From Candidatus Gastranaerophilales bacterium (GTDB lineage Bacteria; Cyanobacteriota; Vampirovibrionia; Gastranaerophilales; Gastranaerophilaceae): a stretch of DNA of 64,000 nucleotides. The notes under the pieces are model-generated. The model was not told the origin of the DNA. It searched no databases and saw only the letters and a list, made by a program, of their open reading frames with translations. Where the stretch lies: positions 62,001 to 126,000 of the forward strand of contig CALVBU010000004.1 of assembly GCA_944325875.1 (NCBI GenBank), given 5' to 3'. The translations under genes and the position numbers were made by a program. Positions within the stretch are counted from its first letter, which is position 1; the number at the start of each line of letters is the position of its first letter. Shown piece after piece: positions 1 to 64,000 of this stretch.

Positions 1-83
1 TAGAATTTTATAACAGACCGGTTGGAAATCCTCCTGAAGTTGATGATATAATCAGTGAAATTAAAAAATTAATAAAGGAATAA
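1..83 (+). CDS. C-terminus of 2-oxoacid:ferredoxin oxidoreductase alpha subunit (partial)
   Basis: The window opens inside a plus-strand frame that reads 26 codons from base 3 and stops with TAA at 81-83. The visible tail includes RPVGNPPEVDDII. Only one base separates this stop from the ATG of the beta subunit, and the gamma subunit follows, so this is most likely the end of the alpha subunit of the same pyruvate/2-ketoisovalerate-type oxidoreductase. The identity rests on gene order; too little sequence is visible for a domain call. Confidence 0.6.
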   Translation, partial: EFYNRPVGNPPEVDDIISEIKKLIKE

Positions 84-84
84 A

Positions 85-849
85 ATGACAACACTTACAC
101 AGACTTTTAAAATAGCAGATTCATTAAGAGAAGGTACAAAATATTCATTTTGTCCCGGATGCGATCATGGCGTAGCCATAAGACTTATTGCCGAATGTTT
201 AGATGAATATAATTTAAAAGAAAAAGCAATACTTACAGCATCAATTGGTTGTTCAGTTACTGCTTATGATTTTTTAGATGTTGATTCAATTGAAGCACCT
301 CATGGTAGAGCTTTAGCTGAGGCTACCGGAGTAAAAAGAGCTCGTCCTGATAAATTTGTATTTACATATCAAGGTGATGGTGATTTTGCTTCAATTGGTC
401 TTGCTGAAAGCTTACATGCGGCATTAAGGGGTGAAAACCTTACTGCTATATGTATTAATAATACAACTTACGGTATGACAGGAGGACAGTTAGGCCCTAC
501 AACTCTATTAGGTCAAGTAACTACTACTTCTCCAACCGGAAGAAATTTAGAATATTACGGATATCCGATTAAGATTGCAGAACACGTTGCACTTTGTGAT
601 GGGACTGCATACTCAGCTAGGGTATCTCTTGATACAGTACCAAATATTCGTAAAGCTAAACAAGCGATCAAAAAAGCTTTTGAAGCTCAATTAAATGGAT
701 TGGGTTTTGGATTTGTTGAAATTCTTTCGACTTGTCCTACCAACTGGAAAATGACACCGCAACAAGCTCATGTTAGAGTAAGAGAACAGATGATGGAAGT
801 TTTTAAACCTGGTGTCTATAAAGATATAACAGAACATAAAGAGAATTAA
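85..849 (+). CDS. 2-oxoacid:ferredoxin oxidoreductase, beta (TPP-binding) subunit
   Basis: This 254-aa protein is the thiamine-diphosphate subunit of an enzyme that oxidatively decarboxylates a 2-oxoacid to an acyl-CoA and reduces ferredoxin. The TPP-domain signatures are visible: FCPGCDHG near residue 22, GDGDFASIGLAES near residues 105-117 (Mg-TPP binding), and INNTTYGMTGGQ, where the family has its NxxYGMTGGQ motif. It begins one base after the presumed alpha subunit and is followed by the gamma subunit. The short beta subunit without its own [4Fe-4S] cluster motif resembles the 2-ketoisovalerate/2-oxoglutarate (Vor/Kor) branch, but the substrate (pyruvate, branched-chain acid or 2-oxoglutarate) cannot be settled by reading. 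Confidence 0.9.
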   Translation: MTTLTQTFKIADSLREGTKYSFCPGCDHGVAIRLIAECLDEYNLKEKAILTASIGCSVTAYDFLDVDSIEAPHGRALAEATGVKRARPDKFVFTYQGDGDFASIGLAESLHAALRGENLTAICINNTTYGMTGGQLGPTTLLGQVTTTSPTGRNLEYYGYPIKIAEHVALCDGTAYSARVSLDTVPNIRKAKQAIKKAFEAQLNGLGFGFVEILSTCPTNWKMTPQQAHVRVREQMMEVFKPGVYKDITEHKEN

Positions 850-860
850 GGAAATAGGTG

Positions 861-1409
861 ATGGAAAAGAATTTTGTAATTGCCGGTTTTGGCGGACAAG
901 GCGTTTTGCTAGCAGGAGAAGTCCTTGCAAATGCATTTATGATTGATGGACAACAAGTTACTTGGTATCCTTGTTATGGTGCGGAGATGCGTGGCGGAAC
1001 CGTAAATTGTGAAATAGTTATGAATACTGAAGAAGAAGTTAGTGCTGTAAATAAAAAAGAAGCTGATTTTGTTATTGCATTAAATCAGGCATCTGTTGAA
1101 AGATTCGTTTCCAAAATTAAAAAAGGCGGTTGGATGATTGCTAATTCTTCTTTGGCAAAAGAAATTAAAACAAGAACTGACATAAATTATCTTTTTGCCC
1201 CAATTACAAAATTGGCAGAAAATGTTGGTAATATTAAAATGACTAATATATTAGCATTAGGTATTCTTGCAAAGGTTAGTAAGCTTGTTTCAGTTGAAAC
1301 TCTTTCTGAAGCCCTAGACAATGTAATTCCAGCTCATAGAAAGAATTTATTGCCGCTTAACTTAAAGGCATTAAAAATAGGCTATGAGTATGATTTATTG
1401 CCTGTATAA
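861..1409 (+). CDS. 2-oxoacid:ferredoxin oxidoreductase, gamma subunit
   Basis: This 182-aa protein carries the pyruvate/ketoisovalerate oxidoreductase catalytic domain found in gamma subunits: FGGQGVLLAGEVLANA near the N-terminus and YPCYGAEMRGGTVNCEIVM around residues 40-60. It completes the alpha-beta-gamma set. A GTG at 858 is in frame, but the Shine-Dalgarno AAGGAAA (848-854) leaves six bases before the ATG at 861 and only three before the GTG, so 861 is preferred. No delta (ferredoxin-like) subunit follows; it may lie upstream of the window. Confidence 0.9.
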   Translation: MEKNFVIAGFGGQGVLLAGEVLANAFMIDGQQVTWYPCYGAEMRGGTVNCEIVMNTEEEVSAVNKKEADFVIALNQASVERFVSKIKKGGWMIANSSLAKEIKTRTDINYLFAPITKLAENVGNIKMTNILALGILAKVSKLVSVETLSEALDNVIPAHRKNLLPLNLKALKIGYEYDLLPV

Positions 1410-1460
1410 TTCAAAATCACCTAAAGAAATGATTTAAAAGTTTGGATTTATGATTATTCT

Positions 1461-1466
1461 TATAAT
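1461..1466 (+). promoter_or_regulatory. Possible -10 element upstream of the 78-aa gene
   Basis: A perfect TATAAT lies in the 173-bp gap after the gamma subunit, with no good -35. If used, it would give an untranslated leader of about 110 bases before the GTG at 1583. The leader has runs such as AAAGAGTA and TACTTTT that could form a weak hairpin. Nothing else recognisable is seen in the gap. Confidence 0.35.
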
Positions 1467-1582
1467 GTAAAACGGATTGAGCGTTAAAAGAGTAGTTTTT
1501 TACTTTTAAAGTTACTTGAGTTAAAAGCTTATTTCCGCAAAAGGATTTATTAACCGAATATATTTAAAGAGGTTTTTTTAAC

Positions 1583-1819
1583 GTGAAGAAAGAACTAATC
1601 AAATCAATAAAAGAGAAAGAAGAACAACTTTTAAAATTAAAAGAACACGTTGATAAAAGTGTTATCTGCTCCGAACTTTATAATAAGGTGGTTTTAGAAA
1701 AAGCTATATTAAAAAAACAATTAGATGATTTAGAAAGAAATAAATTTGCTGACAAGGTCCGCTATTTATTCCCTCGTAAAAAGACGCGTATATGCGATTA
1801 TTTTAAAAGCAAATCATAA
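1583..1819 (+). CDS. Small charged coiled-coil protein, function unknown
   Basis: This 78-aa protein starts at a GTG preceded by AAAGAGG (1566-1572) at a ten-base spacing. Residues 1-50 are Lys/Glu/Leu-rich with a heptad-like pattern (KSIKEKEEQLLKLKEHVDKS), suggesting one long coiled coil; the C-terminus is basic (FPRKKTRICDYFKSKS). There is no signal peptide or membrane segment. I do not recognise the family. It stands alone between the oxidoreductase genes and ppdK. Its reality rests on the ribosome binding site and the ordered composition. Confidence 0.6.
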   Translation: MKKELIKSIKEKEEQLLKLKEHVDKSVICSELYNKVVLEKAILKKQLDDLERNKFADKVRYLFPRKKTRICDYFKSKS

Positions 1820-1861
1820 TTATAGGTAGTTTTATCCATATTTTTGATATTATTCTACTCC

Positions 1862-1890
1862 TTGGTAAAAAAACATGTTCATGTTACAAT
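1862..1890 (+). promoter_or_regulatory. Promoter of ppdK
   Basis: The -35 is TTGGTA (1862-1867), the spacer is 17 bases, and the -10 is TACAAT (1885-1890), preceded by TGT so that it is an extended -10. The leader would be about 50 bases. ppdK has a strong ribosome site, AAAAGGAGAAAG, before its ATG at 1948. Confidence 0.6.
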
Positions 1891-1947
1891 CTCCTTATAG
1901 ATGAATGATTATTTATTTAATTCTGTAAGAAAAGGAGAAAGAAAACT

Positions 1948-4596
1948 ATGACAGAAAAACGCGTTTGGTTGTTCAGAGAAGGTAACGCCGATATGCGCAA
2001 TTTATTGGGCGGAAAAGGTGCAAACCTTGCTGAAATGACCAATTTAGGACTTCCGGTACCTCCGGGATTAACTATCACTACTGAAACATGTATGGATTAC
2101 ATTAATAACGGCAATAAAATGCCAGAAGGCTTAATGGATGAAGTAAAAGCCGCATTAAAAGAAGTAGAACAACAAAAAGGTCAAAAATTTGGGGATTCTG
2201 AAAATCCTCTATTAGTTTCAGTTCGTTCTGGAGCAAGAGTTTCAATGCCCGGTATGATGGAAACAATCCTCAACTTAGGTTTGAATGACCAGACAGTTGA
2301 AGCTATGATTAAATTAACAAACAATCCTAGATTCTGTTATGATTCTTACAGACGTTTCCTTACTATGTTTGGTTCTGTAGCTTGGGAAATGGATAGACAA
2401 AAATATTTTGAATCTGAATTAGAAAAAGTAAAAGAAAAAGAAGGCGTAAAACAAGATACTGAAATTTCAGCAGAAGGTTTGAAATCTTTAATTCCAGTAT
2501 ATAAGAGAGTGATTAAAGAAGTTACAGGTAAAGAATTCCCTCAAGATCCTTATGTACAATTACAAGAAGCTATTGAAGCTGTATTCCGCTCTTGGAACAT
2601 TCCTCGTGCTGTAGCTTACAGAAATATGAATAAAATTGACCACAACTTCGGTACAGCAGTAAACGTTCAATCAATGGTGTTCGGTAATATGGGTGATGAC
2701 TGTGCTACCGGTGTATCATTCACTCGTAACCCTGCAACTGGTGAAAATAAATTCTATGGTGAATATTTGACAAATGCTCAAGGTGAAGACGTTGTAGCAG
2801 GTATCAGAACTCCAAAACCTATTGCAGAACTTGAACATGAAATGCCTGAATTGTACAAACAATACGTGGATATTGCTAAAAAACTTGAACTTGGTTATAA
2901 AGACGTTCAAGATATGGAATTCACAATTGAAAAAGGTAAATTATATATTCTTCAAACTCGTAACGGTAAAAGAACTGCAGCTGCTGCTGTAAAAATTGCT
3001 GTTGATATGTGTGAAGAAGGTATTATTACAAAAGAAAGAGCTATTCAATTAGTTGATCCATACACAGTAAACCAAATTTTATTACCTTGTTTCGATGCAA
3101 AAGCAATGCAAGAAGCACATAAAATTTGTCAGGGTGTAAATGCATCTCCTGGTGCTGCTGTTGGTAAAATCGTATTTGATACTGAAGAAGCTGCAAAACG
3201 TGGTGAAGCAGGTGAAAAAGTTATTCTTGTTCGTGTAGAAACTTGTCCTGATGATATCCACGGTATGGCAGTATCTCAAGGTGTTCTTACTCTTCGTGGC
3301 GGTGCTACATCTCACGCAGCTGTTGTTGCTAAAGGTATGGGAAAACCTTGCGTTTCTGGTTGTGAAGATTTGAAAATTGATCTAGCAAACGAAACATTGA
3401 CTGGTTGTGACGGCAAAGTTTACCATAAAGATGAAATCATTTCACTTGACGGTGGAAAAGGTATCGTTATGGAAGGTGCTGTTAAACTTGTTGAAGCAAG
3501 AATTGATGACAATTGGAATAAATTCTTTACTTGGGTAAATGAAATTAAACAATTGAAAGTTGAAGCTAACGCTGATACACCTAAAGATATTGAAAACGCA
3601 TTAAAATTCGGTGCCGAAGGTGTTGGTCTTTGCAGAACGGAACACATGTTCATGGATCCTGACAGACTTCCTTGGGTTCAAAAAATGATTATTGCTGGTA
3701 CTCCTGAAGCTAGAAAAGAAGCTTTAGACAAACTTCTTCCTATGCAATATTCAGACTTCTATGCAATGTTCAAAGCTATTGGTGAAAAACCTATGACAGT
3801 AAGACTTCTTGATCCACCTCTTCATGAATTCTTACCTTCTAAAGAAGATTTAATTGCAGAAGTTGCAACATTGAAAGCTTTGGGTAAAGATGCTAAAGAA
3901 AAAGAAGAATTACTTCACGTTGTAGAAAGTCTTTCTGAATCTAACCCTATGATGGGCTTAAGAGGATGTCGTTTAGGTTTAACTTATCCTGAAATTAATG
4001 AAATGCAAGTAAGAGCTATCTTTGAAGCTGCTTGCGATGCTAAAAAAGAAGGTATCAACGTTAAACCTTGGGTAATGATTCCTTTGGTAGGTCATGTTAA
4101 CGAATTAAAAGTTGCTAAAGAAATTTTAGTTCGTGTAGCAAAAGACGTTATGGCTGAAAAAGGAGTTGAAGTTGAGTACAAATTTGGTACTATGATTGAA
4201 ATTCCTCGTGCAGCTTTAACTGCTGATGAAATTGCTGAATACGCTGAATTCTTCTCATTTGGTACAAATGACTTGACTCAGATGACATTCGGTTATTCAA
4301 GAGATGATGCTGAAGGTAAATTCTTGAACAGATATGTTGAACAAAAAATCTTGCCTTCTAACCCATTTGAAACATTAGATACAAAAGGCGTTGGACAATT
4401 GGTAGAAATGTCAATGGAAAAAGGTAAGAAAGTAAATCCTTCACTAGTTGGCGGTGTTTGTGGTGAACACGGTGGTGATCCTGATTCAGTTAAGTTCTGT
4501 CACAGAATAGGACTTGATTATGTTTCTTGTTCTCCATTCAGAATTCCACAAGCAAGACTTGCTGCAGCTCAAGCTGTTGTTGAAGCTAAAAAATAA
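1948..4596 (+). CDS. ppdK: Pyruvate, phosphate dikinase
   Basis: At 882 aa this is full length for PPDK, which interconverts pyruvate + ATP + Pi and phosphoenolpyruvate + AMP + PPi. The N-terminal nucleotide-binding domain begins LGGKGANLAEMTNLGLPVPPG. The central phosphohistidine domain has GGATSHAAVVAKGMGKP with the catalytic His near residue 457. The C-terminal TIM barrel ends in GGVCGEHGGDPDSV, with the Cys and His typical of the PEP/pyruvate site. It is one of the most clearly T-ending, translation-biased genes here, suggesting high expression. With the neighbouring oxoacid oxidoreductase it suits PPi-linked glycolysis or gluconeogenesis in an anaerobe. It is monocistronic, with its own promoter and terminator. 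Confidence 0.98.
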   Translation: MTEKRVWLFREGNADMRNLLGGKGANLAEMTNLGLPVPPGLTITTETCMDYINNGNKMPEGLMDEVKAALKEVEQQKGQKFGDSENPLLVSVRSGARVSMPGMMETILNLGLNDQTVEAMIKLTNNPRFCYDSYRRFLTMFGSVAWEMDRQKYFESELEKVKEKEGVKQDTEISAEGLKSLIPVYKRVIKEVTGKEFPQDPYVQLQEAIEAVFRSWNIPRAVAYRNMNKIDHNFGTAVNVQSMVFGNMGDDCATGVSFTRNPATGENKFYGEYLTNAQGEDVVAGIRTPKPIAELEHEMPELYKQYVDIAKKLELGYKDVQDMEFTIEKGKLYILQTRNGKRTAAAAVKIAVDMCEEGIITKERAIQLVDPYTVNQILLPCFDAKAMQEAHKICQGVNASPGAAVGKIVFDTEEAAKRGEAGEKVILVRVETCPDDIHGMAVSQGVLTLRGGATSHAAVVAKGMGKPCVSGCEDLKIDLANETLTGCDGKVYHKDEIISLDGGKGIVMEGAVKLVEARIDDNWNKFFTWVNEIKQLKVEANADTPKDIENALKFGAEGVGLCRTEHMFMDPDRLPWVQKMIIAGTPEARKEALDKLLPMQYSDFYAMFKAIGEKPMTVRLLDPPLHEFLPSKEDLIAEVATLKALGKDAKEKEELLHVVESLSESNPMMGLRGCRLGLTYPEINEMQVRAIFEAACDAKKEGINVKPWVMIPLVGHVNELKVAKEILVRVAKDVMAEKGVEVEYKFGTMIEIPRAALTADEIAEYAEFFSFGTNDLTQMTFGYSRDDAEGKFLNRYVEQKILPSNPFETLDTKGVGQLVEMSMEKGKKVNPSLVGGVCGEHGGDPDSVKFCHRIGLDYVSCSPFRIPQARLAAAQAVVEAKK

Positions 4597-4611
4597 TAAG
4601 TAAAAACTTAT

Positions 4612-4647
4612 AAAAAAGCTCCTTAAGAAATTAAGGAGCTTTTTTTA
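4612..4647 (+). terminator. Intrinsic terminator after ppdK, probably bidirectional
   Basis: GCTCCTTAA (4618-4626) and TTAAGGAGC (4631-4639) form a perfect stem with a GAAA loop, flanked by A and T runs. It sits between converging genes and could stop transcription from both sides. Confidence 0.9.
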
Positions 4648-4648
4648 T

Positions 4649-4843
4649 TTATTTACATCTGCAACTTGGACTTCTTGTTCCGTCATTGCATATATAATAT
4701 CCTTGTGCTCCACAATGAGATACTCCTTTGTGGTGTGAACAGCAACCAGATTTAGCTAAGCACTGAGTATTTTGTCCTGTTGCATAGTATCCGAAAGTTA
4801 GTAAAAATCCAAATATAGTTAATATTAGATAAAATTTTTTCAT
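4649..4843 (-). CDS. Small secreted cysteine-rich peptide
   Basis: This is a 64-aa precursor. Residues 1-23 form a Sec signal peptide (MKKFYLILTIFGFLLTFGYYATG). The mature part of about 40 residues holds seven cysteines, including GCCSHHKGVSHC, YICNDGTRSPSC and a final CRC, which implies a disulfide-stabilised or metal-binding fold. The CCSxHxGVxxC...CNDGxxSPxC arrangement recurs in small secreted bacterial proteins of unknown role; I cannot assign a function. A ribosome site AAGGAAC lies six bases before the ATG, 23 bases after the stop of the upstream 473-aa gene, so the two are probably co-transcribed. Confidence 0.75.
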   Translation of the reverse strand: MKKFYLILTIFGFLLTFGYYATGQNTQCLAKSGCCSHHKGVSHCGAQGYYICNDGTRSPSCRCK

Positions 4844-4866
4844 TATTGTTCCTTATATTTTGGGAT

Positions 4867-6288
4867 TTATGGTTTGAAAGGTTTTAGTAAATCTGCTAAA
4901 TCGATATATTCATTTTCAGCAGCAGTTTTAACTTGTTCCATTTTGTTTTGATTTTCTTTAGATACATAGCCGCTGTTTATATAATACATTGGTTTTTTTG
5001 TTTGTATAGGAGGAACACATTCACCTATTGTGTTTGTATGGCGTGAATTGAATTTAACTGTTGGTTGTTGATAATCATTATAAAGATTATTTCCATAATG
5101 TGGATTTTGCATTTCTCCTTCATAGTAGTAGTTATAGGATGAACCATCTCTATAATACTTGTTTTTACTATCTGCATAATATTGTTTGTTAATTATTTTT
5201 CCATCTTTATCTTTTGAATGAATTTGTTGGTAGCCGCCTTTTTGCATATAGATGTATGGCTCGTCTTGTCCCACTTGTTTTAAGAAGATGATATCTTCTT
5301 TTCCATTATGAATCCATTCCTTATGAAGACTTCCGTGATCGTATGTTGTTATAACAGGTTTTCTTTTACCAATGCCATTTTCTGGTAGGAAATAATATCG
5401 TTTGACAGCTCCGTTTGGTTGAACTTTTTCTACAATTTTTAACTCTTCAACATTAATTCCGTTTAAGACTTTTCCGACATTAATACGCGGTCTTTTTTGA
5501 GCAAGTTCTTTTGCAGCTTTTTCTTCTGCAAGTTTTGCTTCTTCTTTTGCTAATGCTTCAGCTTTTATTGCATTTTCTTTGGCATCAATTGCTCTTGAAT
5601 AATTAGTACCTTGATCTGTAAAATGACCGTGGTTTGAATGGTCTGAACCAAAATATTTTGCGTCACGCGGTTTTCTTGATAATGTATGCTTATAATTTAA
5701 ATGGTTAATTGGTTCTTCATACATTGTATTAAATGCTGAGGTTAGAGGAAATTCGTCATAGGCCTTGTCTTGAGTCGCTTTTACTTCATAACCGTTATTA
5801 CTTGTATAGTGCAAATCTTTATGTTCAAGCTGTCCTGCGGCATTGTATTCTTTTACCATAGTCTCTTTGTGTCCTGTCATTGACATTGTATCGCGATAAT
5901 CTTTTTCTATGGTAATCTGTTTTCCGCCTAAAATTCCATCTGACTTTTTAGTTATGGTTTTTGTTCTATCTATTTCATCTCCGCCAAGACCGAAATGATA
6001 TTTGTCATTAGGCCATCTTGTCCATACATTTGTTCTTGTTGATTTGCTACCATTGTCTAGGATTTCAGTTTCAATTTTTACAAGTTTATATATGTCATCA
6101 CCGTGTTTTGTTTTGGTAAGAAATTCCCTTTGCATTGTTTCAATGCCGGTTATAGAATCCTTATAAAATGTTGTACTTGGTGCTGGTTTTGTCTCTGTTA
6201 ATGCTTTTGCAACATTGCTGCCTTTACGGCTAAAAATAGTTTTAACTCCGCCATAAATTTGCTTTAGGCCAACTGATAATGAACCCAT
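4867..6288 (-). CDS. Uncharacterised 473-aa protein, probably lineage-restricted
   Basis: No signal peptide or membrane segment is apparent. The first half has many short beta-type segments with alternating charged and aromatic residues (VKEYNAAGQLEHKDLHYTSN), loosely like RHS/MORN-type repeats; residues 235-265 are an Ala/Lys/Glu-rich helix; the second half is Tyr/Asn/Gly-rich (YYRDGSSYNYYYEGEM). The start is supported by AGGGG about seven bases upstream. It shares a transcript direction with the small Cys-rich gene. I do not recognise a family; an extracellular or cell-surface repeat protein would fit the composition, but no export signal supports that. Confidence 0.7.
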   Translation of the reverse strand: MGSLSVGLKQIYGGVKTIFSRKGSNVAKALTETKPAPSTTFYKDSITGIETMQREFLTKTKHGDDIYKLVKIETEILDNGSKSTRTNVWTRWPNDKYHFGLGGDEIDRTKTITKKSDGILGGKQITIEKDYRDTMSMTGHKETMVKEYNAAGQLEHKDLHYTSNNGYEVKATQDKAYDEFPLTSAFNTMYEEPINHLNYKHTLSRKPRDAKYFGSDHSNHGHFTDQGTNYSRAIDAKENAIKAEALAKEEAKLAEEKAAKELAQKRPRINVGKVLNGINVEELKIVEKVQPNGAVKRYYFLPENGIGKRKPVITTYDHGSLHKEWIHNGKEDIIFLKQVGQDEPYIYMQKGGYQQIHSKDKDGKIINKQYYADSKNKYYRDGSSYNYYYEGEMQNPHYGNNLYNDYQQPTVKFNSRHTNTIGECVPPIQTKKPMYYINSGYVSKENQNKMEQVKTAAENEYIDLADLLKPFKP

Positions 6289-6377
6289 ATTTTTCCCCTA
6301 TTATTTTATGTAACTTATACATATAAAGTATAAGGGCATAGAATTTTTGCTATTTATTTTGAATTATTGAAGAATTA

Positions 6378-7025
6378 TTAACTCAAGTATATTTTAGCTA
6401 AGTCAATATCGTTTTGAGTAGTAATTTTAATGTTTTTATAGCTGCCATCAATTATATAGACGTCATGCCCTAATTCTTCTACCATTCCTGCATCATCTGT
6501 AAAGTTTTTACCTTCAAATTTTTGATGTGCTTTTAAAATTAAATCGTATGCAAATGCTTGTGGAGTTTGTGTATTATATAGCTTTGAACGGTCAATAGTT
6601 CTGACAATTTTACCGTGTTCTACTTCTTTAATCGTATCTATGGTTTTTGTCATTACAGAGATTGCTTTTACTTCTTTTACCATTTCCACACAAATATTGA
6701 TTAATTCTGTAGTAATAATCGGTCTTGCGCCGTCATGAATTACTACGTAGTCACAGGTATCAGCTTTTAGGCCGTTGTAGACACTTGCTTGTCTGGTTTG
6801 TCCGCCTTCTATAATTTTTATTTTTTCATAATCTTTAAACAGCTCTTTTAATTCATCCATTATAGATAAATTTGCACAGATAATTATTTCATCAACATTT
6901 GCATATCTGAATGCATCTACTGTATATTTTATAACTTCTTTTCCGTTAATTTTTTCAAGAAGTTTATTTTTATTCCCAAATCTTGATGAAGTTCCGCCGG
7001 CTGTGATTATAACATTAGTTTTCAT
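6378..7025 (-). CDS. ispD: 2-C-methyl-D-erythritol 4-phosphate cytidylyltransferase
   Basis: IspD couples MEP with CTP to give CDP-methylerythritol in the MEP route to isoprenoids. At 215 aa it has the expected length. Motifs in order: TAGGTSSRFGNKNK near the N-terminus (CTP binding), GGQTRQASVYNGL around residues 75-87, VVIHDGARP, TQTPQAF, FTDDAGMVEELG and KITTQNDIDLAK at the end. The ATG overlaps the thiL stop by four bases and follows AAGGAG inside thiL, so it is translated with thiL as the last gene of a three-gene minus operon. Confidence 0.95.
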   Translation of the reverse strand: MKTNVIITAGGTSSRFGNKNKLLEKINGKEVIKYTVDAFRYANVDEIIICANLSIMDELKELFKDYEKIKIIEGGQTRQASVYNGLKADTCDYVVIHDGARPIITTELINICVEMVKEVKAISVMTKTIDTIKEVEHGKIVRTIDRSKLYNTQTPQAFAYDLILKAHQKFEGKNFTDDAGMVEELGHDVYIIDGSYKNIKITTQNDIDLAKIYLS

Positions 7026-7918
7026 TTTTTCTCCTTGAAATGGTTAAATAAATTATTTTCTATTTCGTCTGTAGTGTAAGTTTTAGAACCTATTTTGACT
7101 CCTGAACCTTCTTTTACTTCTCCGATTACCGTGTAATTTTTAGGATCTGTAACCGTTGCTATTAGCTGGTAATCTTCTCCTCCATATAAAATTAGGCTTT
7201 TGTAATTGTCAAATTTTTCAAGCTCTTTATCATAAGGAATTTTGTCAAAGTCAATTTCTAACAAGACTCCGCTTTCTTTTGATATTTGAGAAAGTGCGTC
7301 CATAAGTCCGTCTGATGTATCCATCATAGCATAATCTTCTTTGATTGTGGAGGCAATTTCTTTTGAAAATTCTTTTTGAGCTTTAGGCATTAGATGCGAT
7401 TCTATTAATTTGCTTTTACGATTGCCTGCTAAAAGTTCTTCCAATCCTCCCGCACTTGAGCCGTGAGGACCTGAGATTATAATTTTTTGTCCGATTTTAG
7501 CATTTTTGCGTGAGGAAATTTTTCTATTCTTTGTAGAGCCTATTGCAGTAATTGAGATACAAATTTTTTCGCTTCCTGTAATGTCTCCGCCGACTATTTC
7601 TACATCTTTATCACAAGCTTCTTTTAGGCCTTTATAAAATTCTTCCACAAATTCAACATCTGTATCTTTGGGAAGAGAAAGTCCGACTGTTAAATATTTT
7701 GGTTCAGCTCCGCTTGCACATATATCAGAAATATTTACCATTGCAGATTTGTAGCCTATTTGGAAAGGGGTTGCAAAATCTTTTTTGAAATGAATGTCTT
7801 CAATTAAATTATCTTGACTAATTACTATTCCAAGTTCTTCTATATATGCACAATCATCCCCGATATATTTTGAATTCAGGATTTTTTTTATTGCAAGTAT
7901 AAAATCTTTTTCTTTCAT
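7022..7918 (-). CDS. thiL: Thiamine-monophosphate kinase
   Basis: ThiL phosphorylates thiamine monophosphate to the diphosphate cofactor, needed for example by the oxoacid oxidoreductase encoded upstream. The 298-aa product shows the AIR-synthase-related fold: GDDCAYIEELG and QDNLIEDIHF for Mg/ATP binding, the GGDITGSEKI strand, MDTSDGLMDAL and YGGEDYQLIATV. The last is the signature segment before the substrate site. It lies four bases after the stop of the signalling gene on its 5' side, with no clear ribosome site, so translation is likely coupled. Confidence 0.95.
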   Translation of the reverse strand: MKEKDFILAIKKILNSKYIGDDCAYIEELGIVISQDNLIEDIHFKKDFATPFQIGYKSAMVNISDICASGAEPKYLTVGLSLPKDTDVEFVEEFYKGLKEACDKDVEIVGGDITGSEKICISITAIGSTKNRKISSRKNAKIGQKIIISGPHGSSAGGLEELLAGNRKSKLIESHLMPKAQKEFSKEIASTIKEDYAMMDTSDGLMDALSQISKESGVLLEIDFDKIPYDKELEKFDNYKSLILYGGEDYQLIATVTDPKNYTVIGEVKEGSGVKIGSKTYTTDEIENNLFNHFKEKK

Positions 7919-7922
7919 TATT

Positions 7923-9815
7923 TTAATTCAAATCGTGTTCTATAAGCGTAATAAATTCATTGACAAGTGTTTCATTCCATTTTTTACCGCAATCTTTTTT
8001 GATTTCTTCAAGTGCTTCCTGAGGGCTAAGTTTGCTTCTGTATGTTCTTTGTTCTGTGAGTGCAAAATAAGCATCAACTATCAGGATAATTTGTGATGTT
8101 AATGGAATTTCATTTTTTGAAATTTTGGCAGGATAACCGCTTCCATCCCAGTTTTCATGGTGATGTTCAATTATCGGAATTATATCTTGGATATATGATA
8201 TCGGTTGTAGTATTTCTTTTGCTGCAATTATTGGGTGTTCTTTTATGTGATTTTTTTCTTCTTCCGTGAGAGGTGTTGTTTTTAATAGCAATTCTTTCGG
8301 AAGCATAAGGTTTCCGATATCATATAATAAAACTGCGATTTTAAGTTTATCGATATCATCTTTTGATAAATCAAAGCGTTTAGCAAGACTTACTGCTGTT
8401 AATAGTTTTGATTTTACAATTCCGTTCTCATGAAGCGGGTTGTAGGTTTGAGTTAAGATATCTGCAACTGAGTATAAAATCTCTTTTTGTGATTGATTAG
8501 TTTTTAGTTTTTCGCATAATTCATCAGAAAGTGATTTTGGAATTGGCATATTATGTTTTGATAGGATATCTGTGAATGTATTTACGGCTACTTCCTGCCA
8601 TGAAATTTCTGATGCTGTACTTGCAAGGGTTACTTGATTTCTTCCGTTGCGTTTTGAATTATACATTGCCTGATCTGTCAATTCTAGCAATTCTTCAAGA
8701 TTATCCGAATGCTCTAAAAATGTTGCAACTCCGATGCTTGCAGTGATATGACCTATTGTATCCAATTCTTTTTCTTCGATTGCTTTTCTAATACGTTCGG
8801 CAGCAATCATTGCACCTTCTGAAGCAATTCCCGGGAGCAGAATGTTGAATTCTTCTCCGCCCATTCTTGCTGCAATATCTATTGAACGTGCGTTTGTTTT
8901 TAATACATCAGCAACGGTTTTGATTGCCAAATCTCCGTATGCGTGCCCAAACTTGTCATTAATGTGTTTTAAAAAGTCTAAATCAATCCCGATTATGCTG
9001 AACGGTTGGTTATTACGAATAGAACGTACAGCTTCTTTTTTTATGTAGTCTTCAAAAAATCTTCTATTATAAAGCCCTGTCAATCCGTCAGTGACAGCCT
9101 GTTCTTTTACTGCTTCAAAAAGGTCTGCAACAGTAATTGCAATTTCTATTTGTTGTGCAAACATTGATAAAAAATCTGTTTCAGATTTTGCTAATTCTTC
9201 TCTTGATGAAAATACGCCGAATATTCCGAATGGTTTTTCTCTTGAATATAGTGGAATTGTAATTATTGATTTTACAGATTTGTCTTCCAGAACTTTACTT
9301 ACTAATTCTTCTGAAATATCTGGCATGATTGCTCTGAGTGTGCTTGCAATATCTGTTGTTTGATGAATTTTTCGTTGTTCAAGAGTTTGTGCAAAAATGG
9401 CCTCTTTTGTATACGCAAGTCGTCTTGTTTGAATTGGTTCGGTAAGCACAATATCAGCTCGTTTTATTGTAACATCTTGCGATTCAGCAAGTACCATAAG
9501 ATAGTCCCCGTTCTCATCAGTGAACTTTCTCATAATTGTGCAATGTAAATATCCGAGTTCTCCCTGAATTGTGTTTACGATAGTTTCCATAACACTGATA
9601 AGCGGTTTGGAAGAATTCATCATATCCCAGATGTGCTGTATTGTTAGCATTCTTTTATTTGCAACATTGAGTTCATAAGTTCTTTCTTTGATTTCTTTTT
9701 CGAGCTGCAAGTTGCGTTCGTAAATTTCTAAAAAATCTTGTTTTCCGCTGTAGATATTACTTTCTACTTCGGAAATCTTTTTTCTTAGCTCGTTTATTTT
9801 ATCAAAGAATTTCAT
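7923..9815 (-). CDS. GAF-GGDEF-(degenerate) HD-GYP signalling protein
   Basis: This 630-aa cytosolic protein appears to make, and perhaps sense or degrade, cyclic di-GMP. Residues 1-55 are a coiled coil; about 60-235 is a GAF-type sensor; about 245-400 is a GGDEF domain with an intact ARMGGEEF active loop near residue 318 and an RxxD inhibitory site (RSID) exactly five residues before it; about 440-625 is an HD-GYP domain. The last keeps HHENWDGSGYPA near residue 550 and an IKEHP histidine. However, the signature HDIGK has become YDIGN, so one metal-ligand His is lost and phosphodiesterase activity is doubtful. It is the first gene of the operon with thiL and ispD, a placement with no obvious functional logic. 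Confidence 0.93.
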   Translation of the reverse strand: MKFFDKINELRKKISEVESNIYSGKQDFLEIYERNLQLEKEIKERTYELNVANKRMLTIQHIWDMMNSSKPLISVMETIVNTIQGELGYLHCTIMRKFTDENGDYLMVLAESQDVTIKRADIVLTEPIQTRRLAYTKEAIFAQTLEQRKIHQTTDIASTLRAIMPDISEELVSKVLEDKSVKSIITIPLYSREKPFGIFGVFSSREELAKSETDFLSMFAQQIEIAITVADLFEAVKEQAVTDGLTGLYNRRFFEDYIKKEAVRSIRNNQPFSIIGIDLDFLKHINDKFGHAYGDLAIKTVADVLKTNARSIDIAARMGGEEFNILLPGIASEGAMIAAERIRKAIEEKELDTIGHITASIGVATFLEHSDNLEELLELTDQAMYNSKRNGRNQVTLASTASEISWQEVAVNTFTDILSKHNMPIPKSLSDELCEKLKTNQSQKEILYSVADILTQTYNPLHENGIVKSKLLTAVSLAKRFDLSKDDIDKLKIAVLLYDIGNLMLPKELLLKTTPLTEEEKNHIKEHPIIAAKEILQPISYIQDIIPIIEHHHENWDGSGYPAKISKNEIPLTSQIILIVDAYFALTEQRTYRSKLSPQEALEEIKKDCGKKWNETLVNEFITLIEHDLN

Positions 9816-9879
9816 TAAAAGACCTGTGTTTATAATGCTTTACTTCTTAATTATACAACATTTTCGGGATTTTACAATA

Positions 9880-10827
9880 TTAATGTAAAAAAGCTGCCCC
9901 AATTACGCCGGAATAATCGCCTAATTCAGCTTTTTTGAATTCTATTTTTGTTGCTGGGACTGGAAGACATTTTGCTCGAGCTTTTTTTATAGTTTTCTGA
10001 TAAAAGTAATCCACAGCTTCAATAAGTCCTCCTCCGAGGATTATAAGTTTAGGGTTAATAAAGTTAATTATACTTGCAATTCCGCCAGATAAGTATTCAG
10101 AGGCTTCAGTTACACATTGGATTACAAGTTCATCATCGCGTTCGATTGATTTCTGTATCATACTTGAGCTAATTGACTTTCCACTCTCAAGATAGTCCAA
10201 AATTACAGAGTGACGACCTTTTCTAAGTGCACCCTCTATTCTTTTTTCAATAGCAGAACGAGATGCGTAGGCTTCAAGGCAACCGTGAGCTCCGCAAGCA
10301 CATTGTCTACCGTTCAAATCAACAATCATATGCCCTATTTCACCGGCAGTTCCAGTTGCACCGTGAATTATTTTTCCATTTTTTACAATAGATGAGCCAA
10401 CTCCTGTCCCTACAAATATGCATACAAAATCGTCACAACCTTTTGCAGCACCAAACATCATTTCACCCATTGCAGCTATTTCTACGTCATTACCTAAGTA
10501 TACAGGAAGATTAAAATGACTTGTTAGATGTTCTCTAATGTTTAGGTCATAACAATCAAGATTAGGGGCTCCGATTAAAATTCCATTTTCTCTATCTACT
10601 TGACCGGCAGCTCCTACTCCTATTGATTCAATTTCTTGGAGTGGAATATCACTTTCTTGCAAAAGTTCTTCAATTCCTTCTATCATCTTACGGATAATAT
10701 TTTTGGGGCCTTTATCTTTTTTCGTTTTTTTCTTGACGTGATGAACTATTTCTCCCGTAGTTTTATCTACTAGGGCTATTAGAATTTTTGTTCCGCCTAA
10801 ATCTATACCTATCGAAAACTTTTTCAT
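9880..10827 (-). CDS. ROK-family sugar kinase, probably glucokinase
   Basis: This 315-aa protein has the actin-like ATPase fold of ROK kinases. GIDLGGTKILIALVD (phosphate 1) is at the start, the sugar-binding stretch includes GAPNLDCYD and GTGVGSSIVKNGKIIHG, and the zinc site CACGAHGCLE follows GEIGHMIV, with the catalytic and sugar-contacting residues expected of bacterial glucokinases. Phosphorylation of glucose fits the nearby divergent amylase-like gene. Specificity for glucose over N-acetylmannosamine or fructose is inferred. The ATG has a -10 TATAAT only eight bases upstream, so the mRNA may be leaderless. Confidence 0.9.
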   Translation of the reverse strand: MKKFSIGIDLGGTKILIALVDKTTGEIVHHVKKKTKKDKGPKNIIRKMIEGIEELLQESDIPLQEIESIGVGAAGQVDRENGILIGAPNLDCYDLNIREHLTSHFNLPVYLGNDVEIAAMGEMMFGAAKGCDDFVCIFVGTGVGSSIVKNGKIIHGATGTAGEIGHMIVDLNGRQCACGAHGCLEAYASRSAIEKRIEGALRKGRHSVILDYLESGKSISSSMIQKSIERDDELVIQCVTEASEYLSGGIASIINFINPKLIILGGGLIEAVDYFYQKTIKKARAKCLPVPATKIEFKKAELGDYSGVIGAAFLH

Positions 10828-10835
10828 ACACCTGC

Positions 10836-10864
10836 ATTATATATTAAAAATTCATTTTAGTAAA
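10836..10864 (-). promoter_or_regulatory. Promoter of the ROK kinase, start at or next to the ATG
   Basis: On the minus strand TTTACT (10864-10859), a 17-base spacer and TATAAT (10841-10836) end eight bases before the ATG at 10827. Transcription would begin at about the start codon. A short AGG within the eight bases is too close to the expected +1 to act as a normal ribosome site. Confidence 0.6.
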
Positions 10865-10948
10865 CAGATAATGTTTTATATAATTTTACGATTTGCAAAA
10901 AATCATTATATCTGCTAGCATGTTCTTGTTGGTAGGGAAAGAGAGATT

Positions 10949-12493
10949 ATGGATATGAAAAAATTTTTGGTAATAGCTTCTGTATTATTGTTTACAGCAG
11001 GACAAGTAACTGCGAAAGATGCTTGGGTAAATAATTTACGGAGTAATTTCCTTAATCATTCCACAGTTATTTATGCTGTTAACCTTAGAAATTTTAATGC
11101 TCAAGATACTAACAAAAACGGTGTTATTGATTTTGATGAAGGTGAAGAAAGCGGAACTTTTTTGAATGCCATTGCAAGGCTTGATGAACTTCAAGCGAAT
11201 AGTGTTAATGCTATCCATTTATTACCTATCACACCTGTTGGGAAAACGAAAGCTCTCGGAACTGCCGGTTCACTATATTCGGCTGCGGGATTTAATTCTC
11301 TTAATCCTCAGTTAAAAAGTGATAAGACGATGTTAACTATCGAAGAACAGGCTAAAAAGTTTATAAATGAAGCTCACGAAAGAGGTATTGCCGTTATTGT
11401 CGATGTACCGGCATGCGGTTCTTATGACTTCTATTTGCAACGACCGGAACTTTTTGTAAAAGATAAATCAGGTCAACCTGTTATTCCTGCTGATTGGACA
11501 GATGTAAGATTATTAAATAGCGGTACTGAAACTGTTATTAATCGTGACGTATTTAATGTTTATAGAGAATATGTTGATTTTGTGATGGATTTAGGGGTGG
11601 ATGGTATTAGAGCAGATGTTGCTCATAGCAAACCTGCTAAATTCTGGAAAGAATTAATTGATTATTCAAGACAACGTGATCCGCAAATCCTTTGGCTTGC
11701 GGAATCTTCTGATTCTTGGAAAGATTCTGTTTCTGATTATACTGTCTATACTCCGTATGATAAGTTGCTTCAAGCAGGTTTTGACGGTTACTACGGAAGT
11801 TATTTCAATATGAAAAATTGGAAGACCGGAAAAGAATTGATGAATCAAGTTAATTTGGACTTGAGTCTTGAAAAGAAATTTGGAGAACCGAAAAGTGTAA
11901 TAGGCAGTTTTACGACTCATGATGAACTAAGTCCTATTCTTGTTAACGGTGAAAAATATAGTAAAATGATAATGTGGCTAAATGCGACATTGCCTGTTAA
12001 TGCATATTTCCTTGATGGATTTGATACCGGCGATAAATATATTTATTTTTGGGCAAATAAAAAAGCTCCTAAAACTTACACTGATGACGATTTCTATTTC
12101 GTTCACAGAGGTAAAATTGATATATTTAATTTCTCTGCAAGACCGGGTGGAAATAATTTAGAATTACAAAAAGAATTTAGACGAGCAAATGAGTTTAAAA
12201 AGTATGTTGATTCTCTTTATAAAGTCGGACGTTTTAAACAGTTGAAAGCAAACAATCCGTCAGTTTTTGCCTACGCAATTTCAGGTAATAAAAATACTGT
12301 TATTGTTATCGGAAATATCAACTTCCGTGCTACTGAAACTGCAACTGTAAGTATTCCAAAATTTAGTCAGCAGCTTGATGTAATTCCTATTCTTTTAGAA
12401 AGTGTTCCAGTGTCTCAAAAAGGGAAAATTAAGGTCGAATTGATGCCTGGTGAACTTCAGGTTTTCCAAGTTGGAGAATTTGAAATTAAGTAG
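10949..12493 (+). CDS. Secreted GH13 alpha-amylase-family protein with an EF-hand-like loop
   Basis: A signal peptide (MKKFLVIASVLLFTAGQVTA) exports this 514-aa protein. The catalytic barrel shows the GH13 residues: nucleophile Asp near 222 in GIRADVAH, acid/base Glu near 252 in LWLAESS, and third Asp near 325 in TTHDELS, plus the early ITPVG segment. Region I and the usual NHD are divergent. Residues 53-64 form a perfect 12-residue EF-hand calcium loop (DTNKNGVIDFDE), an unusual insertion at the first barrel strands. The C-terminus is a beta domain. Substrate (starch, maltodextrin or trehalose-like) is unclear. ATGs at 10949 and 10955 are both usable; AGGGAAAGAGAG lies just upstream. Confidence 0.85.
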   Translation: MDMKKFLVIASVLLFTAGQVTAKDAWVNNLRSNFLNHSTVIYAVNLRNFNAQDTNKNGVIDFDEGEESGTFLNAIARLDELQANSVNAIHLLPITPVGKTKALGTAGSLYSAAGFNSLNPQLKSDKTMLTIEEQAKKFINEAHERGIAVIVDVPACGSYDFYLQRPELFVKDKSGQPVIPADWTDVRLLNSGTETVINRDVFNVYREYVDFVMDLGVDGIRADVAHSKPAKFWKELIDYSRQRDPQILWLAESSDSWKDSVSDYTVYTPYDKLLQAGFDGYYGSYFNMKNWKTGKELMNQVNLDLSLEKKFGEPKSVIGSFTTHDELSPILVNGEKYSKMIMWLNATLPVNAYFLDGFDTGDKYIYFWANKKAPKTYTDDDFYFVHRGKIDIFNFSARPGGNNLELQKEFRRANEFKKYVDSLYKVGRFKQLKANNPSVFAYAISGNKNTVIVIGNINFRATETATVSIPKFSQQLDVIPILLESVPVSQKGKIKVELMPGELQVFQVGEFEIK

Positions 12494-12528
12494 CAAAAAT
12501 TTCTTTTTTCCCATTTTACCAATGATGA

Positions 12529-13467
12529 ATGATTATGAATTTTCCTATTAATTCTGCATCCGAAAACAAAAAATATTTTATAAATTCGCAAAAAACTGCG
12601 GAACATACTTCTATGCCTAAACAAGATCTTGGAGAGAATAAAAAGAATAAATCTGTCCCTAATGGGACTAAAAAAATTCTTGCAGGGCTAAGTGGGCTAG
12701 GTGTGATAGGGTTATCTATTGTTTTAATTAGTAAATCGAAAAAGAATTCTGTAACTAAAAAATTAGTAAATGAAACTGATGGAATTAGTGGAATAAAAAA
12801 TAAAATTAAAAATGATTATTTAACTAAAAAATCTAAAATAATTGAAGATTGTAAATCTAATGTTGTCGATGAAAAAGAAATCCAAAAATATAATGACATG
12901 AAAAATGAGATTTCGGGTAAAATTAAGTCAACTTTAAAAGATTTACAGGCTGATTCTGAATGGGTTGAATTAAGAAAAATTAGAAAATCTCTTTTAAAAA
13001 TTCTAAATGCTGATAAAAAAAGTTCTCAGCATGATGTGGCATCTAAAAAAATAGAACTTGTAAATAATATTTTGATATGTAAACTTTATCCAGAAGAAGA
13101 ACAAGCCTTTAAAGATACTACACTTATGGATATATCAGATGCTATTGAGGTTATAAAAACTCCGTTTAATTCTCTTAATGAATTTAATACTGCGTTTTAT
13201 GCAAAACAAAAATATGATTTTGACTTTGCTGAAAATGAAAAATTCTTCTATAAAGAATGTAATCTTACTTTGAAAGATTTATTCCCAGATGATATGAAAA
13301 AATATGATTATGCAAACGAAAAAATTAAAGAACTTAATCTAGAGCCAAAAACTAAATTGCATGAAAAATTAGTAGAATTAGCAAAAGAATTTCAGGTATC
13401 TGAGGATGTCAAAAAATTGAAAAATTTGAATAAAACAGAAGCCCAGACTTCCCCTATTATTGCTTGA
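12529..13467 (+). CDS. Membrane-anchored helical protein, function unknown
   Basis: The 312-aa product has an unstructured, Asn/Lys-rich N-terminus, one hydrophobic segment around residues 50-68 (ILAGLSGLGVIGLSIVLIS), and a long Lys/Glu-rich helical remainder (KNKIKNDYLTKKSKIIEDC). The pattern matches other large lineage proteins in this window that pair a short hydrophobic helix with coiled coil, and I recognise no named family. Starts at 12529 and 12535 are both possible; neither has a good ribosome site. Its stop codon lies inside the -35 of the next promoter. Confidence 0.65.
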   Translation: MIMNFPINSASENKKYFINSQKTAEHTSMPKQDLGENKKNKSVPNGTKKILAGLSGLGVIGLSIVLISKSKKNSVTKKLVNETDGISGIKNKIKNDYLTKKSKIIEDCKSNVVDEKEIQKYNDMKNEISGKIKSTLKDLQADSEWVELRKIRKSLLKILNADKKSSQHDVASKKIELVNNILICKLYPEEEQAFKDTTLMDISDAIEVIKTPFNSLNEFNTAFYAKQKYDFDFAENEKFFYKECNLTLKDLFPDDMKKYDYANEKIKELNLEPKTKLHEKLVELAKEFQVSEDVKKLKNLNKTEAQTSPIIA

Positions 13468-13491
13468 CATAGCCCTTTTAGCAGGTAAAAT
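13464..13491 (+). promoter_or_regulatory. Strong promoter of the NifU-like/GGGtGRT operon
   Basis: Perfect -35 TTGACA (13464-13469), a 16-base spacer and -10 TAAAAT (13486-13491). The -35 overlaps the TGA stop of the preceding gene. AGGGAG (13511-13516) lies eight bases before the ATG at 13525. Confidence 0.75.
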
Positions 13492-13524
13492 CATAGTTGT
13501 ATATAACCGAAGGGAGTATAGAAA

Positions 13525-14229
13525 ATGTTGGATCGTATACAAATTACAAAAGAAGTAGAAGAAATGTGCTGCGTAAAACGCGGTGTAAAAGGTGAACCTG
13601 CTCCTATCCCTCAAGAAGGTGAATGGACAAAGTCTAAAGAAATTAAAGATATTTCTGGTTTGACTCACGGATGCGGATGTTGCGCACCTCAACAAGGTAC
13701 TTGTAAATTAACTCTTAATGTTAAAGACGGTATCATTCAAGAAGCTTTGGTAGAAACATTGGGTTGTTCAGGTATGACTCACTCAGCTGCTATGGCTGCA
13801 GAAATTCTTCCTGGTAAAACTTTGTTGGAAGCTTTGAATACTGACCTTGTTTGTGATGCTATCAACGTTGCAATGAGAGAATTGTTCTTGCAAATCGTTT
13901 ACGGACGTACCCAAACAGCTTTCTCAGAAGGCGGACTTCCTGTAGGTGCAGGACTTGAAGATTTAGGTAAAGGTCTTCGTTCTCAAGTTGGTACTATTTT
14001 CTCAACTAAACAAAAAGGCCCTAGATATTTGGAAGTTGCTGAAGGTTATGTTCTTGAACTTGGCTTGGATAAAAATGATGAAATCATTGGTTATAAGTTT
14101 GTTCACTTGGGCAAATTTATGGAAGCTGTTAAAAAAGGCGTAGATCCTAAAGAAGCTTTGGAAAAATTCACAGGTACTTACGGCAGATTTGCCGACGCTG
14201 TTAAAAAGATTGATCCTAGAAAAGAATAG
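13525..14229 (+). CDS. NifU-like iron-sulfur scaffold protein paired with GGGtGRT
   Basis: This 234-aa protein has a NifU/IscU-type core: ETLGCSGMTHSAAMAAEILPGKTL resembles the scaffold loop with its conserved Cys. Additional cysteines come from ISGLTHGCGCCAPQQGTC, the short N-terminal segment and DLVCDAI. It lacks the full IscU Cys-triad layout, so cluster assembly is inferred from homology. This family is usually found next to the GGGtGRT protein, as here, and the pair's joint role is not established. Codon use is strongly biased, suggesting high expression. Confidence 0.85.
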   Translation: MLDRIQITKEVEEMCCVKRGVKGEPAPIPQEGEWTKSKEIKDISGLTHGCGCCAPQQGTCKLTLNVKDGIIQEALVETLGCSGMTHSAAMAAEILPGKTLLEALNTDLVCDAINVAMRELFLQIVYGRTQTAFSEGGLPVGAGLEDLGKGLRSQVGTIFSTKQKGPRYLEVAEGYVLELGLDKNDEIIGYKFVHLGKFMEAVKKGVDPKEALEKFTGTYGRFADAVKKIDPRKE

Positions 14230-14305
14230 GTCATCTGGTCAATCCGCACAAATTCATTTAGCGGAATTAGTTATGTAAACAAAATTAATTAAAGAGGAAA
14301 TAAAA

Positions 14306-15310
14306 ATGGCTATTAAATTTGAAGGACAAGACAGACGTCAGGCTAAATTAAACAAAATTTTGCCTGAGTATGGTTTCAAATCTTTAGAAGATGCTAAAGC
14401 TTTATGCGATTCTAAAGGTGTTAACGTTGATGAAATCGTTAAAGGAATTCAGCCTATCGCATTTGAAAATGCTGTATGGGCTTATACATTAGGTGCAGCT
14501 ATTGCAATCAAAAAAGAAGCTAAAGATGCTGCTGAAGCTGCAACTTATATTGGTGAAGGTTTGCAAGCATTTTGTGTACCTGGTTCAGTAGGTGACACAA
14601 GAAAAGTAGGCTTGGGCCATGGTAACTTAGCTGCTATGTTGTTAAGAGAAGAAACAAAATGTTTCTGCTTCTTAGCTGGTCACGAATCATTCGCAGCTGC
14701 TGAAGGTGCTATCGGTATTGCAAGAAATGCTAACAAAGTTAGAAAAGAACCTTTAAGAGTTATCTTGAATGGTCTTGGTAAAGATGCTGCTTACATCATT
14801 TCAAGAATTAACGGTTTTACTTCTGTTGAAACTAAATATGATTACAAAACAGGCGAATTGAAAATCGTTAAAGAACAAGCTTTCTCAGATGGTGAAAGAG
14901 CAAAAGTAAAATGCTACGGTGCTGATGATGTATCAGAAGGCGTTGCAATTATGATTCATGAAGGTGTTGATGTTTCTATTACAGGTAACTCAACTAACCC
15001 TACTCGTTTCCAACACCCAGTAGCTGGTACTTACAAAAAATGGTGCTTCGAAAACGGTAGAAAATACTTCTCAGTAGCATCTGGTGGTGGTACTGGAAGA
15101 ACTCTTCACCCAGATAACGTAGCTGCAGGTCCTGCTTCTTACGGTATGACAGATACTATGGGAAGAATGCACGGTGATGCTCAGTTTGCTGGTTCATCAT
15201 CAGTTCCTGCTCACGTAGAAATGATGGGTATTATCGGTATGGGTAACAACCCTATGGTTGGTGCTAGCGTAGCTGTTGCAGTAGCTGTTGCAGGTGCTTT
15301 AGCTAAGTAA
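14306..15310 (+). CDS. GGGtGRT protein, function unknown
   Basis: The 334-aa product carries the name-giving motif in SVASGGGTGRTLHPD near residues 255-270, followed by YGMTDTMGRMHGDAQFAGSSSVPAHVEMMG. An earlier GDTRKVGLGHGNLAAMLL and CFCFLAGHESFAAAEGA are also typical of the conserved family. The family is widespread in anaerobes and nearly always adjacent to the NifU-like protein; its reaction is not known to me. The gap to the preceding gene is 76 bases with an AAAGAGGAAA ribosome site, so they form one operon ending at the terminator at 15335. Strong codon bias suggests abundance. Confidence 0.9.
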   Translation: MAIKFEGQDRRQAKLNKILPEYGFKSLEDAKALCDSKGVNVDEIVKGIQPIAFENAVWAYTLGAAIAIKKEAKDAAEAATYIGEGLQAFCVPGSVGDTRKVGLGHGNLAAMLLREETKCFCFLAGHESFAAAEGAIGIARNANKVRKEPLRVILNGLGKDAAYIISRINGFTSVETKYDYKTGELKIVKEQAFSDGERAKVKCYGADDVSEGVAIMIHEGVDVSITGNSTNPTRFQHPVAGTYKKWCFENGRKYFSVASGGGTGRTLHPDNVAAGPASYGMTDTMGRMHGDAQFAGSSSVPAHVEMMGIIGMGNNPMVGASVAVAVAVAGALAK

Positions 15311-15334
15311 GCTTAAACCAAAAGTATAAAATAA

Positions 15335-15364
15335 GAAAGCCTCCAATTTTGGAGGCTTTTTTAT
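15335..15364 (+). terminator. Terminator after the GGGtGRT operon
   Basis: AAAGCCTCC (15336-15344) pairs with GGAGGCTTT (15351-15359), followed by a T run. The reverse complement also has a T-rich flank, so it may serve the converging minus-strand operon. Confidence 0.9.
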
Positions 15365-15395
15365 TTTAAATAGATAACTTCTAAATGATTTTTTA

Positions 15396-15806
15396 TTATT
15401 CTCTAACAAAGAACTGAGCCATTGTCATAGGTTCTTGAGGATTGTCTTTTGAATATACTTTCATTACATAAGCGCCTGGTTGGTTTATTACGATATAATC
15501 ATCGTAATAGTACATTTGCTCGTCTTTTAATCTTACCGTATTTGCCCAATATAATTTGTAACCTAGACGTTCTTGAGCATTATCTTTCTTTATGATTTGG
15601 ATATAAATAAATCTTGAATGAACTTTTTTAGGCATTAATACAAGATAATAAATCCTTACATTTGGCTTAAATACTGAGGAGTAGTCCATAATGTTTTCTT
15701 TTGTTATTGGATTTTTGTTAAACAAAATTGCCGGCTTATCTCCAGTGCAGGCCGTTGTTGTAAATAATAGTATTAATGCTGTGAAAAATAAGATAATCTT
15801 TTTCAT
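15396..15806 (-). CDS. Small lipoprotein, function unknown
   Basis: The 136-aa product begins with a lipoprotein signal, MKKIILFFTALILLFTTTAC, with cysteine at about residue 20 after TTA. The mature domain is beta-rich with many Tyr residues (QMYYYDDYIVINQPGAYVMKVY), ending in a strand QFFVRE. It overlaps the stop of the TPR gene by one base (TAATG), so translation is coupled and the two proteins may work together in the envelope. No family is recognised. Confidence 0.75.
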   Translation of the reverse strand: MKKIILFFTALILLFTTTACTGDKPAILFNKNPITKENIMDYSSVFKPNVRIYYLVLMPKKVHSRFIYIQIIKKDNAQERLGYKLYWANTVRLKDEQMYYYDDYIVINQPGAYVMKVYSKDNPQEPMTMAQFFVRE

Positions 15807-17854
15807 TATTGTAATTTTTTAAGTTTATCCTGAACGTCTTGGATTGCGTTTTGGTCTTTTGTATATTTCAAAAAGAGGTTGTAATTTTTTACGGCTTCTT
15901 CTTTATTTTTTTCGGTTTCATAAGCAAGACCCAATGCATAGTATGCATAAGCATATTGAGGATCAATTGAAATTACTCTCTCGAAACATTTTTTACTTCC
16001 TGTAACATCTTTTTGCGATGCATATACAAGACCAAGATTAAACCATCCATCTGCATATGATGGATTTACGAATATTGCTTTTTTATAAAAGTCTACAGCA
16101 TTTTTTTCGTCATCTTGAAGTTTGTATATATTTCCAATTTTTAGAAGCGTAACTTCATCAGATGGATTTAGTTTTAGGGCTTCTTGATAGTTTTTAATTG
16201 AGTCTTCATATTTTTTTTCTTTATAATTTGCATCTGCAAGTGCAATTAAATCTTTATTCTTTGCCAGTTTTTCTGCTTCTTGAGTTTCTTGTGCAGTTGT
16301 TTCTTGGGCTTTTGTTTCATCTTCAATAACTACAGATGGAAGCTGACCATTATCAGATACCGGAGTTTCATTTATATTTTGTGATGGTGCGGTTTCTGAA
16401 ATAAATTCTGCAAATTCATCGCTGTATAATGTTTTTTCCGGATCCATTGCAATTGCTTTTTCATAGTATTCTGTAGCTTTATCATTAATTTTGCAAGCTC
16501 TGTATGCTTTTGCAAGTCCATAATATGCGAAGCTGTCTTTTGTTCCTCTTGAAATAGCTTTTATAAATTCATCAGTAGCTTTTGAGTAATTATGAAGTTT
16601 CAAATCTTCATGACCTTGTGCAACCAAAGCTTCTGTCAGGTTGTTTTCAACGATATCGCTGCTTTTTACTGTTAAGATATCATTATATAGCTCAATTGCT
16701 GCTTCATATTTATTCATTGCATGAAGTGCTATTGCTTTATTGATTTTTACGTCATAATCTTTATTATCAACGGCAAGCACTTCATCATAATATTTGATTG
16801 CATTTGGGTAATCTTTCATTATATGGTAGCAGCTTGCTAAATCTTTTTTTAGGTCAGCATCAGCAATATTAAGGCTGATGGCTTTTTCATAACTTTGGAT
16901 TGCTTTTGTATAATCTTTTGTACGTTTGTAGACAAGTCCCATATTTTTGTAAGCTCTGCCATCATTTGGAAAACTTGTTACATATTGTTTATACTGATCA
17001 ATTGCTTCTGTATTTTTATCCATATCTGCAAGCAAGTTTGCATAATCAAATCTTAAAGATTGCAAATTAGGTTTTTGTTTAAATATTACATCATATTGAG
17101 CAAGCGCTAAATCATTTTTTTCTAACTCTTGATAAGATAGAGCCAAGCTCACATGTGCTGAAGTGTTTTCTGGATCTTTCTCGATTGCTTTTTCTAACAT
17201 TTCAGCAGCTTTTTCGTAATTTTTGGTTTCAAATAATGCAAACCCAAAGTTCACATAGTCATCAAAACTTTGAGGATTTCTTTGGTATAAAATTTCGTAT
17301 TCAGCGGCTGCTTTATCAGGGTTATTATTTGCAAGATAAGTTCCTGCAAGGTTCTTGCGAGCTTCGCTATGTTGAGAATATGTGCTTAGAAACATATTGT
17401 AATTTTCTATTGCACTTTTATAATCTTTCAATTGATATTGTACGTTTGCGATATTTAAGTAGTTATACTTATATTCAGGGAATATTTTCAAAGCGTTATT
17501 ATATGCAGCAAGTGCCTCAGGGTATTTTCCCATTGTCTCATAAATACTTCCAAGGCTTATGTATACAAAAGCATCATTTGGACGGAGCTTGATAACCTTA
17601 TCATAGGCAGCTATTGCTTCATCAAGCTTATCCATATCGGTGTAAATTCCCGCAAGTTTTGTATAAAGCATAGGGTCATCCCCTGTAAGTTTTAATGCTT
17701 CAAGAATTTTATTTGCGGCACCTTGCAAATCTTTTTGATATTCAAGAGTGCAGGCTTGTTGATACAATGTATTTGCTTGTGGTGTCATAGCAGCATAGTT
17801 TGGTAATGCTGTTGAACAAATTAACAATGCCGATATAAGTAAACGCTTATTAAT
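15806..17854 (-). CDS. Exported TPR-repeat protein with a probable ATT start
   Basis: About seventeen tetratricopeptide repeats fill this 682-aa protein (pattern ...A...Y..AL.L.P...A...), broken around residues 480-535 by a Glu/Thr/Gln-rich linker. TPRs bind partner proteins, so a periplasmic scaffold role is inferred. No ATG or GTG gives a sensible start. Reading upstream of an internal TTG at 17827 gives INKRLLISALLICSTALPNYAA, a complete signal peptide with its basic N-terminus, preceded by AGGGGG (17868-17863) exactly eight bases before an ATT codon at 17854-17852. An in-frame TAG upstream excludes earlier starts. I therefore annotate an AUU start. Starting at TTG would leave a truncated signal peptide. 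Confidence 0.85.
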   Translation of the reverse strand: MNKRLLISALLICSTALPNYAAMTPQANTLYQQACTLEYQKDLQGAANKILEALKLTGDDPMLYTKLAGIYTDMDKLDEAIAAYDKVIKLRPNDAFVYISLGSIYETMGKYPEALAAYNNALKIFPEYKYNYLNIANVQYQLKDYKSAIENYNMFLSTYSQHSEARKNLAGTYLANNNPDKAAAEYEILYQRNPQSFDDYVNFGFALFETKNYEKAAEMLEKAIEKDPENTSAHVSLALSYQELEKNDLALAQYDVIFKQKPNLQSLRFDYANLLADMDKNTEAIDQYKQYVTSFPNDGRAYKNMGLVYKRTKDYTKAIQSYEKAISLNIADADLKKDLASCYHIMKDYPNAIKYYDEVLAVDNKDYDVKINKAIALHAMNKYEAAIELYNDILTVKSSDIVENNLTEALVAQGHEDLKLHNYSKATDEFIKAISRGTKDSFAYYGLAKAYRACKINDKATEYYEKAIAMDPEKTLYSDEFAEFISETAPSQNINETPVSDNGQLPSVVIEDETKAQETTAQETQEAEKLAKNKDLIALADANYKEKKYEDSIKNYQEALKLNPSDEVTLLKIGNIYKLQDDEKNAVDFYKKAIFVNPSYADGWFNLGLVYASQKDVTGSKKCFERVISIDPQYAYAYYALGLAYETEKNKEEAVKNYNLFLKYTKDQNAIQDVQDKLKKLQ

Positions 17855-17894
17855 GATAATTACCCCCTATGTTTAACAGTATATTATCAAAAAA

Positions 17895-18815
17895 TTATAT
17901 TTGTGTAAAGCTGTGAGAATATATTTTTTTACCCGTAAGTATATTAGCTGTCTTTATTATAAGCGATTGTTCTTCACTATTTTTATCGTAATCAATGCTT
18001 TCTATTTCTGAAAAATCTTTTATCATATCAGATAGTTTTATGTACAATTCATCAGTTTGATTTGACGGGGTATTACTAGATAGCATTTTAAATATTCTAA
18101 CAAGTTCTAAATCTGTTGAATCTATAATAGCAGCATTAAGCCCTGCTCCAAATGCCAGAACTCCGAATACTCTATTTATAAGTGGTCTTAATTCTTTTGG
18201 AGAACCGTTTGAGATGTTTGATAACCCTACAATTGTATTAACTGGAGGATCAAAGCTTTCTTTTATCATTTTTATTGTATTAATTGCTTCAATTGCTTGC
18301 GATTGGTCAACACTTACCGGTAAGATTAAAGGGTCAAAGTATATTTTTGAATTGTCTATACCTTTTTCCATACATTTTTCATAAATTTCAAATGCTATTT
18401 CCAGTCTTCCATCTGAAGTTTTTGGAATACCTGTTTCTTTACTTAGTGTAAGTGCAATTAAATTACAATTGTATTCAACTGCTAAATCTGTCATCTTATC
18501 TAATCTTGGTTCGTCTTTACTAGTACTGTTAATAAATGCTTTTGAAGAATTTTTGTATTGAGCAAGACCTTTTTGCATTTCATCTGAATTAGTTGTATCA
18601 AATGAAATCTTCAGGTTAGAGTTCTCCTGTACAATATCAGCTAACCAAGGTAGAATATTGGCAAGTTTATTTTTAGCTGGCCCGACATTTAAGTCTATGT
18701 AATCCATATTTTGTTGCATACTGATTAATTCTTTTATAGCGTTTTCATTGCGTTTTTCAAGAATTTCTCTTACTGATTTTGAAATAATATGTATATTTTC
18801 GCCTACTAAAATCAT
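17895..18815 (-). CDS. Pterin-binding methyltransferase (AcsE/MeTr-like)
   Basis: This 306-aa TIM-barrel protein matches the pterin-binding family that includes the methyltetrahydrofolate:corrinoid/iron-sulfur protein methyltransferase. Visible segments are VGENIH at the start, YIDLNVGP near residue 40, LKISFDTTN near 70, IYFDPLILPVSVD near 160 and TIVGLSNISNGSP near 200. These correspond to the pterin-site aspartates and asparagines. Both CFeSP subunit genes lie 4.5 kb away, which favours this role over dihydropteroate synthase, as the sequence lacks DHPS-specific segments. TGC-TATATT lies six bases before the ATG without a clear ribosome site. Confidence 0.8.
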   Translation of the reverse strand: MILVGENIHIISKSVREILEKRNENAIKELISMQQNMDYIDLNVGPAKNKLANILPWLADIVQENSNLKISFDTTNSDEMQKGLAQYKNSSKAFINSTSKDEPRLDKMTDLAVEYNCNLIALTLSKETGIPKTSDGRLEIAFEIYEKCMEKGIDNSKIYFDPLILPVSVDQSQAIEAINTIKMIKESFDPPVNTIVGLSNISNGSPKELRPLINRVFGVLAFGAGLNAAIIDSTDLELVRIFKMLSSNTPSNQTDELYIKLSDMIKDFSEIESIDYDKNSEEQSLIIKTANILTGKKIYSHSFTQI

Positions 18816-18944
18816 TCCATTAATATAGCACGAAAATAATTAATCGGTGGAAATTTACAAAAATTAATACCTTAAAGCAAAGGACTATAAAAGTTTTGGA
18901 AAAACTAATTCTTTTAGGTAGTAGTAAAATTCACGCAGGCACGT

Positions 18945-18950
18945 TATAAT
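18945..18950 (+). promoter_or_regulatory. -10 element for the small gene at 19009
   Basis: A perfect TATAAT follows ACGT; a convincing -35 is not seen. The next 50 bases lead to a strong ribosome site and the small gene. The 190-bp divergent gap otherwise shows nothing I can name. Confidence 0.5.
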
Positions 18951-19008
18951 GTCAACATTAATTTAGGGGTGTATAAAATTGCTAATGGTAACAAAAGGAG
19001 AAGGTTCT

Positions 19009-19164
19009 ATGGAAACAATGACAAAAACTGAAACCAAAAAAGTAAAATCAAAATTTAATGATGAGTTTGAAAAGTATTTAAAAAAACAGTGTTTGAAAAC
19101 AACCTTCAATGGAGTAGAGTTAGAAACATTTACTTGGTATAAGAAAGTATTGGGGCTTGCATAG
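19009..19164 (+). CDS. Small basic protein (51 aa), function unknown
   Basis: The ATG at 19009 follows AAAGGAG (18994-19000) by eight bases, much better than the in-frame TTG at 18979. The 51-aa product is Lys/Thr-rich at the N-terminus (METMTKTETKKVKSKF) and ends in an amphipathic segment (ELETFTWYKKVLGLA). It has its own -10 and terminator, a monocistronic unit typical of small, well expressed genes. No family is recognised. Confidence 0.7.
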   Translation: METMTKTETKKVKSKFNDEFEKYLKKQCLKTTFNGVELETFTWYKKVLGLA

Positions 19165-19169
19165 GATTT

Positions 19170-19206
19170 AAAAAAAGGCAGTTAGTTTTTCTAACTGCCT
19201 TTTTAA
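19170..19206 (+). terminator. Terminator after the 51-aa gene
   Basis: AAAAAGGCAGTTAG and CTAACTGCCTTTTT form a 14-bp perfect stem with a T5 loop. The arrangement is symmetric and probably also stops the converging aminopeptidase transcript. Confidence 0.92.
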
Positions 19207-19209
19207 TTT

Positions 19210-20313
19210 TTATATTATCATTTTTCCGTTTTCATAAATAAGGATATCATCGGCGTATATTTTTCCGCCATTTTTCATATTTTTGATTAAATCCCAATGT
19301 AATCCGGATACATTTTTCCCGCCTGTTTCAGGATAAGATGCTCCTACTGCCATGTGGATTGCTCCGCCAATTTTTTCATCAAAAAGAATATTTCCGGTAA
19401 TTTCTTGAATTTCATCGTTTGTTCCGATTGCAATTTCGCCGATTCCTCTTGAACCTTCATCCATATCAAGCATTGCGTTAAGGAAATCTTCGCCTTTTTC
19501 TGCTGTAGCTTTTATTACTTTTCCGTTTTCGATTGTCAAATGAACTCCTTGGGCTTCATTTCCGCGATAGATTTGTGGAAAATCAAAATAAATTTCGCCG
19601 TTAATTTCATTTTCTACAGGAGATGTAAATACTTCGCCGTCAGGGTAATTGTTTAAACCTGAACAGCTAATCCATTTTCTTCCGTCTACTCCAAAGGTAA
19701 TATCTGTTTTTTCTCCTACTATTCTTACTTTTTTTACTTTGTTTAGATAATCTGCCCATTTTGTTTGTTTTTCATCAAGTTCTTTTAACTTTGCAACCGG
19801 GTCGTCTAAATCTAAATAGCAGGATTTGAATAAAAATTCTGAATATTCATCGAAAGACATTTTAGCTTCCTGGGCTAATGCGTGGGTTGGAACATCTGCG
19901 ATAACCCATTTTGCTGTACCTTCAGCAGAACGTTTCATTAATAATTCGGATAAAGCTTTTGTAGCTTTTCCTCTACGAGCAAGTTTTTTCATATCAGCGT
20001 GTGCCATAGTTTTTGTATTCATAGGACCGCCAATTGAAATAAATTTATCAACTTTTTCATATTCAAGTTTGGTAATAGGGTCAACGTAATCAAGTTGTTC
20101 TTCACTTGCTAATTTTATAAATGTATCGGACATATCCTCAATAGAAGTTCTAACAAGGGGATGTCCGCCTTTTTCCAATACTCTTTTAAAAACTGCTTTT
20201 ACTAAATCTTTTGTATAAATGCTTGTTCCTCTTATTTGCACAAGGTCGCCTTTTTGGACATCTACAGAATAATCTACGAGGACTTCTGCATATTTATCCC
20301 AAATTGTTTTCAT
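19210..20313 (-). CDS. M29-family metallo-aminopeptidase
   Basis: This 367-aa cytosolic enzyme matches the M29 (AmpS/PepS/AMPA) aminopeptidases, which remove N-terminal amino acids with a dinuclear metal site. Family landmarks are VQKGDLVQIRG near residue 20, the C-terminal-half NYPDGEVFTSPVENEINGE with a ligand Glu, the GSRGIGEIAIGTN Glu, FDEKIGGAIHMAVGASYPETGGKN and SGLHWDLI with ligand His residues. A final ADDILIYENGKMII supplies the Asp. Length is about 40 residues shorter than typical but no motif is missing. AAAGGAGGAAC precedes the ATG. Confidence 0.92.
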   Translation of the reverse strand: MKTIWDKYAEVLVDYSVDVQKGDLVQIRGTSIYTKDLVKAVFKRVLEKGGHPLVRTSIEDMSDTFIKLASEEQLDYVDPITKLEYEKVDKFISIGGPMNTKTMAHADMKKLARRGKATKALSELLMKRSAEGTAKWVIADVPTHALAQEAKMSFDEYSEFLFKSCYLDLDDPVAKLKELDEKQTKWADYLNKVKKVRIVGEKTDITFGVDGRKWISCSGLNNYPDGEVFTSPVENEINGEIYFDFPQIYRGNEAQGVHLTIENGKVIKATAEKGEDFLNAMLDMDEGSRGIGEIAIGTNDEIQEITGNILFDEKIGGAIHMAVGASYPETGGKNVSGLHWDLIKNMKNGGKIYADDILIYENGKMII

Positions 20314-20359
20314 AAAATTGTTCCTCCTTTAATTAACAATGTTTCATTTTTATGATAAT

Positions 20360-20397
20360 TAAAAACTCCCTTCTTCTGCAATCGGAAGAAGGGAGTA
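20360..20397 (-). terminator. Terminator of lpxA
   Basis: ACTCCCTTCTTC (20365-20376) pairs with GAAGAAGGGAGT (20385-20396), a perfect 12-bp stem with an 8-base loop. On the minus strand the stem is followed by T5, directly after lpxA. Confidence 0.9.
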
Positions 20398-20421
20398 ATT
20401 TTTATGCTTTTATTTGAAAAA

Positions 20422-21231
20422 TTATTCTTCACTTTCTAAAGATTCATGACCAGATTTGTGAGATTTCAAAAGTACACCACGTTTAGAAGTTTTTACGAAG
20501 TCTATCATTTTTTCAATATATTCATTCATTGGAATTTCAGCTTTGATTTTTTCAATAGCTTGAGTTGTGTTGAATTCATCAGAAATTAAAAGTTTAAATG
20601 CTTCGTTAGTAGCGGTTCTAATTTCTTGAGGAACTCCGCGCCTTTTCATTGCGATAACATTAAGTCCGCGTGGAACAGGAGGTCTGCCTTCACCTTTTGA
20701 ATATGGAAGAATGTCTTGGCGAGAAGCTGAAAAACCGCTGATAATCGCCATATCGCCTATGCGGATGTTTTGGTGGAATACGCTCATTCCGCCAACAAAT
20801 GCTCCAAAGCCAACGTGTACATGTCCGCCAAGTGTTACTAAGTTTGCAAGAATAACCTGATCTGCCAAAACGCAGTTGTGAGCAACGTGTGAACCAACCA
20901 TTAACAGACATTTATTACCTATTCTTGTAGTGAAGTCACCGCAAGCAGCACCTCTGTGGATAGTTACATTTTCTTTAATAATAGTGTCATCGCCTATTAC
21001 AACTTTTGTAGGTTCACCCTTGTAACCCAAATCCTGAGGCTCAGAACCAATTGTTGCAAATGGAGAAATTGTACATCTTTCACCAATTTCTGCGTGTTCA
21101 ATGTAAGCATTTGCAATAACTCTTGTTTTACTGCCAATTTTTACGTTTTCTCCGATAATAACGTAAGGTCCGATAATTGCATCTTCTGCAATTTGTGCTG
21201 ATGGATGGATTACAGCTGTTTTGTCTATCAT
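20422..21231 (-). CDS. lpxA: Acyl-ACP:UDP-N-acetylglucosamine O-acyltransferase
   Basis: LpxA makes the first committed transfer of lipid A synthesis, so it shows that the organism has LPS. The 269-aa product has left-handed beta-helix hexapeptide repeats (IGPYVIIGENVKIG...) through residue 190 and the catalytic His in VGSHVAHNCVL near residue 118. It also has GGHVHVGFGAFVGGMSVFHQ, matching the E. coli substrate-site HQ pair, and the helical C-terminus starting GLNVIAMKRRGVPQE. It stands alone here, without fabZ, lpxC or lpxB beside it. GAGAGG precedes the ATG. Confidence 0.95.
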   Translation of the reverse strand: MIDKTAVIHPSAQIAEDAIIGPYVIIGENVKIGSKTRVIANAYIEHAEIGERCTISPFATIGSEPQDLGYKGEPTKVVIGDDTIIKENVTIHRGAACGDFTTRIGNKCLLMVGSHVAHNCVLADQVILANLVTLGGHVHVGFGAFVGGMSVFHQNIRIGDMAIISGFSASRQDILPYSKGEGRPPVPRGLNVIAMKRRGVPQEIRTATNEAFKLLISDEFNTTQAIEKIKAEIPMNEYIEKMIDFVKTSKRGVLLKSHKSGHESLESEE

Positions 21232-21351
21232 AATTACCTCTCTTTTCTAAATAATAGACTAATTATATTACAAAATAACCTGCTTATCAAAATTTTTAAT
21301 ATTATTTTAATCTCAATTATTATTAAATATTGAGCTCTCAGGGTTAATAAA

Positions 21352-21379
21352 TTGAAATTTCTCTTTTTTAGGTTATAAT
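21352..21379 (+). promoter_or_regulatory. Promoter of ftsH
   Basis: -35 TTGAAA (21352-21357), 16-base spacer and perfect -10 TATAAT (21374-21379) give a leader of about 28 bases. AGAGAGGG serves as the ribosome site. Confidence 0.8.
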
Positions 21380-21413
21380 GAGTGTGAGCAAAATTTTATG
21401 AGAGAGGGAAATA

Positions 21414-23294
21414 ATGAATAAAAATCAATCTGCGGGTATGTACATAGTCTTAGCAATTATCGTAATGGTATTTGTTTCATCAGTATTTATGTCAGGACCT
21501 GCTACAAGCACTTCTGAATTATCATATTCAGACTTTGTACAAAAACTTGAGAATGGTGAATTTTCAAAAGTTGAAAAAGCTGATGATTTTCTGATTGCTG
21601 TACCTAAGAATCAACCTAAGGCTGAACAGACTCAAAAATCTACAGAAGCAAACCCTTTTGGAGTAGAAAAAAAATCTCCAATAGTTCAATATAAGGTTTT
21701 GACTCCTAAAGATTCTAATTTGATGACAAAATTAGAAGATGCAAATGTTGAAATAGCTGTTAAAAAACCTAGTGAATCTTCTCAATTAATGGCTGTTTTA
21801 GGAACTCTTTTGTTGCCGCTATTATTCATTATTTTCTTAATTGTTATGGCAAAAAGTATTCAAGCTGGCGGATCTCAGGCTATGTCTTTTGGAAAAAGCA
21901 AAGCTAAAATGATGCTTGACAGCAAAGTTAAAACAACATTTAAAGATGTTGCCGGTATTGATGAAGAAAAACAAGAACTTGAAGAAATTGTAGATTTCTT
22001 GAAAAACGGTGATAAGTATATAAAACTTGGAGCAAAAATTCCGAAGGGTGTCTTGCTAGTAGGCCCTCCAGGAACAGGTAAAACTTTAATGGCAAAAGCT
22101 GTTGCCGGTGAAGCTGGTGTGCCGTTCTTCTCAATAAGCGGTTCAGATTTCGTTGAAATGTTTGTTGGTGTTGGTGCAAGCCGTGTTAGAGATTTGTTCG
22201 ACCAAGCGAAAAAACATCAGCCTTGTATAATTTTCATAGATGAAATTGATGCTGTTGGTCGTCAAAGAGGTGCCGGTATGGGTGGCGGACACGATGAACG
22301 TGAACAAACTTTGAACCAGTTGCTTGTTGAAATGGATGGCTTTGACGAAAATACTAATATAATTGTTATTGCCGCTACAAACAGACCTGATATTTTGGAT
22401 AATGCGCTTTTAAGACCGGGTCGTTTTGATAGGCAGATTGTAATTAACAAACCTGATATTTTAGGTCGTGAACAGATTCTTCAAGTTCACGCTAAAAATA
22501 AACCGCTTGATAGTGAAGTTGAATTAAAAATTCTTGCAAAACGTACTCCAGGATTTACAGGTGCAGATTTGCAGAATTTATTAAACGAAGCTGCTCTTCT
22601 TGCTGCTCGTCACGATCAAAAAACTATTACAATGGCGAATTTGGAAGAAGCTATTGATAAAGTTATGGCAGGACCAGAAAAGAAAAGCAGAATTATTTCT
22701 GATGAAGAAAAAGAAAATACTGCATACCACGAAGTTGGCCACGCATTATTAGCTAAGTTGCTTAAAAATACAGATCCATTGCATAAAGTATCAATTATTC
22801 CAAGAGGTATGGCTCTGGGTGTTACTTTGACTTTACCAGAAAAAGATCATTTAACTATGAAAAAATCTCAAATTCTTGATACTATTACTATGATTTTGGG
22901 TGGTAGAGTTGCAGAAGAAATCGTTTATGGCAAAGATTCTATTACAACAGGTGCAAGTAACGATTTAGAAAAAGTTTCATCTTTAGCTCGCAGTATGGTA
23001 ACAAAATACGGTATGAGCGACAAAATGGGTAATATGGCTTACGGTAAAGATGAACAGCATATCTTTATGGGACGTGATTTTGGAATGCGTCGTGATTTCT
23101 CAGAAGAAGTTGCTGCTGAAATCGATAAAGAAGTAAAACGAATTGTCGATGAACGTTATGCAATTGCAAAAGAACTTTTAACTAGCAATCGCGATATGCT
23201 TGAAGCTATTTCTAAAGAACTTCTTGATAAAGAAACTCTTGATGAAAAAGAATTTGTAGATTTAATGGAAAAAGTTAAAAGTGAACGCGCATAG
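21414..23294 (+). CDS. ftsH: ATP-dependent zinc metalloprotease FtsH
   Basis: FtsH is a membrane AAA+ protease that degrades misfolded membrane proteins and regulatory substrates such as LpxC. The 626-aa protein has an N-terminal membrane helix (about 8-28), a periplasmic segment with a long polar loop, a second helix (about 122-145), Walker A GPPGTGKT near residue 217, Walker [16 protein letters not shown], and an SRH with RPGRFDRQ. It also has the zinc site HEVGH near residue 439, all intact and in order. Its last 14 bases overlap the start of the next gene. Confidence 0.97.
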
Positions 23295-24120
23295 TATTAG
23301 AACAGTAGATTTAGAAAATTTAAAAATTGGTGGAGAGGATTCTTTACAATTTAGACCGCTATTTTCTCTTGAAGTTGCTATATATAATCTTGATGAAAAT
23401 TTTCAAATAGTCAAAGATTTTTATAAAACAACTGATAGGGTAAAGATAATAGAATTAGCTCAAGAGTCAGGTTGTGACATTATAGGGTTAAAGTTCAATA
23501 TCGATGATGTGGATAAAGTTTCTGATGCTTGTAAATTGTTAAAAGAACTTCTTCCAAAAATAAATAAACCTCTTATGATAAGAGGGGTTAACAACGATAG
23601 TATTGATTCTGTTTTGTTACCGGAATTAGTAAAGGTTTTGGATAGAGAATCAATTGTAGCTTTTGGAAATGAAAACACTTATAAATTTATTGTGCCTGAA
23701 ACAGTTAAAGGCGGGCATATTTTAGTTTTAAGAAGCCCTATTGATATTAATTTAGCGAAAGAGTTAAATATTTTATCGTCAGATTTAGGGCAACCACTGG
23801 ATAAAATCCTTATTGATACTGATATTGGCGGCTTAGGTTATGGGCTTGAGTATGGCTATAGTATTATGGAAAAAGTGAAACTTGAGGGATTCAATGGCGA
23901 TGATTATTTAAATATGCCTTTGATAAGCTTTGTTACAGAGGAATCTTTAAAAACTAAAGAAGCAAAATCTGATACATACTCTGCAAGTTGGGGTAATCTT
24001 GATGAGAGAGCAAAGCTGTTTGAGGTATCTTCGGCGAGTGCAGTAGTTGCAGCTGGTGCAAATGTAGTTGTTTTAAACAATCCTGATAGTGTGAGAATTA
24101 TGAAAGGACTTTTTAAATAA
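23281..24120 (+). CDS. Corrinoid/iron-sulfur protein small subunit (CdhD/AcsD-like)
   Basis: This 279-aa TIM-barrel protein resembles the delta (small) subunit of the acetyl-CoA decarbonylase/synthase corrinoid protein. [23 protein letters not shown] at the start, [40 protein letters not shown] near residues 180-205 and a C-terminal [24 protein letters not shown] are characteristic. The start is GTG at 23281, overlapping the 3' end of ftsH by 14 bases, so translation could be coupled; no ATG lies early in the frame. It is somewhat shorter than the roughly 320 residues of acetogen AcsD. The next gene, which begins immediately after the stop, encodes the large subunit. Confidence 0.85.
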
Positions 24121-25254
24121 ATGGAACTTTCCGGATTACAGATTTTTAAATATTTACCTGGAGCTAAGAAGGCTGAGAATTCTAACTGTAAAAAATGTGG
24201 CTGCCCTACTTGTATGGCTTTTGCGCTAAAGCTTGCTAAGCATCAGGTGGAAATTTCTTCTTGCCCTTTTGCACCAGAAGATTTAAAAGAGTTTTTTGAA
24301 AAAAATAGCAAACAACCCCAAAATACTGTTGAAATAAATGGTTTAAAAGTTGGCGGAGAAAATGTTCTATTCCGTCATGAAAAAACTTTTGTTAATAAAA
24401 CTGCAATAGCAGTATTAATTGATACGGCACAAAATGGTTGGAAAGAAAAGCTTGAGCGTGTCAAAAATTTCGAGATTACACGAGTAAGTGAAACCATGAG
24501 AGTTGATTTAGTCGTATTAAAAGGAAGTGTTCCCAAGGAATTAACTGAAGGGCTAAATGTAATATCTTATGAAGAATTTAACTCTTTGCCGATTGAGGTT
24601 ATTGAGGATAATGATTTTATAAAAACTCGTGATAAATTAATCGAAATCCGTACTTCTGCAATCAAAGAAAAAGATGAAAAATATGCAAAGCCGGTGTGTG
24701 TTATAATGCGTGGACAAAATGAAAATTTATGCGCAAGAGCTTCGTTTTATATTTGTAAATATGCGAATATGCTTCTTTTTGATGAGTTTGATGAGGCTCT
24801 GATTTCAACATTAATGACATTAAGGCAAAATATTTTTACGGATCCTCAAAAACCGTTGCAAGTCGAAGCTAAGATTTATGAGTTTAATAATCCTGATGAA
24901 AACTCAATAATATTTATGACGACTAATTTTGCTCTTACATTCTATGCAGTTGCAAATGAGTTAGAAAGCTTGAATGTACCATCATATTTAATAGTTACTC
25001 CTGCTGATGGTATGAGTGTCTTGACTGCGTGGTCAGCTGAAAAGTTTACAGCTCAAATGGTTGCTAGAATTTTGAAAAAATGGGATTTTGCAAATAAGGT
25101 TAAGACCAGAAAAATTATCATCCCTGGCTTGCTTGCTCATATGAAAGAAGAGCTGGAAGAAGAAATTCACAACGCAGGTGATGATTTTGAAATAGTCGTT
25201 GGAACTGTTGAGGCTTATGCAATAGGTGATTTTGTAAAAAATTACGTAAAGTAA
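24121..25254 (+). CDS. Corrinoid/iron-sulfur protein large subunit (CdhE/AcsC-like)
   Basis: The [4Fe-4S] motif is intact near the N-terminus: Cys23, Cys26, Cys31 and Cys48 (CKKCGCPTC...C), matching C-x2-C-x4-C-x16-C, with an extra Cys28. A TIM-barrel segment follows, including KVGGENVLFRHEKTF, and the C-terminus (KIIIPGLLAHMKEELEEE) matches the corrinoid-binding end of the large subunit. At 377 aa it is about 70 shorter than acetogen AcsC. The corrinoid carries a methyl group from methyl-tetrahydrofolate to an acceptor, classically acetyl-CoA synthase. It starts directly at the stop of the small subunit. Confidence 0.87.
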   Translation: MELSGLQIFKYLPGAKKAENSNCKKCGCPTCMAFALKLAKHQVEISSCPFAPEDLKEFFEKNSKQPQNTVEINGLKVGGENVLFRHEKTFVNKTAIAVLIDTAQNGWKEKLERVKNFEITRVSETMRVDLVVLKGSVPKELTEGLNVISYEEFNSLPIEVIEDNDFIKTRDKLIEIRTSAIKEKDEKYAKPVCVIMRGQNENLCARASFYICKYANMLLFDEFDEALISTLMTLRQNIFTDPQKPLQVEAKIYEFNNPDENSIIFMTTNFALTFYAVANELESLNVPSYLIVTPADGMSVLTAWSAEKFTAQMVARILKKWDFANKVKTRKIIIPGLLAHMKEELEEEIHNAGDDFEIVVGTVEAYAIGDFVKNYVK

Positions 25255-25447
25255 TTTTACATTGATTTGCATGTGTAAAATGTTTATTTTAAAATTCACT
25301 TAAGAGGAAATGAAGTGGAGATCTTCAACTGCTGCCGCAGCCGTAATAGTCGGAATGCTCAAAGAAAATGCATTATCCACGTGCAGTTTGGATGTGTACA
25401 TAGCTTCTTTGAGTCCTCTATCGCAGAAAAAGCTGGAGGATTTTTTA
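25255..25447 (+). other. GC-richer structured stretch before the CPHG-motif gene
   Basis: Most of this 193-bp gap (25316-25447) is clearly richer in G+C than its surroundings. CTCAAAGAA near 25359 is complementary to TTCTTTGAG near 25410, ATCCA and TGGAT lie between them, and GCTGCCGCAGC is a self-complementary block. An ORF in the frame of the downstream gene runs through from 25310, but AAGAGG there lies only two bases before its ATG. A GTG at 25316, in another frame and at proper spacing from the same site, would open a 55-codon leader ORF overlapping the start of the next gene. I can name no riboswitch class. Confidence 0.4.
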
Positions 25448-26149
25448 ATGTCATTTGCAGCCGTACAGGCCAGTACAGTTAGAAGCGCGGGAACTTGTCC
25501 GCATGGATTGCCTTTAGGGGCTTGTCCTATCTGTAATGGTATGGGCGGAGGTGGCGGCGCTAGAAAAGCTGATTTTTCTGCAAAACCAGGTGAAATGAGT
25601 TGGAATGAGTGCGCAGCTATTGGTGCTTTTTTAAAAGCCCAGCAAAATGCAAAACTTGCAAGACAGCAAGATGCACAAAATTTTGCACAACAAGCTATAG
25701 CCTTTCAAAACGCAATGGCAAAGGTTTCTGAAAGAATGGCAGCTGTAACTCAATTTTTCTCAGCAAATACGCCCGCAATAATAGCTAAGCCGATTAATTT
25801 CGTATTAAATACGGTAATAGGTGGAGCGGTTAATGTTTTGAAGAATATTCCGACTGTAATTTCAAATGCAATCCAGACATTAGGGCAAAAACTCGCTGAT
25901 ATATCAGATAAACTTGCAGCTGTTTACGGTGAAGTTAAGACCGCAATTGCAAAAAAGCTCTCCGAAGTTGCAAATGAATTAAAAAAGAAAGTAAAATCTT
26001 TATTTTCTATTTTTAATCCGCAAAACGCCGATGATGACGATAAACAAATTGATGAAACCAAAAAAGCTTTTGAATTAAAGACTTTCATTCACGATTTATA
26101 CAAAAAGCTTACAAATGATGAAGACGAAAAGGATTTAGATGACGATTAG
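25448..26149 (+). CDS. Uncharacterised protein with CPHGxPxGxCPIC motif
   Basis: The ATG at 25448 follows GGAGGA (25435-25440) by seven bases, which makes it the likely start; the frame is open from 25310. The 233-aa product begins with a cysteine/glycine motif (TCPHGLPLGACPICNGMGGGGG), a plausible zinc site. It continues with an Ala/Gln-rich helix (KAQQNAKLARQQDAQNFAQQAI), an amphipathic middle (IAKPINFVLNTVIGGAVNVLKNIP) and a Lys-rich then Asp-rich tail. It overlaps the next gene by 11 bases. I recognise the motif arrangement as lineage-restricted, not a named family. Confidence 0.75.
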   Translation: MSFAAVQASTVRSAGTCPHGLPLGACPICNGMGGGGGARKADFSAKPGEMSWNECAAIGAFLKAQQNAKLARQQDAQNFAQQAIAFQNAMAKVSERMAAVTQFFSANTPAIIAKPINFVLNTVIGGAVNVLKNIPTVISNAIQTLGQKLADISDKLAAVYGEVKTAIAKKLSEVANELKKKVKSLFSIFNPQNADDDDKQIDETKKAFELKTFIHDLYKKLTNDEDEKDLDDD

Positions 26150-27632
26150 TGTATCACAATTTCATGATGGGGAAACCCTTAGACAGCAAAGAAACCTTAC
26201 AAGGCAGCAGAAAAAAAATAATGCTGATACAAAAGAAGGTGTTGTTGTAAATAGTTTTATAAAAGACGGTTCAAATAAAATCGAATTGAATCTTAATGAT
26301 ACCAAGGATTTACTTGTTATTTCAGATAATGTGAAAATGCCGTCCAGGCTTAATGAACGAGAAACTCCAAAAGAAAAAAGTATTGTACCTATAAGTGCTG
26401 CCGCTATTGGTGTTATGGGGATAATTACTTTATTTACGGCATTTGTAAGACGGAGTGCTAAAATTAACAGTAATGCCGGCAAACTTGATAGATTACCTTC
26501 TACTACAAGAAACGTCGCAATTAACGAAGAAACTCATCAAGCAATTTATAGGATGATTCATAATCCAACTCCAAAAACTATTCTTGCCGGCAGTGGAGTT
26601 CTGGCTCTCACAGCTATGGCATTTATGGGTAAAACTTTCTTTGACGGATTTAAAGAAGTTTGGGTTAAAAAACGTGAAGCCGATATTCAAAAAAATCTTC
26701 AAGAACAGTTAATTTCGATAGAAACTCAATCTTTTAGCGGTAAAATTCAAATCATTAGAAGTATGCTCTCTGAAAAAGCAAAAGAGCTTAACAGATTTGT
26801 ATCAAATGCAAAACCTGCTGATCCGTCTAAAGTTCGCAAAACTTTTGGCGGTATTAGTTTCGGTGGTGATTATGGAAATCATAACTCAGATGCAAATAAA
26901 AGTAATTTGAAATATTTCCTTATAGGAGCAGGTACTGTTGCTTCAATTGCAGGGTTGGGGTATTTATCTATGAAGAACCTTAACGCAGGAAAAAAAGAAA
27001 TATCTAATTTTATGCAAAAAGCAAAAAATTCTATTGATGAAATAATAAAAACTTCTAAAAAAGATACGATTGAGTTAGATAAAATTACTCTAAAAACACT
27101 TTTCCACGAAGCAGAATCTTCAAGAGCCGAGATTGAAGATTCTATAAGCCGTTTAAACTGGAGCGAGGATACTAAAAAAGATTTCCTAGCTGAGGCTTTA
27201 AGAGCTACTGCAAAAGTAAATGAAGCTATGGGTGGGGATGGTTCTGATAAAACAACTTTCTATTCTCACGTGAATGATTATCGTGCGCATTTATACAATT
27301 ATCTTTTAGATACTGATAACAAATCGTTTAAGCAATTATTCTGGGGAATCACAGGACTTACAGCTATAAGTTATGGTGGAAAGTTGGTTGGAGATGCAAT
27401 AAAAGAAGTTCAGGTGAAAAAGATTAATGCTGAAACAGAAGTTAATTTGCAACAACGACTCGTTGCTACTGAACTTAGGAATTTTAAATCTAAAAAAGAT
27501 GCAGCCATACAGCCTCTTGTTGAAGAATTTTATAGACAAGTAGCTTTAGGCAAGCCTAAAGAAGAATTAAAAATTATGGCTGATAACATATTGTTAGAAA
27601 TTAAAAACGGTCCGCCGTTTGTATATTCATAA
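26139..27632 (+). CDS. Multi-pass membrane protein with repeated module, function unknown
   Basis: The 497-aa product has four hydrophobic helices, near residues 80-102 (IVPISAAAIGVMGIITLF), 146-168 (AGSGVLALTAMAFMGKTFFDGF), 255-277 and 396-418 (FWGITGLTAISYGGKLVGDAI). Helices two and four are each followed by a similar stretch: KEVWVKKREADIQKNLQEQLISIE and KEVQVKKINAETEVNLQQRLVATE. This is an internal duplication. The charged helical regions between them suggest coiled coil. It is translationally coupled to its neighbours upstream (11-bp overlap) and downstream (stop adjoining the next ribosome site). Confidence 0.8.
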   Translation: MTISVSQFHDGETLRQQRNLTRQQKKNNADTKEGVVVNSFIKDGSNKIELNLNDTKDLLVISDNVKMPSRLNERETPKEKSIVPISAAAIGVMGIITLFTAFVRRSAKINSNAGKLDRLPSTTRNVAINEETHQAIYRMIHNPTPKTILAGSGVLALTAMAFMGKTFFDGFKEVWVKKREADIQKNLQEQLISIETQSFSGKIQIIRSMLSEKAKELNRFVSNAKPADPSKVRKTFGGISFGGDYGNHNSDANKSNLKYFLIGAGTVASIAGLGYLSMKNLNAGKKEISNFMQKAKNSIDEIIKTSKKDTIELDKITLKTLFHEAESSRAEIEDSISRLNWSEDTKKDFLAEALRATAKVNEAMGGDGSDKTTFYSHVNDYRAHLYNYLLDTDNKSFKQLFWGITGLTAISYGGKLVGDAIKEVQVKKINAETEVNLQQRLVATELRNFKSKKDAAIQPLVEEFYRQVALGKPKEELKIMADNILLEIKNGPPFVYS

Positions 27633-27643
27633 TGGAGGTTTGT

Positions 27644-28159
27644 ATGTATATTTATAATATTGATCAAACCAAACCATATTATAGCCAAATTCCAATGTAT
27701 TGTTCAAATACAAATCAAAACCCAAGACAGGTTTCTTCAAATAGAGTGCAAATGCCAACTCCTCAAAGAAATTATTGTTTATTTGACCAAAATAAAGTTG
27801 ATTTTTTTGTAAAAAGGAAAGAGCTGGCTATTCCATATTTATCAGGCCTTTTAGCTAGATCAAATGATGAAAGAGAGATAACAGAATCTCTTTATATAGT
27901 GGATAGAATGATTGATAATGGCACTAAAGGTGTCGATAAAATGTATCCTGTTCTATCTCGATTAAATATGACAAATTCGCCTAATATCCAGACTTTTTTA
28001 GCTGGAATTTACAGGAAAATACAAGTTCCTGATGCTTTTGGTCCTTTAGTTGCTATGTTAATAAGAAATTCTATAACCCCACAGCCATCATGCTTTGACC
28101 CTAATGAAGAGATCGGGGGGGCAATCCTAGCTTATCTTTCAGACCGATTTAAAGGTTAA
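27644..28159 (+). CDS. Uncharacterised 171-aa protein, third gene of the block
   Basis: The frame opens at ATG 27632, but that ATG overlaps GGAGG (27634-27638), which is spaced five bases from ATG 27644, so 27644 is the start. The N-terminus is Tyr/Asn/Gln-rich (MYIYNIDQTKPYYSQIPMYC). Residues 50-150 are helical pairs (NDEREITESLYIVDRMIDNGTKGVDKMYPVLSRL) that look HEAT-like. A G7 run (28125-28131) lies in the last codons (EEIGGAILAYLSDRFKG). The gene is probably co-transcribed with the two preceding it. Function unknown. Confidence 0.75.
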   Translation: MYIYNIDQTKPYYSQIPMYCSNTNQNPRQVSSNRVQMPTPQRNYCLFDQNKVDFFVKRKELAIPYLSGLLARSNDEREITESLYIVDRMIDNGTKGVDKMYPVLSRLNMTNSPNIQTFLAGIYRKIQVPDAFGPLVAMLIRNSITPQPSCFDPNEEIGGAILAYLSDRFKG

Positions 28160-28173
28160 TAACATTTAGATAT

Positions 28174-28191
28174 TGTTACAATTTTGTAACA
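28174..28191 (+). promoter_or_regulatory. Palindrome over a possible -10 before the 332-aa gene
   Basis: TGTTACAA and TTGTAACA form a perfect 8-2-8 palindrome containing TACAAT with a preceding TG, an extended -10. The downstream leader of about 95 bases (to 28283) contains CCATGA, complementary to TCATGG at the start codon, and TGACT, complementary to AGTCA, so alternative pairings could hide or show the start. AAAGGAAAGG is the ribosome site. Confidence 0.45.
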
Positions 28192-28283
28192 TGAATAGTT
28201 CCAAAATTAAAGAAAGAGCCTAAAAGTGCCGTAAAGCCATGATGTAAGTACAAAGTGACTAAGAAAGGAAAGGTCGACGAGTC

Positions 28284-29282
28284 ATGGGAATGGCAGCATC
28301 ACAAGCTAGATTTTTGGGCCTAACGGCACGAAAAACTAACGTTGAATATGAAGGCCAACAGGTGAACCAACAGAGAACATCGTTGTCAAACCAGTCAGCC
28401 AACTATTACAACGACCTTCTCGGAATGACCGTTCCAGTCCCACCATCAGTGGATAGTTACACAAAAACAGTATATACATTTGAAGATGGTGCATTAACAA
28501 ACCAAATAACAGCGTTAATCGCACAAGCAGATGGAATGTATACAGTAAGTTACTTATCACATTGGCAAGATGATTTTGCACCAGTAGCAGCCTCATCAAG
28601 TATCGTAACAAAGACCGGCGGTGGCTATTCAATAGGTGCAGTAGAATTAAGAGAATTAGGCACAGCAGATCCGGCATTAGCAGATAACGCAGACTTGCAA
28701 CAACAAAAAATGGATGAAGAAAATGCATGGAAAGCGTTATTGGATGCGAAATATGGAGCTCCAGCAGGAGGATGGTTGGTAAGATATGTAACAGATACAA
28801 CAACCGGCAAAGAAACTCCATATTTCTATAAAAAATCAGATTGCGATGCCGCAACATACGATGAAAATGGAAATTCATTGTCAAATATTAATTGCTATAC
28901 AATCGGCAGTGACAAAAAGACAGAAGAGCATAAAGCAATTGAAGATTGCCGAGTAGAAAAAGATACATCAGGCCGCTTTATCTCAATAAGTATTCCTGAT
29001 GGCGATGGAAACTTTGTGACATATGCATTAACAACATCAACAGAAACAGATCAAGATGCATATAACGATGCAATGAATAACTATGAGCACGAGAAATATT
29101 TATATGATCAAGCAATTCAAGATATAAATGCGAAGATTGAAATAATCCAAGCTCAAGATAAAAACTTAGAATTACGCTTGAAACAATTAGATACCGAACA
29201 AGACGCAATATCAACCGAAATGGATGCGGTATCAAAAGTAATCGAAAAGAATACAGAAAGTACATTCAAAACATTCGGTTAA
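28284..29282 (+). CDS. Lineage protein of the QARFLGLTARKTN type, unusual codon use
   Basis: This 332-aa protein begins MGMAASQARFLGLTARKTNVEYEGQQVNQQRT, a pattern I associate with abundant Gastranaerophilales proteins of unknown function, and ends in a coiled coil (residues 260-325, IQDINAKIEIIQAQDKNLELRLKQL). The middle is polar with two Cys (DCDAATY, NCYTIG). There is no signal peptide. Its third codon positions favour A (gca, aca, tca, tta), while neighbours favour T (gct, act), a clear shift that also leaves a 182-codon antisense frame open. This could reflect transfer, high expression or another strand history. It has its own leader and terminator. Confidence 0.8.
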   Translation: MGMAASQARFLGLTARKTNVEYEGQQVNQQRTSLSNQSANYYNDLLGMTVPVPPSVDSYTKTVYTFEDGALTNQITALIAQADGMYTVSYLSHWQDDFAPVAASSSIVTKTGGGYSIGAVELRELGTADPALADNADLQQQKMDEENAWKALLDAKYGAPAGGWLVRYVTDTTTGKETPYFYKKSDCDAATYDENGNSLSNINCYTIGSDKKTEEHKAIEDCRVEKDTSGRFISISIPDGDGNFVTYALTTSTETDQDAYNDAMNNYEHEKYLYDQAIQDINAKIEIIQAQDKNLELRLKQLDTEQDAISTEMDAVSKVIEKNTESTFKTFG

Positions 29283-29360
29283 TAAAATAAATACAAACGA
29301 TAAACAATAAAAAAGATATATAAAATTTCCTTTCCCTTTTTCCTTTTTCCTATTAATTTT

Positions 29361-29395
29361 CCAACGACGAACTACCAAGTGAGTCGTTTTTTTTT
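29361..29395 (+). terminator. Terminator with tandem G-A mismatch
   Basis: AACGAC/GTCGTT and ACT/AGT stems are separated by a GA:GA internal pair, with loop ACCA and a T9 tail. A pyrimidine-rich stretch (29324-29347) precedes it. Confidence 0.8.
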
Positions 29396-29411
29396 ATGCT
29401 AATATATACCT

Positions 29412-30275
29412 ATGGTATTTGAAGAGGCTTATAAAGAGATAGCATATAAAGTTAGAACTGATATTGATCAACTAAATTCAAGGTTAAATGACTTGTTTTT
29501 AGATGATAATGTTATCTTTCAGGAGTTACAGACATTTTTGAATTCTCCTTCAAAACGTATTCGTTCTGTTTTAACTTTTCTGTATTTGCGTGCAAACGAG
29601 CTTGATGTTACTGATGAACAAATAGAATTACAGACTATTGTCGAGTTAATTCATAACGCGTCTTTAATTCACGATGATGTTATTGACGAAGATTTAAAAC
29701 GTCGAGGACAAAATACTTTGAATTGCGATTTTGGTAATCGTATGGCTGTTGTTTCTGGTGATTATCTTTTATCAGTAGTTATGAAGAAGCTTACTTGTTT
29801 TAAGTCTATTGAACTATTTAATATTTTCGCAAAAACTTTAGAAAATATGTGTAGTGGGGAAATTCAACAATATATTTTGTTAGGGAAATTCCCTTCTATT
29901 GATGAGTATATAGAAAAGTCTTATTTGAAAACAGGTGCGCTATTTGAAGCGGGAATTACAGCTGCTATGCGTATTGCTGGTGAAACAAAAATTATTAGAG
30001 CTGTTGAATTTGGAAGAAATTTTGGTATAGCGTTTCAAATCAGAGATGATTTAAAAAATGTATTATCTCCTGATTCTAAGGATTTGGCGAATGGTATTTA
30101 TAATGCAACCGCTATATTTTCAGGATCGTCGGAAGTAAATTCTATGGGGATTGAAAAAACAAAAGATTTGTTAAATAATTATTTGGATAAAGCCGAGGAT
30201 TGTCTTGTTGATTTGGCTGAAAATGAATATAGAGAAGCTCTTTTTGAGTTATTGGAGTTGTTAAAAAATGACTAA
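29412..30275 (+). CDS. Trans-isoprenyl diphosphate synthase-like protein
   Basis: The 287-aa protein follows the polyprenyl synthase fold and has the first Asp-rich motif HDDVID (DDxxD) near residue 87. The KRIRS segment near residue 47 and the second region FQIRDDL are present, but the second motif reads DDLKN instead of DDxxD and the following GK-T-P loop reads NGIYNAT. It is shorter than the usual 320 or so. It would condense IPP units, supplied by the MEP route to which ispD belongs, to a long chain; activity is uncertain given these changes. The stop overlaps lepB by eight bases. A -10-like TAATAT lies six bases before the ATG and no ribosome site is seen. Confidence 0.85.
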   Translation: MVFEEAYKEIAYKVRTDIDQLNSRLNDLFLDDNVIFQELQTFLNSPSKRIRSVLTFLYLRANELDVTDEQIELQTIVELIHNASLIHDDVIDEDLKRRGQNTLNCDFGNRMAVVSGDYLLSVVMKKLTCFKSIELFNIFAKTLENMCSGEIQQYILLGKFPSIDEYIEKSYLKTGALFEAGITAAMRIAGETKIIRAVEFGRNFGIAFQIRDDLKNVLSPDSKDLANGIYNATAIFSGSSEVNSMGIEKTKDLLNNYLDKAEDCLVDLAENEYREALFELLELLKND

Positions 30276-31191
30276 TAAATTTATTGGAGAAATGACTTTT
30301 GATGAATTTTGTGAGGCTTTAAGGATTATTATTTCCAAAGAAGGGGATATAAATGTTAAAGAAAATGATACTCGCTCTTTGAAAGAAAAATTTTCTGATG
30401 GGCTTGAACAATTTATTAAAGATATAAAATATTTCTTCTCTATAGAGATAATAAATGATTTAAAAAAAGATTTAAGTGAATTTTTTAAATTCCTAAAAGA
30501 TGTTATAACATTCAAGTTTATAAAAGATTCATTTGCGCCAAAGCCAAAAGAAGTTTTAACTAAAGAATTGTTTATCAGCAAAGGCAAGAAGTTTAAAGCT
30601 GGTTTTGTTGATATTATTGAAACCGTTGTGTTTGTCTTGGTAATGGTTATTATAATAAGGTTTTTTGTAGGTGAAATTCGATGGATTCCATCCGGTTCAA
30701 TGAAACCTACATTGCAAGAAGGTGATAGAATTGTTGTGGAAAGATTTTCTCGCTTTAATTCTACTCCAAAACGCGGCGATATAATGGTATTTTATCCGCC
30801 TTTTGAAGAATTGAAAAATACTCCGGGTAAGCTTTTTGCAAGATTAACGGGCTTTTTCTGTAAGGATATTGCATATATAAAACGTGTGGTTGGTATGCCT
30901 GGAGATAAATACGAAATTAAATCAGATGAATTTGGCAAATATACAGTTTATATTAACGACAAACCCTTAGATGAGCCATATATTAAAAGTCCATATGATT
31001 ATACTCCTTGTACAGAGGCAATGTTCTGTGGACCTGCTGTAATCCCGCCTAAACACTACCTTATGCTTGGTGATAACCGTGGAAACTCTCAGGATGGAAG
31101 ATATTGGGGGCTCTTGTCTGAAGATAGGTTTATTGGAAAAGCCGTATTTCTATTCTGGCCTTTTGACAGAATAAAATCTCTTTCAAAATAG
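30268..31191 (+). CDS. lepB: Signal peptidase I with long N-terminal extension
   Basis: LepB cleaves signal peptides at the outer face of the inner membrane. The 307-aa protein shows the membrane helix (about 115-135), the catalytic Ser in PSGSMKPTL near residue 144, catalytic Lys in YIKRVVGMPGDK near residue 205, and the terminal GDNRGNSQDGRYWG box. About 110 residues precede the helix, mostly Lys/Glu/Phe-rich and helical, longer than in ordinary enzymes. It overlaps the isoprenyl synthase by eight bases, so both are translated together. Confidence 0.93.
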   Translation: MTNKFIGEMTFDEFCEALRIIISKEGDINVKENDTRSLKEKFSDGLEQFIKDIKYFFSIEIINDLKKDLSEFFKFLKDVITFKFIKDSFAPKPKEVLTKELFISKGKKFKAGFVDIIETVVFVLVMVIIIRFFVGEIRWIPSGSMKPTLQEGDRIVVERFSRFNSTPKRGDIMVFYPPFEELKNTPGKLFARLTGFFCKDIAYIKRVVGMPGDKYEIKSDEFGKYTVYINDKPLDEPYIKSPYDYTPCTEAMFCGPAVIPPKHYLMLGDNRGNSQDGRYWGLLSEDRFIGKAVFLFWPFDRIKSLSK

Positions 31192-31230
31192 TTTGTTAAT
31201 TTTTGTAAACCCTGTAAATCCTTGTTAATA

Positions 31231-31258
31231 TTGACAAATTTAGGGAATAATATATTTA
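31231..31258 (+). promoter_or_regulatory. Promoter of the 162-aa gene
   Basis: TTGACA (31231-31236) with a 16-base spacer to TATTTA (31253-31258). The perfect -35 sits 39 bases after lepB. AAAGGA lies four bases before the ATG at 31324. Confidence 0.5.
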
Positions 31259-31323
31259 GATGGCAATTTTATATACTGAATAGTTTTTATATATATACAA
31301 AGTATATAAGGATAAAGGATATT

Positions 31324-31812
31324 ATGGGCTTAACAGCTGGTGGCGGCGATTATTATTCAAAAGTCAGACAAAATTATAACGATAAATTATTTGGTGGTAT
31401 GTCAAGATCTGAGTGGGCAAACTCTAATAGGGCAGGCTTATCTCAACGTATAGCTCAATCAAAAGTTGATACAACAAATGAGAATATGGCCAAAATTCAA
31501 AATGCCGCAAATATGTATGGTGTTCAGATGGATGCCGGTAGTATATTTGCAATGGCTAATACTGATGGAAATGATGTCCTATCAAATAAAGAAGCTAGTG
31601 CCTTTATATCAAAATTACCACAATTAGCACAAATGTACGGTAGTAATGGTGCAGGAGCTTCTGGGGGCTCAGATGCAATGAGTTTATTAAATGGTATAAC
31701 AGATGCTGCTGGAAATATTTTGGGTTTAGCTGATAATAGCAATGGCGGAGGAGATTCTGGAGGTGGTTTCCTTAAGAAGGCTGGAGACTTCCTTGGCGGA
31801 CTATTTGGTTAA
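31324..31812 (+). CDS. Small protein with EF-hand-like loop and Gly-rich tail
   Basis: The ATG at 31324 is supported by AAAGGA; the frame is open from 31222 but without a ribosome site. The 162-aa product starts MGLTAGGGDYYSKVRQNYND, has a 12-residue calcium-type loop NTDGNDVLSNKE near residue 81 followed by a helix, and a C-terminus rich in Gly (NGGGDSGGGFLKKAGDFLGGLFG). There is no signal peptide. Function is unknown; a calcium response is inferred from the loop only. Confidence 0.7.
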   Translation: MGLTAGGGDYYSKVRQNYNDKLFGGMSRSEWANSNRAGLSQRIAQSKVDTTNENMAKIQNAANMYGVQMDAGSIFAMANTDGNDVLSNKEASAFISKLPQLAQMYGSNGAGASGGSDAMSLLNGITDAAGNILGLADNSNGGGDSGGGFLKKAGDFLGGLFG

Positions 31813-31901
31813 TTGTTAAATTTAGTAAATTTTTTATATACATGCACTTGTCATATTTTTCTGTCTGGGTGAGAATACATGACGGGAAGGACAAGTTAAT
31901 A

Positions 31902-34250
31902 ATGTATATAGGAAAAACACAATTTAACATACGACCTAGGCAGAAGGACTGGGGAATGTTATCCCCTAATCAGGAGCCGTTATCCTCTCCAAAATACATG
32001 TCACAATTTAATAAACACGATATTAAGAGACCTTTAAATCATAATTCAGAGAATTTATCATTTAAAGGTCTTTCTGTATCTTCAGCCTTGAATAGTGTAT
32101 TTTATAAACAAGCTCAGAAATCGTATAAACTTTCTAAACTGAATAACATTACAGATGAACATCTTGGTAAGATGGTGAATAACTTGGTTCAGCATTTGAA
32201 AAAATCTGAACACGCAAAGAAGTTTATTAAGTTTGACGGTGACGATGTTACTTTTAGTTTAAAGACCATCCCTCATCATATATGGGATGGTTTAGTTTAT
32301 CCATTCAAGATATTGCCTTTCGATATAATGAATGGAACTGTAGAAATGCTTGGAAAGATTAAACCATTAGAAAATTGGTCAAATAATATTCTTTCTAAAA
32401 AGTTTTTTAAAAATATAAGACAACGTTCAAAAATAGATTCAGAAGTTAGTGCTCTAAGAGGTCTTTTGGAAACTGCTGATTCTTTGGATGGAAAATCAAA
32501 AGAAGAAATTTCATCTAAATTATTCCAAAAATCAGTAAAAATGTTTGATCCAAAAACAGGTAATTACGATACTAAACACGAAAGAGCTTTATGTAGAATA
32601 GTTTCAGGTTTGCCACCTGCAGTTTTGTTGGCAACTGATGCTTATAACTTATCAAGAATGATGGACGATGATCCTGCTGCTGCTAAAAAAGAAAAGAAAG
32701 CAAGATTCCGTCAAGAAATGAGCCGTTTGGTTATGAACGCATACCTTATGCTTGTAACATTCGGTGCTTTGAATAAATATATTAACCAGTCTGCATTTGG
32801 TACAATGCTTATGACAGGTGCTACAACTCTTATTACAGAAACATACTCTCGTCTAAGAAATGGTAAACATATTACAAGATTAACACCTGAAGAAGCAAGA
32901 GCTGAAAATGAAAAGAATAATGCTCCTGAAAGATTGATAAAACCGACAACATCTTTTGGTTCTTCTGTAAAACCTGCTCAACCTAAAGAAACTCAAAAAC
33001 CTCTACTTTCATTCGATACCATAATGAAAGCTTGTGCAACTGTGATTGCTGCTGGTTTTGCTCTAAAAGGTGCAAGAAAAGTTATTCCGGCTTTGGATAA
33101 AACGATAAATGTTATTACAGAACCTTTCAAAGCTCAATATTATAAGATGACAACTTTACCTGATTTTAAAATTAAAGGTGAAACTTTTGATAAGATAGTT
33201 AAAACACTTGAAGATAATGGTTACACTGAATTAGCTAATAAATACAGAGAAGTTGCAGCAATGACAAGAAATTCAGATGGAACTATAAGTTTAGGTTTAA
33301 GAGATAAAAAAGTAAAACCTGCTGTAGACTTTGTTATTGCTCCATTTAAATTTATCTGCAACGCGATCACATTGCCATATCGTTTAGTAGACAAAGCTAT
33401 AAAGGGTGCAATTAATAAGAAAGATCCTCTAAAAGGTGTTAAAGGACTTGAAAGTTTTGCAAAGAATATCGAAACTTTAAAAGCGGATGCTATCAAAAAA
33501 GGATATGCAAAAGATGACTTCTTAACGTATGTACAAGATAATGCAAGTAAGATTAACGATATTAAAGCGTTATCAATGAGTATTGAAAAAATCGGACACG
33601 AAGCTACTAAAAAAGGATATTCTCCAGAGAAATTCCAAAAATTCGTAGAAGATAATATTATGAAATCATTTAATACAGATACGCTTTCATCAGTGTCAAA
33701 CGCAGATTTAGCAAACCTTGCAAAAACAGCATCTACCGCAGCAACTATATGGTTCTTGATGACAGATAACTATAATATGGTTATGTTGAAATCAAACGGT
33801 AATGATAAAGAAGGTGCTGAAACTAAATTCAAAGAAAGATTTGTTCAAGAATGTTCAAGACAATTCTATTCAATGTTATTGATTGATTTGTTCAACAATA
33901 CATTCAGTAAACAATATCACGCATCATTGTTGGGTATGAGCTGGATTACATTGACAGATACAACAATAAGTGAAATCTTAACAAGAAAATCTGTAGGTAT
34001 GTCAGTTAAAGAACATACTAGAGATGAACTTCTTGCAATCGAAGATAGACAAAATAAAGCAACCGGTGCGTTGAAAAAATATTATAACTTTATGCAACGC
34101 TTAACTGGTAAACGTTCAATTAAATCTTATGAAGTTAAAGCTAAAAATAATCAGCAATCTCAAAATGATAAAAATAGTATAGCAGCAATTCCGCAGGCTC
34201 AACCTTCAATGCAAGGTAGCAGCGTGTTGAATAAAATGATTAAAGGTTAG
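31902..34250 (+). CDS. Large two-module protein of unknown function
   Basis: The ATG at 31902 (MYIGKTQFNIRP) follows GGGAAGGAC and is better than the earlier in-frame codon at 31842. The 782-aa product has an N-terminal segment with NLSFKGLSV, a motif common in this lineage's proteins. Two modules resemble each other: TDAYNL...RFRQEMSR...N...TLITETYSRL near residues 245-330 and TDNYNM...RFVQECSR...N...TLTDTTISEI near residues 620-710. Between them are hydrophobic and Lys-rich helices (MKACATVIAAGFALKGARK). Each module has a weak hydrophobic helix, so membrane association is likely. No family is recognised. Confidence 0.8.
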   Translation: MYIGKTQFNIRPRQKDWGMLSPNQEPLSSPKYMSQFNKHDIKRPLNHNSENLSFKGLSVSSALNSVFYKQAQKSYKLSKLNNITDEHLGKMVNNLVQHLKKSEHAKKFIKFDGDDVTFSLKTIPHHIWDGLVYPFKILPFDIMNGTVEMLGKIKPLENWSNNILSKKFFKNIRQRSKIDSEVSALRGLLETADSLDGKSKEEISSKLFQKSVKMFDPKTGNYDTKHERALCRIVSGLPPAVLLATDAYNLSRMMDDDPAAAKKEKKARFRQEMSRLVMNAYLMLVTFGALNKYINQSAFGTMLMTGATTLITETYSRLRNGKHITRLTPEEARAENEKNNAPERLIKPTTSFGSSVKPAQPKETQKPLLSFDTIMKACATVIAAGFALKGARKVIPALDKTINVITEPFKAQYYKMTTLPDFKIKGETFDKIVKTLEDNGYTELANKYREVAAMTRNSDGTISLGLRDKKVKPAVDFVIAPFKFICNAITLPYRLVDKAIKGAINKKDPLKGVKGLESFAKNIETLKADAIKKGYAKDDFLTYVQDNASKINDIKALSMSIEKIGHEATKKGYSPEKFQKFVEDNIMKSFNTDTLSSVSNADLANLAKTASTAATIWFLMTDNYNMVMLKSNGNDKEGAETKFKERFVQECSRQFYSMLLIDLFNNTFSKQYHASLLGMSWITLTDTTISEILTRKSVGMSVKEHTRDELLAIEDRQNKATGALKKYYNFMQRLTGKRSIKSYEVKAKNNQQSQNDKNSIAAIPQAQPSMQGSSVLNKMIKG

Positions 34251-34276
34251 TGTTTATTAAAATTTAGATGTAATAA

Positions 34277-34316
34277 AAAATGTCCTAAAGCAAATTAGCG
34301 TTAGGACATTTCTTTT
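34277..34316 (+). terminator. Terminator between converging genes
   Basis: AATGTCCTAA and TTAGGACATT pair around a 12-base loop, with T runs on both strands. It can serve both the large gene and plsY. Confidence 0.88.
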
Positions 34317-34334
34317 AGATATTTTTTATTTAGA

Positions 34335-34940
34335 TTATCTCACTTTGTTTTCTTCACCTTTAATTAATCGTTGAATATTGCTTCTGTGTAGCCAAATTAC
34401 ATAAATAGCAGCAATTAGGCAGTAACCAATGTATGCAATAGGAGCTTTTACCCACCACATAAGAATTGGTGAAACTGCTAGAGCAATTATTGAGCCCAAA
34501 GATACATATTTTGAGGCATAAGTAATAATAGCCCAAATTAGAGCAATCATAAGTCCAACTTGCCAATTTAATGCAAGAATTGTACCGACGCCTGATGCTA
34601 CTGATTTTCCACCTGTAAATTTAAGGAAAATCGATTTGCTGTGGCCAAGGATTACTGCAATTGCTGCAATTACTGGTAATAAACCAATTCCTGTAAAAGT
34701 TGTAGCGAATAATGCTGCTAAGACAACGGGTAATGCGCCTTTGAATGCATCAAGTAGCAGTGTTATGAAAAACCATTTTTTCCCCATTACTCTTTTTACA
34801 TTAGTTGCGCCAGTAGAACCGGAACCGATTGTTCTAATATCCTGTCCTGTAAATGTTTTTACAATAATATATCCTGTCGGAATGGATCCGATCAAATATG
34901 CAGTGATAAAAACTATTGCTAATTCAAATATTTTTTCCAT
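34335..34940 (-). CDS. plsY: Acyl-phosphate:glycerol-3-phosphate acyltransferase
   Basis: PlsY is the membrane enzyme that transfers an acyl group from acyl-phosphate to sn-glycerol 3-phosphate, the first step of phospholipid synthesis. The 201-aa protein has five to six membrane helices and the family motifs: YLIGSIPTGYIIVKTFTG with the following GSGSTGATNVKR near residues 40-52, HSKSIFLKFTGGKSVASGVG near residues 98-120, and a short polar C-terminus. AAGGAGAGAG precedes the ATG. It is not in an obvious operon. Confidence 0.95.
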   Translation of the reverse strand: MEKIFELAIVFITAYLIGSIPTGYIIVKTFTGQDIRTIGSGSTGATNVKRVMGKKWFFITLLLDAFKGALPVVLAALFATTFTGIGLLPVIAAIAVILGHSKSIFLKFTGGKSVASGVGTILALNWQVGLMIALIWAIITYASKYVSLGSIIALAVSPILMWWVKAPIAYIGYCLIAAIYVIWLHRSNIQRLIKGEENKVR

Positions 34941-35045
34941 ACTCTCTCCTTTTCATTTTGTGATTATAGCATAAGTCTTAAATTTATAGCAATATTGATT
35001 TTATGGCTAAAATATGTTATTATTAAATAAAAAACGAGTTGGTAT

Positions 35046-35714
35046 ATGAATAAAAGACTTATTATAATTGGTTTATTAATTTTAGCTATTTCTATTATTG
35101 GCAAATTGGTTTTTTCTGCAGCTAAACACATTAAGGTTGATGATTTCAAACCTGCTGCGGTTATTTTTGTTGTAGATTCTTCTGCATCTAACCAAAAAGG
35201 ACTTGCAGCTCAGAAAAAAACTGTTAGACAAATATGTAATATTTTAGATCCTGAAGATACTGTAAAAATTTTACGAGTGTCTGAAGATGCCTATTTAATC
35301 TATGAAGGTGCACCATTTAACGGTTCTGGCATTGATAAGGCTATGGATGCGTTTACAAAATATGATGAAAAAGATTATGGAACAGCTTATGGAGTTGGAT
35401 TAAAGAAAGCTTTTTCTCATGTATTAACAATGAAGAAAAACGGATATCTTCCAGCTGTTGTTGTATTGGGCGATTTGGAAAACGAAGGTTCTGTTGATAA
35501 GCAGATTAACTGGGATACTTTACCAAAAAATGTTCAAAATGTACAAAAGTATGCTCCGGATTTAGCAATGATGTTTCTATATGCTCATCCGGAAAAATTA
35601 GATATGGTAAAAGAAAAATTAGGTCCTGTTTTGGGAGAGAAAAAGCTGTTGATATCTCCTGAGCAAAATGTTGATAAAACTATTAAAAGTTTTGTTCACG
35701 CACTTGATAGATAG
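35046..35714 (+). CDS. Membrane-anchored von Willebrand factor A-like protein
   Basis: The 222-aa product has an N-terminal membrane helix (NKRLIIIGLLILAISIIGKLVF) and then a VWA fold. The metal-dependent adhesion site is recognisable as FVVDSSASNQ (D-x-S-x-S), with GTAYGVG and VVVLGDLEN in the places where the second and third MIDAS loops are found. It opens a tight run of four more genes with TonB-like and FHA-like domains, implying a partner function. No strong ribosome site lies before the ATG. Confidence 0.75.
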   Translation: MNKRLIIIGLLILAISIIGKLVFSAAKHIKVDDFKPAAVIFVVDSSASNQKGLAAQKKTVRQICNILDPEDTVKILRVSEDAYLIYEGAPFNGSGIDKAMDAFTKYDEKDYGTAYGVGLKKAFSHVLTMKKNGYLPAVVVLGDLENEGSVDKQINWDTLPKNVQNVQKYAPDLAMMFLYAHPEKLDMVKEKLGPVLGEKKLLISPEQNVDKTIKSFVHALDR

Positions 35715-35731
35715 AAAGGTTGTATAAAGTT

Positions 35732-37333
35732 ATGTCAATAGTAATAATGTCTTCAACTCAAGAAAAATCTTTTGAAGATAAAGATTTGATAAATATTGGT
35801 TCAAATCCGAATTGTGATTTTATATTAAATCTCGGATATGATGTAATTTTAACGGTGCAAATTGATAAAATTACTGGCAAGTGCTTTGTCGTAAATAACT
35901 TTCATAATGAGAAAATTTTGTTTAAGGGCAAACCTTTGCAAAAAATTGAAGTAGTTAATGTATGTAAGATTGTTTTTGCCGATACAACCGAATATATTGG
36001 TGTTAAGTATGTTCCTGAAACAAAATCTATGACTATGATTGAACAGGAAGACTTAAATGAAGAAGATTTGAAACACATATACGGAAATGATTCCGCTACA
36101 ATTACAAGGGTGAAAATTGAAAAACAGCGTGAACCTATTGAAAAAGCTCGTGTCGCAATAATTAAGCAGGTAGCTTATTCTATCAATGAGTTTAGACAAA
36201 AACTATCAGCCAATACCAAAACAAGTATTTTTCTACATATAGCACTTTTGGGTGCTGCTATTATTAACTCTTTTGCGGTTTCTAATTATTTAATGGGATT
36301 AACCGTAAAAGAATCTGAAAAATATTTATATTTGCCGACAAATATCAAAGTTTGGGTTATATATGCACTTATTACTTTTGCAATTTGTTTAATGTTAAAG
36401 CAGGGTGTTTGTCTATTCTTGCAGAACAATGTTGTAAAAGATAATATTAAAACATCAAGAATTGCCCAGAATTTTATGTTGTGGCTTTCAACTATATTTT
36501 TGCTTGGAATTTATTCTGTTAACTTAGTTTATTTTATGAATGTAAATAATTTTATGTCTTTTGCGGTCTTTATTTCACTGTTCTTTACAGGAATAATGGC
36601 TACCATTGCAATTGCTTGCGGATATTTCAAATGTAATAGTTCAGAATGGCAGGCTACTTTGAATAAGTATGAATTCAGAGAAGATTTTGAATCTGTTTTG
36701 AAAGCATACAGAGTTTGGATAGACAGATATGTTAATAGTTTAAGTAAAACTAAAATTCAGAATATAAAAGACAGATTGTTTAGTTTGCAGTTAAAATCTA
36801 CAGGTGAAGTCGTTTTAGGTATTTTAACAGCACCATTTTTGGCTTATGGTGTATCTAATACTTTAGCGATGTGCTTCCCAGAAGCTGCAGGTTGGGTAAG
36901 AATTTCAGGATTACGTTTTAGTCCTATTTTCTTAGTATTAGCAACTTTTTTGATTATATTTGCGTTTTTCTCATTTGTTGCTGCATTTACAGCTTCTAAG
37001 AAAATTCAGGCTTCCGAAGTAATTAAACAAGATGGTTTTATTGATTATAGACAGCATGGTGTAAATATTTTTGGGCTTGAAGGTGTAAAAAAATTAAGAG
37101 CTGATAACAGAAGATATTTAGCGATTGCTTTAAGTATTATATTTATTGAATTTACAATGAACGTTTCATACTTTATGACTGAAATTGGCGGGGATTTCAA
37201 GGGCTTGGCTTTGAGCTTCATTGCAGCACTTGTTCCAACTGCTTTGCTTCTTGCTGAAACTGTCTTGTTAAGTCAGACAAATTTTGATATTTATGCTTGC
37301 GATGAGTTGATCGCTAAAATTGATAAAGATTAA
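35732..37333 (+). CDS. FHA-like domain fused to an eight-helix membrane protein
   Basis: The ATG at 35732 lies 12 bases after AGAAAGG; an upstream TTG at 35720 abuts that site and is rejected. The first 105 residues are FHA-like (DLINIGSNPNCDFILN, then HNEKILFKG), a phosphothreonine-binding or degenerate fold. Residues 105-160 are polar. About eight membrane helices follow, among them IFLHIALLGAAIINSF, FMLWLSTIFLLGIY and ALSFIAALVPTALLL. It is 17 bases from the VWA gene and two from the next. I know of no named family with this order of parts. Confidence 0.72.
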   Translation: MSIVIMSSTQEKSFEDKDLINIGSNPNCDFILNLGYDVILTVQIDKITGKCFVVNNFHNEKILFKGKPLQKIEVVNVCKIVFADTTEYIGVKYVPETKSMTMIEQEDLNEEDLKHIYGNDSATITRVKIEKQREPIEKARVAIIKQVAYSINEFRQKLSANTKTSIFLHIALLGAAIINSFAVSNYLMGLTVKESEKYLYLPTNIKVWVIYALITFAICLMLKQGVCLFLQNNVVKDNIKTSRIAQNFMLWLSTIFLLGIYSVNLVYFMNVNNFMSFAVFISLFFTGIMATIAIACGYFKCNSSEWQATLNKYEFREDFESVLKAYRVWIDRYVNSLSKTKIQNIKDRLFSLQLKSTGEVVLGILTAPFLAYGVSNTLAMCFPEAAGWVRISGLRFSPIFLVLATFLIIFAFFSFVAAFTASKKIQASEVIKQDGFIDYRQHGVNIFGLEGVKKLRADNRRYLAIALSIIFIEFTMNVSYFMTEIGGDFKGLALSFIAALVPTALLLAETVLLSQTNFDIYACDELIAKIDKD

Positions 37334-37335
37334 TT

Positions 37336-38076
37336 ATGAAATATTTAAAAATATTTATAATATTAATGGTAATAATATTAACAGTAATTGCAGGAGTGAC
37401 GCAACAAAAATTGCATAAGCCTCTTGTGATTACTGGTGCTGATTTTCAGCTTCAACGATTTACTGAGCAAATATCAGAAAAGATTGTTCAAACTTCAACT
37501 CCAAACGAGCAGAAGGTTAGTCGTAATGTAAAAATTGATCCATCTTCTTTTGCTTCTGAGGAGATGATTTTGTCTATGAACGATCAGAAAAATACGGAAA
37601 CCTTAGTAGAAGAAGCACCTTCTGAAGAACCAGATTTAAATGGGCTTGAGCAAATAGCGAATGATATTCTCAAAGAAAATATTCAAGAACCTTCTAACGA
37701 TAAGGCTAAATTAACTAAAAGAGAAGAATTGATTGCGTGGAATAAATGGAGAAGTGATATTCAAAATGAAATTATGATGCAAACCCAAGTTGATGCTCCA
37801 TTAGGAACCGTATTTTATTTTTCATTTGTTGTAGATAAGTTCCGTCATATTTCCAATATAAAAGGAATTTGCTCTAATCCGTTTGCACAAAAGGAAGTTC
37901 AAACAAAGCTTATTCCTGTAATCAAATCTTTAGAATATACTTCATTATTAGAATTTCCTAAAGGTACAAATAGAGAGAAAACTACAGTTAGAGGAATGTT
38001 TTCATTGGGAACTGAAACGACGCTTTCAAATCCTAATGATTACAATGATATAGAAAGGGTTCATGTTTATGAGTAG
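37336..38076 (+). CDS. TonB-like membrane-anchored protein
   Basis: This 246-aa product begins with a membrane helix (KIFIILMVIILTVIAGVT), continues with a Glu/Pro/Asn-rich linker (residues 30-130), and ends with a domain of about 110 residues. The domain has a W...I...I helix followed by PLGTVFYFSFVVDKFRHISNIKG, FAQKEVQTKLIPVIKSL and a FPKGTNREKTTVRGMFSLGT strand. That order matches the TonB C-terminal fold in form. It begins two bases after its neighbour, and its stop overlaps the next small gene. Confidence 0.72.
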   Translation: MKYLKIFIILMVIILTVIAGVTQQKLHKPLVITGADFQLQRFTEQISEKIVQTSTPNEQKVSRNVKIDPSSFASEEMILSMNDQKNTETLVEEAPSEEPDLNGLEQIANDILKENIQEPSNDKAKLTKREELIAWNKWRSDIQNEIMMQTQVDAPLGTVFYFSFVVDKFRHISNIKGICSNPFAQKEVQTKLIPVIKSLEYTSLLEFPKGTNREKTTVRGMFSLGTETTLSNPNDYNDIERVHVYE

Positions 38077-38206
38077 AAGTGGAATGATGACATTTGTGGT
38101 TGGAGTTTTTCTCGTAATGGTTCTACTTACTGCTGTTATGGCTTTTAGTAAACCTTCAATTAATAAGACTGTTATATTGCAAATACAAAAAGTTGTACAA
38201 AAATAA
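38069..38206 (+). CDS. Small single-pass membrane protein (45 aa)
   Basis: This short gene begins at ATG 38069, nine bases after AGAAAGGG, and overlaps the preceding stop by eight bases. The product is MSRSGMMTFVVG... followed by one strongly hydrophobic helix (residues 8-26) and a Lys/Gln-rich tail (INKTVILQIQKVVQK). Its tight packing between the TonB-like and zinc-ribbon genes suggests a small subunit of a membrane complex. An in-frame ATG at 38063 is too close to the ribosome site. Confidence 0.7.
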   Translation: MSRSGMMTFVVGVFLVMVLLTAVMAFSKPSINKTVILQIQKVVQK

Positions 38207-38259
38207 TTTCATTTAATAGAATGATTGAATATTGTAATTTTACATTATAGTATGTTTTT

Positions 38260-38880
38260 ATGTTTAAGTGTACAATTTGTCAAAAATTACATAACACAAG
38301 AGTTGATTACTGTGATTGTGGAAATGATTCTTTTGAAGAAATTCCTGATGTGCAGGAAAATCCAGCTTGGAAAATATCTCTGACTCCTAAACAAATATTC
38401 TCAGGTATTATATTTTTGTTCTGCGTGATATTTTCATTCTGGGTATTATTTGGGTTGAATTTTAAATCAACAGGAACAAATTCTGAACATAAGCCTGATA
38501 AGATTGTTCATCAAGTAAAAAACATTCCTCAAATTGATGACATTTGGGATGATACCCCTCCAGGTGGTATATCTGTTGGCAATACAAATTCTTTAGATCT
38601 ATATAAATCAAAGCTGCAGAAAGCTCTTTATTCTAATCTTGAAGTTAATGAAGTCTTTGAAGAGGGTCGTTGTGTTATTGAGTTTAATGTCAATGACCGT
38701 GGTAAGCTCTCAAATAGAAGATTATATAAAGAAAAAGGCAGCGTTATTTTTAATAATAATGTTATAAGAATGATGAAACGTACGTCAAATGTTTCAACTC
38801 CGCCTTCTGGATATGAAAATATGAAATTTACTGCGGATGTATATACTAAAAATGGTCTTATAAGAATAGATTTGAGATAA
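38260..38880 (+). CDS. Zinc-ribbon, membrane helix and TonB-like C-terminal protein
   Basis: The 206-aa product starts with a cytoplasmic zinc ribbon (CTICQKLH...DYCDCGN, Cys pairs near residues 4/7 and 18/20). It has one membrane helix (about 47-70), a proline/acid linker, and a C-terminal domain of about 95 residues (YKSKLQKALYSNLEV...GRCVIEFNVNDRGKLSNRRLYKEKG) with the helix-strand order of TonB C-termini. A -10 TATAGT lies eight bases before the ATG without a ribosome site, so it may be transcribed separately and leaderless. The N-terminal zinc ribbon makes a cytoplasmic partner or regulator likely. Confidence 0.75.
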   Translation: MFKCTICQKLHNTRVDYCDCGNDSFEEIPDVQENPAWKISLTPKQIFSGIIFLFCVIFSFWVLFGLNFKSTGTNSEHKPDKIVHQVKNIPQIDDIWDDTPPGGISVGNTNSLDLYKSKLQKALYSNLEVNEVFEEGRCVIEFNVNDRGKLSNRRLYKEKGSVIFNNNVIRMMKRTSNVSTPPSGYENMKFTADVYTKNGLIRIDLR

Positions 38881-38911
38881 AAAAAGACGGGTTATAGCCC
38901 GTCTTTTTTTA
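38879..38911 (+). terminator. Terminator between converging genes
   Basis: AAAAAGACGGG pairs with CCCGTCTTTTT around loop TTATAG; both strands have T runs. Confidence 0.92.
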
Positions 38912-39085
38912 TTAAAGTGATGTTACATTAAAATCACGTTCGGATTTTGCTGCTGAATTTTCAAAAAATACTTTAAAACATTTTTCAAAAAAGTTTTCTA
39001 ATCCGTTTATTTCTGCTTTTAATGCTTTAAAATCTTCTTCTCTTTTGCTATCGATTGATTGTTTTAGTTCTTCGTATTCGTACAT
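38912..39085 (-). CDS. Small coiled-coil protein (57 aa)
   Basis: The ATG at 39085 is preceded by AAGGAG. The 57-aa product is MYEYEELKQSIDSKREEDFK..., a charged helix with one Cys and Phe-rich middle (NFFEKCFKVFFENS). Its stop lies inside the terminator shared with the 38260 gene. A possible -10 TATACT (39122-39117) lies upstream. I recognise no family. Confidence 0.65.
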   Translation of the reverse strand: MYEYEELKQSIDSKREEDFKALKAEINGLENFFEKCFKVFFENSAAKSERDFNVTSL

Positions 39086-39178
39086 AATTTAATACTCCTT
39101 ATTACCTTCACAGGAGAGTATACGGAATAGTTTTTCGAAAACTTTAATTATTTTTAGCTAAAAGTTACAAAACTTTAT

Positions 39179-39625
39179 TTAAAAATCAGGTAAATATTTT
39201 TCATCTACGCTAAATCCTTTATGATAATATTCGCTTCTTTCAAATTTGCAAATTGAAGGATTATGCATATGCTTTTGCCATATAGTTTCTGTTGGGTTGT
39301 TTTTTCCGAATTTGTCGGGTTTCAGGAGTAGAGCTTTATATAAAGTGTCGACATTATTTTTATTAAAATTACAAGTTACAATAAGTTTTCCGTTTGCAGT
39401 GCTTGTAACTTGTTTGTATCCGCAATAATTGCCGTTCCAGCCTAAGATTTGTTTGTAATCATGAAAAACCGTTCCATACATATTAAAAGTAAATGGTTCA
39501 GAGTAGACATCGCAGTTTTTAAACTTTTTTACAAATTTCCCGCTGAACCCGTTTTCTTGAGGTGCGCTTTTTGCAGTCGGGACAAGGAATATAATCAACA
39601 AAAATAATATTAAATGTTTATACAT
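39179..39625 (-). CDS. Secreted 148-aa protein, function unknown
   Basis: A signal peptide (MYKHLILFLLIIFLVPTAKSA) is followed by about 127 residues with four cysteines (FKNCDVYS, NYCGYK, VTCNFN, SICKFE), enough for two disulfides, and a beta-rich pattern. The -10 TATAAT (39640-39635) with TTGCTA at 16 bases lies nine bases before the ATG, and no ribosome site is seen, so the transcript would have almost no leader. Family not recognised. Confidence 0.7.
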   Translation of the reverse strand: MYKHLILFLLIIFLVPTAKSAPQENGFSGKFVKKFKNCDVYSEPFTFNMYGTVFHDYKQILGWNGNYCGYKQVTSTANGKLIVTCNFNKNNVDTLYKALLLKPDKFGKNNPTETIWQKHMHNPSICKFERSEYYHKGFSVDEKYLPDF

Positions 39626-39703
39626 CTTAATATTATTATACTAAATTTTTAAAATATAGCAATTTTAACAAATATATTTTTTTATATATGTAGGGAAATA
39701 AAC

Positions 39704-40417
39704 ATGGGGAATGTTATGGTTGAAAAAGTTTCGGATCAACAAGCTTATGTTGATTATGTAATGAAAAATTTGCCTGATGTTAAACGTGGTGATGTCCACA
39801 TTATGCAAAAAGGGGATAGTCTTTGGAATTTGGCGCAAAAAGCCTTGAATAAGAAAGATGCCTCAAATAAAGAAATTAGTGAGTATATGCTTTTAATCGC
39901 TAAATTAAATAATTTGAACACTGTTGAAAAAATGAATGGGCTAAAAGTTTCAGATAAAATTTATATGCCAGAAGTATCGAATACAAAAGCTGAAAGTCCA
40001 ATCAAGGAAAAGCCGAATGTATCTAATTTGACTCCTGCTGAAAAAAGTTTTTTTGATATTAAAGAAACCTTGCTGAATGATAAAACTGTTTTTGTAGAAC
40101 AGGCTTATCCAAGGTTTATAAACTTATATCATGTTTATCAGGATTACACTAATCCTGAAACGGGTTATCATTCAAGAATGCATCCGGTCTTAACCTTTCA
40201 GTTAGACAAAAGTGGTAATGTCAAAAACTTTTCTTATGATGATACAAAAGAAGATCTAAATCCTATTCAATACGACTACGATGTAGATGCAAAAGGAAAT
40301 ATTGTAATTCGCAGCTACACCAGAAAAATAAAAGTCGGTGAACTGGATAAAAATGAGTTAAAAGACATTAATCAAATTTTGAAAAATTTGACACAAAATG
40401 CTAAATTAACGTATTAG
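39704..40417 (+). CDS. LysM-domain protein
   Basis: Residues 32-85 form a LysM-like module: HIMQKGDSLWNLAQKALNKKD...YMLLIAKLNNLNTVEKMNGLKVSDKIYMP, which binds N-acetylglucosamine polymers such as peptidoglycan. The rest of the 237-aa product is a mixed domain with tyrosines and charges (LYHVYQDYTNPETGYHSRMHPVLTFQLDKSG). There is no signal peptide, odd for a wall-binding protein, so export by another route or an intracellular role is possible. ATG 39704 follows AGGGA by seven bases. Confidence 0.82.
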   Translation: MGNVMVEKVSDQQAYVDYVMKNLPDVKRGDVHIMQKGDSLWNLAQKALNKKDASNKEISEYMLLIAKLNNLNTVEKMNGLKVSDKIYMPEVSNTKAESPIKEKPNVSNLTPAEKSFFDIKETLLNDKTVFVEQAYPRFINLYHVYQDYTNPETGYHSRMHPVLTFQLDKSGNVKNFSYDDTKEDLNPIQYDYDVDAKGNIVIRSYTRKIKVGELDKNELKDINQILKNLTQNAKLTY

Positions 40418-40422
40418 TTATT

Positions 40423-41106
40423 TTATTTATTCTCAAATTGAAAATTTTTATGATAAGCATATAAATAAATTATGCCGGTTAAAGATATGTAGAAAAGAAG
40501 TTCTGTTATTTCTTCCATAACCATATTATGGAAAACTTCTTCTGCAAGAGTACCCCATACCATACCAACTATCATTAAAACAATATTCCATACAGGGAAT
40601 TTAACATTTTTTACAATGTTCCAAAGTGTAATGAAAAGTTTGTTAAGTAAAAAGTATAATCCGACATAAGTCATATAAAGTCCGTATAATGGATGTGCAA
40701 GCCAGCCGTATTTTATATCTTTCCAGCTATAGAAAGTATTAACTTCTCCAGGAACTGGGAAGAAAATAGTTCTGCCGCAATTTATTTCTCTTAAAAATAA
40801 TATGATAATTACGAGGGCTGAAAATTTGAAAAATTTAACCATTGATGTATCAACAGCAGCTTTTTCATTTTCGTTATCTTGGTTTTGTTTACTTTTAATT
40901 TTTTGATACGCAAGACATAGTATAAATCCTACAAGTAAAGCTATAAGTTGCAAGTTTTCTAATAGTCCGTTTTCATATCCGAATTTTTCAGGCAAATATA
41001 ATATACAAGGAACAATTAGTATCGCATTTATTATTGCAATCCAAGTTACACTATAAATTCTAAAATCCAAATGTTCAGATGCGAAGTTTTTAATCTTTTC
41101 TAACAT
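40423..41106 (-). CDS. Six-helix membrane protein, function unknown
   Basis: ATG 41106 (MLEKIKNF) follows AGAGGG by about eight bases and is preferred to a farther TTG at 41145. The 227-aa product has about six hydrophobic helices, including ITGIIYLYAYH near the C-terminus, and a polar loop with FLREINCGRTIFFP and NTFYSWKDIKYGW; the REINxGRxxF motif recurs in a family of uncharacterised membrane proteins. It converges with the LysM gene. Confidence 0.72.
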   Translation of the reverse strand: MLEKIKNFASEHLDFRIYSVTWIAIINAILIVPCILYLPEKFGYENGLLENLQLIALLVGFILCLAYQKIKSKQNQDNENEKAAVDTSMVKFFKFSALVIIILFLREINCGRTIFFPVPGEVNTFYSWKDIKYGWLAHPLYGLYMTYVGLYFLLNKLFITLWNIVKNVKFPVWNIVLMIVGMVWGTLAEEVFHNMVMEEITELLFYISLTGIIYLYAYHKNFQFENK

Positions 41107-41190
41107 TATTTTTGCCCTCTTAATTCCCTTATAATTCTTTACCAATATATTACATCAAAATATTTTTTATGGTGTATAAGTTTTTAATAA

Positions 41191-41532
41191 TTATTCACAT
41201 ACGTGTTCTAAAGCTTTTTCAAGTATTAATTTTACGTGATGGTCATTTAATGCGTAATAAACGTTTTTTCCCTTCTTTTGTGCCCTTGCAAGTTTAGCGG
41301 TTCTTAAAATTTTAAGTTGATGTGAAACTGCTGATTTTGATATGTTGAGTAATTGAGCTAAATCTCCAACACACATCTCACTTTCTTCTAAAGCCCAAAG
41401 TAGTTGGATTCTTGTGCTATCTCCCATAACTTTAAAAAAATCTGAAAGTTCATACAAAGTGCTCATTTCAGGCATTTTAGGCTTAACTTTACTTACGATA
41501 TCCGTATTTTCGTTGTTTAGATTCTTTTCCAT
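41191..41532 (-). CDS. ArsR/SmtB-family zinc- or cadmium-sensing repressor
   Basis: This 113-aa winged-helix repressor has the ArsR helix-turn-helix (DLAQLLNISKSAVSHQLKIL near residue 57) and the alpha-5 metal ligands Asp97, His99, His110 and Glu113. Their spacing is the same as SmtB D104-x-H106-x10-H117-x2-E120, typical of Zn sensors. Cys54 in MCVGDLA matches the alpha-3 position but its partner is absent. It is divergent from the P1B ATPase, separated by a 12-4-12 palindrome, and almost certainly represses it and itself. AAGGAG precedes the ATG. Confidence 0.93.
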   Translation of the reverse strand: MEKNLNNENTDIVSKVKPKMPEMSTLYELSDFFKVMGDSTRIQLLWALEESEMCVGDLAQLLNISKSAVSHQLKILRTAKLARAQKKGKNVYYALNDHHVKLILEKALEHVCE

Positions 41533-41562
41533 TATAGAACTCCTTATGATGAATATAATACC

Positions 41563-41590
41563 ATACAGTTGAACAACCGTTCAACTGTAT
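41563..41590. promoter_or_regulatory. ArsR-type operator, perfect 12-4-12 palindrome
   Basis: ATACAGTTGAAC and GTTCAACTGTAT are exact inverted repeats separated by AACC, in the divergent gap 31 bases from the repressor start. The TTGAAC/GTTCAA core matches ArsR/SmtB family sites. Confidence 0.8.
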
Positions 41591-41659
41591 TAATATTTGT
41601 AAATTAATTACCTTTCCTCACTTGACAATAAAGGAAAAATTTACACATAATGGTAATAT

Positions 41660-41680
41660 AATTGAACAACTATTCAACTA
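41660..41680. promoter_or_regulatory. Second operator half-sites before the ATPase
   Basis: TTGAAC, AACT and ATTCAA repeat the core of the first operator with one mismatch. It lies ten bases before the ATPase ATG, so repression may act on the transcript start or early elongation. Confidence 0.65.
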
Positions 41681-41690
41681 TGAGGTATAT

Positions 41691-43583
41691 ATGTGTAACC
41701 ATTGCCATGATCATCATCATTCACATAAAAGTAATTATAGTAAATTGTTTCACCCGATTATTAGGGTTGGAATTTCTATATTGATTTTGATTAGTATTTA
41801 TTTGTTAAGTATTGATGGAACATATAGAGTTTTATGTTTTTTAGTTGCTTATTTAATTTCAGGTTCGGATATTTTATATAGTGCGTTAAAAAATATATTA
41901 AAGGGAAAAGTTTTTGATGAAAATTTTTTAATGGGTATAGCAAGTTTAGGAGCTTTTATAATCGGTGAATATCCGGAAGCTGTTATGGTAATGGTCTTAT
42001 ATCAGATTGGTGAATATTTTCAGGATAAAGCTGTTGAAAAATCAAGAAATTCAATAACAGCATTGATGGATATTAGACCGGATTATGCAAATGTTGAGGA
42101 AAACGGGCTTGTTCTTCAAAAATCACCAGAAGATATTAAAATAGGTGATATTATATTAGTAAAAGCTGGGGAAAAAATCCCTTTAGACGGAATTGTCATT
42201 GATGGGAGTGCTGTTGTTGATACTGCAGCTTTGACTGGGGAAAATGTGCCACGAAATTTAAAAGTCGGTGATAGAGCTATTAGTGGTTGTATTAATACCA
42301 ATGGTGTGATTCGAATTCAGGTTGAGAAAGAATTTGGAGAATCTACGGTATCAAAGATTTTAAAATTAGTTGAAGAATCTAGTTCTAAAAAAGCAAAAGC
42401 TGAAAATTTTATTACAAAATTTGCAAAATATTATACCCCTTTTGTTGTAATAAGTGCTTTATTTTTGGGGCTTATTCCGCCTTTAGTGTTTGATGGGAAT
42501 TTTCAAGTCTGGATATTACGAGCTTTGACTTTTCTTGTAATTTCTTGTCCTTGTGCACTTGTAATATCTGTACCATTAACTTTTTTTGCAGGAATAGGTG
42601 GAGCTTCTAAGAACGGTATTTTAGTTAAAGGCGGATGTTATATGGAAGTTCTAGCGAATCCTGATACTGTTGTATTTGATAAAACAGGAACGCTTACAAA
42701 AGGTGTTTTTTCGGTAACAAAAATAATTCCTGCTGATGGTATCTCAAATGATGAAATCATTGAATATGCAGCTAAAGCTGAATGCTATTCTAATCATCCG
42801 ATAGCATTATCGTTAAAGAGTTTTTACGGAAAAGCCATAAACTCAGAAGAGGTTTCAGACGTAAAAGAGATAGCAGGATTTGGGCTTGAAGCAAAAATAA
42901 ATTCCGATAAAGTAGTTCTTGGTAATGCAAAATTAATGGCTGAGATTGGTATTAATTGTAAATCAACTCAAGAAATAGGTACTGTAATTCATGTTGTAAA
43001 AAATAATGAATATTTAGGGTATATCGTTATCTCTGATGAATTGAAAGAAGATTCCAAGAATGCAATTCAAAGTTTGAAAGATTTTGGAATAAAAACCGAA
43101 ATGCTAACAGGTGATACGGTTTCAGTTGCAAATTATATGGCGGATGAATTGGGTATTGATAAGGTGTATTCCGAATTATTGCCTGCAGATAAGGTTGAAA
43201 AGGTTGAGGATTTATTCAAAAATAAACAAAATTATAAAAGTATAATATTTGTTGGTGATGGGATTAATGATGCACCTGTTCTAGCTCGTGCAGATGTTGG
43301 GATTGCAATGGGTGCATTAGGTTCAGATGCTGCAATTGAAGCTGCAGATGTTGTAATTATGGATGACAAACCAGCGAAAGTCGCTTTAGCAATAAATATT
43401 GCAAGAAAGACAATGTCTGTTGTTATGCAAAATATTATATTTGCTGTAGGTATAAAAGTATTATTTTTAATATTAGGAGTATTTGGGCTTATCACAATGT
43501 GGGGAGCTGTTTTTGCAGATGTTGGCGTTGCTTTATTAGCTGTATTAAATGCACTTCGTGCATACAGGGTAAAATCCCTTTAA
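41691..43583 (+). CDS. P1B-type Zn/Cd-exporting ATPase
   Basis: The frame is open from 41622, but that part holds the second operator; ATG 41691, after TGAGG, begins the protein MCNHCHDHHHSHK. The 630-aa product has a His/Cys-rich tail instead of the usual CxxC HMA domain, then eight membrane helices. Signatures are TGE in LTGENVP, the transmembrane CPC in VISCPCALV near residue 286, the phosphorylation site DKTGTLT near residue 330, the SNHP motif, and GDGINDAPVLARADVGIAMG. Asp in VFADVGVA near the end suits zinc or cadmium. The SmtB-like regulator supports that specificity. Confidence 0.93.
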   Translation: MCNHCHDHHHSHKSNYSKLFHPIIRVGISILILISIYLLSIDGTYRVLCFLVAYLISGSDILYSALKNILKGKVFDENFLMGIASLGAFIIGEYPEAVMVMVLYQIGEYFQDKAVEKSRNSITALMDIRPDYANVEENGLVLQKSPEDIKIGDIILVKAGEKIPLDGIVIDGSAVVDTAALTGENVPRNLKVGDRAISGCINTNGVIRIQVEKEFGESTVSKILKLVEESSSKKAKAENFITKFAKYYTPFVVISALFLGLIPPLVFDGNFQVWILRALTFLVISCPCALVISVPLTFFAGIGGASKNGILVKGGCYMEVLANPDTVVFDKTGTLTKGVFSVTKIIPADGISNDEIIEYAAKAECYSNHPIALSLKSFYGKAINSEEVSDVKEIAGFGLEAKINSDKVVLGNAKLMAEIGINCKSTQEIGTVIHVVKNNEYLGYIVISDELKEDSKNAIQSLKDFGIKTEMLTGDTVSVANYMADELGIDKVYSELLPADKVEKVEDLFKNKQNYKSIIFVGDGINDAPVLARADVGIAMGALGSDAAIEAADVVIMDDKPAKVALAINIARKTMSVVMQNIIFAVGIKVLFLILGVFGLITMWGAVFADVGVALLAVLNALRAYRVKSL

Positions 43584-43623
43584 TTGCTTATACTCTGTTT
43601 GGTGTATTAATGCGTTTTTTTAT

Positions 43624-43675
43624 TGACAGTGCTCTCATAATATTTTACATTTAAGGTAGAAAATTCTACCTTAAA
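43624..43675 (+). promoter_or_regulatory. Efflux-operon promoter with perfect 12-2-12 palindrome
   Basis: TTGACA (43624-43629), a 16-base spacer and TACATT (43646-43651) form the promoter. TTTAAGGTAGAA (43650-43661) and TTCTACCTTAAA (43664-43675) are an exact inverted repeat around AA, placed over the expected start of transcription. It looks like a repressor operator, but no regulator gene is adjacent. Confidence 0.7.
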
Positions 43676-43701
43676 AAGTTTTAAAGATATTGGAGAGAAG
43701 C

Positions 43702-44874
43702 ATGAAGATTAATTTAACCAGAAAACAATGGGCAATTGTTGTTTTATTGATTATTATAGTTCCTATTATTTATAATAAGGCTTCAGGGTTTGCTGCCGCA
43801 ATGGTGCAAAGAAAGTTGATGATGATGCCAAAAGAGGTTGAAGTAGATAACCCGCATCTTGAATCAACAAATGTTTCAGCAGAGTCTACCGGTCGAGTTG
43901 AGGCTCAATATTCTGTTGATGTAATCGCAAGGGTTCCTGGATTTTTAATGAAAAAATACTTCAAAGAAGGCGATTTTGTTAAAAAAGGTCAGCTTCTTTT
44001 CCAAATAGATCCTAGAGAATATCAAATTGAGGTAAACAATTCAAGAGCTAACGTAAATCAGTATAGTGCACTACTTACAAATGCTCAACAAGAATTGAAC
44101 AGAGCTAATGCACTTATAAAAGAAGATTTGATAAGCCGTTCTGATGTTGACCAAAGTTTAGCAAACAGAAACCAAAATAAAGCTCTTTTAGATGCGGCAA
44201 GACAACAGTTAGAATTAGCAAGAGTTAATTTGGGTTATACATCAATAAAATCTCCAATTGACGGAAGGATTGGTAAAGTAAATATTACAGAAGGTAACTA
44301 TGTAACTGCAACTTCAGGTTCTCTCGTTAATATTGCAAGTGTAAATCCAGTGTATGTTACATTTAGCTTGAAAACAGACGATTTTGTAAAACTTTTAAAA
44401 GCAAGTAACCAATACAAAGATGTTGAAGTAAGAGTTCAATTCGGGGATGGAAAATGGTATGACAAAATCGGAAAAGTTAATTTCGTAGATAATAAAGTTG
44501 ATAAAGATTCCGGTTCCGTAAGTATGAGAGCTACTTTTGATAACTCAAAAGGTTGGTTAGTTCCTGGAGCATATATGAAAGTAGAATTAAAAGCTCCTAA
44601 ACTTGTAAAATATATTACTATCCCTCAAGCTTGTACAAAAGGTGATGCCATGAGCGGTTATTATGTATGGGCTGTAGAAGATAATAAAGCTGTTAAAAAG
44701 ATTATAAAAGTAACTGAAAATATTAATAATAATTGGGTAGTAAAAAGCGGTTTGAACCTTACTGATGTGGTTGTAGTATCAGGTATTCAAAATATTTCTG
44801 CAGAAGGTCAAAAGCTTAAAATTATTGAAAAACAAAAACAAACAGAAGAAACAAACGACGATCAGGAAGATTAA
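43702..44874 (+). CDS. Efflux RND periplasmic adaptor (membrane fusion protein)
   Basis: ATG 43702 follows GGAGAG (43692-43697); the frame's earlier TTG at 43690 overlaps that site. The 390-aa product has one N-terminal membrane helix (about 9-30), a lipoyl-type hairpin (GRVEAQYSVDVIARVPGFLMKKYFKEGDFVKKGQ), a coiled-coil hairpin (residues 110-175) and beta-barrel regions (IKSPIDGRIGKVNITEGNYVT). It links the RND pump to TolC across the periplasm. First gene of a three-gene operon with an operator-like promoter. Confidence 0.93.
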   Translation: MKINLTRKQWAIVVLLIIIVPIIYNKASGFAAAMVQRKLMMMPKEVEVDNPHLESTNVSAESTGRVEAQYSVDVIARVPGFLMKKYFKEGDFVKKGQLLFQIDPREYQIEVNNSRANVNQYSALLTNAQQELNRANALIKEDLISRSDVDQSLANRNQNKALLDAARQQLELARVNLGYTSIKSPIDGRIGKVNITEGNYVTATSGSLVNIASVNPVYVTFSLKTDDFVKLLKASNQYKDVEVRVQFGDGKWYDKIGKVNFVDNKVDKDSGSVSMRATFDNSKGWLVPGAYMKVELKAPKLVKYITIPQACTKGDAMSGYYVWAVEDNKAVKKIIKVTENINNNWVVKSGLNLTDVVVVSGIQNISAEGQKLKIIEKQKQTEETNDDQED

Positions 44875-44891
44875 TAAACGGGTAAAAGTTA

Positions 44892-47800
44892 ATGAAAAAA
44901 ATATTTGATAAAGAAAAGTTATTCTTTTTTATAAGAAAACCGAGATTTGCTCTAGTAATATCATTATGTATAGTTATTTTGGGGTTAATTTCTCTTGTAA
45001 GTTTGAAACAAGAGAGCTACCCTGATGTTACACCACCTCAGGTAAGAGTTTCAGCTTCATACCAAGGTGCGAGTGCAGAGGTAATAGAATCCTCTATTGC
45101 TACCGTTTTGGAAAACAAATTAAACGGTGTTGAAAATATGACATATATGACTTCCACCTCAACTGATGGAAGTTATTCATTAACTTTGTATTTCAAAGTT
45201 GGTACTGATAAAAATATTAACCTGATGAATGTTCAAAACTTAATTCAAAGGGTACAATCTCAACTTCCTGAAGAAGTTCAAAGAACCGGTGTAACTGCAA
45301 TCAGCCGATCATCAGGTTCCGGTGCGATTATCTTAACACTTTACCCTGAATCTGGTGACTGGTCTCAATTAGATTTAACAAACTACGGTTCAATATATAT
45401 TAAAGATGAATTAAAACGTATAGAAGGTGTTGCTGATGTAAGTGTATTTGGTGGCGGAAATTATTCTATGCGTATATGGCTTGATCCGCAAAAAATGGCA
45501 GGATTAAATATTTCAACTTCTGAGGTTCAAGCTGCAATAAAAAATCAAAACACACAAGTTGCAACAGGCGCTTTAGGACAATTACCTACTGATGAAAAGC
45601 AAGCTTTGCAAATTACATTAAAAACTCCAGGACGACTTGTTGATGTAAAAGAATTTGAAAATATCATTATTCGTTCAAATATGGATGGTTCTAATGTTAA
45701 AATTAAAGATATTGCAAGAGTTGAATTGGGTGCAGAATCTTATTCAAACTTAGGTCTTGTAAACGGTAAACCATCTGCGGTTGTTGTAATTTCTCAGTTG
45801 CCTGATGCCAATATTATTAACCTTTCAAAAGCTGTTAAGGCAAAAGTAAACGAAATGAATTCAAGAATGACAAATGGGATAAAAATCCTTTATGTTAAAG
45901 ATGATGCGGATTTTATTCATGAGTCTATGAAAGAGGTAGAGTTTACAATTCTTTTGACAGCTTTAATCGTAGTAATAATAATTTATTTATTCTTAGGCGA
46001 TGGTATGGCAACCTTAGTACCTTGTGTAACAATCCCTGTTTCCTTAATCGGTACATTTTTTGCATTAAATGTTATGGGAATGACGATTAACTTGCTGTCA
46101 TTGTTTGCGTTGGTACTTGCAGTAGGTGTTGTTGTTGACGATGCGATTGTTGTTATTGAAAACGTAAAACGACATATAGATGAAGGTAAATCAGCTATCA
46201 TTGCAACACAATTGACAATGGAAGAAGTTGGATCTTCTCTTGTAGCAATGGCAATGGTTTTAATGGCAGTATTTGTACCGATTATATTTATGTCAGGTAT
46301 GACAGGTGTTATGTACAAACAATTTGCTGTATGTATTGCGGTATCAATCGCGATTTCTGCAATTTGTGCATTGTCACTTTCACCTGCAATGTGTTCTCAT
46401 TTCTTAGGTCAGAAAAAACAGGAACATGATTATTCAAAAGTTCCATTTTTACTTCATTTGGAAAGAATAAAAGATAGAATCTTAAAAAGAACGGAAGTTC
46501 TTGTAGTAAAATTTAATGAAGGTTTTTCAAAGGTTGAAGATTTTTATATGGAATATGTAACAAAGTTTGTGTATAACAAAAAACTTGTTGCTATATTCTA
46601 TTTATCAATCGTAGCTTTGACATTATTTTCATTTAAAACAATTTCTACAGGTTTTATTCCTGATGAAGACCAAGGGGTTCTGCTTGCAAGTATAACATTA
46701 CCTGACGGTGCTTCATTGTCTAGAACTGAAGAAGTTTCAAGACGTTTTGTTGACGAAATTAAAAATATTCCAGGGATAAATCCTGAAAAATTAACAGTGT
46801 TCGGTGGAGATGGTGCAACAAACCAATCTACTGTAATTATTCAGCTTGCAGATTATAGTGAAAGAAAAATGAATCCTATAAAATGGATTCAATATAAGTT
46901 CCAAGGTAAAGAGACAAATCTTTCTCATGTTGCTATCTTGAAAAAGGTGAGAGCGGTTGCTTCAAATACAAAAGAAGCTTCAATAATGTCATTTTCACCT
47001 CCGGCAATTATGGGTATGAGTATGATGGGTGGTTTTGAATTCCAAATGTTGTCACAAGGTGAATATACTCCGCAAGATTTGGAAAGTTGGGCAAATAAAC
47101 TTGTTGCAGCAGCTAACCAAAATCCTACATTATCAAGTGTTTATACATCATTCCAAGCAAACGTGCCACAATATATTGTTGATATTGATTACGAAAAAGC
47201 TTTAGCTCAAAATGTTGATTTGCAAGAGCTATATACAACACTTTCATCAATGTTAGGTACTTACTATGTCAATGACTTTAACAAATATGACCGTGTATTT
47301 AAAGTTCAAATGCAGGCTGAAAGTCGTTTTCGTGATAAAGCCACTGACCTATCTGGAATTTATGTCAAAAATAAAAACGGTGTAATGGTTCCTATATTGT
47401 CGATAGTTAAACTAAGACAAACTGTAGGTACTGCATCTATTTCAAGATATAACCAATATAAATCAGTTCAAATTCAAGGGCAGCAAGCTGCAGGAAAAAG
47501 TTCCGGAGATGCTATGAATGCAATGGAAGAAGTTGCAAAACAAGTGTTGCCATCTGATATAACTTTTGACTGGTCTGGTACATCAGCTCAGGAAAGAGAA
47601 GCTTCAGGGCAGACTGCAATGATTGTTGGAATGGCTCTTGTATTTGTATATTTATTCTTAGTTGCATTATATGAAAGTTATACAATTCCGATTGCAGTAT
47701 TATTAATTTCACCTATTGCAGCTTTGGGTGCGTTAATTTTCCAAATGATGATTAATCAATCGTTTGATATTTATTCTCAAGTTGGTATGATTACATTGAT

Positions 47801-48152
47801 TGGTCTTGCTGCTAAACAATCTATCTTGATTGTAGAATTTGCAAAAGAAGAACATGAAAAACACGGCTTGTCAATTAAGGAAGCTGCTATAAAAGCTGCT
47901 AAACTAAGATTTAGAGCGATTATGATGACAGAGTTGGCGTTCATTATCGGGGTATTACCGATGTTATTTGCAACAGGTGCAGGTGCTAATTCAAGAATTT
48001 CTGTTGGATCTACCGTATTTGGCGGTATGATTGCTGCTTGTACTTTGGGTGCTGTCTTAACTCCTGCATTTTACGTTATAGTTCAGGAATTTGTTGATTT
48101 GTTCCCTAAAAAAGAAATTACAGAAAAAGATTTGGAGATTTCAGTAAAATGA
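44892..48152 (+). CDS. RND efflux permease, AcrB/MexB-like (HAE1 type)
   Basis: The 1086-aa transporter has the length, two large periplasmic loops and 12 membrane helices of the HAE1 multidrug pumps. The N-terminus has the AcrB-like [30 protein letters not shown]. The proton-relay Asp pair lies in [17 protein letters not shown] near residue 415, followed by [14 protein letters not shown]. The second half repeats the fold, with PDEDQGVLL near residue 600 and [16 protein letters not shown]. Substrates cannot be read. It starts 17 bases after the adaptor and overlaps the TolC gene by four bases. Confidence 0.95.
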
Positions 48153-49666
48153 AAAAGGTTATAAATTTACTATTAATATGTTCGGTTGTTACTATTGCTT
48201 CATCTAACGTGACTTTTGCAAAGACTAAAAATGCTCAAGCAATAGCAAAAAAGCCTGAAGAAATTCAGATAGTTAAGCCTGAAAAAAATAAAAAGGTTAA
48301 TAAAAAGCTTGAAAAAAGAAAAAATGCCGAAAATGCAAAATCAAAAGTAGAAAGTTCAAAAGAAGCAGAAGGCATGTATGAAACAAAATTTCCAACCATA
48401 AACAGTAAGATTGAATATGCCGATATGAATGGTGAAGTTACTTTGAGTGATTGTATCAAACTTGCGATTACTCATAACCCTACAATTATGTCTGCAATAA
48501 GTAATTCAGAAATTTATAAATCTAAAATCGGTCAGGCATGGTCGAATTATTTTCCGACACTTAGTGCAGGTGTAAACTATTCTCGTAATGATATGTTTAT
48601 GACAATGAGTAACTCATATATGAGAGCAATGAACCAAAAGTATAATATGTATTATATGCCAACCCTTTCTGCCGATATGCTGCTTTTTGATTTTGGCAAA
48701 ACAAAAGCTATGGCAGACATGGCAAAAAGGAACTTTGAATCTTCAAGATATGATGCTGAGACAAGTATTGAGCTTGTTATTTATAATGTAAAAGTTGCTT
48801 ATTACAATTTGTTGTTTGCAGAAATTCAAAAAGCTGTATATGAAGATACTGTTAAAGATTTCGAACTTCAATTGAAACAAGCGAGTGCTCACTATCATAT
48901 TGGTAAGAAAGCTAAAATTGATGTAACTACAGCAGAATACAACTTAGGAAATGCTAAAGTTAATTTAATTAAAGCTAAAAATACAATGGAACTTGCTGCT
49001 GCACAATTAGCAAATGCAGTTGGTATTCCTGAATTGGAAGGTGTTATTCTAAAAGATAAACTAAACACAAAGGCTTATGATGTAAACTTTAAGGAATTAC
49101 TATCAACAGCAGAAGCTTCTCGTCCGGCTTTATTATCATATAAGAAAAAAATGGATGCAGCTGAAATGAATGTCAGAACTGCTAAACGAGCTTTTACTCC
49201 TGATATTAGTGCCTTCGGGTCATACAATCAAGGTGGACGTCAGATAGATAGTGATTATGGTTATCAAGTAGGGGTTCAATTAAACTATACCGCATTGAAT
49301 CTAATGTTATTGAAAAAGCAAGTAGATGAAGCTACTGCAACATATAAAAAAGCTGTTGCTGATTATGAAATGCAAAGGCAAAATGTGTATTTGGAAGTAA
49401 AAAGCGCATATATTAATCTTTTAAATTCTCATGATAGTATAGGTGTGTCAAAGCTTGCGCTCCAACAAGCAAAAGAACGTCAATATCAAGCATTTAGAAG
49501 ATACCAAGTTGGATTGGGTGATGCCATTGAATTTAAAGATGCTGAAAACTCATACTTAAATGCTCAACTTGATTATTATTCAAATGTTTTGAATTACAAT
49601 ATTAATGCCGCAGAACTTGAAAGAGTAGTTGGTGCTCCTATTAAAGAGTCTGATATTGATTTATAA
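48149..49666 (+). CDS. TolC-family outer-membrane efflux protein
   Basis: The 505-aa product has a signal peptide ([24 protein letters not shown]), then a Lys/Glu-rich linker of about 60 residues, then the two-repeat TolC body: alpha-barrel helices such as [17 protein letters not shown] and [25 protein letters not shown]. It provides the outer-membrane channel of the operon's tripartite pump. The linker after the signal peptide is unusual in length. Its start overlaps the permease stop by four bases (ATGA). Confidence 0.93.
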
Positions 49667-49674
49667 TTTATATA

Positions 49675-50982
49675 TTACAAATTGTCAGATTCTGGTAGGT
49701 CAAAGTTTTCATCGTTAACTTCTCTTAAAAAGTTTGTCCAACTATTGTAGTATTCAGCTAAGGCGTATGTATACCCAACTATTATTGAGCGGTAAGATTG
49801 TTTCATTACTATTAAAGATGTGATGTCTGATTTGCCTTGTTCATAACTTTCTTTTGAAATTTCAATAAGTTCTTCAGAATCTTTAACAATCTTTTTTTCA
49901 AAGTAATTTAGGTTTTCTACAGCAGTCAAAAACTTTTCATAAGCTGCACTTACATCTTTTATTGCTTTATTTTTGGTTGAAGCGAAATTGATTTCTGCTT
50001 GTTTTAATTTTAAGGTAGCATTTTGAATTTCAGGCGAATAGTTATAAAATAGTGGTATATTAACTAAGCTAGCTCCTGCATATGCTCCACTATTAAAGTT
50101 CCCGCTGTCTGTTTGTGAGCCGACTTGATATGCGTAGCCTCCGACTATAGATATGTCTGGAATACGCTGTCGGACTACAACGGTTAAATTTTTTTCAGCC
50201 ACATCTATTTGTTGTTTAGATATTTGTATGTCATACCTGTTTTCTAATGCCTTGTTTACAATTTCTGAGAATTCAGGAAATTCAAAATCTGGTGGAGGAG
50301 TCAACATTTCATCAAAGTTATTTTCTTCTGAAAAAATTTTGTCCATACTATCGTATGTTATATTGTTGGGATCGTTTATAATTTTGTTGAATGCGCTCAG
50401 GGCTGTTTTTACATTTACCCTTGCAGAATTTACCTGAGTAATCATTTGGTTTAACGCAATTTCAGCTTGAAGTACATCGACTTCCGGTACTTTTTTTGCA
50501 GTAGCTCTTTTTTTTGCTATTTCTAAAAGTTCTTCTTGTAGTTGTTTTTGTTGTTCTAAAGTGTGCAAAATGGATTTTGCAGCAACAAGGTTAATGTAAG
50601 CTTCTCTTACATCCATTTTTAAGTCGAACTTTGTGTATCCAATGTTTTTTTCTGCTAATTTTAAATTAGATTTTGCCAGATTTTTTCTAGCACTTCTTTT
50701 AGCTATTTCAATATCTTGACTGATGCCTAATTGTTTCGGTTCGCTTCTTCCTGCACCTCCCATAAAATAAAATGCGTCAATCGAAGGGTTTTGGAGTCTA
50801 TTTGCAGATTTAATATTGTTTTTAGCTATATTAATTTCTAATTGAGCTGATTTTAAGTCCAAATTATTTTTAAGTGCAACTTCAATAGCTTCATTGAGGT
50901 AAACTTTTTTAAAATTGTCATCAGCTATAGCTTTGCATTGTACAATTAATAGTATTGTAATTAACAAGAATAATTTTTTCAT
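49675..50982 (-). CDS. Second TolC-family outer-membrane protein
   Basis: This 435-aa protein has a signal peptide (MKKLFLLITILLIVQCKAIA) and the TolC-type repeats (INLVAAKSILHTLEQQKQLQEELLEIAKKRATAKKVPEVDVLQAE, then EKNLTVVVRQRIPDISIVGGYAYQVGSQ). It converges with the operon's TolC and has no adaptor or pump gene of its own, so it may serve pumps encoded elsewhere. ATG 50982 has an extended -10, TGATATACT, ending eight bases upstream and no ribosome site. Confidence 0.9.
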   Translation of the reverse strand: MKKLFLLITILLIVQCKAIADDNFKKVYLNEAIEVALKNNLDLKSAQLEINIAKNNIKSANRLQNPSIDAFYFMGGAGRSEPKQLGISQDIEIAKRSARKNLAKSNLKLAEKNIGYTKFDLKMDVREAYINLVAAKSILHTLEQQKQLQEELLEIAKKRATAKKVPEVDVLQAEIALNQMITQVNSARVNVKTALSAFNKIINDPNNITYDSMDKIFSEENNFDEMLTPPPDFEFPEFSEIVNKALENRYDIQISKQQIDVAEKNLTVVVRQRIPDISIVGGYAYQVGSQTDSGNFNSGAYAGASLVNIPLFYNYSPEIQNATLKLKQAEINFASTKNKAIKDVSAAYEKFLTAVENLNYFEKKIVKDSEELIEISKESYEQGKSDITSLIVMKQSYRSIIVGYTYALAEYYNSWTNFLREVNDENFDLPESDNL

Positions 50983-51058
50983 ACAACGAAAGTATATCAT
51001 AAATAACTACAAAAGGTCTATTGTAAAGACTGTATATTCATAAATAGTGAGTGCAGGT

Positions 51059-51340
51059 TTAATCTTTATGAGCTATTTTATAAGCTGTAGTTGCTCCTGC
51101 AAGGGTAGATATTATCCCATTAATAGCTAAAGAATTTTTTGTTGGAGATTTAAAGAATGTTAGTTTTCTAGATATGAAGTCTAATCCTACACCAAATGCA
51201 AACCATGCTCCTGTAGTCGTTAAGACTTCTTTTGCAGGATTATTTACCGCCTTTGCGTTTAAGGAGTGCTTGGGGCTAACTTTTTTATTCCCTGTATAGT
51301 TGGGAGTATGTAATTGATTTTGTATTGCTGTAATTCTCAT
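51059..51340 (-). CDS. Small two-helix membrane protein
   Basis: The 93-aa product starts MRITAIQNQLHTPNYTGNKK, a form of N-terminus common among the lineage proteins of this organism, and has two hydrophobic helices (TTGAWFAFGVGLDFI and LAINGIISTLAGATTAYKIAH). The role is unknown. It follows the tRNA-Gln terminator on the same strand. Confidence 0.6.
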   Translation of the reverse strand: MRITAIQNQLHTPNYTGNKKVSPKHSLNAKAVNNPAKEVLTTTGAWFAFGVGLDFISRKLTFFKSPTKNSLAINGIISTLAGATTAYKIAHKD

Positions 51341-51353
51341 TTTAAATCTCGCA

Positions 51354-51383
51354 TAAAAAAAGTTCTCATTAAGAGAACTTTTC
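51354..51383 (-). terminator. Terminator of tRNA-Gln
   Basis: AAAAGTTCTC pairs with GAGAACTTTT around a five-base loop; on the minus strand it is followed by a T run directly after the tRNA. Confidence 0.88.
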
Positions 51384-51389
51384 TAAAAT

Positions 51390-51461
51390 CTGGGACGGAA
51401 GGATTCGAACCTCCGAATGGCTGGACCAAAACCAGCTGCCTTACCACTTGGCGACGTCCCA
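51390..51461 (-). tRNA. tRNA-Gln(TTG)
   Basis: On the minus strand a full cloverleaf of 72 bases is seen: acceptor stem TGGGACG/CGTCCCA, a D arm with AAGTGGTAAG, the anticodon arm GCTGG-TTTTGGT-CCAGC with anticodon TTG, and a T arm with GGTTCGAATCC. The U1-A72 pair and G73 fit tRNA-Gln. CCA is not encoded. Confidence 0.95.
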
Positions 51462-51511
51462 ACATCGGCTACATTTATTATTCTACTTGATAAATTATTA
51501 TTGTCAATATT

Positions 51512-51730
51512 TTATTTTATTTCTTTAAAAAAATCGTTTATATCTACACGTAAGATTTTCGATAGTTTAAAAATTACGAGTGCACTGGGAATAATTGTTC
51601 CGCGTTCTAATTTTCCGACATAATTTATGCTCATATCAAGAAGTTCAGCCAGTTTATCTTGTGTATAATGTCTGCGTAATCTTTCTGCTCTTATATTAGA
51701 GCCTAACATATATCCAAAATCATTTTGCAT
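51512..51730 (-). CDS. XRE-family HTH regulator
   Basis: This 72-aa protein is a single Cro/CI-type helix-turn-helix: LGSNIRAERLRRHYTQDKLAELLDMSINYVGKLERGTIIPSALVIFKLSKIL. It is compact with no sensor domain. It is divergent from a pseudopilin gene, and an 11-3-11 palindrome lies over the pseudopilin promoter, so control of both genes is likely. The ATG has a -10, TAGAAT, ending seven bases upstream and no ribosome site. Confidence 0.9.
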   Translation of the reverse strand: MQNDFGYMLGSNIRAERLRRHYTQDKLAELLDMSINYVGKLERGTIIPSALVIFKLSKILRVDINDFFKEIK

Positions 51731-51737
51731 AAATATA

Positions 51738-51796
51738 ATTCTATCTGATTGACAGAAACAATCAAAGAGAGTATAGTAAATAATATATTTACTATA
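51738..51796. promoter_or_regulatory. Interlocked divergent promoters with an 11-3-11 palindrome
   Basis: Plus strand: TTGACA (51749-51754), 17 bases, TATAGT (51772-51777). Minus strand: TTGATT (51765-51760), 16 bases, TAGAAT (51743-51738). The -35 for the regulator lies in the spacer of the pseudopilin promoter. TATAGTAAATA (51772-51782) and TATTTACTATA (51786-51796) are inverted repeats over the pseudopilin -10 and start, a candidate operator. Confidence 0.7.
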
Positions 51797-51837
51797 ATAA
51801 ATATTTAATATATTATTATAATTATTTGGAGAGATAT

Positions 51838-52548
51838 ATGAATAAGTTTTTTAAAGCTTTTACATTAGCAGAAGTCTTAATTACATTAAGTATAATCGGC
51901 ATTGTTGCTGCAATGACATTGCCTACGTTGGTTCAGAAAAATCAAGAAAAAGAAACTATTGTACAATTAAAAAAAGCTTATTCCATATTATCTCAAGCAT
52001 ATTATTCCGCTATATCAGAATATGGAGACAGTTCTGAGTGGGATTTAGGAGAAGTATATTCTCCTGAGGGGGCTGCATCTATTGCTGATAAATTGGTTAA
52101 ATATTTTAAAGTTCATAAAATATGTGGAACAGAGCCTGGCTGTTTTCCTAAGGTTACATATAGAGGGTTTAATAATTCAAGTTGGTATTATATTTATAAT
52201 ACTAGTAGAGTATATAAATTAATCTTGGCTGATGGTACTTTAATAGGTTTTGAAAGTCATGGAAATGAATACTGTAAAACTTCTTATTGTGCAAAAGTAT
52301 TTGTTGATGTGAACGGTTATAAAGGACCAAATCAGCTGGGATATGATACGTTTTCATTTTATTTACAAAAGGGAAGGATAATGCCTTTTGGCTATCAAGG
52401 TGATACTGTTGATCCTTTTGATACAAGTAAAATTAAAACAAATATCGGGGAATTTCTGACAGCTTGGGTTTTGGTTAATGAAAATATGGATTACAAAAGA
52501 TGTCCTGAAAAACTGGGCTGGGATAAGTCTAGCAGTTGTAAAGATTAA
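51838..52548 (+). CDS. Type II/IV pseudopilin
   Basis: ATG 51838 follows GGAGAG (51828-51833). The 236-aa product has a short basic leader and the prepilin peptidase site before FTLAEVLITLSIIGIVAAMTLPTLV, the first hydrophobic helix; Glu5 of the mature form is present. The C-terminal globular part contains four to six cysteines (KICGTEPGCFP, YCKTSYCAKV, RCPEKLGW). Type II-secretion or type IV-like assembly is inferred from the prepilin start. The XRE regulator is divergent. Confidence 0.88.
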   Translation: MNKFFKAFTLAEVLITLSIIGIVAAMTLPTLVQKNQEKETIVQLKKAYSILSQAYYSAISEYGDSSEWDLGEVYSPEGAASIADKLVKYFKVHKICGTEPGCFPKVTYRGFNNSSWYYIYNTSRVYKLILADGTLIGFESHGNEYCKTSYCAKVFVDVNGYKGPNQLGYDTFSFYLQKGRIMPFGYQGDTVDPFDTSKIKTNIGEFLTAWVLVNENMDYKRCPEKLGWDKSSSCKD

Positions 52549-52557
52549 TAAGGCTTT

Positions 52558-53232
52558 TTAATATATAAAAGGACTTTTTTCTTTAGCTTTAATTGTTTCA
52601 ATATCTTTTAAAAGTGACTTAAAGACATCTAGCACAAGTATTTCGCTTTCAAAGTGGCCTATGTCAAAAAGTATTATCGGACTTTCTAGTGCTGTATGAA
52701 ATTTTACATCTCCAGTAACAAGCGCATCTGCTCCGTTTTCGTAAGCTTCTTGTATAAAATCTGTACCACTTCCTGCACAAAAGGCAATTCTTTTTAGTGA
52801 TTTTTTATTTTGATTATTTACCAAGCGAAAGTTTGGTGAAATTTTTGATAATTTTTTGGAAAATTCATTAATATCAATATTTATGTCTACATATCTTAGG
52901 AAATCTGATTTTTCGCTTACTTCTAAACCTAAGCTTTTTACAAGGGTGTCTGTAGTACCGCCATTTGTGCGGTCAAGATTTGTGTGAGCACTGTAAATAT
53001 CTATATTTTTCCAAGCTGTTGGAACATAAAAAAGAGGATGATGTGATATTATCATGTCACAATTTTGTTCAAGTGCTTGTTTGATAATGTCATTTGTTAC
53101 AGTGAGAGCAAGCATTACTCGTTTGATTTCAGATTTTTCGGTTTCTACACCCCAGCCTGAGCAGTCCCAACTTTCTGCAAGTTCAGGCGGTGCAAATTTT
53201 TCTATTTTTTGAATAATTTCATATCTATTCAT
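52558..53232 (-). CDS. Nif3-like dinuclear metal-centre protein
   Basis: The 224-aa product matches the Nif3/YbgI family: MIISHHPLFYVP supplies the paired metal-ligand His near residue 65, with NLDRTNGG as the following loop, and AGSGTDFIQEAYENGADALVTGDVKFHTALES and DIGHFESE provide the C-terminal ligands. The family is often annotated as GTP cyclohydrolase 1 type 2, but the substrate is not known. It overlaps coaBC by eight bases in the gmk-coaBC-nif3 operon. Confidence 0.88.
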   Translation of the reverse strand: MNRYEIIQKIEKFAPPELAESWDCSGWGVETEKSEIKRVMLALTVTNDIIKQALEQNCDMIISHHPLFYVPTAWKNIDIYSAHTNLDRTNGGTTDTLVKSLGLEVSEKSDFLRYVDINIDINEFSKKLSKISPNFRLVNNQNKKSLKRIAFCAGSGTDFIQEAYENGADALVTGDVKFHTALESPIILFDIGHFESEILVLDVFKSLLKDIETIKAKEKSPFIY

Positions 53233-54397
53233 TTATTTCCTTTAAAATCTGTTTTGCAATATCTTTTTTAGAAGCTCGTTCTAGTTTTTTCATTTGTCCG
53301 TTTTTTTTCAGGATAGTGACTTCATTATAGTCGCTCGAAAAACCTATATCTTTTCTTGAAATATCATTTGCAACTAAATAATCACAACCTTTTTTCTGGA
53401 TTTTTTCTTTTGCGTTGTTGATTAAGTTTTCACTTTCAGCGCAAAAGCCTATAATTTTTTGGTGTGTTTTTTTTATGCAAATTTCTTTTAATATATCAGG
53501 ATTTTTAACGAGAGTAAGCGTTATTTCATCATCATTATTTTTTTTGATTTTTTTGTCTGATTTATTTTTTACTCTATAATCCGCTACCGCTGCTGCCATA
53601 ATTACTATATCAGAAGTTTCAAACTTATTTTCAACAGCAAGTTTCATTTCTTGAGCAGATTTTACTTTGATAATTTCATAAGGGCGTTTTACATCCACAG
53701 TTGTAACAAGTGTAACATTATTCCCTTGAGAATATGCTTCATCTGCAATAGCAATACCCATTTTGCCTGACGAATAATTAGAAATATATCTTACCGGATC
53801 AATATCTTCGATTGTTCCTCCAGCTGTTATTAAATAGTTTTTTTCATTACGATTTTTCTCTAGAAGGATATTTTTTGTTTCGTCAAAAATTTTGTTTAAT
53901 TCGCAAAGTCTTCCTTTTCCTTCGTATCCACAAGCTAGAAAGCCGCTCTCAGGTTCAAGAATTTTGTATCCAAGATTGGATAATTTTTTTAGATTTTCTT
54001 GAATAATAGGATTTTCCCACATATTGCAATTCATTGCAGGTGCAATAATTATTGGTTTTCTGAAGGCACAAGCGATTGAAGTCAAAAGATTGTCACAAAT
54101 ACCTGTTGCAATTTTAGAAATAGTATTTGCAGTAGCTGGAGCTATAACCATAATATCAGCTTCATCTGCGTAGGAAATATGTTCCGGAACGTATTTTTCA
54201 AGTTCAAATTCTTCTATGCCGACTTCGTTTTGACTAAGATTTTGCAAAGTTAGTTTTGTTACAAAATTCAGAGCATTTTTTGTACAAATGACACGAACAT
54301 TCGCATTGTTTCGTTTGAACATTCTGATGAGTTCACAAATTTTATACGCTGCAATTCCACCGGTAATACCGATTAGAATATTTTTACCGCTTAACAT
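53225..54397 (-). CDS. coaBC: Bifunctional phosphopantothenoylcysteine decarboxylase/synthetase
   Basis: CoaBC (Dfp) makes 4'-phosphopantetheine from phosphopantothenate and cysteine in coenzyme A synthesis. The 390-aa protein has the flavin-dependent CoaC half with ITGGIAAYK at the start, the active-site His in HISYADEAD near residue 73, PAMNCNMWE near residue 120 and the catalytic Cys in GFLACGYEGKGRL near residue 155. The CoaB half begins ITAGGTIEDIDPVRYISNYSSGKMG and includes KNKSDKKIKK. It overlaps gmk by seven bases. Confidence 0.95.
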   Translation of the reverse strand: MLSGKNILIGITGGIAAYKICELIRMFKRNNANVRVICTKNALNFVTKLTLQNLSQNEVGIEEFELEKYVPEHISYADEADIMVIAPATANTISKIATGICDNLLTSIACAFRKPIIIAPAMNCNMWENPIIQENLKKLSNLGYKILEPESGFLACGYEGKGRLCELNKIFDETKNILLEKNRNEKNYLITAGGTIEDIDPVRYISNYSSGKMGIAIADEAYSQGNNVTLVTTVDVKRPYEIIKVKSAQEMKLAVENKFETSDIVIMAAAVADYRVKNKSDKKIKKNNDDEITLTLVKNPDILKEICIKKTHQKIIGFCAESENLINNAKEKIQKKGCDYLVANDISRKDIGFSSDYNEVTILKKNGQMKKLERASKKDIAKQILKEINE

Positions 54398-54969
54398 TTT
54401 TCTTGTTCTCCGACAATTATGTTTTCAAGCTCAGCAATTGCATTATCTAAATCATCATTTACAACTTTATAATCAAAATTTTCAGCTCTTTCAAGTTCAA
54501 TTTTAACTTCTTGTAGTCGTCTTTGGATAGTGGATTCATCCTCCGTATGACGGCCTCTTAATCTGTTTTCAAGAGCTTCTATTGAAGGTGGGCAAATAAA
54601 AATTAAAACCGCTTCAGGCATTTGTTTTTTAACCTGTAATGCTCCTTGAGTATCAATTTCAAGGATTATATCCTTACCTTCTTCAAGGCATTGGTTTATG
54701 TATTTTTTCTTTGTACCGTAACGGTTTCCGGCAAATTCTGCCCATTCTAGGAATTTATTATTATCGATGCAGTTTTGAAATTCTTCTTTTGTCAAAAAGA
54801 AATAGTTTACGCCATCAACTTCTCCTTTTCGAGGAGCTCGTGTTGTACAAGAAATGGATAGCATAAAATTGGGGTTTTTAGCTAAAAAGCCTTTCAAAAC
54901 AGTTCCTTTTCCAACTCCTGAGGAACCTGAAATTACAAATAACTTTTTTTTGCAAGAATTTTTATTCAT
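54391..54969 (-). CDS. gmk: Guanylate kinase
   Basis: Gmk phosphorylates GMP to GDP. ATG 54969 gives the 192-aa product; five extra codons in the track before it have no valid start. The P-loop is GSSGVGKGT near residue 15, SCTTRAPRKGEVDGVNYFFL supplies GMP-binding residues, and FLEWAEFAGNRYGT and LEIDTQGALQV follow the family. The ATG is separated by only 14 bases from the ATG of the histidine kinase on the other strand, and its -10 TATAAT (54981-54976) leaves just six bases. It opens the gmk-coaBC-nif3 operon. Confidence 0.95.
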   Translation of the reverse strand: MNKNSCKKKLFVISGSSGVGKGTVLKGFLAKNPNFMLSISCTTRAPRKGEVDGVNYFFLTKEEFQNCIDNNKFLEWAEFAGNRYGTKKKYINQCLEEGKDIILEIDTQGALQVKKQMPEAVLIFICPPSIEALENRLRGRHTEDESTIQRRLQEVKIELERAENFDYKVVNDDLDNAIAELENIIVGEQEKC

Positions 54970-54983
54970 ATTATAATTATACA
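54970..54983. promoter_or_regulatory. Fourteen-base divergent gap with opposing -10 elements
   Basis: The gap reads ATTATAATTATACA. Plus strand TATAAT (54972-54977) is six bases before ATG 54984, with TTGCAA (54950-54955) at 16 bases. Minus strand TATAAT (54981-54976) is six bases before the gmk ATG at 54969. There is no room for a ribosome site on either side, so both messages are expected to be leaderless. Confidence 0.65.
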
Positions 54984-56135
54984 ATGAATATTTCGAATGA
55001 AAAATTCTTAAGTAAATTTTTGAAAAAACTTAATACAATAACATCAGTCAAAGAAGTATGCAAGGAGGTATCTTTAGAGTTATTAAAGATTACCAAAGCT
55101 CATGCTTGCTGGTTTTATCTTGTTGATAACGAGGCAAATAGTGTACTTGCTAAGAAGATTTATTATGCTACAGATGCTGATAAATCTTTGCAGGGTGAAG
55201 TTGAACAAATCTATACTCTTGGAGAGGATTTGTTTTTGAATAATTATGATATGGAAGATACTCTAGAGTATTTCTATAAATTGTCGAAAGAAAATGTGAT
55301 TATTGTACCTGTGATTTGGCGTCAGTTTTTGTTTGGGTATATTGCTTTAGTCGGAAAACGTAAAGATTTTAATCTGAAAAATCATATGATAGCTGAAATT
55401 ATAGCGGAGTGCGTTGATTCAAGATTGGAAATCTTGACTTTAAAATCAGAATTACAAAGGCATAATAAGGATAAAATCCAGTTTTTGGCAAGTATTTCTC
55501 ACGAGTATAAAACCCCTTTAAATTCTATCATTGGATTTTCTGATATGTTGAAAAATAATCTTTATGGTACAGAGGATTATAGGTATATTGATAATATCTC
55601 TAAAAGTTCAAAATTCTTGCTCGGGTTAATTCAGGATATACTTGATATGGCACGTTCTGAATTTGGTGAAATGGAGCTGAATTATGAAGTCTTTCGTCCC
55701 AAACAGCTAATAGAAGATATGGTTCTTAGTTTTGATGAGATAATCAAATCCAAAAATCTTCATTTTTCTTACACAATTATGGATGTTGAGATAAAAGCTG
55801 ATGTAAGAAGATTTCAGCAGATGGTTATGAATTTGATTTCAAATGCAGTCAAATTTAATAAATTGAACGGAAAAATAAAAATTGTTGCTTATATTAATGA
55901 AAATAATGAATTTGTATTTGAAGTTACGGATACCGGTGATGGAATTAGAAAGAGGGATTACGATAAAATATTTAATTTCTTTTCGCAAGTAAACAGAAGT
56001 TATTTAAAGCGTCAACAAGGTTCAGGTGTAGGGCTTGCGTTGTGTAAGAAAATTGCAGAAGCGCATAAGGGTCAAATAGGTTTTAAGTCGAAATTAAATA
56101 ACGGTAGTACATTCTGGTTTTCAATCCCACAGTAG
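54984..56135 (+). CDS. Cytosolic GAF-type sensor histidine kinase
   Basis: The 383-aa protein has no membrane helix. Residues 1-150 form a GAF-like sensor (VSLELLKITKAHACWFYLVDN). The phosphoacceptor is in SISHEYKTPLNSIIGFSDML near residue 172, followed by N box NLISNAVKFNKLNGK, G1 DTGDGIRKRD, and GSGVGLALCKKI. All catalytic boxes are present. No response regulator gene is adjacent. It is divergent from gmk over a 14-base gap and has no ribosome site. Confidence 0.9.
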   Translation: MNISNEKFLSKFLKKLNTITSVKEVCKEVSLELLKITKAHACWFYLVDNEANSVLAKKIYYATDADKSLQGEVEQIYTLGEDLFLNNYDMEDTLEYFYKLSKENVIIVPVIWRQFLFGYIALVGKRKDFNLKNHMIAEIIAECVDSRLEILTLKSELQRHNKDKIQFLASISHEYKTPLNSIIGFSDMLKNNLYGTEDYRYIDNISKSSKFLLGLIQDILDMARSEFGEMELNYEVFRPKQLIEDMVLSFDEIIKSKNLHFSYTIMDVEIKADVRRFQQMVMNLISNAVKFNKLNGKIKIVAYINENNEFVFEVTDTGDGIRKRDYDKIFNFFSQVNRSYLKRQQGSGVGLALCKKIAEAHKGQIGFKSKLNNGSTFWFSIPQ

Positions 56136-56140
56136 AAAGA

Positions 56141-56169
56141 TTGAAATAATTTTGAATTTAAGTTATAAT
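56141..56169 (+). promoter_or_regulatory. Promoter of the second pseudopilin leader
   Basis: TTGAAA (56141-56146), a 17-base spacer and TATAAT (56164-56169). Transcription should start near 56176, giving a leader of about 197 bases before the pseudopilin ATG. Confidence 0.8.
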
Positions 56170-56187
56170 AAATAAAAAGGAGGATGT

Positions 56188-56238
56188 ATGCAAGAGATAG
56201 ATATAGAGAGAATTTCGGGGGGGGGGGCTACCGCCTAA
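56188..56238 (+). CDS. Putative 16-aa leader peptide containing a G11 tract
   Basis: A strong ribosome site, AGGAGG (56178-56183), precedes an ATG at 56188 that opens a 16-codon ORF, MQEIDIERISGGGATA. The Gly codons are an uninterrupted run of eleven G (56217-56227), remarkable in this AT-rich DNA. One more G would lengthen the frame to a stop at 56289-56291 ending RISISDLDLRYKEKS; one fewer gives SGGGLPPNS. The peptide has no homology I can name; a regulatory role is inferred from its position before an attenuator-like hairpin. Confidence 0.5.
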   Translation: MQEIDIERISGGGATA

Positions 56239-56300
56239 CAGTTAGGATAAGCATTTCCGACTTAGACCTCCGATATAAAGAAAAGAGTTGAATGTAATCT

Positions 56301-56339
56301 GTGCCAACAGGCACGGTGGTTTGTCGTGCAACATTTTTT
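56301..56339 (+). promoter_or_regulatory. Mutually exclusive hairpins, attenuator-like
   Basis: GTGCC (56301-56305) pairs with GGCAC (56310-56314). GCACG (56311-56315) also pairs with CGTGC (56325-56329), followed by AACA and T6. The two structures share GCAC, so only one can form, the second resembling a weak terminator. CCTAACAGTTAGG (56234-56246) is another inverted repeat in the leader. Stems are short, so the call is tentative. Confidence 0.45.
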
Positions 56340-56372
56340 GAAAAACAGGTAATAAAAACAAACGGAGGACTT

Positions 56373-57113
56373 ATGAAAAAGAGAAATGCTTTTACATTAG
56401 CAGAAGTATTGATAACGTTAGGAATAATCGGAATAGTAGCTGCTATGACATTGCCAATTTTGATTGAAAAGCACCAGAAAAAAGTTACGGCTACGCGTTT
56501 AAAACAAGCCTATAGTATGCTTTCACAGGCATTGCTGCTTGCTCAAAAAGATTATGGAGATCCAAAATACTGGGATAGTGGTGCAGGATTAGTTTCTACA
56601 GGTACAACTAACAATAAAACTAATACAACAAATTTTGTAGAAAGGTATGTAATTCCATATTTTAAAGGCGTACGTTCTCATGGTTGGACATCTTTAGCTG
56701 ATGTTGGTTATAAAAAGGCTTATGTAACGTTAAATGGGAAAACAATATCTAATGGGAATTATACAAGTTTAACCGAAGCTGGTGGATATATATTAGAAAT
56801 GGATAATTCGACTTTATTAATATTTAAATATAACTCTGATTATATAAATGGATCAAGTGGACCGACAGCACTTACTTATGTATTAGTATATATAGATATT
56901 AATGGTAGGCAAAATCCAAATATGTATGGGCGTGATTTCTTTGTTTTTAATTATGACACAACTAATGGCATATTAAAGGCTTTTGGACAAGGTTTATCTC
57001 GTGAGGATTTATTGAAATCTTCTTGTACAAAAGCAACGCAATGGGGAAATCTATATTGTGGAGCTGTTATAATGATGGACGGTTGGGAGATAAAAGATGA
57101 TTACCCTTGGTAA
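56373..57113 (+). CDS. Type II/IV pseudopilin with attenuator-like leader
   Basis: ATG 56373 follows GGAGGA (56364-56369). A longer frame from a GTG at 56301 runs through the leader but has no ribosome site. The 246-aa product has a short basic leader (MKKRNA), the prepilin helix FTLAEVLITLGIIGIVAAMTLPILIEKHQKK, almost identical to that of the 51838 gene, and a globular C-terminus of about 200 residues with only two Cys (SSCTKATQWGNLYCGA). It is a paralogue of the other pseudopilin with a different body, probably a minor pilin or pseudopilin. Confidence 0.88.
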   Translation: MKKRNAFTLAEVLITLGIIGIVAAMTLPILIEKHQKKVTATRLKQAYSMLSQALLLAQKDYGDPKYWDSGAGLVSTGTTNNKTNTTNFVERYVIPYFKGVRSHGWTSLADVGYKKAYVTLNGKTISNGNYTSLTEAGGYILEMDNSTLLIFKYNSDYINGSSGPTALTYVLVYIDINGRQNPNMYGRDFFVFNYDTTNGILKAFGQGLSREDLLKSSCTKATQWGNLYCGAVIMMDGWEIKDDYPW

Positions 57114-57135
57114 CAAGAAATAAAAAGTTTTGCTG

Positions 57136-57171
57136 CTAAAAAAAGCCTCTCAATTTGAGAGGCTTTTTTAG
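57136..57171 (+). terminator. Terminator between converging genes
   Basis: AAAAAAGCCTCTCA pairs with TGAGAGGCTTTTTT around an AATT loop. T runs on both strands suit bidirectional use. Confidence 0.92.
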
Positions 57172-57184
57172 TTATTATAATTTG

Positions 57185-58576
57185 TTATGAATTTTGTTTT
57201 TTCTTTTTCTCATCCATCATTAGCATTGTACAAATTACAATACAAATAATTGCCGAGAATACCCAAAATGCAATTGCACCGTTCCAACCAAACTTGTCAA
57301 CCATAAATCCTGTTCCGGTTGAAGAAAGTACAGCACCGATATAGCCGAATGTTCCAGTGAAGCCTGTTGCAGCTGATGCAACTTTTTTAGAGCTGCTTTC
57401 TACTGCACATAATCCACCAATCATCATTTGTGGACCGTATGTGAATGCCCCGAGTAATCCGATGAGTATAAAGTCGATTGTGCTTATTGTATTGAATTTT
57501 AAAAGTACAAGACACATAACTACACCTGCAAGATAAATTAAGTTTACAGGAGCTCTTTGTCCTTTAAAAATTTTATCTGAAATCAAACCTGCACAAATAG
57601 TTCCCGCAATACCTACTAATGGTAATGAGCTAAGTTTCATTGCTGCAAGTTCAAGTGAGTTACTTTTTGCTTCATGAAGATATTTGATCATCCAATCTTC
57701 TGCACCAAATCTGATGATATAAACAAAGATGTATGCAATTGCTAATAACCAGATTGTTTTGTTATAAAGAATATTTTGTTTGAAGATTTCTACATATGAA
57801 CGATTATCTTCATTTTCGCAAGTAGTTTTCTTTGCTGAAGGCTCTTCTCTATAAGTTTCAACATCAGGAAGCCCTAATGATTGAGGTCTGTCTCTTAATC
57901 TGTCAAACAACCAAATTGCAACTAATATTGCTAAAGTTCCAGGAACGAAGAATGCCATTTTCCATCCGAAATGTGCAACTAAAAATCCTGAAATGATTAC
58001 GCTTAAGAATGTTCCAACTTGGTGAGAGCAAGACCATAATGACCATTTAGTCCCTCTTTCAGAGTTGGAATACCAGTAAGTTAAACTTTTTGCAACAGCT
58101 GGGAAACCTGCAGATTGGAACCATCCGCTTGCGCCCCAGAAGAATACAAATAACCATAGCAAAATTGTATTAGTAGGTAATCCGAAAAATGAAATATGTC
58201 CTGGAGTTATAAATACTGCTGATAACCCGAAACATAAGTTTGCTATGGCCGTCATTATCAATGCTGTCGGTAAGAATTTTCTAACATCTGAACCGTCAGC
58301 CAATACTCCGTTCACAAATTTTCCGATACCATAGGTTAAGTATAATGAACTTCCTAATAGACCGAGTTCTGTGTTTGAGTATCCATATTCTGCACTTAAT
58401 CCCGGAAGTGCTACCGCAATGTTTTTCTTACATAAGTAAAAAACCGTATATCCTATAAAACAAGCATAAAATATTCTCAATCTCCAATGAGAATACATGC
58501 TTTTGACTTTTTCTTCATCTTGAATAGTCTCTTTTACAGGCGGCTCTTTAAAAAATTGAGCTAATTTTCCTAACAT
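57185..58576 (-). CDS. OPA-family MFS transporter (organophosphate antiporter)
   Basis: The 463-aa protein has 12 membrane helices and the organophosphate:phosphate antiporter signatures: YFYLCKKN-like segment at VFYLCKKNIAVALPGL near residue 45 and GASGWFQSAGFPAVAKSLTYWYSNSERGTKWSLWSCSHQVGTFL near residues 145-185, a close counterpart of GlpT/UhpT/UhpC. It should exchange a sugar phosphate or glycerol 3-phosphate for phosphate; the substrate is undetermined. It starts three bases after the dnaQ-like gene, with GGGAAG as ribosome site inside that gene. Confidence 0.92.
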   Translation of the reverse strand: MLGKLAQFFKEPPVKETIQDEEKVKSMYSHWRLRIFYACFIGYTVFYLCKKNIAVALPGLSAEYGYSNTELGLLGSSLYLTYGIGKFVNGVLADGSDVRKFLPTALIMTAIANLCFGLSAVFITPGHISFFGLPTNTILLWLFVFFWGASGWFQSAGFPAVAKSLTYWYSNSERGTKWSLWSCSHQVGTFLSVIISGFLVAHFGWKMAFFVPGTLAILVAIWLFDRLRDRPQSLGLPDVETYREEPSAKKTTCENEDNRSYVEIFKQNILYNKTIWLLAIAYIFVYIIRFGAEDWMIKYLHEAKSNSLELAAMKLSSLPLVGIAGTICAGLISDKIFKGQRAPVNLIYLAGVVMCLVLLKFNTISTIDFILIGLLGAFTYGPQMMIGGLCAVESSSKKVASAATGFTGTFGYIGAVLSSTGTGFMVDKFGWNGAIAFWVFSAIICIVICTMLMMDEKKKKQNS

Positions 58577-58579
58577 AAT

Positions 58580-59497
58580 TTACTTCCCTGCTTTTATTAT
58601 TTGAATATTTCTTGTTTCAGTAATTTCTTGGCGGGCATCTTTAATCATTTCTCTTTTGTCTTCGTCTAGTCTGTATCCGCCGACAAGTCTGTCTACAAAG
58701 CCTGTATTTAATTTTACTGCTTTGTCAAATGCTCCGACTTCTTCCAGTACATCTTTTATTTGATGTAAATCATATCCGAAAGTCTGTTTTGAATTGTATA
58801 CAAGAGTCTCTCCGGTTTGAGATACGATAGGAGCGCCACCTTGTTCAAAATATAATTTAAATACAGATTTCAAATCTTGTAATTCAGATTGTAAAGTCGT
58901 TACAGTCTGTTGTATTCTTAAATATCTTTCAAAAAGATATTCTACATTTTCCAGTTGTTTTTGTTCCCAGTCGTATTTTTGTAAATATAATTTTTTCAAC
59001 TTAGGATATGCAAGAGCAAGTCCCATTGTATCAGCCATTGCTCTATGATGGTTGTTTAATTCTACTTTGAATTTTGTTGTCAAAGCTTCTAACCCGTGAG
59101 ATTCTAAATCCGGATATATTTCTTTAAACATTTGTTGTGAGTCAATACGGGTATTATGAATTTCATTGCCGGTAACTCTTTTTGAAGCTTCATTAATAAA
59201 TGAGTAATCAAAAATTGCATTATGTGCAACAATTGGATAATCTCCGATGAATTCAAGTATTTTGGGCATAATCTCAGCTTCTGTAGGTGCATCAGCAACC
59301 ATTTCCTGAGTTATTCCGTGTATTGCCATACTTGATTTTCTAATATGTTGTTCTGGATTTATTAATGTTTGAAATTCATCTTTAATTTTTCCGTTTTCAA
59401 GTCTTACGGCAGCAAATTCTACCATTTTTTCTTTAGTGTAATCAAGTCCTGTAGTTTCTGTGTCTAGGACAATTTCTATAATCTTTTTCCTTGCCAT
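58580..59497 (-). CDS. DnaQ-like 3'-5' exonuclease with coiled-coil tail
   Basis: The 305-aa protein has the DEDDh exonuclease core: VLDTETTGLDYTKEK (Asp12, Glu14) near the N-terminus, VAHNAIFDYSFINEA near residue 93, and HHRAMADTMGLALAYPKL with the catalytic His and Asp near residues 155-160. The C-terminal 130 residues are helical, including EYLFERYLRIQQTVTTLQSELQDL, with no named domain. It is longer than DNA polymerase III epsilon cores. Extended -10 TGCTATTAT lies upstream, divergent from trxA. Proofreading or repair exonuclease. Confidence 0.9.
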   Translation of the reverse strand: MARKKIIEIVLDTETTGLDYTKEKMVEFAAVRLENGKIKDEFQTLINPEQHIRKSSMAIHGITQEMVADAPTEAEIMPKILEFIGDYPIVAHNAIFDYSFINEASKRVTGNEIHNTRIDSQQMFKEIYPDLESHGLEALTTKFKVELNNHHRAMADTMGLALAYPKLKKLYLQKYDWEQKQLENVEYLFERYLRIQQTVTTLQSELQDLKSVFKLYFEQGGAPIVSQTGETLVYNSKQTFGYDLHQIKDVLEEVGAFDKAVKLNTGFVDRLVGGYRLDEDKREMIKDARQEITETRNIQIIKAGK

Positions 59498-59551
59498 ATT
59501 CTAATCCTGTTTATCTCTATTAAGATAATAGCACAAAAAAATTTTCTGTGG

Positions 59552-59557
59552 TAAAAT
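59552..59557 (+). promoter_or_regulatory. Extended -10 of trxA
   Basis: TGG-TAAAAT (59549-59557) with no good -35. AAAGGAG follows five bases before the ATG at 59587. Confidence 0.45.
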
Positions 59558-59586
59558 ACAGCTTGTAATAAAGTAAAGGAGAAGTT

Positions 59587-59910
59587 ATGTCTAACGCTAT
59601 AGATATTAATGATGCAAATTTTGAGCAGGAAGTATTAAATTCTGCTACTCCTGTTGTTGTTGATTTTTGGGCTCCTTGGTGTGGTCCTTGTAGAAAACTT
59701 AGCCCTATTCTAGATGAGGTTGCTGGTGAATTTGCAGGTAAAGTTAAATTTGTAAAAGTTAATACTGACGAAAATTTACAGACTGCTAAAAATTATGCAA
59801 TCAGCGGTTTGCCAAGTCTTCTTGTTTTCAAAAACGGAAAAGCTGTAGAAAGACTTGTAGGACTTATGCCAAAGTCTTCAATTATTTCAAATATAGAAAA
59901 ACATATGTAA
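59587..59910 (+). CDS. trxA: Thioredoxin
   Basis: The 107-aa protein has the WCGPC active site in DFWAPWCGPCRKLSPIL near residue 32 and the cis-Pro loop SGLPSLLVFKNGK near residue 75, exactly as in classical thioredoxin. It reduces protein disulfides in the cytoplasm. It is a single gene with its own promoter and terminator, divergent from the dnaQ-like gene. Confidence 0.97.
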   Translation: MSNAIDINDANFEQEVLNSATPVVVDFWAPWCGPCRKLSPILDEVAGEFAGKVKFVKVNTDENLQTAKNYAISGLPSLLVFKNGKAVERLVGLMPKSSIISNIEKHM

Positions 59911-59927
59911 TAAATATTTAGAAATGT

Positions 59928-59972
59928 AAAGCAGTGCTATAGGCTAAAGATGGCTTGTAGTGCTGCTTTTAA
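59928..59972 (+). terminator. Terminator of trxA
   Basis: AAAGCAGTGCTATAGGC and the downstream GGCTTGTAGTGCTGCTTT can pair over about 17 positions with several G-U pairs, followed by T run. The rest of the 162-bp gap holds an imperfect inverted repeat, ATAAAGATATT (60027-60037) and AATGTCTTTAT (60045-60055), just before the next gene. Confidence 0.7.
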
Positions 59973-60072
59973 ATTTGTTTAGAAAAGTTAAAATTTTTTA
60001 TCTAAAGTTTTCGTCTATTTTAACCGATAAAGATATTGTCTAATAATGTCTTTATAGGAAAAAGAGGTTAAA

Positions 60073-63000
60073 ATGCTCGAAGGCATCTCACAAATTAAAG
60101 ATAAAGTTCATGCGTCACGTTATGAAGATGAAGGACGTAAGACTTATGATGTAGACAATATTGTTGCCGAGTTGAAAAAAGATGAAAAATTTAAGAATTT
60201 TTCTGAAGGGCAACTATATGAGTATGCTTACGGTCTTATTGCAAGACATAATGCTTATACTATAAAAGGCGATTTAGAAAGTATGGGCTTTAATACAGGG
60301 AAACCTCAAGATCCTTTTTGGAGCCAATATACTTATGAAGAAATCCTGAATATGGTTAATGATGGTGTAGATGTACCTCAGGAATTTGTTGATTGGGCTA
60401 ATACTATGCAGGATTCAGATACTACTGCATATCAAATAGAAGATTCAAGTGAAGACCCTAATGCTTATGAAAACCTTATTTCTCAAACAGGTGATGTTGA
60501 TGAAAGTGATATCCAAAAAAGAGCCCAAGCTCTTTCATCAAAAGCTCAATCTCAAGAACAATTAATACATAACCGTGTTGAAGAAGCTAAACCTTTAGTT
60601 AATACAGTTCAGGCTGAAAAAAATGATCTTGAACAAAATCAGAGACTTTCTTTGCAAAAAATTGAGTCAATGCAGAATGAATGGAAAACTCTAGATAAAA
60701 AATTTAAGCAAGGTAAGGTTTTAAACGAAACTGAACAAAAAAGATATAAAGAATTAGGCTTAATGCTTAATGATCAAAATAACAATTTAATGCAGCAAGT
60801 ACAAAAAGTAAATACTGACATTGAAGAGTTAACAAGCCAAATTGAAAATATAGATATGCTGTTAAATGTAAATGAAAAAATAACAGCAGAAATCGAAAGC
60901 GTTGGTACCAAAATGTCTTGGTTTGAAGGTAATAAAAACCACATAATATTGCCTTCAAATAGTGGTAATCAAATTTTAGGTATCAGTGCAACATTCTATA
61001 CCGCAGCAATGGGTAATAATCTTGCTATTGATACCGGTTTGACAGGTATTAATTTATTCTTTAATAACCTTGATATCGAAAATCAACAGGGTAGTAATCT
61101 TTCTATTGTTCAAGAAACAAAAGATACAGTAGATATTATTAATAACGCGGATCAGGAACGTGATACAAATTTAAAATATACAACTAACAAACAAGCTGAA
61201 ACTCAAGGTGACAATTCTAAGTCTAATAATGATAAAGACAATGACAATTCAGAAGTCACAGCAAATAAACCTGATACAAAAACAGAAAATAATGCAAAAC
61301 CAAATGCAAATACTGTACCTATAATTGAAGATACAAAAATAAATTCTGATAACAATACTGAAACTCCTATAGATTCAGAGTCTGGTAATATTAATGATTT
61401 TGCACAAACTGTTGAAGACTCTCAACCTTTAGAAGTTAAATCAAATGTTCAATTACAGTCAAAAGCTGCAGAAAGTGCAAGTAAAAATCCAACTGTAAAT
61501 GTTATGGATGGTACTTCTAATGCAACATCAGCAAATGCTGCTCAGACTTCAGAAGCGACTGAAACTTCTGCAACAACAGATGTCTCTGCTGGTACTGAAA
61601 CTACCGATGCACAAACTGTTTCAGATACTTCTGTCGAAACAGAAGATCCTTTAGAAGCTGAAACTTCGCAATATGTTTCTGAATGTGCAAATAGAAATAA
61701 TGCTATGGCTCAAGCAGAACAACAAATTCAATCTAAAGTCGAAGAAATCGTAAGAATAAGACTTAAACAAAAACAAGAAGATGCAAGATTAAATGCTGAA
61801 CTAAATAAAAATATTTCAGAATATGAAAAATTAGCTAAAAAAGTTCAAAATGGTGAATCTTTATCTGATGGTGATCAAAAAAGAGTGAAAGTGCTCGAGA
61901 AAGCTCTTAATTCTGATAATGGAACCTTTATTGTAGAAATGCAGGATAAAGTAACTGCTTTAACAGGTTTTGCTAGTCAGTTGCGTAATGATATTCAAAC
62001 AACTAAGGATAACCAAGAATATGGTAAAGAAGCTATTGCTAAAGGTAAAGAATATGCAAAAGCTACTCTTGGTGATAGATCTTATTTGAAAAATAATTTC
62101 TGGTTTGCAGGCATGAGTAAAGAAGAACAATATGATCTTCTTTATGGAAAGGCTGGTGAATCAATCGGTCGTGATGCAATTGATAATGGAGAATTGCTTG
62201 TAAATAATGCTACTGCTTCTAATGAAAAATTAAGTAAGTCATTGCCTCTTGCAGGATTTGCAATGACTTATGCTCAGCAGTTAAATAATAAAATTACAGA
62301 AACTAATACAAAAGTAAACTCTGTAAAAGAAAATTTAGAAAACTCTGCCAAGACAAAAGAGGGCGAAATGGCTTCAGGTGAAGGTAAATCTACCTCAAAC
62401 TCAAAAAGTAGTAACAATAATCAAGAAGTTACTCAAGAAGATGGTAAAAAAGCCGAAAAAGAAGGCCAAAAAGCAGAAAAAGATGGCAAAGATGCAAAAA
62501 AAGATGCCGATAATGCTAAAAAAGATAAACAGTCTACAGATAAACAAATAAAAGCCGAAACTGCAGCATTAAAAGCTGATGAAAAACGAATTCAAACATA
62601 TACTAGAGATTCACAACAAATAAATAAACAATTTGAAGCAATGGCAATTGAGGCTGATGCTATTATTCAAGCTCAAAATCAACAAGCACAATCATCTCAA
62701 GCAATGCCAGCTGGACCTGCTCTTAATTCCGAAACTAGAACTGCAGGTGCTATTGGAATGGGCTCTCAAGCAGATAGTCAAGTTTCAGGAGGTACAAGTG
62801 ATGATGGTTCTGCTAAATTAGCTACTATGGCTGCTTCTATTCCAAATTTAGATAAACGTTTGAAAAATAATGATAAAACTATAACAACTATCTCTTATTC
62901 AGCACAATCAAAAACGAAAAAATTAACGAAGTTATATAATTTAAAATATAAGCAAGCTCAAACTGATATTAAAGCAAAAGAAGATAGTATCAAGAAAAGA

Positions 63001-63744
63001 GAAAAAATCCAAGGAATTATTACAAAAACCGGTTATGCGTTTACTGGTACAAAGATTGCGGGTCAATTGCTAATGTTATTCCCTTGGTCTGCAGCTGTTG
63101 GTGCAGTAATGTTTTCTTTGGGTAAATATGGCGAGATTGCTTGCTATGCTACAAATGCATCTATAGATATTGCAAATGGTAATTTTGCAGGTGCAATTAT
63201 TAACGTTGGTGCTGCAGCTTTAAGTTTTGCAAGCGGACCTATTAAAATGAATCCTGCTACAGAAGCCGTTAAAAGTGCAGCAAAAGAGGGCGGAAAAGAA
63301 GTTGCAAAAGAAGGAGCTGAACAAGCAATTACAGCTACTACGAAAGAGGTTGCAGCTCAAGGTGCCGAACAAGCTCTTACTGCTACTACGCAAGAACTTG
63401 TAGCTAATCCTATAAAAGAAGCTGCTCAAGCTAGTTTCAATGCTATGGTTGCATCTAGTGGTGAAGCAATGAAGGCCACTGCAAATGCTGTTGCTCAACA
63501 AGCTGCTAAAGAAGCGGCAAAAGAAATTTTAAAAGAAAATGTTAAAAATGCCGCTATTCAGGTTGCTGGATCTGCAATGCAAACTTATGGACAAAAATTG
63601 CAGGCAAAACAGGCTGAAAAACCAGAACAGAAGAAACAAAGAAGATTGCTTTCTTATAAAGAAAAAAGAGCTAGACAATCAAAAATGGATAAAATCGATC
63701 AAACAAAAAAAGTTATTATGGCTCGTGGTCAAAAGAAAAGATAA
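60073..63744 (+). CDS. Giant coiled-coil protein with duplicated module, function unknown
   Basis: The 1223-aa product has a folded N-terminus (about 1-110), a disordered Asn/Thr/Glu-rich linker (about 370-540) and two similar coiled-coil modules. The first, near residues 180-280, contains EQKRYKELGLMLNDQNNNLMQQ. The second, near residues 570-680, contains DQKRVKVLEKALNSDNGTFIVE. Later come a Lys/Ala-rich coil, an apolar stretch (IAGQLLMLFPWSAAVGAVMFSLGKY) near 1000 and tandem GAEQA-TATT repeats (EGAEQAITATTKE, QGAEQALTATTQE) near 1080-1115. The tail is basic. GAGG precedes the ATG. No signal peptide; possibly membrane-associated or secreted by a dedicated system. No family recognised. Confidence 0.8.
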   Translation: MLEGISQIKDKVHASRYEDEGRKTYDVDNIVAELKKDEKFKNFSEGQLYEYAYGLIARHNAYTIKGDLESMGFNTGKPQDPFWSQYTYEEILNMVNDGVDVPQEFVDWANTMQDSDTTAYQIEDSSEDPNAYENLISQTGDVDESDIQKRAQALSSKAQSQEQLIHNRVEEAKPLVNTVQAEKNDLEQNQRLSLQKIESMQNEWKTLDKKFKQGKVLNETEQKRYKELGLMLNDQNNNLMQQVQKVNTDIEELTSQIENIDMLLNVNEKITAEIESVGTKMSWFEGNKNHIILPSNSGNQILGISATFYTAAMGNNLAIDTGLTGINLFFNNLDIENQQGSNLSIVQETKDTVDIINNADQERDTNLKYTTNKQAETQGDNSKSNNDKDNDNSEVTANKPDTKTENNAKPNANTVPIIEDTKINSDNNTETPIDSESGNINDFAQTVEDSQPLEVKSNVQLQSKAAESASKNPTVNVMDGTSNATSANAAQTSEATETSATTDVSAGTETTDAQTVSDTSVETEDPLEAETSQYVSECANRNNAMAQAEQQIQSKVEEIVRIRLKQKQEDARLNAELNKNISEYEKLAKKVQNGESLSDGDQKRVKVLEKALNSDNGTFIVEMQDKVTALTGFASQLRNDIQTTKDNQEYGKEAIAKGKEYAKATLGDRSYLKNNFWFAGMSKEEQYDLLYGKAGESIGRDAIDNGELLVNNATASNEKLSKSLPLAGFAMTYAQQLNNKITETNTKVNSVKENLENSAKTKEGEMASGEGKSTSNSKSSNNNQEVTQEDGKKAEKEGQKAEKDGKDAKKDADNAKKDKQSTDKQIKAETAALKADEKRIQTYTRDSQQINKQFEAMAIEADAIIQAQNQQAQSSQAMPAGPALNSETRTAGAIGMGSQADSQVSGGTSDDGSAKLATMAASIPNLDKRLKNNDKTITTISYSAQSKTKKLTKLYNLKYKQAQTDIKAKEDSIKKREKIQGIITKTGYAFTGTKIAGQLLMLFPWSAAVGAVMFSLGKYGEIACYATNASIDIANGNFAGAIINVGAAALSFASGPIKMNPATEAVKSAAKEGGKEVAKEGAEQAITATTKEVAAQGAEQALTATTQELVANPIKEAAQASFNAMVASSGEAMKATANAVAQQAAKEAAKEILKENVKNAAIQVAGSAMQTYGQKLQAKQAEKPEQKKQRRLLSYKEKRARQSKMDKIDQTKKVIMARGQKKR

Positions 63745-63763
63745 TTTTTATTTTCCCTTTTTA

Positions 63764-63797
63764 CTTAAAAAGCTGTTCAATATTGAACAGCTTTTCT
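63764..63797 (+). terminator. Terminator after the giant gene
   Basis: AAAAGCTGTTCAA (63768-63780) pairs with TTGAACAGCTTTT (63783-63795), followed by CTTTT. It is symmetric and may serve the converging partial gene. Confidence 0.9.
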
Positions 63798-63820
63798 TTT
63801 CTATTTATAAAATTCGTAAA

Positions 63821-64000
63821 TTAATAATCATTATTTACATAATCGTCTTCGTCTTTAAGTGATGACAAGTCATCTTTGTAGCTTGCATCAAAATCTTCTG
63901 GCAAAAGCTCTTGATCAGGCCAAATTGTATCACTGTCAAATCTGCAGGCATGAAGATTATATGAATTTGTCAAATCTGAATTGCTTAAATCACTTTCTGA
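63821..64000 (-). CDS. C-terminus of a pentapeptide-repeat-like protein (partial)
   Basis: The frame enters from the right edge and stops with TAA at 63823-63821, giving 59 residues. SDLSNSDLTNS shows alternate A/S-D/N-L-x-x pentapeptide repeats, and NLHACRFDSDTIWPDQE matches the Wp-type end of pentapeptide proteins. The last 30 residues are acidic (KDDLSSLKDEDDYVNNDY). The rest of the gene lies outside the window, so the function is not inferred. Confidence 0.6.
   Translation of the reverse strand, partial: SESDLSNSDLTNSYNLHACRFDSDTIWPDQELLPEDFDASYKDDLSSLKDEDDYVNNDY

Follow-up and report, generated by a model that had tools for sequence, protein, structure and literature searches.

Organization of the five-gene cluster

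The window, a 64,000-nucleotide stretch of contig C4 from the 2.2 Mb genome (completeness 99.96%) of a Candidatus Gastranaerophilales bacterium, contains a cluster of five open reading frames at 35046–38880 (Table 1), each found where a preliminary description of the DNA had placed it. In order, they encode a von Willebrand A protein (VWA), a polytopic protein with an FHA-like domain and eight transmembrane (TM) helices (FHA/8-TM), a first TonB-like protein (TON3), a 47-aa single-TM protein, and a protein combining a zinc ribbon with a TonB-type C-terminus. All five are predicted to be membrane-anchored, with topology derived from hydropathy and predicted models.

Successive genes are separated by a 17 bp gap, a 2 bp gap, a 14-bp overlap, and a 53 bp gap. 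The FHA/8-TM frame is extendable to a TTG at 35720; the ATG at 35732 was assigned as its start because orthologues begin there. The 47-aa protein may start at an ATG at 38069. Promoter-like matches at the cluster are no more frequent than in shuffled sequence, so its operon status is based on spacing and conservation. PlsY is encoded upstream on the opposite strand. Searches with PHROGs and PADLOC gave no match for the cluster, and a phage or defence origin was rejected on these grounds.

Table 1. Genes of the cluster, with positions in the window and supporting evidence
Gene	Coordinates	Strand	Evidence
VWA	35046..35714	+	Pfam VWA_2 E 3.7e-8
FHA/8-TM core protein	35732..37333	+	AlphaFold2 model; FHA fold by structure comparison
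TON3 (first TonB-like gene)	37336..38076	+	hhalign of C-terminal alignment vs zinc-ribbon protein
47-aa single-TM protein	38063..38206	+	Similar ORFs in the same gap of A-type loci
Zinc-ribbon/TonB	38260..38880	+	Pfam TonB_2 E 4.2e-6; four conserved Cys

Conservation of the operon in the Gastranaerophilales

The five-gene cluster is a conserved operon. In Gastranaerophilales loci, VWA adjoins FHA/8-TM; most have TON3 next, and many have the zinc-ribbon gene. This order persists in many genera while the outer flanks change between lineages, which argues that the clustering is not due to chance. A recognisable TON3 is missing in some deep lineages (e.g., L084, L085, and L092), as is a recognisable zinc-ribbon gene in the deep lineages L073–L079.

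In a species-wide genome collection with partly vague species labels, the FHA/8-TM gene occurs in 63 loci, nearly all labelled as Gastranaerophilales or unclassified gut bacteria. One locus (L057) carries a Clostridia label and may derive from a mislabelled bin. Sampling across the phylum recovered the gene in 128 of 386 genomes, all matches listed belonging to the same family; the homologue sets came partly from a search seeded with the window's protein, and conservation beyond the family may be missed. Within the family, 40 of 60 genomes hold the gene, one of them (G038) as an orphan 99-aa FHA fragment. The 39 genomes with a full or nearly full FHA/8-TM gene are precisely those with VWA, and both genes are missing together from 20, counts that do not represent independent events among these related genomes.

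That the genes adjoin by chance and do not cooperate is scarcely credible: although the members are known from computed analysis alone, such a grouping is contradicted by the conserved order in many genera, by the joint presence and absence, and by the repeated exchange of the VWA partner described below. Scattered orthologues, or structure predictions lacking VWA, FHA, or TonB-C folds, had been named beforehand as observations that would speak against an envelope machine; order proved conserved, orthologues are not scattered, and all three folds were recovered by HMM and structure searches, the TON3 end distantly and with moderate support.

The VWA protein and the TonB-like arms

VWA has one N-terminal membrane anchor (TM about residues 5–23) followed by a von Willebrand A domain predicted to be periplasmic, with a Pfam VWA_2 match exceeding the cut-off. 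The metal ion-dependent adhesion site (MIDAS) comprises D44-x-S46-x-S48, T113, and D143, and all five residues are identical in 75/75 homologues, bearing out the earlier assignment of a MIDAS-bearing protein. None of the 75 VWA TMs contains Asp or Glu, His, or an SxxxH motif.

TON3 consists of an N-terminal TM (about residues 4–22), a juxtamembrane P-x-x-[HNY]-K-type motif, a variable low-complexity linker, and a conserved C-terminal domain for which Pfam holds no family. In a single hhalign comparison, the C-terminal alignments of TON3 and the zinc-ribbon protein matched over 66 columns (probability 93, E 3.3e-7), giving moderate support for a distant relationship of the TON3 domain to TonB-C. 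The zinc-ribbon protein combines a cytoplasmic CxxC...CxCGN ribbon, a TM (about 46–64), a linker, and a C-terminal TonB-C domain. The four ribbon Cys are conserved in 74/74 homologues; the ribbon itself matched the PDB weakly, to rubredoxin and unrelated entries. The C-terminus scores above the TonB_2 cut-off, and a PDB profile search with it matched only TonB and HasB chains. The proposal of two TonB-type C-termini thus stands clearly for the zinc-ribbon protein and, for TON3, at the distant level given above.

The 47-aa protein carries KPSINK after its TM and resembles a TON3 anchor without the arm. In A-type loci where the gap between TON3 and the zinc-ribbon gene is at least about 160–200 bp, it is filled by ORFs of ~45–49 aa that have a TM and, next to it, a KPxxHK/KPxxNK motif resembling the one in TON3. 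The small single-helix protein noted earlier is therefore a real gene.

An FHA fold on an eight-helix membrane protein

The AlphaFold2 model of FHA/8-TM (pLDDT 82) contains a β-sandwich at residues 1–95 and eight long TM helices, although no credible sequence match was found in Pfam, NCBIfam, or the PDB. The N-terminal domain, predicted to be cytoplasmic, is best matched by FHA-1 of Rv1747 (Z 13.2, rmsd 2.2, 93 aligned residues), so the FHA-like domain described earlier on a polytopic membrane protein is recovered by predicted structure, not by Pfam. The sole Pfam-detectable FHA domain in the genome lies in another frame of 1732 aa.

Phospho-dependent control, which the preliminary description had proposed, was rejected. 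Across 93 homologues, FHA position 24 is S, T, N, or A and never Arg, and the Ser-x-x-His site reads L-T-[LV]-Q, with binding residues placed by sequence pattern rather than structure superposition; the conserved Gly-Arg, Ser-x-x-His, and Asn set for phosphate and peptide binding is thus missing from the FHA homologues. A PF00069 search of the 99.96% complete genome found no Hanks-type Ser/Thr kinase. Because the binding residues are missing and no such kinase was found, a phosphothreonine switch is not supported.

The TM part gave a good model on its own (pTM 0.74) but had no Foldseek match at E ≤ 0.001, which does not itself show a new fold. VIA returned mainly segments of ABC exporter TM helices at Z about 7, including a match of the TM halves to the type IV ABC exporter MsbA (Z 7.3, rmsd 3.9, 120 aligned), and Z in the ~7 range is described by VIA as a possibly common arrangement. 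Compared by hhalign, the two halves scored 26.7; the highest score among 60 block shuffles was 25.4, and a reversed control gave 14.6. This weak similarity suggests that the eight helices may form two related halves that arose by internal duplication. Seven polar residues are invariant in the predicted TM helices (T257, E364, T366, N368, T394, E400, and T401; TM-alignment numbering), and in the model the long helices extend past the membrane as they do in ABC exporters.

These features raise the question of an active protein. With two four-helix halves, FHA/8-TM might act as an energiser drawing on an ion gradient or as a transporter, the arms transmitting movement or passing cargo. The invariant polar residues, the similarity of the halves, and the protruding helices are in keeping with such a role, which we nevertheless regard as quite unlikely: the TM part lacks a Foldseek match at the above threshold, the cluster contains no ATPase gene, the genome already encodes a canonical motor (see below), and the invariant residues may be structural. 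Slightly more doubtful still is the specific proposal that this protein, unrelated to ExbB/TolQ, would be a new type of energiser or moving core in the inner membrane and would operate the arms and the VWA head without ExbB/ExbD.

A paralogous cluster and exchange of the VWA partner

A second, paralogous cluster lies on contig C1 of the same genome (L096), in the order secreted VWA (divergent), TrbI-like, FHA/8-TM, TON3, and zinc-ribbon, followed by an MCE/MlaD gene (L096:12315-13199). With this neighbour, and with TM halves that weakly resemble segments of type IV ABC exporters such as MsbA, the operon could be thought to build a lipid or polymer export or envelope-biogenesis complex instead of an adhesion tether. 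We consider this very unlikely, as the MCE neighbour belongs to this genome's paralogue and is not recurrent, the MsbA Z lies within the range that VIA calls a common arrangement, and no nucleotide-binding domain or glycosyltransferase is conserved nearby.

On a quick tree of FHA/8-TM, branches with SH-aLRT of at least 95 force two switches between anchored-VWA and secreted-VWA loci. The tree thus indicates that the locus changed its VWA partner on at least two occasions, secreted VWA genes replacing the anchored one. An anchored VWA can also occur at a different locus of a genome that has the secreted form, as in the window's genome. Behind a variable linker, 30/31 secreted VWAs end in a Y-[KE]-F-[IV]-type tail, a pattern matched by 5/863 other ORFs. 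The one secreted VWA without the tail is cut by a contig end. The tail is possibly a docking strand, a candidate for β-strand addition to a TonB-C-like domain.

Motor genes lie elsewhere in the genome

No ExbB/TolQ or ExbD/TolR gene lies in the window operon, in agreement with the earlier description, and the flanks of related loci are not conserved. The ExbB and ExbD families are nevertheless both present in 39/39 relatives searched, and the window's genome encodes a TolA/TonB-like protein, ExbB, and two ExbD proteins in one operon (L132) on the same contig, ~88 kb from the cluster. Because of this separate operon, the 8-TM protein need not replace ExbB/ExbD; the earlier idea of it as their substitute has lost its premise and is rejected as a necessity, a motor role keeping the low probability given above.

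In many loci, a TrbI-like gene lies upstream of VWA-FHA/8-TM or of FHA/8-TM, and it has a homologue directly upstream of the resident motor operon (blastp up to 3.4e-35; HMM E 8.6e-54). The window's own cluster lacks a TrbI-like neighbour, which is found at its paralogue. The presence of TrbI-like homologues beside both systems ties the module to TonB-type envelope work.

The arms could be pictured as alternative TonB/TolA proteins driven by the resident ExbB-ExbD-ExbD, coupling the proton motive force to an outer-membrane task such as import, adhesin movement, or envelope constriction. The occurrence of both motor families in all relatives searched, the TrbI-like link, and the parts list shared with the Myxococcus Agl/Glt machine (FHA, TonB-C, and a motor comprising one ExbB-like and two ExbD-like proteins) are compatible with this, and the classical motif might not be needed to drive every TonB-like arm. 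We judge it unlikely, however: the motor-docking SxxxH is missing from every arm TM (0/84 for TON3 and 0/71 for the zinc-ribbon protein) and present in the resident TonB (ISVLLH), and the motor operon has a TolA/TonB-like protein of its own.

Comparison with known envelope systems

Known TonB-like arms serve in iron import, outer-membrane constriction, and gliding. With TonB and TolA of the Ton and Tol systems, the arms share the N-terminal TM, the low-complexity or proline-rich periplasmic linker, and the C-terminal TonB-C domain (clear in the zinc-ribbon protein, distant in TON3). They differ in lacking SxxxH and an adjacent ExbB/ExbD, in having a cytoplasmic zinc ribbon, and in sharing their operon with genes for VWA and FHA/8-TM.

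By parts, Agl/Glt of Myxococcus is the nearest described machine, and its GltJ has a cytoplasmic zinc ribbon. Together with Nfs, it resembles the present system in its inner-membrane FHA protein, TonB-like arms (GltG and GltJ), and VWA surface protein (CglB); the one ExbB-like and two ExbD-like proteins of its motor correspond here to the resident operon. GltG, of FHA-TM-TonB architecture, binds the ExbB-like AglR, which has two ExbD-like partners (PMC3169522, PMC9389320), and NfsG is also an FHA/TonB protein (PMC2875238), whereas the FHA domain here belongs to an 8-TM protein that has no TonB end and the operon contains no TPR proteins. In the window's genome, the sole match of the GltJ model NF033761 was to the linker of the resident TonB (16.1 bits vs. 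a cut-off of 450), and no Roadblock protein (MglB-type, PF03259) was found; Glt membership is not supported.

According to a 2025 survey, vWA proteins tethered by a TM act as force transducers or as partners of motors, and the SHLS motif is the motor-docking site (PMC12204202). VWA resembles these proteins in its TM-tethered, periplasm-exposed domain and differs in that none of its 75 homologous TMs carries the SHLS motif or a transpore helix with a TM Asp, nor SxxxH or Glu, and no TolQ gene is adjacent. Each half of the 8-TM region bears a weak, low-Z resemblance to segments of the type IV ABC exporter TM domain, from which it differs in having no sequence match and no nucleotide-binding domain. 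The operon thus carries a TonB-C domain (zinc-ribbon protein), an FHA fold, and a VWA domain with MIDAS, and it was not filed as Ton, Tol, or Glt because the motor-motif, adjacent-motor, and GltJ tests failed.

A proposed periplasm-spanning complex

The conserved order, the co-occurrence of VWA and FHA/8-TM, and the VWA, FHA, and TonB-C folds uphold the earlier idea of an envelope machine encoded by one conserved operon. We infer that the products form a single complex, and infer likewise its topology, partners, and job. On the best reading, this complex would be lineage-specific and would function, at most in outline, like the arms of Ton, Tol, or Glt. It appears to be previously undescribed, combining TonB-like arms with a MIDAS VWA protein and an 8-TM FHA protein that belongs to no known family; a literature search of partial coverage found no paper on the operon or on TonB-type systems of the Gastranaerophilales. 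The host, a gut bacterium related to cyanobacteria but not photosynthetic, has an envelope whose biology has hardly been studied. If confirmed, the complex would represent a new architecture joining the inner membrane to the outer surface, and the operon would mark a protein that may link membrane to surface without the usual motor.

Most weight falls on an inner-membrane-anchored, periplasm-spanning tether or adhesion/display complex without direct ExbB/ExbD drive, to which we assign about an even chance; drive by the resident motor follows, and then an active 8-TM core. In the tether or display complex, the 8-TM protein would form the membrane core, its degenerate FHA domain serving as a cytoplasmic docking or assembly surface and not as a phosphothreonine switch, and the 47-aa protein might pack against the core as a spare anchor of the TON3 type. 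The TON3 and zinc-ribbon arms would cross the peptidoglycan layer and hold on to a partner close to the outer membrane, probably through β-strand addition as in TonB and TolA. The VWA domain would act as a metal-dependent adhesion or binding head, periplasm-tethered here and secreted in the sister form, and many genera probably have an additional partner in a secreted TrbI-like protein.

Paralogous cluster and related loci

A paralogous second cluster in the source genome contains a TrbI-like gene and a divergent, secreted VWA, and is adjoined by an MCE/MlaD gene. Across this VWA and 30 relatives, the secreted proteins end in a conserved C-terminal tail of the Y-[KE]-F-[IV] type, preceded by a variable Q/N/P-rich linker; the tail is a possible docking or sorting signal. 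Two TrbI-like secreted proteins are also encoded directly upstream of the resident TolA/TonB-ExbB-ExbD-ExbD operon. At two loci, an extra two-TM ORF between TON3 and the zinc-ribbon gene adjoins the 46-47 aa anchor protein. VWA and FHA/8-TM genes are also present at a locus labelled "uncultured Clostridia" (L057), probably a mixed or mislabelled genome bin.

FHA and TonB-C domains outside the clusters

An orphan protein of the same-family genome G038 matches the FHA/8-TM core protein in its FHA part only, with no other cluster gene accompanying it; several further genomes of genus g38 give similarly weak matches. The source genome has a single Pfam-detectable FHA domain, within a 1732-aa frame. 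It also encodes a 235-aa protein that has a signal-peptide-like start and a TonB_2 domain but lacks a long arm; the use of TonB-C domains in this genome therefore seems to extend beyond TonB-type arms. The window also bears a cobalamin riboswitch.

Coordinates of the features described
Feature	Genome or window	Locus
Paralogous cluster	G000:C1:392888-399200	L096:6886-13199
Secreted VWA		L096:6886-7668
TrbI-like pair, TonB operon	G000:C4	L132:1672-6040
Two-TM ORF, 60-64 aa		L039:10443-10622; L080:10088-10279
Orphan FHA-part protein, 99 aa	G038	L141:6542-6838
Pfam FHA domain	G000:C5:83672-83797	
TonB_2 protein	G000:C17:28863-29090	L139:4480-5187
AdoCbl-II riboswitch (Rfam RF01689)	window 25286-25369
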